Assembly (NCBI GenBank): GCA_001632425.1
Contig: KV425663.1
Coordinates: forward strand, 1-60,556
DNA from: Neolentinus lepideus HHB14362 ss-1
Taxonomy: Eukaryota > Basidiomycota > Agaricomycetes > Gloeophyllales > Gloeophyllaceae
Reading direction: 5' to 3'
Length of the DNA: 60,556 nt
In this document: piece by piece, positions 1 to 60,556 of the stretch
Position numbering within the stretch: the stretch's first letter is position 1
How the letters are laid out: each line of letters opens with the position of its first letter
Notes under the pieces: model-generated
The model's input: the letters and a program-made list of their open reading frames with translations, nothing else
Told to the model about the DNA's origin: nothing
The model's database searches: none
Translations under genes and position numbers: made by a program

Positions 1-3
1 CCA

Positions 4-92
4 TGACAGAATATTTTGCGAAAGTAATTATATGGGATATCCATTTTGATCAACATTTTGCAGGTCCTCAAAGAGTGGGACTCCCGCAGTGT
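4..92 (-). repeat. Terminus of a dispersed repeat, left copy
   Basis: This segment is repeated in inverted orientation at 56151-56239. I count about 6 mismatches in 89 aligned bases. The similarity stops sharply at the same sequence, ACACTGCGGGAGT, in both places, as expected of a true element end. Read on the minus strand the copy begins at 92 and runs out of the window to the left. No coding sequence is visible in the part present. Confidence 0.75.
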
Positions 93-1910
93 TAATAGAA
101 CACGTCTCGGCAAATGCCGGAGGCCCTTCATGACTGCTTTTCAGTAAGGTGCAAGTTTCTCAATGGGAACATGACTTTAATTCCACAATAAATCTGAGTA
201 TATTGTTTTACACATTGTGGAATCGATCGTTGCAGTTCGATTTTTTACTTTTGTTGTCTTTCAGGTAGAAACTGCTATTTCATACGGCAAAAAACACACT
301 TAAAGGGCCTAAATAAAAAATCGAACTGAAAGACTCTATTCTATAGTGCACAAAACAATATATTCCGATTTTTATTTGAATTTACAGCGCATCTCCGTTC
401 CGAAACTTGCACCACAAGTCGCGCTCACATTTGGCTGCAGTGGCTGAAGCGTGACATGCGTGTCGGAGTTTAAAACTCATAGGCATTGCCCAGTACCAAT
501 CACTTCCTTAGTGTCCAAATCACTCATTTCTGCAATAAAAATGAGGTTCCCACGGCCGTTGGGGCTGGGAAAATCCGGTCACCGAATTTGTTGTCTTTGC
601 TTGTCCGGGACTGTAATACATACTGCATCCCACTGAAAAATGTGAAATATTGTTCGTAGAAGATACTTCGTGGAGTAGCGCGGCGAACCGGTATCACAGG
701 GGATAGTGGAATATCCACAAGAAGTAGCTCCCGGCGGTACGGAGTGCTATCATTTTGATCCGGGGCTCCAACGGTAATTTGCCAACGTTCCGTTGCTCTG
801 ACTTCCTTCGGTCGTGTACCGCTTGTTTGAACGTCGCCGGAGAGTTTGAGTTTGAGCAACATTATTGTTTCCTGCACGAGAAATAGAGTGATGGGCTGTT
901 GCTGTTCGGGCGGGTATAACTTGGTCCGTGCGCCGAAGCATGGTCTGCTCAGTCCACAATTAAAGGTTTACAGCGCTCGCTGGCACGCTACTAGTATGCT
1001 CTAGATCGTTCACTTCGTTGTCGAGACCACCTTTCTCCTTGTCGACGGCGTTTCAGTTCCCTTCCAATATCGAAAATCCAGTCTGCAGTAGAATTCATTG
1101 ATGATGTGATTCCGAAGCGATCAGGTTTGCATCCATCACTTCCTTGGACTCGGGGATCTGCAGCTCTGAGAGAGTGCGTAAATATGGAACTGGAATACCT
1201 TGATGCCGCCTGACAGCGCCAGCATACGTCTTGCTGTCGTTGCGAACAGCGCAGATCCAGACCGACGAGACGTGATGCGCAACGACGACGGATGTTGTTT
1301 CGAATGGCGGTCCCGAAAGCACCCCGGCGCTAAAACGCTAAACTTCATAAAACTCAAGCGAGCGCTTCGTATATCTTCCACCGATTGGGGCCGCCCTCGC
1401 CGCTCCACCGCCGCTGAAGCTTCTGCCACCCTAGAATACCGTAATTTCCGTCATCCCTGCATTGGTTGCTATGCGGTTCCGTCATGACGGTGAGTGTGCG
1501 CTACACCATTGGCCGAGTAGCTGGTGAAACGCATCCTGTGTGTCTGCCGGCCCTCGTGAACTTCCTTGCACACCACTTCCTGCCGGAATCTGGGGTTACA
1601 AGGTCGACGCATCTGTCACGACAAGACGATTTACCCGGGGAATAATGCTTGGTTGATGACTTAGAAGGCTGGACACGGCAGTGGAAGAGTGGCCCGGAGA
1701 ACACAACGTAACGCCCGCTACGCGTCAAGTACGAAATCAGTGGGCAAGCAGAAGAATGGAACGCGTCGTCGGTACAGTCACCGAAAATGTCCCGTAGCCG
1801 AGCATTAACCGATCTTTGTTCCAGGAATTCCTGATAATATCACATTATCACATCATCGAAGCTGACGAAGGCGTCCTTTCTTCCGGGCGGGCAGGCAACG
1901 CGCGACACGG
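93..1910. other. Intergenic, no gene recognised
   Basis: I see only short overlapping open frames on both strands with no recognisable domain. Two imperfect hairpins lie near the left repeat: TTCCACAAT at 181-189 pairs with ATTGTGGAA at 214-222, and an 18-base arm at 233-250 pairs with 311-328 with one mismatch. They may belong to the same mobile element or its neighbour. Confidence 0.5.
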
Positions 1911-1918
1911 TATAAAAG
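1911..1918 (+). promoter_or_regulatory. TATA box of the small secreted protein gene
   Basis: The sequence TATAAAAG lies 121 bp upstream of the ATG at 2032. A C/T-rich tract follows, typical of strongly expressed basidiomycete genes. Confidence 0.7.
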
Positions 1919-2031
1919 CCCATCCCGCTCCATCCCAGCGTTTCTCCATTGACTCCCAGTCAGTTTTCTGCCTCCTCTTTCAAGCCCGAAAACCTTTTCT
2001 GTAAACCCAACCCCCCCACGATCTTTACAAA

Positions 2032-2818
2032 ATGCGCTCTTTCACTGCCATCTTTTCCCTCGCTGCCTTCGCCTTCGCTGGCCTTACCTCCGCTGCGCCC
2101 ATCGACACCTCCGCCGCGTCGGGTGCCCTTGATACTGTCAAGGGAGCTGTCTCCAACTTCCCCAAAGTTGGCGGTGTGCCGAACAGCTTGAGCGCTCGCA
2201 CTGACGCTCCCCGAGGTGTACAGGAAATCTTGATCGATGTTCAGACCAAGATCACACCCTTGACCCAGCAAATCCGTATGTCAATTTGTCTGATGTTCGT
2301 TTACTCATATTTAATTTCTGTTGCAGAATTCTGCAATGCGCAGAACGCGACCGTCAATGTGCTGACTCCGATCATCCAGACTCTGTCGAGTACGCTCGAG
2401 GACGTTGTCCCTGAGCTCCAGGCGCTTGTTGGCCAGCCAATCGATGTTATCCTCGCCTCCACCACTGGTACCGCCCAGGTCACTGTCGGCGAGGTCGCTC
2501 ACCTTGTCGCAAACATCCTTACGCTCGTCTTTGGTGCACTCGGTACCGTCACCACCTTAGTCAAGGGCGAGCTCTCTGCGCTTACCCCCGTCGTCGCGCC
2601 CCTCGGGTGAGTTTCACTCTCGCTGTCTTTTGTTCGAACTCTGGCTTAGTCTTCGCGTTTCTAGTAATGCCGTTGGTCACCTCCTTCAGGCTGTCTTTGC
2701 TGCTGTCGGCTCCGTCGTCGGTGGCCTCTTGTCTGCCGTCCAAGGCCTCGTTCAGAATCTTGTTCCCATCATCCTGAACCTGAGCCTCGGCCAGGTGCTC
2801 TCCGTTCTGAACCTCTGA
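2032..2818 (+). CDS. Small secreted hydrophobic protein
   Basis: Three exons, 2032-2275, 2327-2606 and 2665-2818, give a 225-residue protein. Both introns (51 and 58 nt) have GT-AG ends, and the first would also read through in frame. The N-terminus is a clear signal peptide, MRSF followed by a hydrophobic core and a probable cleavage after Ala near residue 21. The mature protein has few charges, one visible Cys (in the FCNAQ region after intron 1), and long alternating runs of Val, Leu, Gly and Ala from about residue 130 to the end, ending in VLSVLNL. There is no transmembrane anchor pattern distinct from the general hydrophobicity. It resembles secreted mycelial proteins of the SC15 type from Schizophyllum, but that is from memory and uncertain. 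The TATA box at 1911 suggests strong regulated expression. A role in aerial growth or surface coating is only a guess. Confidence 0.85.
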
Positions 2819-3809
2819 AGGCACGATATTAGTATGTGCGCGTTATTTCTGCACTATCCTGCGTTGATTATTGAAGAAGCAAATTATTCTATAGACCCCT
2901 GCTTCGGCAATATCCTCCTCACGCATCACTTTAACTACTCACTCACTGTGCAGTCCTCGTACTAATAGTGTCATTAATCAATAATTCCTGGATCTCAATA
3001 CTCGTTGGTGTAAGCTCTAGAGTGATCTTCGATTCTTTGCGTGAAACGGCAGGCAAGTTTGACGTTAAGACTGTGTAGGTCCTGAGGAAATTTCGACCAC
3101 AGACGTGTGACGCATGTAAGTCATGTGACATAGCCGTTGCAGTGTCTTCATAGCACCTTCATCGTTTGATAGCATGGCACAGGATCTGCAAGGCTGTGGA
3201 AGGCAAAACTGCCACAGAACCTATGCCTTGTGCTCGTAGTCATTTCCCCCCGTTCGGCGCCTATCCTGACAAATCGGACACCAGTGCACGGGGGTGTCTA
3301 TTCAGTCACTTTTGCTATTAGAGCTCTGTCCATAATGCGAGGAGTTCTTGGGAGTTCACAGCATGTTGATAACGCAAATTTTGAAGGTTAATTATCCTAT
3401 TAACGCGGAGCAGATAGAAGGGGGCAAGTGTGGCTGATGCCACATTTGCCGTATGTGGACATTCCTATTTCTTTTTTATATTTTAGTGTACCCATAAGTC
3501 CTTATTAATAGTTGAAGGAGTACCGAGTTTGCTATCACGCAGTTGAGGTCAGGTCGGAGTAATCCTGGTCGAGTGGAGATGAGAAATCTGGTCTATCGTA
3601 ACTAAAGCCTTAACCTAGGCCTATACGTATTGTGGCAGGTGGCCTTAGACTTGTTGTGGCGGAAGCGCTAAATAATAAGTATTAATTATTAGTCAATAAC
3701 ACTGACGTTATATCAGTGTTAATTTACAGGACCCCGGATGGAGTTATCCGCGGGGCTCATAGCAAATACAGCTCTGTACTGCTTCGTCGACACTGCTCGT
3801 TTAAGAGCG
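2819..3809. other. Intergenic, no gene recognised
   Basis: About 1 kb between the secreted protein gene and ARG5,6. It is AT-rich around 3460-3500 and 3670-3720. No open frame longer than about 60 codons shows a recognisable domain. Confidence 0.5.
3698..3720. repeat. Short perfect hairpin upstream of ARG5,6
   Basis: AACACTGA at 3698-3705 is followed after 7 nt by its reverse complement TCAGTGTT at 3713-3720. It sits about 90 bp upstream of the TATA box. It could be a factor-binding dyad or a remnant of a small inverted-repeat element. Confidence 0.45.
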
Positions 3810-3817
3810 TATAAAAG
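3810..3817 (+). promoter_or_regulatory. TATA box of ARG5,6
   Basis: TATAAAAG lies 54 bp upstream of the ATG at 3864. This favours that ATG over the in-frame ATG at 3738, which lies upstream of the TATA box. Confidence 0.6.
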
Positions 3818-3863
3818 CTCGAATCGGCCCTGGCCGTATCGCCATCCATCTTCTTGGCCAACC

Positions 3864-6789
<2,926 letters not shown>

Positions 6790-7156
6790 AGTGCAGGATC
6801 ACTTGCCTACACTTACCATATTTCCATGATTAACAACTAAAAGTACTTATATCATAGTGGTAGAAAGCGCACTGTAGTAAATATGTTAAATGGGTCGGGG
6901 TAGAGTCCGGTATTCCGAGTCTGGGTCAGAAATAGACACTTTATGGAAACGAGTGACCTGCGAGACCCTGAAACATTTTAAGTATTTTAGAGCCTGAAGC
7001 TTGCACTGAGGCCCTCCATGAGCAATCAATGCACGCTGCACTTAGCGTGAAAGTTGTGCAATCGGGTATGGTCCCCGGGCCACAATGACTGTGGAGTGCC
7101 GACAACACTTGTGCATTGTTGTATCGCCCTGAGACTGTCGCGTCCTATCAGACTTC
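6790..7156. other. Intergenic between ARG5,6 and calcineurin
   Basis: 367 bp holding the 3-prime end of ARG5,6 and the promoter of the calcineurin gene. I see no separate gene and no clear TATA box. Confidence 0.5.
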
Positions 7157-9561
7157 ATGGCCAACGACGGCCAGGACCCTTCTAACTACTACCAGAGCGC
7201 ACTCTACCGCATCCAAGAGCGAGAAACGACGCCCAGAGCTGTGCCTCGTGTGCATCCTTCCACGAAGATGATGACCGAGCGGCAGGTCAAGTCTGTTCGT
7301 AGATCTTCGTTTCCCGAAATCGTGCGGTTCTTTTGTGTTTCGTGCAATGACCTCTCCCACAGGTTCCTGAGCCGGCTGTGTTCAAGCCCTCGGATGAACA
7401 GCTCTGGACTATCGATGCGACGGGCGTGCGCAAACCGAACGTGGACTTCCTGAGGAACCATTTCTATCGGGAAGGTCGGTTGACCGAGTTACAAGCACTG
7501 TCTATTCTTCAGCAAGCGACGGAGGTCTTGTCTAGGGAGCCTAACCTGCTGAATGTTGATGGTCCCGTAACAAGTACGTCTTGGGTTGTCCTCTTTGGCC
7601 CAGATCCCTGACATGAGCCCGGCGGACGCGCTCAGTATGTGGAGATATCCACGGCCAATATGTAAGCCTGCCACCCTGACTATCGATCTGTTCCCCCTCT
7701 GAACTTCCTGTCAGTACGATCTACTAAAGCTGTTTGAGATCGGAGGACCTGTGACAAACGGCAACTACCTGTTTCTGGGAGATTATGTGGATCGAGGTTG
7801 TTTTGGTATCGAAGTGAGCGCTTTCTCTTCCCTCGCAACCATTGCTCCACCAACAGCCAACTCGCACGCGACAGTGTCTATTGTATCTGTATACCCTGAA
7901 GATATGGTATCCTAATCAAGTTTCCATGTTACGAGGGAACCACGAATGTCGCCACTTGACCGAATACTTTACGTTCAAGCGGGAATGTGAGCCAGTTTAC
8001 GACACGAGCGATTCTGTACCTTACTCCCACCCACATAAGGTCTCCACAAGTATTCCGTCCGCATATACGAGGCGTGTATACAGTCATTCTGTGCGCTACC
8101 TGTGGCAGCGGTCGTCGATGGGCGGTTCTTTTGTGTCCATGGAGGAATCTCTCCCGAGCTCAACACGCTCGACGATTTGTATCGAGTAAAGATGCTATCT
8201 CATTTCCCTCAACGACAGTAGTAATCTGGCTATCCCAGATGAACCGTTTCCAAGAACCTGGCTCTCATGGTCTATTGTGCGATTTGTTGTGGGCGGACCC
8301 GATCGCCGAATTCGATAGACCCGACGAGTCAAGAACATTCGGCTTCTCACACAATGAAACAAGGGGCTGCTCGTTCTTTTTCACGTCAGTTGCCATCGAA
8401 TTCGTAATACGCCTGCCGACGTTAATCTTCATTACCAGATATGCCGCTGCCTGCTCGTTCCTGGAAAGGAACGAGTTACTTGGCATTATACGTGGCCACG
8501 AAGCGCAAGATGAAGGGCGAGTGCATTGCCTCTTCCGCGGAGCTGACGGTTTCTTAACGTATTCTGACAACCAGATATCGCATGTACCGGAAGACGCCCA
8601 TAAAGAAGTTCACCTCCGTGATCACAATATTCTCCGCTCCGAATTATCTCGATGTATACCATAATCGTGGTGCCGTTCTTAAGTATGCCAACAAGAATAT
8701 TACGATCCGGCAGTTTAACTGGACATCGCATCCCTATTGGTTACCAAACTTCATGGACGCGTTCACATGGAGCTTGCCATTTGTCGGAGCCAAGAGTACG
8801 TTAGGCTCGTCATTCCAGGCATATGCGAGCTCAAAATCGTGTTTTCTCGAGTCACCGAGATGCTTCTGGCCATTCTGAGCATTTGCAGCGAAGAGGAGCT
8901 CGACTCCGTAGAATCCGATGAGGACGAAACGCGCAACGTGACGACTCTGGGCATGACGCCAAGTGAGCTTGCGCAGCGGAGACAGGAAATCAAGAACAAG
9001 ATCTTGGCGGTTGGCAAGATGCAGAGGATCTTCCAACTTCTCAGGTTCGACTTCACTCCTGCACCACAGTAATAACACAACTCTAACATGATTCGTATTA
9101 CGATGACAGAGAAGAAGCTGAGAGTGCGTCAGAGCTGTCCCCTGACAGCGAGAACCCTTTGTCATCGACGCTCGCACCGCGTCTTGGCCCTGATGCGCTG
9201 TCAGTGCAAGGCAACAACATGCGACGATACATCCGAACCTTTGAGGATGCGTGAGTTTTATCTGCATGTTCTGCGAGCCTCTAATTCAAGGGTTCCCAAT
9301 GAATTTTCCAGACGTCGGTCTGATATGGTCAATGAGAGACTGCCTGAGTTTACGCCTCAGCCTACGTCCTTCCCTCTGGTCCCCGCGCCGAGTATGCGTA
9401 TGCAGAAGTCGGGGAATGCTGGGAACATGGAGGTTCTCATCAAACGTGTCTTGGAGGAGTCTGAAGCTGGAGATATAGTGGAAACAATTGCGGATCGTAT
9501 TGCACAGGGTAGACGTGTCACTGGAAGACCTAGAGCACTGAAGCGGTTTGAGACAACATGA
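7157..9561 (+). CDS. CNA1: Calcineurin (PP2B) catalytic subunit A
   Basis: Twelve exons (7157-7294, 7363-7573, 7636-7661, 7715-7813, 7875-7986, 8040-8185, 8239-8384, 8439-8516, 8575-8795, 8852-9044, 9110-9250, 9312-9561) give 586 residues. It is a calcium- and calmodulin-activated Ser/Thr phosphatase. Metallophosphatase motifs are intact: CGDIHGQ (about 118-124), GDYVDRG (147-153), RGNHE (178-182), and HGG (about 229-231). After the catalytic core come the calcineurin-B-binding helix ([16 protein letters not shown]), a calmodulin-binding stretch (RNK-like [15 protein letters not shown]), and an autoinhibitory segment ([17 protein letters not shown]). This order is diagnostic for calcineurin A. 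The intron 8517-8574 must use a GC donor to keep the conserved GYRMYRK reading. Some positions differ from the usual sequence, such as Gly for Ala in IIRGHEAQD, so it may be a diverged or second copy. Confidence 0.95.
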
Positions 9562-12500
9562 TATATGTATGATGTCAGGAGGCATCTCAGTGATAGTGGT
9601 TTTTTCTCTTACATAGTTTGTCGTCAGTCGGGATTTTATGGATAATATGATGCTATCAAACAAGAGGGTTCGAGACCGATGCCACGAGCTAACAACGTAG
9701 TTGCTTGGGACGGGATTGAGGGTGTCCAGCGGTCCCTTCTTGAGTCACACCGTTTACTTGAACTTGAGCCTTGGAATGCAGTGGTCTCTGTCTGTATGAC
9801 CCACTCATCTATCAAGGGCACTACCACGAGAACATTTCTGCTCGCCCGTAACCGAGAGCTGCGGACCTTCAGACCTCGAAAGATCCCGGCGCTACAGTCT
9901 TGTCGGGAGTCACCTGTCTGGTGAGAAAAATAAGAGACACATATTCATAGGCGTACCACAGTGGTAGCGGAAAAGGTACCCGGGCTGTGCATGACGTCTC
10001 GCTCAACTCTTGTAAAACGTGTGGACTGAGAAATGCGCTGATACGTCGAAAGATCGTAGCTGCACAGCACAGCGCTGTTGACGATCAATAGCAATCGCTA
10101 GCATCTCAATGGCGCAACAAACTGAAAGACAGTATTTACCCTAGTGTCGACCCAGAAAGAGTATAGCTAGCTGCTAAGTGCAAGATTGTTACTGGCAGGT
10201 CAGGTCGATTTGCGAGCTAAGTTGACCCCATCAGCTATGTGCTAGAGCTTAACGTTTCCTGGAACACGAATTAACAAGAATCAGCTATGGTCAGGACAAT
10301 AGTCGTGGTTTGGAAACCTACAGCTTCCATGCATAATCGCATGTCACATCGTATCCACTATGTTTAAATGGGTAGCACATATTCCGAGATACAATGAATA
10401 TGAAGTTCAATACAGACGTCAAGCAAAACTGACGGAAATGAGTGATCTTGGGATGCGCACCAGAACGGAAGCATAACCGTCTGCTGCAAGGCGGCAGAAT
10501 ACCCGCCTATCTGTCACGAAAGGGGAGGGCAAGACATTCTTTTATAAGAGTACAGAACGGTCTGCTCACCATTTCCGAACCGGATCGCTCCAGCCAGACC
10601 ATACTCAAGGAGTGGAGGGGGTCCATCACCTGAGCAGTCTTCGGTCTTTGGAGGCTAGTCGCACCTAAAATTCAGCGAACGTCAACTTCATCAGCATCAC
10701 CCGTTCTTACGATCATGCAATTCGTGCCGACTGTCTAGGGAATTCCCGTGACCAATTAACTGCTTTTGACGATGGCACTGACCACCTGCATGTTCGTCGC
10801 CGCATCCCACTGGCAGTATTGCACATATCATTTAGAATGGCAATATTGTGGGAGTTCGCCCGAGGATAACCGCAGAAACTAATCCTCCAGCAAAAGGCAG
10901 GCTCGGGGAGAATTTGGCTAGGAAAGCTCATAAGGCGATAAATCGAACGGTATCCGAAACGATCATTGATTATCGGATGGAGCAAATCTTGCCGTTAGCA
11001 GCAGTTCACCGGGATATGGGTCACCGAACTCTTTAGTTCGCTTGAAGAGCACTGACCTGTGCCACAAGTCAAAGAGGAGCGAATGCAAGATATCTTGCCC
11101 ACGGGCCGGACTCCGATCGCCGCCTTGTGCGGAAAGAGAAATATGTATAAATCTTCAGCCAATCCAGCCGCCTTGCGAAAGGCTATAATGGAAGGTTTGC
11201 TAGATGACTATAGTTAGATTGCCAGAAGAAATGAAGGTACAAGGTAGGTTAGACCGTCATAATTGCGTCGAAGAGTCTGCTCTAGACAGCTTGAACGTCC
11301 GGGCATAAATGCACGGCGACCGTGACGGCTTTGCAATCGTTTCCGCATAGCCTTCCTCCTCAGACGTACCGATGCCGGCAAACGTCCCGCGTTTCCAGAG
11401 TGGACAAGAAACCGAAATTCATGTGCAGAGCAAACACTCATGTCCACGCTCCCGAGAGCGGATGCGAGGTCGTCCTCAGAAACTCCAGCAACCTTGAATA
11501 CGTACTGTACGTTACTTCATTGACAATTTACATTTGAGGGTAGTATGCTCTTCAACGAGATGGCTTGCGAAACCCACGAAAACGAAGAGAACCTGGGTCT
11601 GCTTCCAAATCGCTTCTGTGTAATCAAAATCAGAGTCAAACATACGTGGCAGCATCTCATTTCCACTCATCGCCACGGGTCCCTGATTAACTGGCTTTAT
11701 TATCGTCCACCTACGGAGGTTCACAGTGAGCAGTTGTGAGCCTGGGCGGACATAGATCACCTTCCATACCCAGTGCGGGATATATTCAACCCTGAACTTA
11801 GTAGAGTGTTTCCCTTGGATCAAGTGCGTCTTCTTCCGTGGTCCGTAGAATTTCTCTATTGTGAGCTGTATCATGCTAATCCAGGAGTCCTGTTTTCCAA
11901 ACCTCTCTACACCCGCCTTCTACATCCGTACGGTGTTACAAAAACCAAGTGACGCTTTCGCAGTTGTTAAGAACGTTCTCAGCTATCGATTCTCAATCTA
12001 GACTTGGTACGCGTCTCCTAAAAAAGACTTAGTAGGCGAGCAACTGTCTTTAATGGAGACTTGTACCGGTTTACTTTACGCGCGTTAGAAGCCTCCCTTG
12101 ACTCCGTTCATCGTCCGGAAAAGGCATAACTAGCACATGCCTCTGTCTCAAAGAGGAGGTCAGTGACCGACACAATGGGTGGTTGATGCCGCACGTCGGC
12201 AGACTCCTCCAGAGCCTCCTGCATCTGCACTTTTGCAGCTACGAGTAGGGTGTAGAAAAACGCTGATTTTACTATCTTGCAGCTACTGATGAATACAACA
12301 CCATCCCCCTTTTCGACTTCACGAAAAAGTGTAACTTGAAAATCTCGAAAACTCACATTGAAGATTAGACTGATTATTGATACCACTGATCCGAGCCAAT
12401 TTTCGGTGTCACAAGTAGATTATCAGACATGATATTTTAGATAGATACATCAATTAAGCTACAGTGCAGTATTCTAAAGCATAGGACAGACGAGGAGGAG

Positions 12501-14572
12501 GATAAAACACTGCAATGAAGAGCCAGCCGGTGTGTGCCGGTGCGACCGCCACAATACGCACGTGGTGCCATTGCGTCGGTGCAAGCTCCCCTGAATCAGG
12601 TAACTGTCGCTTCCTAAACGGGCGGAAGGGAGGACTCCCTAGCGTGCATCGGAAATATGCACTAGCCTATCTCAATCAGGGTATATCAGTGGCTGAACTC
12701 AGGACCTAAATTGTACAGCTGGATACTGCGATTAGCACCCTCCTTCCTTTCGTGAAGGCTTGAAGTTTCACGGATACCAAGCACCGAGGAAAAATATCTA
12801 TGGCTCGGTATTCATTTCAATAAAACCGGACATACTTGAATTTTGTTGATCCGCCGTTCGTGCAACTCAAAAATTTCAGTCGAAGAAGAGTCATGGGGCA
12901 GGTAGCTCACGTTCTACGCCCGTTACTTTAGTTGTATTAGTGAGTCTTGTCAGATCGGTTACCGCCTATGTCTGCTTATACGCACGGTACTTCACCAAAT
13001 TCAGCATCGTTCCGAAACACCGCGTAGCAGAAACCGATCGCTTGTTTTTGTACAGATGATACCCTTTTTAATCCTCTCAAGATTTATGACGCTACAAACT
13101 CAAGATATTTCCCGCTCTGTGCATTAGCTGGGAAACGGTAAGCGGGATCGGCGAGTGTAAGGGCAGCCTGTTTACATGTGGAGATTTTCAGTTGATTCCT
13201 CTGAAAGTTTGTCCATCAGGCATCCGATGCAGCACGTGTGCCGCATATTAGCGAGCGTTGCGGCCATTCCCTGGTAACTACACCAATACAGCTATTCAAA
13301 GAGTTGCCAATTCGACGTACTGGATACAACTTATGCAGGGTCTTCGCAAGGTCCGCACGCCATGTGTCGAGCTCATAAAAGTAAGTTCTTCGTAATTTCT
13401 GTCGGGCTTCGCAGCACACCCGAAAGGTATGGTGGTACACTTACTATATTGAGCTGTGGTAGTGTTCTTTTGACTCTGAAGGACTCGGCAATTATCCATC
13501 AGGCGGTGAGGAGGACTTGGATTGTGCAGGATTTATTTACAATGATAACATCATGCAGTAGCAGGCCTGCTCGGCCATTGCATTTTTCGAGTCTATAACC
13601 GATCTCAGGACATGTATCCACCACAATGGCGTCACTCGGTATTGTGTCAATCAAGTATACCTGAATAGCAGTTCTCCTGTGGCGAGGTCACCTGTCAGGC
13701 GGGTTGAAGCTTAAGTATGGCGCGTAGGCTATTTCAATCGACCCTGCAACAGACCGCGAAACGATATGTGCTGTGACATAGCGTGGAGGATGCAAACCTT
13801 CGGAGAGGTTGAGATCACAGATCTGCCTCTGACGGTCGCTGTCTAACTGCAGTTCCGATGATTATCACTATTGTACCTGGACAGATCTGCTAACCGGCTG
13901 AGAAGATATAGGCCATCTTTTACAGAATCAGCTTTCCGACGCACCAGTGCGGGCGCATAGATACTCAGCAACACACAAGTATCGTCACAGACTCCTGGTG
14001 GCTCCCGTGCAATGATGCACAGAAGAAGGCGGCTCTATCATTGTCCTGCGTGGCTCCGTGTGGCTTGCCATACGTTATCGAGAACCTTACGTTCCGCAGT
14101 GATGCCGTCTCGTCTCCAATGGATCATCGGCGTCATCCCGGCAACCAGAAGTTAGTGACCCCGAAGAACTTTGCGGTGAAACACTGATAATATTAGACGG
14201 CACAGTATCATGCCCCGGCAGAAGAACAAGCCAGGATGATCTGCTAATGTAAGTACCTGGTAATGCCACGCGGGGATGGCAGTTTGGTTCAATACTCGCA
14301 CGCATGCTCGGTCCTCGGCGGAGCGCGACACGATCGATGTGTCCAGGGCACCTCCTGGAAGTTTGTTAGGTAAATGCCCCGAAGTAGTCCTCTTCTATGG
14401 GCATGCCCGAGACAAAACGTGGGGACCTGCCTTTCATTTACCTATCATTGAGCGTACGTGCTTCCTTGATTGCCTTATACTTGACCAATTCCCAAGTGTC
14501 CCATCCAGGACCCACAAATTCGCGTGTGTATTTCTGTTACTGTGAAGTACGCGGCACAGCATAACCTTCGTC
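9562..14572. other. Gene-poor 5-kb region
   Basis: No frame here carries a domain I recognise. The longest, 11512-11874 on the minus strand (120 codons), has a composition without domain-like features and no sensible splice partners. Stop codons are dense in all frames. I saw no long inverted or direct repeat, so it may be old, decayed mobile DNA or simply long regulatory spacing. Confidence 0.45.
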
Positions 14573-14580
14573 TATATAAG
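14573..14580 (+). promoter_or_regulatory. TATA box of the methyltransferase-like gene
   Basis: TATATAAG lies 53 bp upstream of the ATG at 14626, the usual spacing for a TATA promoter with a short leader. Confidence 0.65.
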
Positions 14581-14625
14581 GTGGACTCGTCCCTGTAGCT
14601 ATGCAGTTGTCACGTTCGGTGAACA

Positions 14626-15386
14626 ATGTACTCCCCATCTCTTAGGATTGCACTCCTCTTAATATGCGCGGCTTCGGCACATTTATGCTTCCGTGCACCC
14701 AATCCCCCTCCACCGGAAGAGGAACAATTGAAGAAGACTAATACCTTTGAGAGAAAGGTACGATGGGTCACGTTCAGCTGCCAGGCGCGTTTATGCATTT
14801 TCAATGCCTCTTATCATTCTCTTATATGTACTCGTTTCTTCCACAGACTGGAGCGGGCCTCGCAGCTCTGTGCGATGCCCTGGCGACGTACGGGGTGGCC
14901 TTCGCACCCACACAATTCCAACGCTATACATGTCTCAGGCGTCTGCCGCTGGGACTCCTAGAACTTGAGCCCATGTTCCTGCTGGGCGTATCCTTAATGG
15001 TCTTCGGGTGCTTTGTTCGCCGGTGGTGTTTCCGTACACTGGGACGCTTCTTCACATTCGAAGTGAGCATGAGTCCATGTCACCGCCTCGTCACGGATGG
15101 GCCGTACGCGTACGTTCGCCATCCCAGCTACACGGGTATATTCCTTGTGTTAGCGGGAGCTACGATCGTCATGTGCTCGCACAATTCGTGGTTCCGGCAG
15201 TGCGGGGTCTTGGAGAGGGGAGGGGCACCTGTGCTCGCGGCGTGGATGGCATTGTGTCTTTGGTCGACGAATTGCTTGAGGCTGAGACTGAAGGTGGAGG
15301 ACGAGGAACTGAAGATCAGGTTCGGGAAGTTCTGGGAAGATTATGCTGCTCGGGTACCGTATACGCTTATACCGGGTTTCGTCTAG
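14626..15386 (+). CDS. Protein-S-isoprenylcysteine O-methyltransferase-like (ICMT/Ste14 family)
   Basis: Two exons, 14626-14757 and 14847-15386, joined by an 89-nt GT-AG intron, give 223 residues. Family members methylate the C-terminal prenylated Cys of CaaX proteins such as Ras and mating pheromones, at the ER membrane. The diagnostic motif GPYAYVRHPSYTG lies near residues 130-142, and the C-terminal signature (VEDEELKIRFGKFWEDYAARVPY, written here in parts: VEDEEL, then FWEDYA, then RVPYTLIP) is also typical. Hydrophobic segments are present at residues 6-22, near 75-95, around 145-160 and near 175-190. The first exon is the least conserved part. Agaricomycetes often carry several such paralogues beside the true Ste14, so I do not assign the yeast symbol. 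Confidence 0.88.
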
Positions 15387-17258
15387 TGGGAAATACCACG
15401 TCAGTTTTCTGGCAGTTCTGGCAGAGCCTGGGAGTTACTCCGTACCTCGGCCTGGAGAGAGGACCATGTGTCCAAGAAGAGAAGTCAGTCGTTCGCGTTT
15501 AGAATGTTGCGCCTACATAGTCTGAGCGGATCTGACTGTCCTAGTTATCGGACGCAGTGTTCGCTCCACTGCTGCACGGTGATCGCAGCAACTCGGTGCA
15601 TCTAGCTTGATGGCCAGGCAGGTAATATGTTTGAAACAACTGTGTTTGACACGGAGGTCCTAGCGCGGGGATCACCACCGCTGTCTTCACAAGATATTGG
15701 ATGCCGAGGGTTGCAAATATAGCGATTAACCGTGCGCCTGCCTATGCCGGCCGAGGGCACACGGTCATAAAAATATCTTTAGGAAGCTTTTGAGGTTGCT
15801 ATCATATCTGCACCCTATCAAAGTGTGATGCAGCCATAGGTGATAGACTCACGAGATTCGCCGAACCCCGCTCTAGAGTTGCGATGATAGGAACGGAGAC
15901 TTAAGTTGCGTGATCAGCTCGCGCGAATTTTGGGGCCACACTGCGCGCTAAGTGCATACTGGACTAGGGTCGACAAGTGTCTGGCAAGTCTGGCCTTCCT
16001 CGGACATTCAAGTTGCAGAACGGAGACATTTTTCCCTAGCATAAGTGTCAGCGTGGGTGAATGCTGCGAATATATGGGGAAAAGACGCTCATCGAACCGT
16101 CATCGAGGATGACAACATATCCCTTACATTTGTTCCATAATCTCATAAATGTTGCGAATTTTCTCAGACAGCCCGGAAACAATACCGCAGCGCAAGAAGT
16201 CAGTGCCTGTCAATGCTGACATATACTCCAAAAAGTATATTCGGGCTAAACGTACGATAGACTGTGTCCGTGGGTTCGGGGAAGTTGTACGGCGGCCACA
16301 GACGCAAATGGCCGGTGATCCAGATGGAATGATTAGCTGTGCCGGCAACTCTTAGAGCGCTACCGAGAATGAGCTTCAGATGGGACGCCTGCATGCGAAA
16401 TGATGAGACATCGGAACCGAAATTCTCGCTGGCTGCAATTCTTGCTTCGCAGATGGAGTCAGACATACCTTTAGATGTGAGGCTAATGCGAAAGCGTATG
16501 CAGATTAATATATAAGGCCGTCAACAGCAACGGTTGTGGGTTCTTTCTCCGAGGCCCAGATCTGGAGAAATTCGGACGTCCCAGGGTGTTCCAATACGCA
16601 CTGGCCTGTGGAAGCGTCTGCTGTGGTGGGCGTCCAATCATGGCAGCATTGCAATGCATTGATAAAACACTGCTTGAGATATCCCAAGAAGAGTCAGCGG
16701 CACAGAGGATCGCCTCAACGCTATGACAACTCCCGGTGAACCGTGTCGGGCATATTTGAAGGTCCATCGCTCCGATGTTCGCTCGTTATTGACAGGGTTC
16801 CATTTCCATTAGCATGCTCTGTTGATATACAATTTATTTTCGGTCATTCGTAGATCATCTACGCACCAACTTGGCATGAGCGCAGGGGGAGAACGGAAAG
16901 AAACAGAAACAGAAACAAATACAGAAATAGAACGAATCCCAATTTTCGAAGGACCTTCGAATAGCTTGAATATATTCTTCAATCTTCGAACAAGGATTTA
17001 TTCTAGATTGACAAGGATGCAGCGGTCAAGGATAAGAAGATTTCAACCCTAACCTTGATGGGTATCGCAACTTGTCACGGAGGTTAACGTTTTATGTTCC
17101 GGTGACACTCGTCATGACATTCGGGAAACCACTCAAGCTGACTTAAGCCAAAAATTAGCCATCCCACCAGAAAGTAAATAAATAGCTCTAGTCTACTATT
17201 TATTATACAAAATATAGTAAATAACACACATCATTCCGAAGACTCGTCCATCGTGCTT
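15387..17258. other. Intergenic, no gene recognised
   Basis: 1.9 kb between convergent genes. Short frames only. A purine-rich tract with AGAAACAGAAACAGAAAC-like repeats lies at about 16895-16930 and an AT-rich patch at 17170-17230, near the 3-prime end of the O-methyltransferase gene. Confidence 0.45.
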
Positions 17259-20200
17259 CTATAAGCCACCCCAGAAAGCCTCCATTTCCTTCACGTCCTC
17301 CTCCTCTCTTCCCATCCTAAACTCCCTCACATCCATACAGCTGACCGCCTTCCTTCTCCTCGCCCTCTTCTTCTCCTTCTCTCTTTCCTTCTCTCTCTCG
17401 AACTCCACCGCACGGAACCCGAACCAGTCGAACACACCCTCATCGAAGTCGATAGCGTCAGGAAGGTACACCCTGCTTCCGAACGTATCTCCCATGCTGA
17501 GCGCCCACGATCGCTCCCGCTCTGCCTCCTCGGCGGCTTGGAGCTTCAGCCTCGCTTGCTCCTCCTCTTCGGCTATGAGCGTGGCTGAAGGGATCTCACA
17601 AGGTTCCGCGATAATACAGCCAAACAGACTGCCTTCTGCCCGGCTCATCTTCATAGCCTTCCATCCTGCACTCTCCAAGAGCGTGATCATCTCTCGCAGC
17701 GTACGTTCTTGGCTATTGAACATACACCGCATCTATCGCCATACCATGTACATTTAGTTGACAGGATCAACGAAGGCAATGCACGGACACTCACCGTCAG
17801 GTCCATCCAATACGCGTTGGCACTCGCTTTGCCCAGATTGCTCAGCAGTGGCGGCCTCCAGCTTGGCAATCTGATCTCTACCAATCCATCCCCTTCCTCA
17901 GCTGTTCCTTTGGTCATCAAGTCTTCACAGGCCAGAGGCAACACATGATCCGCAACGACCAATCTTGTCTTCACATCTCCCTCTCCATCAAGAGCAGCTC
18001 TGCGCAAATTGAGCAATATCTTCCTAGCATAATCGTCCGGCCAATCATGCGTGATAACTCTAAGCAGGAACACCGCAGGTGGCACAGGTAGTGTGGGTTG
18101 CGGAGTAAAGAAATCATGAGCTACAAGACGGAATTCAGCAGCATAAACTCCTAGAATAATCCAAGCAACTTACCTAGGAACATCACTCGCCCACCGTCCA
18201 ACAACTCCGGCGCCCTCTCCCTCCACGCATCCTCCCCCATCTTCACCACCCCCACCCGATCCTGCACCACAAACCTCAAGTTCTCAAACTTCTTCGCCAG
18301 CAACAAACTCGTACTCCCAATTCCCCCGCCCACATCAACGACGAGCGACCCAGTTGGTAGCGTATCCCACGGAAAAGCTGAGTGTTCATCAGAGTCGTAC
18401 ACGGATTTTTATGGAACTAAAAAACCAACCTAATACACCCCCGCCACCGACATCCTCCCACCCGCCGCTTCCCGTCATTGCACACCCAAACCTCTTCAAC
18501 CGGCCCACGTTCCCCTTCTCTTCGAGCCACGCAAAGAACTCCTTCTCGGTCCTGAAGGCCGTGTTGAATGGCGAACGCGTCGGCGAATTGCTCAGATGCA
18601 CGTCAGCATCAGAAACCCCATTCACCAGTGTCACTTCACTCGACGGTGGGGGTGAATTCAGTGGGAATTTTAGCGAGAGCGAGGTAAGGGACGGCTTCGG
18701 CGACAGGGGTCTCGGCGAAAGGCTGCTGAACGATGATTTGGGCGAGAGCAGCCGAGGAGGAGAAGGCGAATGTATGCACGAAGGGTGGCGCGAATGCGAG
18801 CGCGGTCTCGTCACCACAGGACTCGCAGGAAGGAAAGTCCTCGAAGGTTGGCGCAGCGAAATCGGACTTCCTGGGACGTTATAGTCTGTCAGCGTACGTC
18901 GCGATATGATTGGACTAGGCGGTGTTAGATCGTCAGTACTCAGAAAATTCGAAGGTCCTCGAGGGTGTCGAGATGTTGGAGGCGACATAGGACTCCATGG
19001 AGATGCGAGCCTATATGGAGACTTTGGTGGACTGAGCTCTCTCCATGAAGACTTACTACGCTTCGATATGCCTTCAGAGCTTTCAGAAAGTTGGCTGTCC
19101 TCGCAGGGGAAAGTCTCAGCCCCGCCGACAAGACCAATGTGATCGTCGAACCCACTCAAACCCATAGTTTTCGAACATTCACTATCTTGGCAGTCTACGA
19201 AGTCATGCCCTGAGGGGCGTCTCGGATGCCGAGAAGAGGCACCACGGAGAATGGGCGCAGCGGGTCCGAGAATCGTGGATGGTGTTAGCGGCGGCAAGGG
19301 GCTGGATGCTCGGATGGAGGGAGACTGAGGACTTAAAAGTGTCGGTGTCGCGGTACGAACTACAATAGAGTTTATCGCAGGAGGAAGGAATGTGTCTGTC
19401 ATCCATGCAGCCGCTTTGAATAATTCATCTGAGCTGCACATATGACGAAACAATCAACAACCGTAGAGCAAGCCAACCAAAAAAAAAAAGTTTCCTTACC
19501 ACATGGCGACGAAGGCAGCAACACCTTTCGTGCCCTCATATTTCTTTTCTGGACTCGCCAGAATGTCTTGCCAGGGCTTGCCAGTGTCCATCGCACTGCT
19601 AACTCGATTGACAGCAAAAGTGTCCGCAGATACTTCGGTGAGAAAATGGTGCGTCGCCAACAGACGAAGGATATGTGTGAGTTTCCCGACATCACATCCG
19701 TTCTTAGCGGCAATGTCGTTTACATGCATCCCCTTCTTGCCAGCATCCCGCAGGATCTCGACAGTGTGCGAGGCCTCGAGGAAACGAAGACAAGAAGGAA
19801 GATGATACTATTACACGATCAGGCCCCGATAATGGTAACACGACCAAGAGAAACTCACCCCCATAGATCCATCACACAGAGTCAGAAACGGTACCTGCAC
19901 CATTACGCCCATCTGTCCGCAAGCCGCGACAATCCTCTTCGTCGCGCTTGCAACTTCAGGGTGGGCAGTGAGTTTTTCGGCAGGGCTGTTTGGATCGTAA
20001 ATTCCAAACAAGCTAGGAAAGTCCGTGTCGTTTTTCATATGAACACGATCTGCGAAGTCCGTGTGCAACCTTCGGGATGAGCATTTGCCAAGTGAAAACG
20101 GAGAGTCCAGCTGTATCTGAATGTTTGGGAATTTAGACTCGATAGGCGACAGCGGTTCCAAGGGAGTCGTTGGGAAAGACGATGAATGGGTCGGAGTTGA

Positions 20201-20398
20201 CGGCCTCGACGAGTCGAACGACGTCGAAGTAGAGTAGTACGAACTCTCACTCGATGCTGGCGAAGGCGAGCGCCAGTGTGGATCATGGCTATCATCTTCG
20301 TCCTCGTACTTGCGATTGTACGATGCATAGACGTGCTCGATGTCGGCAATGGCGTCGCCGATGATGGCGTGTAGAGCGCGCAGGTCGGCAATGGTCAT
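17259..20398 (-). CDS. SAM-dependent O-methyltransferase with large Ser/Pro-rich insert
   Basis: Six exons on the minus strand (20398-19859, 19774-19500, 19433-18430, 18377-18174, 18120-17795, 17732-17259) give 940 residues, about twice the usual length. The fold is that of plant/fungal O-methyltransferases (COMT type): an N-terminal dimerisation and winged-helix part (residues about 130-290, with MHVNDIAAKNGC and HILRLLATHHFLTEV), then the SAM-binding loop VVDVGGGIGS (about 619-628) and the catalytic-His region ITHDWPDD (near 697-704). Between them, at about 300-560, is a low-complexity insert full of Ser-Pro dipeptides. A shorter Ser-rich segment sits at about 48-100. The C-terminus ends in a charged Glu/Lys/Arg helix (residues about 880-910) that could be a nuclear signal or coiled coil. 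The acceptor for the last exon restores the usual FNSQERT motif. Substrate unknown. Confidence 0.9.
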
Positions 20399-20778
20399 GT
20401 AGAAGGCTCAGCAAAACAGAAAGAGATTTGAGTATAAGTGGGAGGGGATACCAGGCCAGTGCATTGCGGAACAGTAGCCATATGTGAAGTCTGCCTGAAA
20501 GAGAATAATTAGACTTGACACGATTGACGTCGCGGTACTTCGCTGCAAGTCAAATCTTACCGAAAATGGCTGTCTGATTGCCGTTTCTGGTATGTCTAAA
20601 CGTCCTAGTCCGGGTCTTTGCATCCACACTAGAATTCCATATTCCATTTGTCGTGCAGATATCGCTTCCATGAAACCTCGGTGGTATATCATACATGTTG
20701 GTTGCGGCCCGCCTTGATCGCAATGTGGCAGCGACATGGCAACATACCGGCCACATTCCTTGAGTTTAGCTATTGTAT
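20399..20778. other. Promoter interval of the O-methyltransferase gene
   Basis: 380 bp between the O-methyltransferase start and the end of the neighbouring membrane protein gene, both on the minus strand. I see no separate gene. Confidence 0.5.
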
Positions 20779-22422
20779 TTACACATACGAAGCAGGTCTA
20801 TGACTGTTACATGGATACGAGGAAATGCAATTCGATTCGGGCCCTCGGAAGGTTGCCCAGGTGGCGGCATTCTCCAACCTTGCCGGAAGACTGAGATGGT
20901 GCGTCGCACGGGCTTTCTTGACGGTTACCTCTTCCACAGCAAGCTCCGGGTTCGGAGCGAACATCAGCTCTGAAGTGGGCAACTTGATCGATTCAGAAGC
21001 GGTCTGCTCTACTATCTTTCCGAGGGACACGAGAAGAACGATCAACGTTGGGAATATTCCCTGCAGCTTTCGAATCAGCTTACGTTCAGAGAACTGGAAA
21101 GTGTGCACGGCTTACAACGAGCTGATATTGGAATCCCATAACTATAGACTGGAAATACTAAATGACAGATCGCGAACGCATAACACAATGTGATGGCCTA
21201 CCTGTGATGTGTTGTATCCAGATGAATACAGGGCACCTGACAGCAATAAGGATACGGAATAGATAACACCTGATTCAATTCTGGGGGTATCATTACGCAC
21301 TTTCGTTGAGCGAGAACCGGGGAAGGAGCTGTATTACTCACATCAAGGATATCAGTCGCATGTGTTTCCTTAACTGTGCCGCATAACCACTCCTGAAAGT
21401 CACTAGAATACGATACACTGCGAAACTTCAGATGAAATTTGACCACAGCCATCGCGATCGTAGAGCCGACGCACCAATCATGGTACTTATCATCATGTTC
21501 GTCACAGCCGACATAATCAAGAATCCTCTGGTGAAATATATCTCGTAGTGGATCAGCTCGGTAAAGACCCGACCTGTGTGGCTTAACATCGGGTGGTGAA
21601 CCTTCCTGAGGTACCATACGACATCGACTACGGAGACACCATAGCCGCAAGCTATGAAATACGGCTGATGAGTATTGCGAACTATACAAATTGAGCAGCT
21701 CGACACTCACCGGTGCCAGCCATGAGAATGATGACGGGGAGAGCGATCACAAAATAACGACGCCCCCACATGACGAAACACCTCCATATCTATGTCAAAG
21801 TCTAAATCACCTGACATGAGTTAACATTTAAGATGTCGCGTACAAGCAGTCCGTCCGCGATCAAGCTGCAAAAGTATATCAGAGTTCCGCGAAAGTGGAT
21901 CAAAAATTCTTCCTACTTCGTCGTCGCAATCATTGAATCGCTGAGCGCCTGGTACAAATTGAGGACATTCTGATCGTGCTCGAGTTGTCTGACTGTAGCT
22001 GGCGTCAACGTTTCCGCGGGGACAGTAAATCTTGTGTCGTAGCTTATAGTCATCACGGTAAGGATGAGCAGGCAGATGGTCTGGGCAGTGGATAGTATGA
22101 ACAGAACGATGATGATAAAGGTGATGGCCTTTCTGATGGGCTGGCGAGCCGTACGGATTGTGAACATGCTTGTGGCAAAGATAACTACATAAGCTCCTGG
22201 TTTAATAATCAGCAAATTCCATGCAGTTTTGAAAGGGTTTGCTAACCGTAAAGTAGGGTCATGAACTGAGTCGCAGAATCAGCGTTTACGCGTCGAATGG
22301 AGGGACAAAATACTTACGAATAATTGCAGGATATTAACCTAGTAATGTGAAGGCGTCATTGCCAAAAGAGGAAAGACTGGAAAGAAAGCAAAGCGCACCT
22401 GAGAAAATGTCAGATCAGCCAT
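20779..22422 (-). CDS. Multi-pass membrane protein A, receptor-like (Agaricomycete family)
   Basis: Eleven exons (22422-22399, 22338-22318, 22265-22247, 22196-21917, 21865-21844, 21789-21711, 21651-21475, 21417-21342, 21280-21202, 21148-21116, 21060-20779) give 363 residues. About seven hydrophobic segments are visible, for example AYVVIFATSM, TFIIIVLFILST, VIALPVIILMAG and VSVVDVVWYL. Conserved patterns are NLYQALSDSMIATT, LIADGLL followed by WRCFVMWGR, and SGALYSSGY. This pattern belongs to a family greatly expanded in mushroom fungi and annotated there only as DUF-type membrane proteins; a GPCR-like topology is plausible but unproven. The C-terminal tail (from about residue 290) is hydrophilic and differs from that of protein B. 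The next gene, 23289-24938, is a tandem paralogue with the same exon plan. Confidence 0.85.
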
Positions 22423-23288
22423 GCCGACAACACGGACGAGTGTTCCAGGCGGGGACTGGAATAATGGTTGCGACCCCTATGGAGCCGCCCCAAGACTTTA
22501 TAGTGCGCCTACATCTTGATACCCGCCTCACATCGAAAGGGCTATGGCAGCATTCATAGTTCGGGAAAATTTCAGCAGTGCAGTTGGCTTGGTCTTGAAC
22601 TACAGTGGTAAACAAGGGGCCTACAACGGAAAGACACTTGTCAACCAAGGTACCAGAAGGCACACGAAGATCAGCGCTGTAGTATTGAGCTCGGTTGCGA
22701 AGGACTGCAATGACATGGTCAACACTGGATGATGAGCGCCAGGGGAAACAAATAAATGATGAGAATTCTGATCAGGGCTAATAGTTAGTAGGTGTCAATA
22801 TATAACCGTCCAGCAGAGATTAGTAAAAATCGCCGCCTCAAGCTACAAAGCCGTGCATTTTCTCTACGACGGGAACAGTAGCTATCTTTGATCATCAGAG
22901 GACTGGCAGAAAGCGCGGAGTGCTTGAAAGTTTGATTGAAGGATCAACTCGGAGGTGATAGAGGCTCAGCGCTCAAGCGCTCAGTCATAACAGTGATCCA
23001 CAGTGTCAAGCGGAAGCCACCGATCAGCACACAGAGACAAACAGAAGAAGTGTGGCACTGTGGCTGTGCGACGTTGCATGCATGGGACTCGACACCGCGG
23101 CTCACAGATCAAAGTCTTTCATCCAAGAATATGATATACATAGCATAGCAATACAATACATATTATAATATAGCTGGGGAAGAAGGTAGGGGGATACTGG
23201 TAAATATTTGTACACAATTCTGAATACTATACCCAAGTGCTCGTAGCAAGAATACATCGATGTCTAACCCCACTATCTAATTGAGACT
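22423..23288. other. Spacer between the two tandem membrane-protein genes
   Basis: 866 bp with only short frames. It must hold the promoter of gene A and the 3-prime end of gene B. An AT-rich stretch lies at 23130-23170. Confidence 0.5.
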
Positions 23289-24938
23289 TCATTTTTCTTC
23301 CTCACCTCTGTCGTGACCGGGACTTGAGCCATATGAAGAAGGGCCCTCGAAGTAGGTTCCTGATTTGGTTACGACATGAACTTCGATCTCGGGCCCCGAG
23401 ACCTTCTGAGTCATTGCGCTCTCAATGTCTCTAGCGGGATTAGTAGAGAACTCTATGCGCCCGCCGGATAGCTGGGCCATATCAGTCTGATCCACGGTCT
23501 TCCCGAGAGTCACAAGTAGAATAATCAACGTCGGAAAGATTCCCTGGACGCTTATGAGTCGAGGGTAGAGATGAGAGGGCTGTGGAGTACTTACAACCAG
23601 CTGATACTGCATTCCCAACACAATAGACTACAGAGGCAAAACAACAATTAGTCTATGAAGTGCGCTGATAAACAAACCTTGTAACTTACCCCTGACGCAG
23701 TATAGCCTGCCGAATACAGAACACCCGATAACAGGAGCGATAGCGAATAGATCGAGCCCGATTCAATCCTAAGTAGAGACAGTAACGTCTTCACTAGCTG
23801 TCCAGAGATTGGTTGTGAAGACGACATACATCAGATAGACGAGTCGCTTGTATTTCTTCCCCTCTCTGGCATATCCGTATCCTATCTGGTTTTTGACTGT
23901 GCATAAAATACGACCCGCTATGCCCCCTAGTGAATATCTGGGTCAAGGCGAACGATTCTTTTAATACTGACCAATGAGGAAACTCATCAAGATATTGGTT
24001 GCGGCAGACATGATCAAGAATCCTTTGGTGAAGGAGGTCTCAAGATGGACCAATCGATCCCAGCTTAGTCCTGATATCTTCAGCATAGGATGGTGGACTT
24101 TTTTAAGGTACCAGATGACGTCGATTACGACCACCCCATATCCACAGACTATCATAGAAGCAAGTGTCAGCACAGAATAAAAATGACATGATAAGTTATA
24201 GTCTCACCGCTGCCGGCCACGAGAATGGCAATTGGGAGAGCAATTATCCAAAAGCTGCGTCCCCACACGACAAAACATCTCCATATCTTCATTGCAAGCC
24301 ATAATGGGTATGTGACTCAAGCGCACGTATCAGTCCCGCACTTACAAGGAGTCCATCCGCAATCAAGCTGCGCAATCCGTCAGCACTGCGCGTGTTTCGT
24401 AGCGAGAACACGCGCACTTAGTGGTAGCAATCATAGAATCGCTCATGGCCTGGTACAAATTTATCACGTTCTGATCGTGCTCGAGGGTCTTGATCGTCAT
24501 AGCAGGGAGCGTGGCAAGATTTGCAGTGTAGCGCAAGTCGTAGGTCAACGTCAACAAGGTATAGACCAATATACAGATGGTTTGCGCCGTTGAAAGGATG
24601 AATAGTGCGATGGTCGTATAGATGAGAGGCTTGCCAATGCGTCGACTGCCGGTGCGGATGGTGTACATGCTCGTAAAGAATATGACCACGTATGCACCTA
24701 GCAAGGGGCAAGACTGGACCATTTGTACCTGCCAGTTCAATGGGTAAACCGGGCTACGTACCATAAAGCAAAGTCATGAACTGGTCTCATAAATTAGCTA
24801 TTTGCCATCCGGTCATGGGAGATAGTATGGATTTACCCATAATTCCAGAATATTGCACTGAGCATCGTATGTCACTATCAGGTCGAGCGTACATCCGTCA
24901 AACCGCAAACATACCTGGGAATAAGTCAGACTAGCCAT
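23289..24938 (-). CDS. Multi-pass membrane protein B, receptor-like (paralogue of A)
   Basis: Eleven exons (24938-24915, 24857-24837, 24780-24762, 24697-24418, 24367-24346, 24286-24208, 24148-23972, 23926-23830, 23768-23690, 23627-23595, 23543-23289) give 361 residues. Nine of eleven exon lengths are identical to gene A (24, 21, 19, 280, 22, 79, 177, 79, 33). Only exons 8 (97 against 76) and 11 (255 against 282) differ. Shared blocks are NLYQAMSDSMIATT, LIADGLLIWRCFVVWGRS, CGYGVVVIDVIWYLKKVHHPM (shown in part: VIDVIWYLKKVHH), and FPTLIILLVTLGKTV. About seven transmembrane segments are expected. The C-terminal tail is polar and ends in a run of Glu and Lys. Ligand and signalling partner are unknown. 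Confidence 0.86.
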
Positions 24939-25623
24939 ACCGACGGCGGCAGCGACGGCGGGGGATGGAGGACAAGGGGCGCAGCTTTACGTACCCGTGA
25001 AAGCTGCAGGGCCTGTATATGTAGGTTGAATCAAGCTGTCAGTGTATGTCCCGTTTAAACGACATGCACATCCCGGTGTCCCAAGTTAGTAGACAGCTTC
25101 TCATAGCAGAAGCCTGCCCATCGGTGGCGGGCCGCGATCAGGACGGAGCACTGACTCCTCCGAGGTAAGCGCTTAAGCGCCCATGAAGGTAAAGTCCGAT
25201 GCCAGTCAGAACCTTGTACTGAGGTAATCGTACCTGGATTTCAATAGACCATCCCCGAGACACAGATGTGCTAGTAACCCAATCGGGAGGAACGTTGTCA
25301 AGCATCCAGCTGAAATCGTCGAGGTGCCCTTAGCGCCATGAGTTCCGGTAGTAGAAACGCATGGGGCAACAAACATAGAACCTGACGTTAGACAGAAAGA
25401 TATGAAGGAAAGCATCGTATTGCGCAATCTAATCCGTAGTGAGTCCCTTGCATAGTGAAAACCCCATGTAACACAGCCGGCCGGCCGTGCAATCTCACTA
25501 GGTCGGACAGAATTTTTGCATTCTGGCACAGGAATTAGATATGGAAACTCAGATCAACTGCTCTCCGACTCGGAGCCCCGAGGCAGGAGTACGGTGATCA
25601 CAAAGGTGCAGTGTGTTTTGTCC
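24939..25623. other. Intergenic left of the transposon
   Basis: 685 bp upstream of membrane gene B. No gene recognised; short frames only. Confidence 0.45.
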
Positions 25624-25632
25624 GTCCGTTTG
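25624..25632 (+). repeat. Target-site duplication, left copy (9 bp)
   Basis: GTCCGTTTG lies immediately outside the left inverted repeat. The same 9-mer follows the right inverted repeat at 26738-26746. Confidence 0.85.
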
Positions 25633-25731
25633 TAGGCTCGTGACCACCCTCTCGATTGAGCGATTGAGGGCAGAATCGCTCTAGAGAGGCTGGTCGATAT
25701 TGCGTCAGAATAACCGGGCTGTCAACTAAGT
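25633..25731 (+). repeat. Left terminal inverted repeat of the transposon (99 bp)
   Basis: It is identical, base for base, to the reverse complement of 26639-26737. Beyond base 25731 the two arms still share a few bases after one mismatch. Confidence 0.95.
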
Positions 25732-25744
25732 ACTCGCGCCACAG

Positions 25745-25865
25745 TTGCCGAGAGCTGCCGAACGCCGCCGAACGCTGCCGATCTATGACTTGTAGTCGAG
25801 TAAGAAGCGTTTGTAGTGGAGTAAGTAGCCTTGTATTACAGTAAGCAATGCTTGTAGTCTCAATA
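25745..25865. repeat. Subterminal short repeats inside the transposon
   Basis: Just inside the left arm, imperfect copies of GCCGAACGCC/GCTGCCG (about 25746-25780) are followed by three imperfect copies of a TGTAGT-GAGTAAG-like unit (about 25790-25860). Clustered subterminal motifs in DNA transposons are often transposase-binding sites; that role here is inferred. Confidence 0.5.
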
Positions 25866-26181
25866 CAAACGCGTGCAGTGGCGTCGCAGTCGCGTCGCGT
25901 CTAAGTCTCACATCTGGCACACTTGCTCGTATACCGCCTCACTTTACTATATGCTACTCATTAATGGATAGACTCTCTCGTTTAGACAGTATTCTACGTA
26001 AACTGGCTAATAATATTCCGAGGAACTTTTTCTTGCAGTTCAATACTCTTATCCCGTCTAATCTAGCTCCTTCTCCGCACTTTATTGCAACACTCTCTTG
26101 GCACGAAAAAATTGATGTCTACCGTGTCTGTATCCTGTGCTATTTGCTTACCATCAAAGGGAAGAAGATTGTCCCATGGGA

Positions 26182-26607
26182 CTACGGAGGTGAATACTGA
26201 TAATAAGGCATGCTATATGTCGTGGGGGTGGGATAATACATATTATATGGGCGCTGTACATGAGGGGTTGTCGGATAATAAGGGTAATAACTAACTGGCA
26301 CTGAGGTGGGTGCTGTATACGAGGGTGCTGTGGTTGGATGTTGTGGATTTTGCAGTATAGTCGGAAGCATAGCTGCATGCTGCAACGGCGGCACCTGGTA
26401 ACTGGTTCTCGCCAAGATCTCGTTTGCGGTAGGTGGCCTTGTATGCTTGTTAGACATCGTGCTATATTCGATACTGAAAACGGGAGCCAAGGCACAAGTG
26501 GCTGAGCGCGCAAAAATCTCTAAGTCCGCGAATACAAAATTGTTTGTAATGAGATCTGGATCGACTTGAGGGCAGGTCAATATCTCAACTCCGACGTAGT
26601 CCGACAC
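26182..26607 (-). CDS. Open frame inside the transposon, Tyr/Pro-rich product
   Basis: A single frame of 141 codons lies between the inverted ends. The second half of the product is very rich in Pro, Tyr and Thr (for example YYPYYPTTP and YSMPYYQYSPP). No transposase residues or domain are recognisable. It could be the residue of an accessory frame of the autonomous parent, a captured gene fragment, or chance. I list it because it fills the core of an apparently young element. Confidence 0.3.
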   Translation of the reverse strand: MSDYVGVEILTCPQVDPDLITNNFVFADLEIFARSATCALAPVFSIEYSTMSNKHTRPPTANEILARTSYQVPPLQHAAMLPTILQNPQHPTTAPSYTAPTSVPVSYYPYYPTTPHVQRPYNMYYPTPTTYSMPYYQYSPP

Positions 26608-26638
26608 AGCTCAGATCCAAAATGTGGCGGTGGCGAGC

Positions 26639-26737
26639 ACTTAGTTGACAGCCCGGTTATTCTGACGCAATATCGACCAGCCTCTCTAGAGCGATTCTGC
26701 CCTCAATCGCTCAATCGAGAGGGTGGTCACGAGCCTA
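26639..26737 (-). repeat. Right terminal inverted repeat of the transposon (99 bp)
   Basis: Partner of the left arm at 25633-25731. It ends exactly at CGAGCCTA and is followed directly by the second GTCCGTTTG. Confidence 0.95.
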
Positions 26738-26746
26738 GTCCGTTTG
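26738..26746 (+). repeat. Target-site duplication, right copy (9 bp)
   Basis: GTCCGTTTG directly follows the right inverted repeat and matches 25624-25632. Confidence 0.85.
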
Positions 26747-29476
26747 GTTTGAACCGTCGCAGAGCCATGTAGTCCAGATAAAGGCAATATTGTTTCGAGA
26801 AATTCCAAACAGTGGCTGTACATCCACAATATTTGCCGTCAAGTTTCTCTCATGGCCACGTGCTGCGTCTGAGGCTTCCGTGGGAAGAGCAAAAAGAATT
26901 CGAAGCGTATAACGAATGTGGCCGGCGTGATTCAAGCATGTTGTCCCCTCACCATTTTCAAGACTGCTTTAAGTTTTGTCTCCCCGTCTTGCCTCGACAC
27001 CAGTGATGGCTCCTAGCTCACGCCACATTTTTACTGTTTTTTTCTGGAAATAAGACGAAGACCAGGAATCTGGCCCAGGTCGTGATAAGGGAGTGGCCTA
27101 TGATGTTGAAGGGTAATGTCAATGGGGGCGAAACATATGACGACGAGGGGGGATACTCTTTGCATTCAAGACGCTACTGGCTCACTCCCTATGCGTCGGT
27201 GCCGCACCCTGACACTAGGAGCGGATTCGGACGTGTCCTCTGATAAGGGTCTGCTGTGAAGTGGAGGGAATTTCAGTGAAAGCAAAGAGATAATGTAAAA
27301 AAGGTAAGAACATGCAAACGATCCGTCCCTATGTTCTGGCCGATAACCACGCCTTTTTTTCAGGTCCAGGATAACTCTCCTCACCGCGCTACATAAGTGT
27401 CCGTCGATTCTCAGCACCCTGGATCACCACTTGCCTGGTACTACTAGCAGGTTGCGGAGCATTGTCTCCACATAAATGGTCTGCGCTTGGTGAAGCTCTC
27501 CGCATGCCCAACGTGTCGGAGACAGGAAACTGTGGACCCACATGCAAGGCACGTGACCCAAACGCCGTTGTAGTGTACGATCGTTGGACCGTTGCGCTGT
27601 ACAATAGACATGTGAGCCATATCGCCGTCAACCCAAGAATATCAAATGACTCCCCTTCACTCGACGTCAGATATGAGAACAAAATATCATGAGACTCTGA
27701 TCCACAGCATGACCTGGTAAATTTAAATGAGGACAGATCGTACAGCCATAAGCATTGAGAAAGAAAAGAAAACACGCACGCGCACGACACTCGAACCGTC
27801 GGCCTCTGCCAGTTTTAATGCACTTATACAGATCAGTGTGGGCAGGGTTCTTGATCGCACAGATTCTGTCTGTTGCACTTAGACGCGTCGAACGTGCGCT
27901 GAGGCCGCAGATGCAAGTGAGTTGTGATAGTGCGCGTCGTAGATCTTTATAATGTCTGAAAGACACACCAGAATTTCGATGCAACCAGAACGATCTTCAG
28001 GTATATATGTTCTTGCAATGACCACAGAGGTGTGGCATAGGTCCCATCGTTGCCTTTGGTGACATCTTCACAGGTGTTGTCGCTTCTGTCCCCTGCAGCA
28101 AGCTATCAGGCCCACAGCCAAGTAGGTTACGGGCCGCGCTCGTCGTTCCATGTCTCGCGACCTCGGTGTTGTGAGTGTTTGTCCATACTCGAAGTCGGAG
28201 CCCGTTGGTTACGACCCAGGGGGGGGGGGAATGACCGCGTAAATCCTCTTCCCCTTGCTCGAAGGGCGCGGCATATGGGAAGAACAAGTACTTGCGAAAG
28301 ATGATGATGCAGATGAACGTTGGGAACGACACCGCGCTGTTGTTCACGCTCTTAGTGCTGAATGTTGTGTCCTGCGAGGGTGCTACGACCAAGACTTCGA
28401 CACGGGATAAGGCGGTCGTACACCACTAGCGACAGTTTCTTCGACCGCGACATCGCTAGCATGGGCTCGAGCAGAAGCTCTCAACGCGTGCGTGCTTGGT
28501 GACAAGCTGAGAGACGGTGGCAGCGTTCGCTGTGGGCTGGGGCAAGTGCGGCGTAGGTAGGGTGAGAGCGACAGGGGATGCGTACATGCAATGATCGCTT
28601 TTTGGTACGATGTCGTTTTCCGCGTTGTGACGTCCGTGAGAGGTGTGAATGGGAGAAAGATGTAGTACATGTCCAAGGTAGGCTTCCCATGTAAGCTTTG
28701 AGTTAGTGGCTGAGGTCGGCATTATAGGGAGGGAACCGCGTCGGCAGAATAAATTGTCTTAGGGGATCTCTTACGGCAGCCAAAGCGTAAGTTTCAGCAA
28801 GCAGTGGCGGAAGCTGTGCATGAACCAACTCGCACGGGTGAAGCGTGCGGCGTGGTGTCGCAGGGTGAGTGACCTGAGCGAACTGTGGCAGCGGGAGGGT
28901 GCATGCCCAGGCAGCAGAACGGCTTCACATCCCCGGGTAGTAGTGGATGGGAATGTGTGGTGTAGCTGCGCGTTATTTCCTCGATGAATGATCGGCTATT
29001 AGCGGAGGTAGGTATATCGGTGGCATTTTTGGCTGGCTGACGAAGAGATCTAACGTCGATGTCCCCGCAGGATGGTGTAGCTGTGGCACATTTTCTTCAT
29101 CGGCAATTTTCCAGATATCAAAGAGGATAGTGGCAGCCATGGAAGCTGTGTTCTTTGAGCAGTCCGACGTGGATAGATGGGAGTGGTCGCTGATGTGCAA
29201 GTTACTTGCGACCATGGAGCATCAAGCAACAAGATGCTCGAGCCAAGGTAGGATGCTTTTCGTATACGATGCCATATTCTGACTCAGTATGCTCAGCAAG
29301 CATCGGCGAGGGCGACAGCTGTGGTGTGGATGGGTTTGGATCCTGGTGGTAGTGAACAAAGGAGCGTGGTGTGTGGGTCCCCATCGCGGTCACGCTCCCC
29401 GCGCGCGCTCTGCGACGCGTCCGCCCGTGACTTTGTTGATGTGCAAACCTTATCGACTTCTGATTGCGCGCCAGGG
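26747..29476. other. Region without a convincing gene
   Basis: 2.7 kb. Minus-strand frames at 28722-28456, 28392-27997, 27984-27667 and 27790-27389 contain hydrophobic patches (for example ILGLTAIWLTCLLYSATV) and could be exons of an unrecognised or decayed membrane protein, but I could not join them into a supported chain. A run of ten G lies at about 28219-28228. An 80-codon minus frame at 28973-29215 is also unsupported. Confidence 0.4.
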
Positions 29477-29484
29477 TATAAAAG
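29477..29484 (+). promoter_or_regulatory. TATA box of the zinc-finger gene
   Basis: TATAAAAG lies 105 bp upstream of the proposed ATG at 29582, with a C/T-rich leader between them. Confidence 0.65.
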
Positions 29485-29581
29485 GGCTTCCTCTCCGCTC
29501 TTTCTTTCCTCCGCAGAGCGACCTGCGATCTCTTGCGCCTCCCTTACCTTCTTCTCGCGACAATATCTTTATTGAAGTGCT

Positions 29582-30426
29582 ATGTATCGCAATCTCTGGT
29601 CCACTGCGGATGACGATGCTTTGTTTTATGGCTACTCTCCTTCGTAAGTGTTAAATTTCTTCATAGCTACGGCTACGGATCCTTATATGCACTGGGTCTG
29701 GAAAGCCCCTCTCTCACATATCTCGCGTCCTCAGAGGGTAGCTCTCAGGACGGCACGGGCTGCATTGCCCCGGCCATGATCATGGCCCCAGTAAGTAGTC
29801 TTACGCTAGCAATTGAAGTCATTGACCAATCAGTATCCGGTTCTCAGCCGACTCTCCTTGACGAGTTTGAGGATGACGATCAAGGCGGAGAGGAATCTTT
29901 GTTGGCCGCGTCCTCGAGCGGGCAGCAGGTCGTCGAAGGTACCCCTCAGGTACCCAAACGCAAGTCGGGCAGTAAGCGCAAACTGGCTCGGCGCGTCCGC
30001 AACAGGGCGGAGGAGCGAGTTCTCGACGCCAAGATCGTTTTCAAGGAGTGCCCCAAGGACGCTCGGCAGAGAGTTTGCTGTAGTGGATGCGGCCAGCTCT
30101 TTTCACGAGAGCCGCGGATACTAACCGCACATTTTCGGGAACATGTGACTCGGATCAAGACGACACTGTCCTCGCAGCAGAGGATAGTATGTCCTTGGCC
30201 GGAGTGCCGCCGGAGTGTGCAGATGAGCGGCCTGCCCCGCCACCTGGGGAAACTGGACCATTTAGCCAAGAGGGTCAAGTGTCCCTTGTGCGGCAACGAA
30301 GGGGGGCTTTCCAGGCCCGATGCCTTGAGTAGGCATCTCAAAGAGTCCTGTCGTGGCTGTCGATGTGGAGCACCGCGCCGCCCGCTGTCTGAGGCCGAAG
30401 AGCATCGGAAGAATTGCACCGCATAG
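29582..30426 (+). CDS. C2H2-type zinc-finger protein, probable transcription factor
   Basis: The body is clear: 29848-30426 encodes an acidic segment (DEFEDDDQGGEE), a basic nuclear-signal-like stretch (KRKSGSKRKLARRVR), and three finger-like modules: C-x2-C-x12-H-x3-H (CCSGCGQLFS), C-x4-C-x11-H-x5-H (CPWPECRRS), and C-x2-C-x14-H-x4-C (CPLCGNEGG). A 57-nt GT-AG intron at 29791-29847 is likely; it would also read through in frame. The 5-prime end is less certain. From the ATG at 29582 (MYRNLWSTADDD) a perfect GTAAGT donor at 29644 must be spliced to avoid an immediate stop. The nearest in-frame acceptor gives a 23-nt intron (29644-29666). A later acceptor near 29741 gives a normal-length intron and keeps frame. 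Function beyond nucleic-acid binding is unknown. Confidence 0.75.
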
Positions 30427-31104
30427 CCTGCAACGTGCTTCATTCGATCTTTCTTGTGTTGTCCCTCCTTGTATTTATACATATATATTTCTCAACGTTT
30501 GGTTGATGGGGCTCAGATTATTATCAACGTACGTGCGCTGTAGTTGTATTGTAAATCCAAGAGTACTCGATTATATCAGTTCACGCGCTCTAGTGACTAT
30601 GAGCTCTGTGTATCTTAGATATGTAATGGACTCTGTATCTGTCCCTGTGCTTATACGTGAGCGTTTACTTGCACCAGAGTGACCTGAGACTTCGATCTTG
30701 TGTCTTTCATCCTCTTACTTCGCAAACGAATCTCCCCTACCCATCCACTAGCACACAAAGAAAAAGACCCTTGCGACTGTAAGGCGTCAGACATTATATA
30801 TAATAAGTCTCCCCATGACATCGATCTGAAGTAGGCGTAGGGGTCTAAGCCCCTTCCCTCTAGCTTCGACCACGAACATATAAATCTGCACACAACCGAC
30901 GGCAGAAGAATAATCAAATTTTCTTCATTGACACTGCGAATATAGGCGCGAGTATATGGATGTACACTTGATAGATAATAACGTAAATGCAAAGCGAACC
31001 GAAAAGCGAAAGCAACCGCAAAGCAATATTACAGAGATAACCTACTAAATCTACTTTGCGAAGGAAATGTCCGCAGGACGAGTCCATGTTAATGTTTCGA
31101 GCGC
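30427..31104. other. Intergenic between convergent genes
   Basis: 678 bp between the stop of the zinc-finger gene and the stop of the P450. It holds both 3-prime ends. No further gene seen. Confidence 0.5.
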
Positions 31105-33444
31105 CTACGCAGTGGCGTCGTGACTGATGAGTCGGAGGGCTTGCTCCGATCTTGGTCGGATACCACAAATGAAGGGAGTAGGACCGCTGCAGTATCTGTG
31201 AGCGTCTGAACTCACGAAGAGAATCGAGAAGGACGAACCGGAACACGCTGTTGTCGAACTTGACATCAGGTTCAATGACGTTCCCGTGGTCGTCGATGGC
31301 TTTGGTGATGTCGAGGGTGGCACACATGCACGCGATGAGCAGCCACACCGAAGCGTCTGCCAAGTGGTTTCCTGGGCAGCGTCTACACCGATATATCAGT
31401 ACAATGTCCTCGGAGGGCAAAGATAATTATAGAGGATAGTGGCTAACTCACCGGCGGCCGAATCCGAATGCATAGTTTCTCGGGTCTCTCTTCCTTTCAG
31501 TCACCTCATCAACCTTCTCCAAAAATCTCTCAGGATAAAACTCGTCCGGGTTGGGGTAGAGCTTCTCGTCGCGCAGCATGGCCCTGTGAACGCAATGCAA
31601 AACGTCAACTCGTCACTTCTAGAAAACCACTCTGCATCCGTCAGATCGTACGAGAAAGACAACTCACCATATGTTAGCAAAGACCTTGAGAATGTGCCCA
31701 ATCAGCGATCGGTAGGGAGAGATAGGTACGGGTTACGTACCAGAGCACCCTGAGGAATGTACATATCACGATAGACATCGCCTTCCATCAGTCGGTGAGG
31801 AAGACCTATAATTCCACCCATCACGTTGATGCGGTCAGCGCCCATGCGAATCGGAACCGAAATGTACATGGACTTACCAAGAGGAACCGGGACACCCCAT
31901 CGCAAGCATTCATGCATGATCGCTTCGATGTAGGGAAGATTGGGCCTGTCATTGCAGTTCGGGAGCCTATCTCGGCCGATGACGGTGTCAATCTCTTGCT
32001 GCGCCTTCTGAAGGACTTCTGGATGTAGAATCATGGCGAGAATGAAATGGGAGATGGCAGCAATGGTCTAGAGAAAATCGCATTGGATTGCGAAGAGAGA
32101 CTGAGTCAAAGGGGCTTACAGTGTCGCCAGCAGCTGCAAAGATGAACATAACTGAGTCCGACTAACGGAGTTAGATTTGGACATAACGCACCGGAATACA
32201 TGGAGTTAGCCGCCCACTTGATGTCATTTTCAGCTTGTTGGTCGACAGACTTGCCGTCTTGTTCAAGTAAAGTAGAGCAGAACGAGGGAACTGCAGTTCC
32301 CCTTGCCTGATTAAACATGAGTGATTCAAGCAGATGTCTTTCGTGACGGTAGAATGGCATACCATCTGGTCCTTCACGTACTCGTATGGCCTGTCGACGA
32401 ACTCTTGCATCTTTGCCTTCCATAATTTAGCATTGCGCAGGAAGCCAGCACCAGGCATCCACTCGGGCATGTGTTGAACTTGGGGTGATCGATCGAGATC
32501 AGATCAACGTCGCTTAGACATAAATATTGACGATATGAACGCACGTAAGGGCAATACATCCACTGGCCAGATGCCTCCACCAGATGCGAGACGGTTAGAG
32601 AGCAGATCCACACACTCTTCCGCGAGAGCGAGATTCGGATCGTTGTTGGAAGTTACCTGGTAACCGTATACCACGTTCAAAACTAGGGAGCCCGTGTATC
32701 TGAATGGATCAAACAACAGTCAGATGTGTGACACTTGATTAATTGAGTTCATACGATCAACTTACCGCCGGATGTGCTCATTGTAGTGTGTCGGAGTAGT
32801 GATCAGACGACGAAGGAAAGGAGCGCTCTCCATCTCCAGAAGGGGGAAATAGGTTTTGATACTTGCGGGACCGAAGGCACGCTGGAAGAGGCGGCGGTAC
32901 CGGCGCATCTTATCACCGTAACGAGTGAACGCGACCTGCGAGGCTCAGCATGACACGACAAGTCGTTTACAACCAAGACGAAACGCGTACCATGCTTTCA
33001 CAACCGCATCTATACCACATAATCAGACTAGGTAATGCGCATTACAGAGCCATTCCGATGACTTACAGTTCCCCGGTCATAACCAAACGCGGTTTGTCGG
33101 AATAAATAGCACCCCGCTTTTCCATCAAGTCAAAGGCGGCATCGCTAGTGTTCAAGAAAACCAGGGCGACACCAAAGACGTGTACATACACAACGTCGCC
33201 TGAGCTCGACACGTCAATGCCTACTAACTCTGGTGCACCGTGTACCTGGCCACTCACCATATTGTTTAGCCCATTCCGTGGCCGCAAACCACATTTGCTT
33301 AAGCGGGATGTCAAGAACATTCCCGACCAGGGGAAGAGGCTTCGGCCCAGGCGGAAGCGGTAGATGACCAGTTTTCGATCGCGACCTTACGAAAAGGATG
33401 GTACACACGATACCAACCAGTAAAGCGAGGAGCGCAGAGTTCAT
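31105..33444 (-). CDS. Cytochrome P450 monooxygenase
   Basis: Fourteen exons (33444-33258, 33199-33067, 33009-32991, 32935-32766, 32699-32545, 32478-32363, 32306-32192, 32133-32120, 32067-31878, 31805-31741, 31684-31668, 31583-31452, 31382-31239, 31195-31105) give 515 residues. It is an ER-anchored haem-thiolate oxygenase that works with a P450 reductase. Visible features are an N-terminal membrane helix (ALLALLVGIVCTILFV), the proline hinge LPLPPGPKPLP, the I-helix AAGDT (299-303), the K-helix ExxR (ECLR), the PERF-like FYPERF, and the haem loop FGFGRRRCPG with Cys at about 439. Two exons are very short (14 and 17 nt). The 14-nt exon encodes the I-helix oxygen-binding motif. It resembles the large basidiomycete P450 groups used for secondary metabolism and detoxification. 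Substrate cannot be predicted. Confidence 0.95.
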
Positions 33445-33982
33445 GTTATGTTACAGTAGGCAAAAAGGAGAGTAACGGGTGGGAGTCGAGAACGCCAGAC
33501 TGGGCTATATAAGATGTGACCGCAAGATAAGAGAGAGAGACTAGTATAAAGAAAGAAAAGAAAATGGAAGAGTACACCGGGAACCTTTTAAACTCTAGCG
33601 GCTGGCCTGAGGGAAGCGGAGACTATTTCCCATACAAGGCACAAGGGTCTCGAAGGAAGGTGCTACCCATCCGTTCATTGCCATCTCCGGGTTGTCTCCG
33701 CCTTTCAATTTGACCAAGACAACCGTGTCCGGACAAGAACACATCTCGTGGCGAAACACGAGGATGATTTAGGTAACTTGCTTGTACTTTTGTATTTGCC
33801 TCCGTCTCGGCACGCAATTCCCAAACACGGAGTGATGGCTTCCCAACCAGGCGCTCATGTCAAAAACAATTCAGTCGGTCCACTCTGTATATTCATTACA
33901 GTTATTAGCACTATAGTTAAGCAGCTCTATCCATCTGCCATCGTTCAATCATACACGACCTAGTGCTCGTCATCATACATTC
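33445..33982. other. Promoter of the P450 gene and 3-prime end of the urea transporter
   Basis: 538 bp. It contains the TATA box of the P450 gene and, further away, the 3-prime flank of the urea transporter. No other gene seen. Confidence 0.5.
33505..33512 (-). promoter_or_regulatory. TATA box of the P450 gene
   Basis: On the minus strand the sequence TTATATAG lies about 60 bp upstream of the ATG at 33444. Confidence 0.6.
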
Positions 33983-36969
33983 TTATACAGACGTTACGGA
34001 AGGCGGCACCAACTTGCCACTGCCGGGCTTGAAAATGTCCTGCGTATGCGAAGCACTCAGTTAACCGATGACACTAGCCGTGGCTCCCTACTACTTACCT
34101 TTACGATTCCCCGAGCAATCTGTTTCAGGGCCCGTCGGCTCTCCCAAAGCGGGTAAAGCACCACCGATATCGCTGACAGGAAAGTCCAGATGATGCCAAT
34201 AACCACCCAAGCAGTCAATCCCCGAACACCGTAGACGGTTTGTGCAAAGAACAACGGCAGGGGAACGATGATGAGTAGTATGAGGGTCTACGCCGGAAGC
34301 GACGATCAGCTGAACATTCTCATGCAATTTCGGACAGGATCTAGCAAACGCGTACGCACCAGAGCAACAGAAGACCAAGAAGCAAATCTATACGCCTTCT
34401 TAAGTCCTACAGGGTCGAGCTCGTGTTCCTCTTCCATCGCAGCAACCTCGGACAATACCGACCCCACGTCATCAGAGGCAAACTCCCGCCGCTTTTTCTC
34501 CTCGATTCCATCCATACTCCCGTCGTTCTTCTCATTGCTGGAATCGACAATTTTTTCATGCCCTTTGGCGTTGATCGCCCTGGTCGCCTCGAAATCGAAG
34601 TCCTCGGGCCACTGGATCAAGGGGTCAATTAATTTTAGCACTTGTCAGTGTTTCCAGGAGTACGTACTATTAAAGATGTGATAACGGCGATTATGCCGCC
34701 CACACCGATAGACGCCAGATTGCCCGCGAGCATTTCGTAGTCGCCTGTAGATCACGTCAATTGAATGTCGTTGCGAACAGTCACTCAGAGTTGCTCACCT
34801 CCAGTAGTCTGGATGGTTGAGAGGCCAGGTTTGTCAATTCAAAACGCGTGAAGATAGCTTTGGCCTCGTCCAACTCACCGTCACGTTGATAACGCTGCCG
34901 TTCAAAGTTGACGTGGTCACTAACCAGGCAATGACACCCAAGGCAAACCCAATCAATGCCCCCGCAATGCAACCCCATTTATTCGCCTTTCTCCAGGTAA
35001 TGCATAATGCAATGGGTACAACCGCCGAACCAAGTATAACGCCCATAAAAGTCTGACCGGAGATCAATTATTAACGTCAAATTACTGTGAAGGGGGGTAC
35101 GCACGTATAACCAGCCCATAGATACCCCGATGTAATAAAAAATGGTGCCGGCAAGACCCATGACGATTGCAAAAAAGCCGACCTGATTTGATTTTCAAGT
35201 TAGCCGGCAGACCGCAGCTTTGCACCCTAAACGCACCATAAGATGATTCATACGGAGAATCTGCTGCTCGTTTGCACGAGGGTTGAAATATTTCTGTGAG
35301 ACAGGAGGGAGGTTGAGTGGACTAGTCCCACACATTGAGTGCAGCTATCTTTAAGTAACTGCGCACCTTGTAAACGTCGTATGTTAGGATCGAGGACACT
35401 GCGATGAGCTCGGCAGAAGTAGCGGATGTCACAGCCAAGAAAAGCAGAACGAGCAAAGCCGCGGCACCGCCTTTTGACAGAAGTGCAGATGCAGCTGCAG
35501 CTGCAGGCAGGCCAGCAGATACATCGGCAGGCGAAAGAACTTGCATATCAGGATCACCAGTAAGTGCAACAGCAGCCAGACCCATAGTCGTTGCAAATGT
35601 GAAGGGAATAGCAAACCTAGCCAACGAAGTCCTCAATTTGTATCACAGAATATGCAAACAGAGGGCAAACATACCATGCGAGACCACCCAGGAGGTAGGC
35701 TTTAACACAAGTCGCAGGCTTGGACGCAATGGCACGCTGCCAGTAAGCCTGGTCTTGGAAAACGGTGGCAAAGTTACCAATAACGTTAATGACACCGAAG
35801 ATCAATCCGTTCTTCGAGCGCATGGTGAGGTAAGAGCCATGGGCATTGCCTGAAACAGGGTTTTTAACTGAGGCGGCAGCGAGAAGGTCGTGCATCTGTG
35901 CAAAACTCCCAATCTTTGATGATGTCGCATAAACAGTGAAGACAAAGGTCAGGATAATGGCGAACAGTACGGTCGTGTGCGTGCTTCGAACGAATGTCAG
36001 AATGTATTGACTAAGGAATTGAAGACGCCTGGACTCACTAGTCACATAGAAGTGTGGAACGCATGCCGCCCACGACTACGTAGATGCACACGCCCAATGG
36101 GATGAGGAAACATGCCTGCATTGAAATTTGTAGGTAAGAGGCCTGTGTATCGATCCGGAGTGGAGTTGACGTACGGCGATTGTATTCATACCGGTAAGAT
36201 CGGTCACAGTTGCTGACCCTCCCAGAATCAGCATAGAAGAGACGATGATATTAGTCGCCAGCCTAAGAACGCGTAAATACCTCTCAGAAATTCGGTATTA
36301 ATCGGAACACAAATACTAACCCAAAGACCAAGAACACTAAGTGAGCTACGGTGCCCCACCGAGCCCCCACGATCTCGAGCCATGTGTGAGCGTAAGGGGC
36401 ATTCAGCTTCAACTTTGCGGCCAGCTAAAGAAATAAACCCAAATTTTACACATAAACAACGCGCTGATCAATGGCAGATGTACTCACCATTGCAAACAGC
36501 AATACCTGCACCGTCGCACCTGATCCATACCACCATGGCCCAGAAATACCATATTTGTATGCAACGGCACTCGATTGGAGCTTAGCGAATCAGGATCTGC
36601 GGTCAACCGTGGCTGTCCTGGTTATATCAAGGATCGACGCACCAGAGTCGCTGCCCAAGTCCAAGCCGACACGATACCGGAAGCAATAAGACCTGGTTTC
36701 ACGCTTCTCGATGCGCTACTGAACTCTTCAGAGTTCTTGGGCGAGAATCCAGTGTACCGCGCCTGAATCGCGGTCAAAATGAGCATGAAAGCGCTGAAAA
36801 ACAGCCCGATCCCTTCGCAACACATTCAGCCGCGGAGATAGCGGGAGTATGATCATTCCTACCAACGACTAAGAAGAGAACTGGAGTAAGTGAATGGGTT
36901 GCTGGGTGACGATTAAACGGACGCACCGACTCCATACCCCGCTCCCTGTGGCAAGACAGCTGCAGACAT
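33983..36969 (-). CDS. DUR3: Urea active transporter, DUR3 type (sodium:solute symporter family)
   Basis: Seventeen exons (36969-36927, 36868-36863, 36812-36643, 36580-36488, 36424-36321, 36262-36175, 36115-36039, 35983-35675, 35616-35367, 35293-35237, 35182-35105, 35052-34879, 34808-34799, 34744-34668, 34611-34360, 34287-34099, 34039-33983) give 677 residues (yeast Dur3 has 735). It imports urea across the plasma membrane. About 15 hydrophobic helices are visible. Family marks are the N-terminal [34 protein letters not shown] (exactly 20 residues), [18 protein letters not shown], and the C-terminal [17 protein letters not shown] cytosolic acidic loop (residues about 513-590) precedes the last helices. 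Exons 2 (6 nt) and 13 (10 nt) are microexons; including exon 2 restores ungapped alignment with the yeast N-terminus. Four GATAAG sites upstream suggest control by nitrogen GATA factors. Confidence 0.95.
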
Positions 36970-37103
36970 CTTCGTGTGTTGCTAGCGTCTAAAGAAGCAC
37001 AAACCGGAGGGAAGATGCCCACAAGGAGAGACACGAAGGTTCGTTCTTTGCATGTCTGTCCATGCCCTTTAAACGGGTAGATCAAAGCTTAGATCATAAA
37101 ATC

Positions 37104-37218
37104 CTTATCTTCCCCCACAGGATGAGAGGATCATCCAAGGCCCAAGAAGCCACCTTTACGGCGTCTTGGAGAATCTCCATGATAAGAACAGGGATAAGTT
37201 GACAGAATTACCCTTATC
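37104..37218. promoter_or_regulatory. Cluster of four GATA-factor sites upstream of DUR3
   Basis: GATAAG cores occur at 37104-37109 (as CTTATC), 37181-37186, 37193-37198 and 37213-37218 (as CTTATC), 135-250 bp upstream of the DUR3 ATG. AreA/Nit2-type GATA factors are known to activate urea and other nitrogen-uptake genes through such sites when good nitrogen is scarce. Confidence 0.6.
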
Positions 37219-38655
37219 GAATGGCGCTCGTGATGGCGGGACTCCGTCAACTAGGAATTGCTCCCGAAGTGTGGCGCAGTGCAGTTCGCAGTCGCCTGCA
37301 ACAAGATGAACGCATTGTACGTAAGGATCCTTGAGCACCGGAGCCTCGAAAACAACACAAAATCTTTCTTTATTTATTCTCTACAAGAGGTACGTCGTGT
37401 TGAAATGCTTGACCACGAGTTGAAGTTTGATCCTTACATTCTCAAAATCTAACACCTAGACCCAAACCTGGACATTGATCAACCGTCAATCCAGTGTCGT
37501 CCTTCGATGTGCTGTCACAGCGGGTCGATCGATTTGTTTTGCAGGGAACTTGAAGCCGCTACTCATAGCAACGCCCCCCCTTTCTGAATGCAATTTTGAT
37601 ACGACGACGTCCTTGAGCCTCTTACTCACGACTGGAACCATAGCGACAATGCTGAACAACTCAAAAGACTACAGTGGCAGAGATGCGAGTCGATGTGAAA
37701 GGGCCACAGGAGACTTACAGAACCCGTCTCGACGTGACGAGGATAAGCGGAGCAGCGCTAGGCGTGATACGGCGCCTCCTAAACACGACTTAGTAGACAA
37801 GCAAGAGCAGCGCCACATAATCTCGGTTAAACCCACTTCAGGCCAAGGACGTTCCAAAGAGTGGACAGAGTCTAAGGTTGGCGGTTAACAGGTCCAGATA
37901 CCGGTGCTGTAGCCTCGAATATTAGGCGCACCTTCGAAAGTCAGGGCGTGGGAGCTGTGAAGCTTCCCCACTTTCATCGGCTGGATACCCGCCGAGACCT
38001 TTCAAGTGGAGACAGTCTTGGAGGTAGAATTACTCGCAGCTTATCGAGAATCTCCTGTATACGATAACGGATACTTGAAGAGCCTGTGGTAACAGCGGAG
38101 TAAGAGTTGGTTCTGCACCTCCCTATCTTGCGGACAGCGACGAGACACATTCGGGTTTGTCGGCCGAGATAAAGAAAAATGTAGTGTCTTCATCGTACAG
38201 AGGGTATATCAGTGGTGCAGTACGCATGTTAATTAGACAAGAGTGGTAATTCCAAGATATTATAGGAGACGCTTGATTCAAGAATCTTCGAGGAAATACC
38301 GCACCGTAGCGTACATATCATATGCAGGCTAAGTTCGCAAACCGGGAGAGTGAGTATGTTTGCTCTTATTTGGCAAAAGCTTTAGATTTCAACAAGGACA
38401 AACAAATGCCTGCCTGATTTGGATGTTTTCTAGGAAAAGTTCCGTCGAGAGGTGCAACGCCTAGCGGAACACTGCTGCGTGCTTGAAGAGGATCACACAC
38501 GCTAGCTTCCTGGATTCTCCATTGGAAGTTTTGTACTGCATTCGGCCTTTGTACGTCTGAGACTCGCACCGAACACGCATCTCTCGGTAGAGGAGAATCA
38601 GGCTATCCGAAAGTTCTGCAGCACCTCATTCTAGTGACATTACACTGCGTTCAAA
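37219..38655. other. Intergenic between divergent DUR3 and NOP4
   Basis: 1.4 kb. A plus-strand frame at 37475-37888 (137 codons) is rich in Arg, Ser and Lys but shows no domain. I see nothing else. Confidence 0.45.
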
Positions 38656-41600
38656 ATGTCTGCTCTTGGGAAACGGAAAGAGAGGGAAGAAGAGTTCCCA
38701 AAACCCCAAATTCGTGGGTTCGTAAACGTGCCTCAGACTTTAGGATCGTATTGACTTCAGAACATCCAGATCCACACTCTTTGTGTCCAATCTCCCTTAT
38801 ACTGCGACGTCCACAGACCTGCAAACTCTCTTCTCTGATATTGCACCTGTGCGGTCTGCGTTTGTCGTGACTGAACGAGGATCCGGCGTGTCGAAGGGTG
38901 TCGGGTATGTCTCTTTCGCCATCAAAGAGGACGCCAAAGCAGCATTCGAGAAACTATCACAAGAAGGTATCGCCCTTGATGGGAGAAGCTTGAGAGTGTC
39001 ATGGGCGGACAGCAAGGTGCGTGCGTTACTCGCCCTCTTCACCGGCCGTTGCATCAACGTCGTGTGCTAGAACAAACACAAGGACGAGAAAACGGACAAG
39101 ACGGTGAAACCCCGTCCAGAACCTCGGGCACGGCCTGCGCCCTCATCAAGCGAAACCGATCCATTGGCTATCCGTACGATAGTCATTGCAGGCTTGCCTG
39201 CCTCCATCGATTCAAAGTCACTGTGGAAAAAGATCAGGAAATATGACGGGGCGGAGAAAGTTGATTGGCCGTTAAAGCAACAAGATGGATCAGAGGATAC
39301 GACAGGTGGTATGCATGACCTGTCACACTTCCACTACCCATTGGTGTTCTGACCTCTGATTCTGTAATAGCTCACGCGATATTTATAACGCCTGCGGCTG
39401 CTCAAGAGGCGGTCAACAAGCTTCACGCACACGTCTTCAAGGGGTCGCTGTTATCCGTTACTCTTAAGAAACGCCTTGAGGGACTGGCAAAGGCAACTCA
39501 AAAGCGAGGCAAGACAAAATCTGGAGCGCCTGCCATGCCTAGCCGTTCAAGTAGGCTGATTGTGCGCAACCTCCCATTCAATGTCACTGAGCAGGACTTG
39601 CGCGCCGTGTTCCTGCCTTACGGACCTATCTACTCGATCAACATACCAATGTCAGAGGGCGAGCCGCCCCGACCGAAAGGGTTTGCGTTTGTGTGGATGT
39701 TGAGTAAGAAGGACGCGGAGAAGGCAATCGAGGGGTGCAACGGGCAGAAAGTGCGGTCTGGGATGGCGGACGGAATTGTTTCGGATAAGCAAAAGAAGAA
39801 GAAGCAGAGGAGGGAGGAGGAGAAGGCGAGGAACGCTGCAAAGGCGGCTGATGGCGGTGTGGAAGATGATGAGGAGAACGCTGGAGATGAGGACGTTGAG
39901 GAAGAGGAGGACGGGAGGAAGGTGCGGGAGCGAGTGATTGCCGTAGACTGGGCTTTGAGTAAGGATCGGTGGGAAGAGGAGAAGGCAAAGATCGAGGAAG
40001 AGGCGGAGGAGGAAGAGGCTGTCAGCGGAGAGGATTCCGCAAGCGGCTCAGATGAGGACGTACCTCTGGGAGTTCATGAGCACGACAGCGGTGCTAGTGA
40101 CGCTACCGATGAGGATGAGGATGGCTTAGAGGAGGAGATGGACGTCGACGCGCAGAATCCCGCCAAGCCCACACTCCCACCTCCTGAAACTGGCACAACA
40201 CTCTTCATCCCGAACGTACCTTATGAGGCCACAGAAGACGAATTACGAACCCTGTGAGTGAAATTCACCGTTTTGATACACCCTCTCACAGATTCCTGAG
40301 CAGATTCCGTGCCTTTGGTCCCTTGCGATATGCGCGAATAACAATGGACCCTGCCACGGGGCGTACGCGAGGGACGGGGTTCGTCTGTTTCTGGAATAAG
40401 GAAGACGCGGACAAAGCTATCCAGCAAAGTGAAGTTCTTCGTACGGAGACAGCTGGCGATGATGCGATGGTGAGCAGTTGTCATCCTAATTTTCAAGTAA
40501 AATTCAATTTAACAGTTCTCGAAGTCGAAGAAGAATCCCTTCAAGTTCTCCTCGGTTTTGACTCCAGACCCATCCTCCGTCCTGGCTCAGAACTTGGTCA
40601 TTCATGGGCGTACATTAGACGTTATTCGAGCCGTTACGCGGGATGAGGCCACGAAGCTGAAAGAAGTTGGCGAGAAGGCACGGCAGAAGGCGGACAAGCG
40701 TAATATGTACTTGCTCAGGGAAGGGAGTAAGTCTGTCTACTGTGTCCTGCCGCACACCCATGTGACGTCGTCCTGCACCAGTCATATTACCCAACTCGCC
40801 GGCAGCGGAGAATCTCACCACCGCCGAGGTCGAGAAGCGCACAATGTCTTACAATGCCAGGAAGAAGCTCCTGCAATCAAACCCGTCTCTTTATATCTCC
40901 AAGACTCGTCTCAGTATACGGCAAGTACCTCTTTTTGTGACGGAGCGCATGCTACGGAGGCTCGCCACGCACGCCACTCGGGCATTCAACATCGAGTTTC
41001 TGCACGGATCACGTCCTGGGCTGACGGAAGACGAGCTCACGGATCCTGCAGGACGAGAGCCAGCTCACGGCGATGACGAGGGCTCCGAGATAGAAGCTCA
41101 GCCAGCGCCGAAGAAGAGACCACCGAGGAAGAACTCGAAAATAAAGCAAGCTAAAATTGTGCGGCAGTCGGATCGCATCGATCCTGTTACGGGCAAGGGC
41201 CGCAGCAAGGGTTACGGATTCCTCGAGCTTGATACACATGCGAACGCTCTCCGCGTCTTGAGATGGGCAAACAACAATCCTGAAGTGATCAGCCTTTTTC
41301 AGGGGTGGTGGAAGGCCGAGCTCGAGGAACATCTCAAAGGAGAAAAGGCGAAGAGCGAGAAGGAGCGAGAAAAGGGTCGCCAAGAGAAGCTGGAGCAAGA
41401 GCTTGAGAAAGCTCGCTCGCACAACATTAAGTCTCGGGGGACGTTGATCATTGAGTTCTCAATAGAGAATGTTCAGGTGGTGCAACGTCGTGCGGCTCGT
41501 CAGAAGGATTTGAAGCGTGTCGCGGTAAGTGCACCTAAAGACTGATGATGTCAATCGTTGACAACGAAGGTATCATTTTAGGAGGTTGAGGACCGACTAC

Positions 41601-41797
41601 GTCCGCGAGAAATCTCTCAAAGTCAGAACGCAGGTCAGGGGGAGCGACCTTCAAAAAAGCCACGTAAAGACAAAGATGACAAGGCGAACTCGAAGAAGAA
41701 ATCTCCACAGAAGCCGTCCAAGAATTCCAACCCGGTTGGATCCATCATTGGTAAGAAGCGGAAACAACGAAAACTGGTGAAGCAAGGTCATTTGTAA
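38656..41797 (+). CDS. NOP4: Nucleolar RNA-binding protein Nop4/RBM28
   Basis: Eight exons (38656-38717, 38770-39016, 39071-39305, 39371-40253, 40292-40469, 40516-40726, 40782-41524, 41582-41797) give 924 residues, longer than yeast Nop4 (685). The protein acts in maturation of large-subunit pre-ribosomal RNA in the nucleolus. Four RNA-recognition motifs are visible: RRM1 from about residue 22 (STLFVSNLPY, KGVGYVSF), a degenerate RRM2 from about 132 (RTIVIAGLPA), RRM3 from about 242 (RLIVRNLPFNV, KGFAFVWM) interrupted by a Lys- and Glu-rich insert, and RRM4 from about 456 (TTLFIPNVPY, GTGFVCFW). The block SLYISKTRLSIRQVPLFVTER after RRM4 (shown: RLSIRQVPLFVTER) is characteristic of this family. 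The C-terminus is a long Lys-rich tail. One intron is only 38 nt. Confidence 0.93.
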
Positions 41798-42097
41798 CCT
41801 GGCACTCCATCGGCCTTGTCTCGAGCAGTATTGGACGTATATCACTGCTGTATGTCGCGATCTTACTATTTACCTATGCTGATGAAAATAGAATGAAGTG
41901 TGAAGGGTATCGATCGTATTGCGGGAAAAAGGAAAATTATGTTCGGTACTCCTACATATCGTGATGCTGGACTACGAACAAGTCCGGGTATACAGTTTCG
42001 TGAAGGAATGCCAATACATGATTAAATTCTAACAGGAGCATAGGGTTCATTGAAGGATCGTATTAGGTCGTATATGAGACGTCGGTGGTCCACGGCA

Positions 42098-43235
42098 TTA
42101 TCGCATGGGTGACGTTGTGTGGTCGAAACTGAATTTCTTCTTCCCAGCCCAGATCTTCCCGACGAGGATCCTTTTTGACATAGTGACCTTCTTCCCCAGC
42201 ACCCTCCTTCCGAACTCCAGGAGTGCTTGGACGACTTCTTCCCGTTGATCGTAAAAGACTGCATGGCTTCCTCCTGGAACGCTGATCTCCGTGATGTTGG
42301 GGAAGTACGGCCTCATCTCTCGCACCACCGCCCCCCCGTCGACGAATGGATCATTGGCCCCACATATACAGAGCAATTGAAGGCCTTTCCTGCCCTCCAT
42401 AAACATAGGTCCTGGATCTTGGGGTCGAGTGAAGACGAATTCGGTTACGGATGGCGGTTGAAGGGCCGACATACCCATCCATGACGTTTTGACGGAGAAG
42501 GGCACCCTGTCGGGATTGCCGAAGAAAGACTCGACGAACGACGTAATAAGGGACTTCGTTTGAGTAATGTTGGAAGTGGAAGTGGGTAGAAGGTGGGGTA
42601 TAACGGAGAGGATTTCGGGTTTGCCTACCGCCTGCATTCCAGATCCAGTGTAAGGCAGAGCAGAAATGAAGACGACTCCAGATAATGGGCACGGTCGTAG
42701 GTATGCACAGATGTCCGCTACGACCGTAGCTGAAAGGTGACAATTCAGGTGTAATTTAGGCTGACCGAAGATAACTACCGAAACGTACCACCAAGACTCC
42801 TGCAAAACGCACGCCAGTCAAGCTCCAATCCGAGAGGGTCATAACAAGCGAACTTACCAGCCAACGAAAATCGGTCTGTCGAGTCTGAAAGCAGTTCTCA
42901 CTGCGTGGAAGTCACTGGCGTAGAGGTGCGATTCGTAACCTCGCATCGTCTCCGGCTTATCACTTCTGCCATGACCCCGCATGTCATATCTCACCTACAG
43001 GAGAGCGATGGCAATGTCATCGCACGAACCACGAGCAGGAACAAGGCGGACCACGTACAAGGTAGAAATTGTCTAAAAGGCGTTCATCGGCGAACAAATC
43101 GTCGAAAATAGCTGAGCTAAGCGACACTCCATGGGTGAAAACAAGAGAAGGATTGCTAATGTCTCCGACAGCTTCGGCGTAGATCCTGGTGCCGTCGGAG
43201 GACTTCAAGTACTTGACTGACGGAACGAACGACAT
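42098..43235 (-). CDS. Alpha/beta hydrolase
   Basis: Four exons (43235-43059, 42994-42858, 42799-42789, 42729-42098) give 318 residues. The core fold is clear: oxyanion region FTHGVSLSS (about 33-41), DMRGHGRSDKP (about 64-74), nucleophile elbow GWSLG with Ser about 106, acid in CGANDPF (Asp about 235), and His in GGSHAV (about 262). No signal peptide is visible, so a cytosolic enzyme is likely. The 11-nt third exon carries the catalytic Ser codon itself; without it the elbow is lost and the frame breaks. The C-terminal 30 residues are basic and extend past the usual fold. The reaction could be ester, epoxide or haloacid hydrolysis; the sequence does not decide. Confidence 0.92.
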
Positions 43236-44314
43236 GGCTTGCGGCCCAGATAACGGTGAGGAGCTAAGTGGCGGAAGTCGAAGGGGAGTTCTTGATGGTA
43301 CAAAAGAATGCGGAAAAATAATCCTCGGAACTGCTAAGATTACCTAGGAGACCGATCCACCATAGGCAGGAAGTCGACAGAAGATCTGGAGATTGGATTC
43401 GAGAGGTGTTTCAGGCACACCACTCAGTTAACATTGTCCTCGCATTCATGTCGACTTAACGTTCAAGCACCCATAGCTTAAGGCCTCCCCTCTTGTCATC
43501 GTTTACCTTGAGCCTGCTCGTCCTTCCGTCGGCAATGCCGATGCCACTGGTCGCCAGGGGATGTACGGTTTATCGGGGCAGTGAGACAGTCTGCGTTCGC
43601 CGTTGAGGGCGACCAAAGCGGTATTTCGCTTCCGCAGCCTCATGGCTTTGTCCAAGCGAGACCAGATAGCTGTACCTTCTAGTGTCTGGAGAGCCAATCA
43701 GACTGGCTGTAGCTGCTCGGAATGCTTCTATGATCGACCATTAGAGGCTAGACAGAGATTCGTGAGTCCGTATTAGCATTGTACCTATCACTTATTGTCT
43801 ATAGCTATACGTCTCAGCTCCTGGATTTTCATACTCCCGGAGTATTAAATTGTCGCAACTCACTGACAAAAACCAAATTATACCAGTATTGTCTCCGGCA
43901 TGTTGGTGACCGCGTAGCGGAAGAGAATAGCACCGGCTTTGGTCTGAATTTTACCATATTTGGTATAGTCTGGGTGGGGAACAGCGACCCGGAGGAAAAA
44001 CAAATTCAGGCGTCGGCGCTGGACCTCGAGGCTGGCAACTGCTCAAATTTGGTCCAACAACGTGAACATTGATGTTTGAATTTCCTGCGTCCGTTAAGTG
44101 ATCTCGACACCACTTGAGGTTCTGCAGCTGATCACAGCGCTAGTGTTTGCCCTGTTGCACCGACACGACTTTCTCCTGACCAGCGTCTAAGGCGAGCCTG
44201 TATTAATACTCCCGCGCTCATGAAGGGAACGTGCCAACTCAGGTCGCCGCCAACCCTGAAATATTCAACGTACATGAAACAGAGACTCGACTTGGTGAGA
44301 CCGCGTTAGCAGTC
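43236..44314. other. Intergenic upstream of the DUF262 gene
   Basis: 1.1 kb between divergent genes. No recognised gene. An alternative start of the DUF262 gene may lie in this interval at 44220. Confidence 0.45.
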
Positions 44315-46397
44315 ATGTCATCGATCCGTCCTTGCAAGGCTGTCGAACTGGAAGACGGTCAACTGCAAGAGATGTCTGCAGCCCCGCAGAACGTAGCCAT
44401 GCATGGTGCAATTAAACCGCTCAAGTCGCCTCGTATCACTTCCTCTCCTACACAGTATATTTTCGGCATGTCGTCATGTGCAGACTGATTGTTGCTGCCT
44501 GTCCTGACCACCTAATTGACAGAGCAAATGCATCGGGGTGAGATTGCTGCTGAGAGTATATACCATCGAAGTAAGTATACCATATATATACGTGGAACCG
44601 CTCCCCGAATTGATGCAGGATGACAGACAACATCTGGTCCGAGCAGAAGCAATGCAATATGATCGATTCTATCTTTCGCAACATTCACGTACCAGCTTTC
44701 GTCTTTGGTATGAGCCAGTCATGGTTGCTCTATCGAAAGTCGCAGTGGTATTGACACTAATGCAGCTGTCAATGTCGATGAAGATGGCAGCGAAAGAAAG
44801 ACATGCATTGATGGGAAACAACGGTTAACAGCACTTTACAAGTAAGTGTTTGTATGACTCTCTCCCACGTTTCTAAGATTGTGCTTGATATTTGTCGCCT
44901 ATCGTAGCTTCATGAATGGACTAGTGTGTATTATCTAGTGACAGCGATATGTGGTACTGATGCTATGATTGTTCAGATCCCATGTTTGTCCTCTCAAATT
45001 TCATGCCTGATCCTCTGACAGTTAACTTACCTCAACCATTTTCGTCAGATATTGACCCGTATGTAATATGATCTATTTCGTCTTCGTATCCCCAGACAGG
45101 CTGTAGAGTTACCCACGAGAAGCTCTGGTACAAACTCGACCACGAAGAGCCGCACCGAAAGCTCCTGCCTGAGTCGCTTCAGCGCAGATTTGCCAATAAG
45201 CAACTCCAATGTGTTGAGTATCAAGATATATCTGTCGCTGACGAGAGAATGATCTTCGAGGTAACGATGTTTAGTTCCCAGCTCTGACCTTGGACCTGAT
45301 TACATTTCTCAGCGGCTCCAGATGGGCATGTCTGTATCATACGCAGGTTCGTGTCGCAAATGAGAACTCTACGTTGATGATGTGAATTACCTCGATTTTC
45401 AGAGAAATTGCAGATGATTAGCAGTGCGCGAGCTACTCTCGTCCGTGAAATATTGCAAGATCACTTTGCACATACGGACTGGATTTCGGCGAGCTGCAGC
45501 AGTTGGGATGATAGAAGAGGCGGCAACTTCAGATGTGTCGCCCAAATGCTATATCACATCGAGAAGTACCCTGCTCCTGATCGTATGGTCACATCCTTCG
45601 AGCTGGAAAGATGGCTCACAGCTGACCACTCTCCTTTGGCGAACTTCCGTGTTCGTATTACCGAGACGTTCACTGTCTTACAAAAGCTTGGCAACTACGA
45701 CAAGCTGAAAACGTGTTTCGCATCACAGAAACTGACGTTGGCCGAACTGGTCATGGTCGTGCTGGTTGTGGCGGTATTCCGCCGCCGGATGCACGTGGAA
45801 GATATCGTGGATGTCGTCTGCGATATGAGGCAGCGCAGCCAAAGCAGGGACGGAACGCAGACTACTGCTATGCTCAATTTCATCAAGAACGTGAATATCA
45901 GGGTATCTGATATCCATACGGGTCCCGCAGGACTGGCGTATGACCCAAGTCTATTGAAGGCATGTCTCAGTACTGTCCGGTCGCCGGCAGACGAAGGAGC
46001 AAAAGCCGGTATCTGCGACACGGGACACATCATTCCCTATGACGATTTCGTGCAACCAACTGGATTCACTGCTATGGCTGGCATGTCGCCCGTCCCCACT
46101 GACAAGAATCTACCTGATGAAAGCCCGAGAGGCAGCCACCCGGTCGTTATGCATCTCGGTGACAAAATGATGTCTCCGGTTGACCGCCATGATGATAGCG
46201 TCACTTTACTCCCTACTGTCCCGCCGACGGAGGGAAGACAATGCAGTCCGGATGGCGCCTTGCGCACCATGCATCTCACTTCCGATAGTTTGTTTACCTC
46301 GACAGGAGACGCAGTAATGGATACTAGTACATTTGGTGTCCCGTATGACGAAAGCCTACAGTGCACGGTTGCCACTACTCGACACGTATTACCGTAG
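44315..46397 (+). CDS. DUF262 protein (ParB/GmrSD-N-like fold), lineage-expanded
   Basis: Ten exons (44315-44465, 44523-44570, 44627-44707, 44766-44841, 44908-44923, 44977-44983, 45049-45062, 45096-45260, 45313-45346, 45403-46397) give 528 residues. The DUF262 core is plain: YHRNNIW (64-70, matching the family YQRxxxW), NMIDSIFRNIHVPAFVFAV (72-90), and the hallmark DGKQRLT (109-115). In bacteria this domain is the nucleotide-using half of modification-dependent GmrSD nucleases and related defence proteins; in mushrooms it is expanded with unknown role. No HNH nuclease motif is visible. The last 200 residues look disordered. The first intron (44466-44522) needs a GC donor, one exon has only 7 nt, and one intron (45063-45095) only 33 nt. 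An alternative start at 44220, spliced from 44297 to about 44337, would also keep frame. The 3-prime end is repeated near 53912-53965. Confidence 0.85.
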
Positions 46398-46512
46398 GGT
46401 AGCCGTAACAAAGCGTATATCGAATGTTAATTGTTCGGATGTAACCTGTTTGGTTCAAGCCTATAGGATACGTTCTGCGGGTAATCGCCTCTGGTTGTGC
46501 CGGGCGTCGAGG

Positions 46513-48121
46513 TCAATATGAGCGTAGAACTTCGCCATATGTTGGAGGGTCCGAGGAACCCTGATAGACGTACTGGGTGTCGAAAGGATCTAGAGGCTGC
46601 CCGCTTGGAAGTGGGTAAGAATAGTTCCCGAGGCCAGTTTCTCTCGTAGACGAGATAACAGACTCTCGCATCGGCGTATTAGGAGGATGTTCGATTAGTG
46701 GTGCTGTCCTAGGCATTCCCCGGCGACGACAGCGGAAGAACCACAGACCCGCGAGGACTAGACTCAAGACAGCGACACCGCCAACGACACCGCCAACTAT
46801 AGCACCAATAGAACTGTGTTGTGTATACAAGTCAAAATTACCACCTGCAGACGACACTATTCTCAAAAATATTCTCACGTTTTTGGATTTGTGGAATTTG
46901 GTAAATTGGAAGAATGTGTGCCTGCAGCAGTTGGGCTGATAGCTGACGTAGATGTAGACGGAACGACTCTGGAGATTTGAGAGCAAAGAAAATTATGGTA
47001 AGCGCAGGACATTGTCCACCAAGCAACAGTGACATACCTGGCAAGGCCGGCTATCGCATAGTCAATGCCCAAGCAGGTGTAGCTCGATGCCAGGTTGGTG
47101 AGAGTCACGTTATGTAAACCGACTGGAAGCTCGCTTGCAGCATACAGCAGGGTGTCAGCATAAAAGTAATCTTGGTATCCATTCGGAATCTGCGAGATCG
47201 GTTGATCATCAAGCGCGATGGAGTACGAGCCCTGAGAAGGCCCTAGGACTCCGTATATTTGTACCGAGTCTCCTGCGTGAGGATCGTGTTATCATCTTAT
47301 GAAGTAGATTTTCTGTCGTACCCTGCCAGATGGGTCAGTAGATGGACCGATTCGACAAAAGAGGTAATGTACTTGAAATGTGTACACCACCGAGTCTTCA
47401 TTAGAACAGGAGAGGCTGAATGAGGCTTACTAAGTTACTGATACCAGAACGTTGAAAACGCAGTAGTACTTACTGTCCCGAAGTGCCATTGTACTGATTT
47501 TCGTTTGTCACGTTCGTTGACCAGCCAGAGCCCCGCCAGTCGAAAGATGGGTCTGTGTCTTGCACAAGGGTTGTCTGTGTTGACACTGACGTGGTGAATG
47601 TGATCTAAATGCGGTACGTCATACAAAACCGCGAGAGAAAGTGCTAGAGACACCAACGTAGTCTAGATCCAGCCAGATGTTATTTGGAGGAACCGGGGCG
47701 TTGATGAATACGACTGTATGAGATCCCTCTTCCAGCTCTCCAGACCAGTACAGAGGGCCCCAGACACCATTGGGATCATCCGTGGAACAGTTAAAAGAGC
47801 CTTGAAATGTTCCATCCAAGGTGATATTGTAGAATCCGTGATTATACCTGTTGGCTCCGTACAACGTCACCGAGGTGCCATTGAAAGTGAAGGATGCGCT
47901 TGCGGAGTATGTGGAGGTGAGGCTGAAGGTACCACCCATAGAATACCTGAAATGATGGTTAGACAAAGGAGAGGGTCGTTAAGGATAAATCCTTACCTGG
48001 CATAAGCCCCATCCAAGGCAGCATCGGCCGGATTACTAGGGGTACGAAAAACCCATGCCCCGGAAGGTAGGTAGGTAATGAGTGGATTGGGGTTGTCTAT
48101 TGTGACGGTCGTGTTAAACAT
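46513..48121 (-). CDS. Single-span membrane protein C with two beta-sandwich-like domains; contains a 1-nt exon
   Basis: Eight exons (48121-47997, 47946-47658, 47604-47474, 47415-47373, 47322 alone, 47272-47038, 46968-46879, 46813-46513) give 404 residues. The extracellular part has two similar modules, about 43-138 (SASFTFNGTSVTLYGANR, then ITLDG, SGELEEGSHTV) and about 139-275 (VQIYGVLGPSQGSYSIALDD, then ELPVGLHNVTLTN). Each resembles galactose-binding-like sandwiches. Several N-glycosylation sites (NGT, NIT, NVT) occur. A Ser/Thr-rich stalk, a glycine-rich membrane helix (IVGGVVGGVAVLSLVLAG), a CRRR stop-transfer and a Pro-rich cytosolic tail follow. Such proteins are numerous in Agaricomycetes; role unknown. 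No classical signal peptide is seen. The ATG at 48226 lies upstream of the TATA box, so 48121 was chosen. The single base at 47322 supplies the first base of Gly197. Confidence 0.88.
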
Positions 48122-49264
48122 TATACCTAGACTCGCCAGGAGTCTGAGAGCTGTCGAGAGCGCGGTGCAAGAAAGAGGCGGAAACCATGCTGCCGTTGTT
48201 ATATAACCCAGCTGTGAGATAACCAAGATGATACCTCTGATGTATCAACAAGTTTAGAAGCGCTTCCTGACTATACCCCTGCTAATATTAGAGACCGTAC
48301 TGCCATGTAGTGGTTTCGACCCGCATCAGCGGAAGTAAGGAAGGACACGATACTGGTCATTGAAAGTTATTCGCACGATTCAGCCGCGGTCTGGCTGTCG
48401 AGAAGAGTCCGCTTACCTCTGAACAATTGCAGATGCACTACATGTCTGACCAAGATAGCACGCTGGTGACATTATGTGTCCAAGAGTCCAGCAACCATCG
48501 CGGAGAGCCTGGGATTGAATGCAACTGCGCTGCTCTTTATAGTTGCGATCACCCAGATGCGGATGCTTCGGACTAACAGGACAGCACTAGTATCAGCTGA
48601 CCAGAATACGACGAATATTCTGAAGATGACATACTAAGCACATTGACAAACAACGCCTACCAGAATTGTCTATCTAGACAATGACGCAGATCACCGCCGA
48701 CAGCGACAGCCTCATCGTAGCCTCTTGATAGAGGCGACTACATCAGAGGTCACTTCACTAACAGACGGATCATTGATCATAGTGAGTATGTAAGAGCTTG
48801 ATATTCGTAGCAAGTGTTTCAAGCTCCTCCACCCCTTTCAACTCTCCTTCATGGATATCACGTCTCTCGCATAGTCGCAAGACATTTCGTTTCGTGTTTT
48901 CGAGTCTTCCTTTGTCGCCTAAAGTCCAAGTGTACTGAAAGTAGGCGTGATGACCACATGCACATGCCAGGATAGGCCCGCATGAGCTTAGATTCCATGC
49001 CCAGATTGTTGTTCGGAAAGATTTTCATTCTATAGCATGATTCTGCAGATCGAACATCTCGTGAAGGATGAATAAATTCACTGCAGACATTGGAGAGATT
49101 GTTCTTCTTCCTGCCGTTCCGAAGAAAGATAGCCACGTGCACGAGAACGTGATGTTACGCGTCGCGCACCCGATTCGGATGTAGTCGCTTTCGCCACAGG
49201 CCACACGCTTGCCACGGCTTTATGCCCTAACGATACACTCGTTCGGCGTCTTCTACTGTGACAA
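48122..49264. other. Intergenic between divergent gene C and ORC5
   Basis: 1.1 kb, of which the left 420 bp is part of the segmental duplication. A plus-strand frame at about 48390-48577 has a counterpart at 55930-56067 in copy 2, with a shared pattern SPLTSEQ-HYMSDQ-S-L-TL; it may be an exon fragment of an unrecognised gene. The rest shows no gene. Confidence 0.4.
48200..48206 (-). promoter_or_regulatory. TATA box of gene C
   Basis: TTATATA on the minus strand, about 80 bp upstream of the ATG at 48121. The same box is kept in paralogue D. Confidence 0.65.
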
Positions 49265-51066
49265 ATGTCCCATTCTCCAACTCTAGAAACTCTTTGTGCT
49301 TCGTACCCGTCGCACCATACTCTCTTGACAACATTGCATACCTTTCTGGCCATCACACCACCAACCTTCATCTACATTACCGACCCGTATACTCCTCGTA
49401 TAACGACTCTCGCAATAAAACAGCTTCTCGATTTATTCTCTGAATCAGAACCAGATGAGAAAGCTGTGTATGCGTACGCAAGCATAAACGCCGTTGCAGC
49501 CTTCAGCCCTCGATTGTTCTTCGACACTGCTCTCAATGCGCTGGCGGGGCATTCACCAACGTGGGATAACGCTTGTGCGAACTGGAGTCGCGATGATGGG
49601 ATTAAGTACAATGAGAGCTTGGATGGCTTTCTGTGGGGTATCAAAGAAGTACATGAGCATCTACGATGGAATAGCACGGGTGGAACGGCGAAGAGGGACT
49701 GGAGAAAAGGGAGAGCAAGGGAAGAAGATGGGATGCAGGTGAAGATGATACTTGTGGTGGAAAGGTCTGAGCGACTGCTGCCTGACCTCGTCGTTCCACT
49801 GACCAAACTAGCCGAACTCGTGAGTGTCGAGATCTTTCGCTCTCGGACGTCATAAGTTTCACTACATGCTACCAATTGTAGACACAAACTCCAGTAACGA
49901 CCATCCTGATATCCTCGCTTCCTTGGTGCGACACAAAACCCTTGCTCGGAGCCGCACCTGATCCGTTCTACATCTCTGTCGGCTCACCCAGCAAAGAAGG
50001 TCCGTTGGTTTCTTTCATGTCCCGATTGTTTACTGACAACACGCATAGCAACCTTGCAAATTTTGTCTACCTCCCTCCCCTTCGTCTCGCCCTCTAGCTC
50101 TGATACAGGCATCCTCTCGAGAATATCTACAGAGAGCATCCAATCATTACGCGTGCCGTATCTCTCGACGCTCCACTCCGTCTGCGGGCCTTTCGTGTCC
50201 GACCCAGACGAGCTCTCCTATATCGGTGCTGTTTTATGGCTCACCTTCCTTGACGAACTGGCTCGGCTCTCGACAGAGGACAACACAGTTTACGAGGAAG
50301 AAGAAGGCGAGCTTGACATCACTGAGGAACTGAAGATGCGGCTTCTCCGTGCATTCACGCCGAAATTTCACGAGGCGCTGGACGTGCTGTACCCGCGGCT
50401 CGGATCCGCGGTGGACTTCCTTGTTTCCGCGTCCTCCTCGCAAACCGTTTCGACTCTTGATTTAACGCGAACGGAGAAGTACGTTGTGATAGCATCGTAT
50501 CTGGCCTCGACCAACCCCGTCAAGAGCGATATGCGGATGGTATACCGCGGCTCGGAGGGTGAGCGGAAGAAGCGGAGAAGGCGGAAGTCGAGTATATTGA
50601 CTAGTCCCAGAAAGGGGAAGGATGGGGCGGCGGTGAAGGTGCGACGCTGACTCTTCGCCGTTCTCAGTGTTCTTACGACAGTGTATTTTTTTGCATTTTC
50701 AAGATCCCGCAGCGCCTCCTGGGCCCGACGACGTTCCCGCTTGACCGGATGCTTGCTATACTAGGTAACTTGATGGTCGAGCATGAGGAGGAGCTAGACT
50801 TTCGTGATGAGGAGACGAGAGAGCGCGCTGCCGAGGTCGAGGTAGGCCGGGTGGGACTGCTGTGCGCGGTAAGAACGATGTCTCCGACTCATCATCCAGC
50901 CTGCATATCTCTGAACATGTCTGTGCAGATCACGAGTCTCACGCAGGCGCACCTACTAACTGGTGTATGGCCCACCTACAAGTGTGCAGTTGGGTATGAC
51001 GTCGTTCTCGGGTTAGCGCACGACATGGGGGTCAGTCTGGGTGAGAGAGTCTGGGATGCAGCTTGA
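49265..51066 (+). CDS. ORC5: Origin recognition complex subunit 5
   Basis: Five exons (49265-49819, 49882-49999, 50049-50638, 50704-50868, 50929-51066) give 521 residues. ORC5 is part of the six-subunit complex that marks replication origins and loads the MCM helicase. The best evidence is the C-terminal part: a basic linker (ERKKRRRRKSS), the block IPQRLLGPTTFPLDRMLAIL (20 residues), then ITSLTQAHLLTG and a winged-helix end (YKCAVGYDVVLGLAHDMGV). In the N-terminal AAA+ part the Walker B-like stretch MILVVERSERL (about 160-170) is seen, but the place of the Walker A loop (about residues 33-45, FIYITDPYTPRIT) lacks the GxxGxGK[ST] signature. All introns are 49-65 nt with GT-AG ends. Confidence 0.92.
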
Positions 51067-51633
51067 TAGATCTGCCCAGTGGCAACAGGTATATGGGAGA
51101 CATGTACGTTTTGCATTAGTGTTGCCTGGTTACTGTGTGGAAGTAGTTCACGGGTATGTGCCAGGACGGAACACACGTTGTGCATTACTTCCACTCAGAA
51201 ATGGAGTTATGCATGATTTTCGAATTGAGTGTCGTGAATGGATAATAGTTATATCTCTGTCTTAGAGCCAATGCTATGTTCTAATTTTCAATCTACTAGC
51301 TTCGGAAACACTGCGACGGTGGAACCGATTCCTCTCTGTTCCCATTAAGGCGCTGGGTTCAATGTGAGTGAATTATTTTCAATACAGTGTGGCGGTGGGT
51401 TTATTCATCTTCCCCTCCCCAAGGCTATTGATAGCAGATGCGGTACTCATCGATTTCAGCAGATGACCGCAGAAGTACAAGGAGAGCCTCAATATAGACT
51501 CGGGATGTAATGTGTTCCACTGCTTCCATTGGAGCGCTGTTAGTCTCCATGCCCATCTCGCTACAAAACTTAACTTTGGACTTTCTGTGTGTCATCCGAG
51601 CGAAACCGATCTTTAGGGAGGTTCAAGAGTACG
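51067..51633. other. Intergenic between ORC5 and the pseudogene
   Basis: 567 bp with no recognised gene. The start of the C-like pseudogene follows at 51634. Confidence 0.45.
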
Positions 51634-52890
51634 ATGGACCAGAATACTTTGATAGATAACTCGAGTCCCCTAATCACCTCCTTACCGGCGGGCGTATAGT
51701 AATTCCGGACTCCTAGCATCCGCATTGATGCTGGGAAGGATGCGCAATACAGCAGGTGAGAACTCAGTAATCAACTCAAGTTTATTTCTGCTTTATTCTA
51801 TCAGTATTCTAGGTATTCCCTAGGAGGTACCTTCACTGTTACAAGAATTTCCGACGCAAGCGCATTCTCCACTTTCAACGGCACGCAGTGACACTACGGT
51901 GCCCATAGGCAGGATCATGATTCTAACATCACGTTGAACGGAATACTTGAAGGCTCTTTCAACAGCTCCGCGAATGAACCCATTAGTGTCTGGAGCGTAC
52001 TCTATTGGTCCGGTCCGTTAAACGATGGGCCTCATACCGTCGTCTTATCCAACAGTAACAATGACGGACTATCACTGGATCTCTTTAACGGCATGGCGCC
52101 CTGTGCCTAGATCACCTTCACCACACTAGTGTCAACGCAGGTAGACCTTGTACAAGAAAACGATCATGCCTTTGCCTACTGGGGCACTGGCTGGTGAAGA
52201 ACTGTTGCAAACCAAGATCAGGACAATATTAGGACTCCCGAACACTGAGTGCCTGCGAAACACCACTGGTGCTCGCGACTTATTGTGATATTCACAGTAT
52301 CTTCTGTACTGCTCAAGACTCGGCGATATACACATCCTAAGTGTGTCTTCCTTGTTTTCTTCCATCCTTCGACTAAACCGTTCGGTAGGGTAGTGGGGAT
52401 ATCGATCTGTTTGAGACAATGTCACGATTCCTACGTAGGAGACTCTATACCAATATAATGGAATCCCAGGGCCTAATCAAGGTTCGCACTTCGTGTCGCT
52501 CGACGGGCATTTGATTTCGACAACTCTTGATGTACATCAAGATTACTTCTACGCCGACACCAAGTTATACTATCTTCCTGCGGATCGACACAATTTGTCT
52601 CTCACCAAGCAATCTCCGAACAATAGCTGTTTATCTGCTGACTATGCGATAGCTGGCCAAGCGGAGTGCGTTCACTCTTCGGGTTCGACCATATCTGAGA
52701 GCTGATCTTGGTTCCTCTCCGTATTTACCAGTGTTGTCTCCTACGGGAATTGCGTCATGATTACATTCATTGCTTTCGTCTGCGACATAGCTCTGCCGCT
52801 GTAGACGGTGGTTCTGTCGTGGGTGCGGCTGCCGCCGCTATACTCGTTAGAGGGCTATTCGTCTTCCATGGTCGACATCAACGCCCGGCG
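51634..52890 (+). pseudogene. Decayed third copy of the C/D membrane protein gene
   Basis: On the strand opposite to C and D, the whole gene can be followed in degenerate form: MDQNTLIDNSSPLIT at the start, YSLGGTFTV, FNGT, NITLNGILEGSFNSS, VLYWSGPLNDGPHTVV, ITFTTLVSTQ, DYFYADTKLYY, LSADYAIAGQAE, and a membrane-helix remnant near 52815-52855. Breaks: two adjacent stops at 51697-51702 in place of Trp-Ser, a stop at 51899-51901, another after YWGTGW, a changed splice donor after exon 3 (CT for GT), CAA to TAA at the end of exon 4, and a frameshift in exon 6. The unusual AG-G-GT arrangement around a one-base exon is still present (52389). The C-terminal tail is no longer alignable, so the end is approximate. 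Confidence 0.88.
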
Positions 52891-53981
52891 AAACTACATA
52901 GTCTAGCGGACCATTCTGCCCTTGGCCAGAATAGTGAAACCAACGACCCTTCCACACATTCCGACCAGACTTCCGGTCAGGGACCCCCCATTGATGGACA
53001 ACCTGCTGTCCAGCGATCGCTGTCCCCAGCACAACAAGTACGGCATGATTTAGTACTCTGGAACCATTGTCACAGCTCCTTTATCTGCGTGTTCTCATAT
53101 TCCAAGGACATGCATGCAATGCCATGCTTGTTATAGAGTATTGACCAATGGATGACAGGGGGAGGTTACGAGTTTGTTCTTTCAGTCTTCTTCTCCTCCA
53201 CCAAGATTTCGTTGATGTTCTTACAGACTTACTTGTGCCAGATCTACCTAGATCACCGCCCGGCGGTGTCTACCGTCTCTTCTCCTGTCTTCCCAATGAA
53301 GATGGCCTACTACGTGGCGATTCTTCCACGCTAGGAAATACATTGGTCAAAGTAATACCAGCGCGCATGAACAATCTCCCATGCTCGAATTCGAACCTGC
53401 AGCCGGCCAGTCGAGGGATGGCCTCGATCACCAACGCTGTGTTGAGAAATATTCTGACTTATTAATGAAGTCGTGTTTCCCCATTGACGTATAAGGCTGA
53501 GCACGTTACGTGTGAGTATTACATTCTGTGGCCTTCGCCTTGATTCTCTGGTCCCTTGTCAATGATCTCACCGGTCCCATCGACACCCTGTTTCTGGATT
53601 CTGAGGACGATCAGAACTACTACCGTCCTATTCAGGTCAAGGCCGGGTCCGGACATAGTGAATTATCTTCGCTACTGTTGCAAGGTCAGATCTTCCGTGT
53701 GACTCACATTCACTTCCTCTGGTCGCATTAAAGAGAAAAGTGAACAACCGCCGCTACCGTTCAGCTAAGTTCGACTGAGGATGATTCCGACATAGGCAGT
53801 ATATCTCGCGACTTCTGAATTGGCTCGTTCCAACAAACTGCCGACACCGCTCGCTTGTTCTCGCAGGCGGGACAACTTCCCTCTAATCCCATGTAGTACC
53901 TCGACAAAGCCTACAGTGCACGAATGCCAGTACTCGACACGTATTACCGTAGGGTAACTGTAGCATGGGGTATATCGCGTG
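52891..53981. other. Spacer between pseudogene and gene D
   Basis: 1.1 kb. Frames at 53148-53465 (106 codons, +) and 53528-53731 show no domain. At about 53912-53965 the sequence matches the 3-prime end of the DUF262 gene (46350-46397 and just beyond), marking the left end of duplication copy 2. Confidence 0.45.
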
Positions 53982-55679
53982 TTAATAATCGTTTGGATGT
54001 AGCCTGTTTGGTTCAAGCCTATAGGGTACATCTCCGGCTGTGTAAGACGTCGAGGTCAACATAAGCCCAGAACTTGCGTGATATGTTGAAGGGTCCGAGT
54101 AGCCCTCATAGGCATGCTGGGAGTCGAGAGAATCTAGAGGCTGCCCAGCAAGTGGGTTTGGAAGTAGGAAAGAATAGTTCGCGAGGTCAGTTTCTCTCGA
54201 AGACGAGATAATAGACTCTCGCATGGGCGTATAAGGAGGAGGTTCGATGAGTGGTGCCGTCCTACGCATTCCCCGGCGACGACAGAGGAAGAACCACAGA
54301 CTCGCGAGCACTAGACTCAAGACAGCGACACCTGCCACGACACCACCGACTATAGCACCAGTAGAGCTGTGTTGTGTATACGTGTCAAAATTACCACCTG
54401 CAGACGACGCTATTCTTTAAAAAGTACTCACGTTTTTGTATTCGTGGAACTTGGTAAATTGGAAGCAGAATGCGTGGATGCAGCAGTCGGACTCATAGCT
54501 GACGTAGATGTAGACGACACGACACTGGAGAGTTGAGATCAAAAGAAATTATGGTAAGCGCAGGACATTGTCCACCAAGCAACAGTGACATACGTGGCAA
54601 GGCCGGCTATCGCATAGTCAATGCCCAAGCAGGTGTAGCTCGATGCCAGGTTGGTGAGAGTCACGTTATGTAAACCGACTGGAAGCTCGCTTGCAGCATA
54701 CAGCAGGGTGTCAGCATAAAAATAATCTTGGTTTCCATTCGGTATCTGCGAGATTGACTGGTTATCAAGCGAGATAGAGTACGAGCCCTGAGAAGGCCCT
54801 AGGACTCCGTATATTTGTACCGAGTCTCCTGTGTGAGGATTGTGTTATCATCTTGTGAAGTAGATTTTCTGTCGTACCCTGCCAGATGGGTCAGTGGATG
54901 GACCGATTCGACCAAAAGAGGTAACGTACTTGAAATGTGTACACCACTGAGTCTTCGTTCGAACAGGAGAGGCTAAATGAGGCTTACTAAGTCATTGGTA
55001 CCAGAACGCTGAAAACGCGGAGGTACTTACTGTCCCGAAGTTCCATTGTACTGATTTTCATTTGCCACGTTCTTTGACCAGCCAGAGCCCTGCCAATGGA
55101 AAGATGGGTCTGTGTCTTGCACCAGGGTTGTCTGCGTTGACACTGACGTAGTGAATGTGATCTAAATGCGATACGTCATACAAAACCGCTAGAGAAAGTG
55201 CTAGAGACACCAACGTAGTCTAAATCCAGCCAATTGTTATTTGAACCAGTTGGGACGTTGGTTATTACGACTGTATGAGGTCCCTCCTCCAGCTCGCCCG
55301 ACCAGTACAGAGAGCCCCAGACGCCAATTGGATTATCCGTGGAGCCGTTGTAAGAGCCTTGAGATATTCCATCCAACGTGATATTGTAAAACCCGTGATT
55401 CTGCCTGTTAGCACCATACAACGTCACCGAGGTGCCATTGAAAGTGAAGGATGCGCTTGCGGAGTATGTGGTGGTGACGGTGAAGGTACCACCCATAGAA
55501 TACCTGAAATAATGATTTAGACAAAACCGAAGGCAGTTAAGGATGAATCCTTACCTGGCATACTGCTGATCCATACCAGCATCGGCCGGATTACTAGGGG
55601 TACGGAAACTCCATGCCCCGGAAGGTAAGTAGGTGATGAGTGGATTGGGGTTGTCGATTAGAGTGGTCGTATTGGACAT
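53982..55679 (-). CDS. Single-span membrane protein D, paralogue of C; contains a 1-nt exon
   Basis: Eight exons (55679-55555, 55503-55215, 55161-55031, 54972-54930, 54878 alone, 54828-54594, 54524-54432, 54366-53982) give 433 residues. Exons 1-6 have exactly the lengths of gene C (125, 289, 131, 43, 1, 235). The two beta-sandwich-like modules, Ser/Thr stalk, membrane helix (VAGVAVLSLVLASLWFF) and CRRR follow as in C. The cytosolic tail is 28 codons longer: the TGA that ends C is lost by local changes and translation runs on into SGLMLTSTSYTAGD. Amino-acid differences from C are spread through the ectodomain, while many third-position changes are silent, so the copy looks under constraint. 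TATA box at 55759-55765. Confidence 0.88.
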
Positions 55680-55758
55680 TCTACCTGGACCTCGCCAGGA
55701 GGCTGAGAGCTGTCGAGAACGCGGTGCAAGAATGAGGCCGAAATCATGTTGCCGTTGT

Positions 55759-55765
55759 TATATAA
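55759..55765 (-). promoter_or_regulatory. TATA box of gene D
   Basis: TTATATA on the minus strand, about 80 bp upstream of the ATG at 55679, in the same context as in gene C. Confidence 0.65.
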
Positions 55766-55929
55766 CCCAGTTGAACTGTGAGACATCTAACATGATACCT
55801 CTGATGCGTCAACAAGGTTAGAGGCGCCTTCTGGCGGTGCCCCTGCTAATATTAGAAACCGGACTGCTATGGGTTCGACTCAGTAAGGAAAGGATACGAT
55901 ACTGGATATTAGAGTTATCAGCTCGATTC

Positions 55930-56067
55930 AGTTACGATATGGCTCTCGAGGAGAGTCCGCTTACCTCTGAACAGATGCAGAGGCACTACATGTCTGACCA
56001 GGAGAGCGCGCTGGCGACACTATATATCAAAGAGTCTGGCGACCATCGCGGAGTTTCTTGGAATTAG
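55930..56067 (+). other. Conserved frame fragment in the duplicated flank
   Basis: The frame reads ESPLTSEQMQRHYMSDQE then LATLYIKES and stops. The counterpart in copy 1 (about 48390-48577) reads KSPLTSEQLQMHYMSDQD then LVTLCVQES. Frame is kept without stops in both despite many base differences. It could be a terminal exon of an unrecognised plus-strand gene, or chance. Confidence 0.3.
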
Positions 56068-56150
56068 ATGCAACTGCGCTGCTCTTTGACAGATGTGATC
56101 ATATCTCACAGTTGCGATGCTCCGAATGCAATAAGTCTATTTATTCCTAG

Positions 56151-56239
56151 ACACTGCGGGAGTCTCACTCTTTCAGGACCTGCAAAATGTTGATCAAAAT
56201 GAATATCCCATATAATTACTTTGGCAAACCATTCTGTCA
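56151..56239 (+). repeat. Terminus of a dispersed repeat, right copy
   Basis: Inverted counterpart of 4-92, about 93 percent identical by eye. The sharp end ACACTGCGGGAGT is at 56151 and the element would extend to the right. The following 280 bp are very AT-rich. I did not find a matching inverted end further right in the window. Confidence 0.75.
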
Positions 56240-56761
56240 AAGAGAAAAGTATATACTAAGGGAATAGTCAACAGACTGGACGAAATATTATCCATTTTAT
56301 TACCTTCAAGATCACTTGAATATCTATAGTTAAACATTGAGCAAAACTGATAGCAAAATATTTTCTCCGAGAAACATTTTTGTAAGCGAGTTTGTTTTTC
56401 ATCTTTGCTGACTCTTAAATGGTAAATAATTATATATATTACCATAAGGGCTATTTAGATGTTATATTATGTAATACCATATATTACCTTTTGATGGTAT
56501 AAAAAAGTATATAAAAAAGTATATATTTGGGACTGAGTCAGAATGTATTGCCCGGTGATCGCTGATACGCACCGGACGATCCTGCCTGGAGAAAACGGCA
56601 TTTCGACGACCTAACGCTACCCTCGTCCGCGACAGATATGAGGCGTCCATGGGTATACGGACAGTTAGGTGTGCCGGACAGTATCGTGCATCAGGCCTAT
56701 CTGCGGATGACTCGTGGACAGGGTCACGTGGAATGTATCCGCTCAACGCTGATACGCACAG

Positions 56762-56793
56762 ACACACGACGAAACCCGCGGAAAAGAGACCTA
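56762..56793 (+). repeat. Exact 32-bp direct repeat, copy 1
   Basis: Identical to 59978-60009; contains CGACGAAACCCGCGGAAAAG. Confidence 0.85.
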
Positions 56794-57895
56794 CTGTCGC
56801 GGATCAGGTAGTCGGACACACTGCCTACTCGGACAGTGGGCTTTTGCTCGCCCCTTAGTTAATATTAGACTGCAATTTATATATCATTTGAAAGCCATAG
56901 TTCGAGTGAACACTTCTGCCAAAGTTTACGAGGAAACGCTGAAAACTGACTGAGTTATCGTCAGCGTCGCTGTCGGAGTTCTCCGATTTTGATGTTTCGC
57001 GTTCCGCGCACCGCCGCCTTCTACAGTCCTCTCATTCTCGCCATCCACCATGGTGTCGTGCTGTCTCCGGGTACACTCTATTCAATTCTACATGATCTTG
57101 GCTCTCATATGAGACTCTGAACAACAAAATTGATCCCCATTTATCATCGTTATGAGGCCGACAAGATGGCCACTTGTGAAATGTCAGTCAACTGGACCTC
57201 CCCGACTTCAATGCCTCTTATTGTGTCCCCTCTGGCTGCTGGCCTCAAGAAGCTATGTGAGTGGTTTGACATATAGTGAAGGTACCCAAAGGTATTTTTT
57301 CATTAATTTTGTCAGCGTGGTGGGGGATTGGGGACCCGGGTCAAGGTGCATCTGCAGCAGAAGTGGAGGGGTGAAAAACTAAAAGGAAGATGTCGATGTC
57401 AGTTGGGGATTGGCTCATTTGGGCTGTGTGTATCATCTATCTGACCTAAATGATGAAGTCTGAGTAGCATTAGGATGAGAGTAGCTGTGTCCTGCAGCAG
57501 ATACAACCTGAATGTTCCTCAGCTTGCATGATATTGGGGTTTGGGCACAATTTGTATCCTCTGTTTATGCTCTCATTCATCCCTCAAATGTACTGAACCA
57601 TAGTCCAGCATATTAGGGGACATGGTATGCAAAGTTTAAGGCTGGGTTGGGATGCAGAAACAGGTGCTATATACGCTGTCCGAGTACATAGTCCTCTGCC
57701 CCAAAGGCTATGACAAAAATAGAATATTTCTACACTCAGCTGTATTGTATACAAAAATACAGAGCTACTTGGGAATGATAGACACAATGTATGCCGACAA
57801 TTTGCGGGTGGAATGGAACTGATATGAGGGATATAGCAGGTAGGGCAAGGCATACAGTGTAGGGTGTCCGACTACTAGGTCTCCGACAGTAAAGT

Positions 57896-57959
57896 GTAGA
57901 CACAACCACAAAGCAAACACCAAAGCCCTTGGTGTCAGATGGCTGCGAGGCCCGGGGTA
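57896..57959 (+). repeat. Exact 64-bp direct repeat, copy 1
   Basis: Identical to 60014-60077. Looser similarity continues for about 40 bp to the right (AAGGGTAAT, TAGTTC-GAGG). Confidence 0.85.
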
Positions 57960-59977
57960 GTGAAGGGTAATATAGTTCAGAGGGGATGGGTGGAGGAGAG
58001 ACGTATAGGTGGGGCTAAAGGAAGGTTGGCGCCAAGTCGCTACTCGGCGGCAGTCTGTAGGGTGAAGGCGACGCTATGCGCTATGTAGCGCTATATGCAC
58101 GGCGCTGTATGGGCGCTGTACGATGGTCCTCTTGCTCGGCGCTATGTGGTCTTCGACGCTCTATAGTGGAGCGCTGCTGGTAGTCGCTATCTCTAACTCG
58201 GACGTATGTCGACTCTGATTAGCACTACGCTACAGCGCACGAGGCTGTCTTTGAGAAGGGAACGTATATGCGGTGACTTACAAACAGCGACGCTACGCTG
58301 GTGTACTCTGTCACTATCTCTGGGTGAAGTCGGAGGTACGCAAGAGTACCTAAACGCGAGTCGCAAGACGGACTTAGAAAGGAAAGCTCTGGCGCAAGAC
58401 TGAGATCTGAAGTGTGTGGTGAAGAATAACTTGTTGTGCAGATAGTAAAGTAATGGCTTAAATACATAAGAAAGACTACTCCGTGTCCGATCCTATCTAC
58501 CTACGACGGCGAGTTGTGCCTCTGCTCAGCCTCACATCCATACGACTTGTACTGCCTTGCTCCTAATCCACATGCGCTCTGCGACCAATAACCTAACTCT
58601 AGCACGCGCGCCGCTCCGCGGATGGGAGCCAGTCGTGTGCGTCTTGACTTTGCGTTAGGGCGCACCTCTTCGATAATCCGGGGGCGGGCTATGCTGCCGA
58701 TGCTAGCGCGGTGCTGCCGAAAGAGGGATAAAGGGCGGGGCCGCTCTGTGGTGCGGCGGTGTCGTGATAGCCGTGGTCGCGCCATGTGTCGATGCACACT
58801 GCACGCATAAGGAAAGTCGCGCCAATAGAACTCGCGCTGATCCGAGGCGACGGCGGGCTGTACGCCATATGGAAAGGCGCCCTGAGACACCGCCTCGGTT
58901 CGGACCGCAGTAAGAACGCCAGCCGACGCCTGCCGAAATGCCGATGACTCGACTGAATGACGCCCGACGTCCGAGCTACCGAGGAGCCGTCCTAAGTCCG
59001 CTGAGGAGCCGAGAGCCTTGTCGCTGGTGCGTAGGGTCGCTAGTGCGCAGAGTACCGACAGTGCGCTATTGAGTCGCTAAGTCGCCGTTCCCACGAAGCG
59101 CGCGGAATCGCCCTAAGTCGCGTTTTCTGGGGTCAGAAGCCAACGGGGCCTATCAACGCGCATGGAGAGCAGAGGTTGACGCGTATCCTATACCGACAAC
59201 CGAGATGGTCTCAGATCATCGGACTCAGTAGGGCCGATGGGTAGTAACACACGGGACACCATCAAGGCAGTTCGCTACCCATGTTGTAGCAGGCATCGCA
59301 AAGGCACATGGGAGACCGCTGATCCTTCGACGGACATAGTAGAGGCCTATCCTTCAGGAATGACAGGCCAGGGAAGCGTTCACAAAAAGGGTAGCTGAAG
59401 GTCCACCACTACTATGAACAGTTCGGTAGCATGCATTACTGGATGTGAAAGGATGGTCGAGGCTAAGACCGCAGAGGATACACCATGAGGCTCATAGCTT
59501 TCCTCGACACCTCAGGAGCGTTGTGGACGTGGGTGCACCTAACCGACGACAGGACCAGATGGGTGTAGGAGTCATTGGCGGGAGGATGCGCTTACGCGTT
59601 CGGGGTCAAGAGTATGGACACGACAGGCGAAGTCTTAGGGATGGTTTGCGGTGTGAAGGAGTCTTGTCGAAGGGAACAGGATAAAGGCGATAGGAAGACA
59701 GGCAAGAAGACAAGTTCGTACCCCCGTTAGCTCGTAGCGGGTTCTCTCCCTCTAGTCTCATTCTGTACAACTCAGTGCTTACCTCTAAAAAAAGACGTTT
59801 TTACTCTCTGAGTGTCTTTGTGCTCTGAGGCAGCTTGTCTAATTGATCTATTGACTCGTCCACAGTGAGTCGTTCCCTAACCAGTAAAGCTAATCCAAGC
59901 CTAGTCTAGTCTATTATGCAAGCGGACGTCGTCTCCGCTTCACCAGAGAAGTACCCGCGACCCGATGATGAACACGA

Positions 59978-60009
59978 ACACACGACGAAACCCGCGGAAA
60001 AGAGACCTA
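59978..60009 (+). repeat. Exact 32-bp direct repeat, copy 2
   Basis: Identical to 56762-56793. Here it lies only 4 bp from the second copy of the 64-bp repeat. Confidence 0.85.
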
Positions 60010-60013
60010 AAGG

Positions 60014-60077
60014 GTAGACACAACCACAAAGCAAACACCAAAGCCCTTGGTGTCAGATGGCTGCGAGGCCCGGGGTA
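60014..60077 (+). repeat. Exact 64-bp direct repeat, copy 2
   Basis: Identical to 57896-57959 and followed by the same looser similarity. Confidence 0.85.
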
Positions 60078-60556
60078 ACAAAGGGTAATAGATAGTTCGG
60101 AGGGAGTAAAATGGAAGGATAGGGCCGAGACCGCGAACCACAAATGCGACGTATATGAAAAAAACAAAAGAAACTGCGATGCGAAGCGGGACGTAGAGAG
60201 ATGGCGACGGAATAGCGACGGGAGGCTAAAAATAGAACACAATCGGAAAGAGACAAGGTGCGACTCGGTGCGCCTATTAGCAGTTGGTGAGATAGCAATG
60301 TAGCGACTAGCGACATATAGCGACGTATAGCGACGTATAGCGATGATAGCGACTCGGCGCTCTTATCGTAGGCAGAGAGATAGTGACGCAGAGATCGGAG
60401 GAAGGATGCAAGATGCAGGAAGCTCAGAGATAGACGCAGGAATGAGATGAGAACACTAGATTGCACAGGGAGGACTGACTGGGTTGCCTGTTGCCTGTCT
60501 TGTCTGCCTACAGGAGGTCCAACTAAAGTACTCTACTGGGTAAACAAATGAACCAA

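Follow-up and report, generated by a model that had tools for sequence, protein, structure and literature searches.

Gene C lies on the minus strand of a 60,556-nt window, which is the whole stretch of DNA analyzed here and makes up contig C113 of a genome of 33.8 Mb in 168 contigs. The gene raises the question of how a reading frame is carried across the interval between exon 4, which ends ...GTGTACACATTTCAA, and the next block of coding sequence (exon 6), which begins GAGACTCGGTACAAATA. A preliminary description of this DNA had proposed that a single G is kept there as an exon of its own, between two short introns. Exon borders outside this interval were placed by eye and then checked by translation, and all features are collected in Table 1.

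Table 1. Window coordinates of gene C, its paralogue D and the decayed third copy
Feature	Position	Strand	Remarks
Gene C exon 1	47997..48121	-	Start ATG at 48121; splice model by eye, checked by translation; start codon set by comparison with D
Gene C exon 2	47625..47946	-	First domain; CE2_N match below Pfam's cut-off
Gene C exon 3	47474..47574	-	Splice model checked by translation
Gene C exon 4	47373..47415	-	Ends ...VVYTFQ, phase 0; register as in the C3 relative
Intron a	47323..47372	-	GTACAT...CTGAC...GGCAG, 50 nt
Predicted one-nucleotide exon of gene C	47322..47322	-	G, first base of Gly codon GGA; basis: frame, conservation in three copies, intronless relative
Intron b	47273..47321	-	GTACGA...CGCAG, 49 nt; interrupts the Gly codon in phase 1; the C5 relative has an intron at this position in each of its two domains
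Gene C exon 6	47038..47272	-	Remainder of second domain
Gene C exon 7	46879..46968	-	Splice model checked by translation
Gene C exon 8	46513..46813	-	Hydrophobic segment and tail; stop TGA 46515-46513
Paralogue D	53982..55679	-	Open throughout
Predicted one-nucleotide exon (G) of paralogue D	54878..54878	-	Introns on either side: 54929-54879 (51 nt), 54877-54829 (49 nt)
Third copy, decayed (pseudogene)	51630..53000 (approximate limits)	+	Between C and D, in opposite orientation
Lone G of third copy	52389..52389	+	Intron-like stretches on either side: 52341-52388 (48 nt), 52390-52438 (49 nt)

Gene C probably encodes a single-pass membrane protein that carries two β-sandwich, carbohydrate-binding-like domains, an assignment of fold and function that is weakly supported. 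The hydrophobic segment (IGAIVGGVVGGVAVLSLVL) has a mean hydropathy of 2.44. A sequence search against solved structures returned no match at E values up to 0.1, and a structure model of domain 1, built from two sequences, is of low confidence (mean pLDDT 58.9) and too weak for a fold search. The other introns of gene C measure 50 to 69 nt. Two acceptors, spaced 11 nt from each other, are candidates for the end of intron 2 in both C and D (window 47593-47575, minus strand), namely CACGTCAG and either CAACACAG (C) or CAACGCAG (D); with the donor as used, the second alone preserves the frame. Neighbors of the gene cluster on the plus strand include open reading frames with a match to the ORC5 C terminus (49910-50650) and with an RRM domain (39319-40257). 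Elsewhere in the window, the plus-strand frame 4796-6013 encodes N-acetylglutamate synthase NAT and semialdehyde dehydrogenase domains, a combination like that of a fungal Arg5,6-type protein.

The letters and coordinates of the interval agree with the proposal, dividing into introns of the expected lengths around the G. Exon 4 does end in phase 0 after VYTFQ, in the register of a related gene (the C3 relative), and splicing with the G retained yields the proposed GGA glycine codon and the order VVYTFQ-G-DSVQIYGVLG. The protein then reads ...NEDSVVYTFQGDSVQIYGVLGPSQGS..., and its frame stays open through the hydrophobic segment to the stop codon. Omitting the G produces the early stop that had been foreseen: after the Q of VYTFQ, nine further residues (ETRYKYTES) are followed by a stop.

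We enumerated all single joins with a GT or GC donor and an AG acceptor in or after the interval that span at least 35 nt and restore the downstream frame without a stop, and found 31 in C and 24 in D. Both flanking blocks (VVYTFQ and SVQIYG) are kept by five of these joins in C (GT-AG introns of 75, 78, and 87 nt; GC-AG introns of 54 and 57 nt) and by two in D (GT-AG introns of 97 and 100 nt); when DSVQIYG is required, four remain in C and one in D. Gene C alone therefore has in-frame single joins, with 7 to 15 extra residues, plus the 87-nt join, and the earlier statement that no single GT-AG intron serves this gene was too strong. The whole of GDSVQIYG is preserved in C only by the 75-nt join (8 extra residues) and the 54-nt join (15 extra residues), and neither join in D keeps GDSV. 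None of the enumerated block-preserving joins is common to C and D, since intron a is one base longer in D, and D also contains a donor absent from C. Joins that the two genes do share (n = 11) each delete 14 to 68 residues. On this enumeration, single introns would be ruled out for C and D jointly but not for C alone.

A corresponding search for pairs of GT-AG introns, each of at least 40 nt and with the last acceptor within 190 nt of the start of exon 4, gave 13 joins in C and 13 in D, with an identical lone G in all of them. Exactly one of the 13 in each gene yields VVYTFQGDSVQIYG. No other canonical join tried gives VVYTFQGDSVQIYG, and this holds for each of the two intact copies, which supports the reading of the G as a one-base exon.

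Paralogue D is approximately 94% identical to C in the query region, and two such close relatives do not count as independent witnesses when they agree. In the third copy, the intron-like stretches match those of C at only 26 of 47 positions for a and 26 of 49 for b. This copy has an in-frame stop within the match to exon 2, a TAA in place of the codon preceding the first intron of the pair, and an extra base shortly after the start of exon 6. It nevertheless reads TAA/GTGTGT...GGTAG/G/GTAGTG...CGTAG/GAG, so that the four GT and AG sites and the lone G are unchanged in all three copies; the donor GT of its intron 3 has been lost while the sites around the lone G are intact. The retention of these sites and of the G in C, D, and the third copy indicates that the layout predates the split of the three. 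As features of a pseudogene, the sites in the third copy show history and not use. A one-base indel close to the end sets apart the tails of C (46513-46545) and D (53982-54085), both on the minus strand: beyond ...TY there are 7 further residues in C (GEVLRSY) and 32 in D. Judged by the end of the C3 relative (PPGYDEAVHR), that of C (PPTYGEVLRSY) looks closer than that of D to the older tail.

The C3 relative, which is 48% identical to C over exon 6 and has an intron at the place of C's intron 3 (its acceptor chosen by frame), supplies an external marker of length. It is uninterrupted at the site of the lone G, where it reads NASTGHITCLGGGTAFYIFQGDAVQLYGVVGP against NGTSGHLSCSNEDSVVYTFQGDSVQIYGVLGP, in the same register and with the same length as the spliced protein. 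A canonical GT-AG intron lies on either side of the G, whose immediate neighbors are AG and GT, and this single base is required for the frame and for a conserved residue when C and D are taken together; its layout is conserved in three of three copies of this group in the genome and is absent from the C3 relative, which equals the spliced protein in length. A one-base exon is the best reading of the interval given VVYTFQGDSVQIYG in both intact copies, the sites kept in three copies, and the length of the intronless relative. As a predicted gene structure, the one-base exon in C and D is very probably real.

The motif itself contributes little to this case. An AG-N-GT that leaves two introns of at least 45 nt arose in 149 of 20,000 dinucleotide shuffles of the C interval and 300 of 20,000 of the D interval; among real GT...AG segments of 99 to 101 nt within the window, 74 of 1,443 show this arrangement, and this real-sequence rate is the fairer comparison. 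As an event expected at 1 to 5%, the motif alone proves little, and the weight of the case rests on the frame and on recurrence in three copies.

An alternative is that C and D each splice out a different single canonical intron at the cost of a minor alteration of the protein, with 75 nt removed and 8 residues added in C, and 97 nt removed and VR in place of the glycine in D. Both joins are in frame and free of stops, and the low-confidence model of domain 1 places the homologous glycine with a strand on either side, at a point that could accommodate an inserted loop. However, this would require different joins in copies that are about 94% identical here, neither join matches the intronless C3 relative in length, and the donors (GTCCAT and GTTACC) both lack a G at +5. 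We consider this explanation very unlikely.

A single 99-nt intron with noncanonical ends (TA-AG after CAAG, or GT-CA before GGAGAC) would give an mRNA with letters identical to those from a one-base exon, the lone G being the base at either edge. The lone G, the first base of intron a, and the last base of intron b are all G, so cDNA alone cannot show which G is kept; reads across the AGGGT exon of Fusarium, discussed below, would share this ambiguity. The case thus points to a limit of the usual evidence, since reads of cDNA across an AGGGT site with a lone G do not reveal which of the Gs was retained. Comparison of the copies bears on the choice: the noncanonical ends vary (donor TA in C and D but TG in the third copy; acceptor CA in C and D but TA in the third copy), whereas all four GT and AG sites of the two-intron model are constant, and this contrast favors two introns. 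A length of 97 to 100 nt would also exceed that of the introns called in chaperonin genes (15 introns, 46 to 74 nt) and of the other introns of C. We regard the 99-nt intron as extremely unlikely.

The last alternative is that the frame is truly broken and that the genes are dead or their products truncated. We compared C with D using a Nei-Gojobori script, with Fisher tests on rounded counts. dN/dS was 0.349 upstream of the lone G (32 synonymous and 41 nonsynonymous differences; P = 4e-5), 0.324 in the downstream ectodomain (12.5 synonymous and 12.5 nonsynonymous; P = 0.004); the membrane segment together with the tail gave 0.593. The first two values indicate purifying selection on both sides of the lone G, which argues against dead genes, though not against rival joins that stay in frame. 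In a neutral simulation of the 197 downstream codons (substitutions only, no indels), both copies remained open in 158, 54, and 45 of 3,000 runs at per-lineage distances of 0.08, 0.10, and 0.117. The third copy has decayed to a pseudogene, but in C and D the frame is open to either side of the G, the downstream ectodomain is constrained, and neutral drift since the C-D split leaves both copies open in only these few simulations. We regard a broken frame with dead genes or truncated products as extremely unlikely.

We compared the two introns with others of this genome by surveying chaperonin genes, using 31 of 33 hits (two single-hit genes were left out) and 20 neighboring exon pairs. Fifteen pairs gave an intron and five gave none; called lengths stayed within the range given above, although up to 160 nt was allowed. 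Donors had G at +5 in 14 of the 15 introns, a count biased slightly upward because 3 of the 15 had several candidates and the score preferred consensus donors. CTRAY occurred near the 3' end in 5 of the 15. Intron a has CTGAC near its end and intron b only the looser ATAAC/ATGAT. A +5 G is present in D's donor for intron a (GTACGT) and in the intron b donor (GTACGA); its absence from C's intron a donor (GTACAT) is a point against strong splicing in C.

Together, these observations are best explained by a model in which the pre-mRNAs of C and D carry one exonic G between a pair of conventional spliceosomal introns, each close to 50 nt long, and the retained G becomes the first base of the conserved glycine codon GGA. 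Both introns would be recognized by intron definition, as is expected for introns of about 50 nt (for ascomycetes, see PMC6616335), and would leave consecutively, since the acceptor of a shares bases with the donor context of b (CAG-G-GTA) and the two could hardly be engaged at once; consecutive removal has likewise been argued for APC11 by Guo and Liu (PMC4674806). We lean modestly toward intron a leaving first, since its removal would change the donor context of b from AGG/GTACGA to AAG/GTACGA. Potato invertase, as cited by Guo and Liu, has the opposite splicing order (PMC4674806). A recursive splice site (zero-length exon), at which splicing to AG would directly recreate a GT donor, does not fit, since one base separates the two sites in AG-G-GT.

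One-base exons are rare, as the preliminary description held, but they are not confined to eukaryotes other than fungi, since fungal cases have been published. Reported spliceosomal examples are plant APC11 and VPS55 (PMC8831610), Fusarium CYP621A (Nelson and Syed 2026, PMC12940212), and snoRNA host transcripts of Candida parapsilosis relatives (PMC5033589); mitochondrial one-nucleotide exons are reported from Ophiostoma (PMC12308204) and also from Placozoa. Full-text searches of an open-access library brought up no title or abstract opening that names a one-base exon in Basidiomycota. CYP621A, as described by Nelson and Syed (PMC12940212), is likewise a fungal nuclear protein-coding gene with a lone G in AGGGT that forms part of a conserved glycine codon, an intronless relative that marks the length, and a frame that fails without the lone base. 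It differs in being an ascomycete P450 with SRA-read support, a 139-nt interval in F. graminearum, and a lone base at the center of its codon; C and D belong to a membrane-protein family, have their predicted one-base exon as the first base of the codon between two introns of about 50 nt, and occur as tandem copies with a pseudogene. The Candida-group transcripts share fungal spliceosomal introns one base apart, and alternative orders of consecutive splicing are discussed for them with RNA-seq, but their introns are described as carrying snoRNA clusters, with no reading frame or codon at stake (PMC5033589).

Outside fungi, Arabidopsis APC11 resembles gene C in that one base between two canonical introns restores the frame and intronless relatives exist (in rice), and differs in its lone A, its 422-nt interval, and its proof by base substitution in a reporter (Guo and Liu 2015, PMC4674806). 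The plant APC11 and VPS55 microexons are similarly conserved and missed by annotation, with sister copies lacking the exon, but are conserved across land plants and supported by RNA-seq and RT-PCR (PMC8831610). In Ophiostoma, also a fungus, one exonic base lies between two introns, but these are self-splicing group II mitochondrial introns in rnl and not substrates of the spliceosome (PMC12308204). Stwintrons share with gene C two adjoining short introns removed consecutively by intron definition (PMC5639578, PMC6616335, PMC9024468, PMC12403724). In the [D1,2] stwintron described there, the donor is itself interrupted by the internal intron and nothing exonic is retained, whereas gene C has undamaged donors and acceptors and would retain one base; we rejected a [D1,2] reading of gene C because removing the whole 100 nt breaks the frame and one base must stay.

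The relatives offer some indication of the age of the two introns. A distant relative (L015 600-2100, on contig C5; E = 0.048, 23% identity) has two domains followed by a hydrophobic segment, and in the homologous glycine of domains 1 and 2 it carries phase-1 introns of 55 and 76 nt (borders by eye; VYWF-G-NGIQLFG and LNFS-G-SAITVSG, respectively). These introns match intron b in position and phase, and none in this relative corresponds to intron a (phase 0), so b is possibly old and a new; the glycine-codon intron of the C5 relative may predate the domain duplication. Against an old intron b, the relationship to the C5 relative is weak, and no intron is found here in either domain of the C3 relative or in domain 1 of C and D (the uninterrupted first-domain site reads FTFNGTSVTLYG in C and FTFNGTDVTIFG in the C3 relative). 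A C16 match (E = 2.8e-4), which looks like a different protein and is uninterrupted over the region (FTFTGTGVEWFG), also counts against an ancestral intron. An old b would therefore require losses or parallel gains, and for us the balance tips only slightly toward b being old and a newer.

We rejected the idea that intron a arose as a tandem duplicate of intron b, as their similarity does not exceed chance (score reached by 837 of 2,000 shuffles). Separately, a 9-base word (AGACTCGGT) occurs on the minus strand at 47397-47389 in exon 4 and again at 47271-47263 at the start of exon 6, thus flanking both introns of C; it has one mismatch in exon 4 of D, and in this region the C3 relative reads GGGTAF against EDSVVY in C. 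The repeat could be a trace of intron origin or due to chance.

We suggest, tentatively and at somewhat under even chances, that this is the first basidiomycete one-base exon and that it arose when a new intron a was added one base upstream of an old phase-1 glycine intron b in the ancestor of the three tandem copies, intron b occupying the older family position. The route proposed for Fusarium by Nelson and Syed, in which a boundary base is lost and a cryptic AGGGT rescues the frame (PMC12940212), is also compatible with the data here. If the former history is true, intron gain beside an existing donor, and not base loss and rescue, would be a birth route for one-base exons. This family provides a system for the study of exon origin and the order of intron removal, since a single small genome contains a decayed copy and an intronless relative besides the two intact copies.
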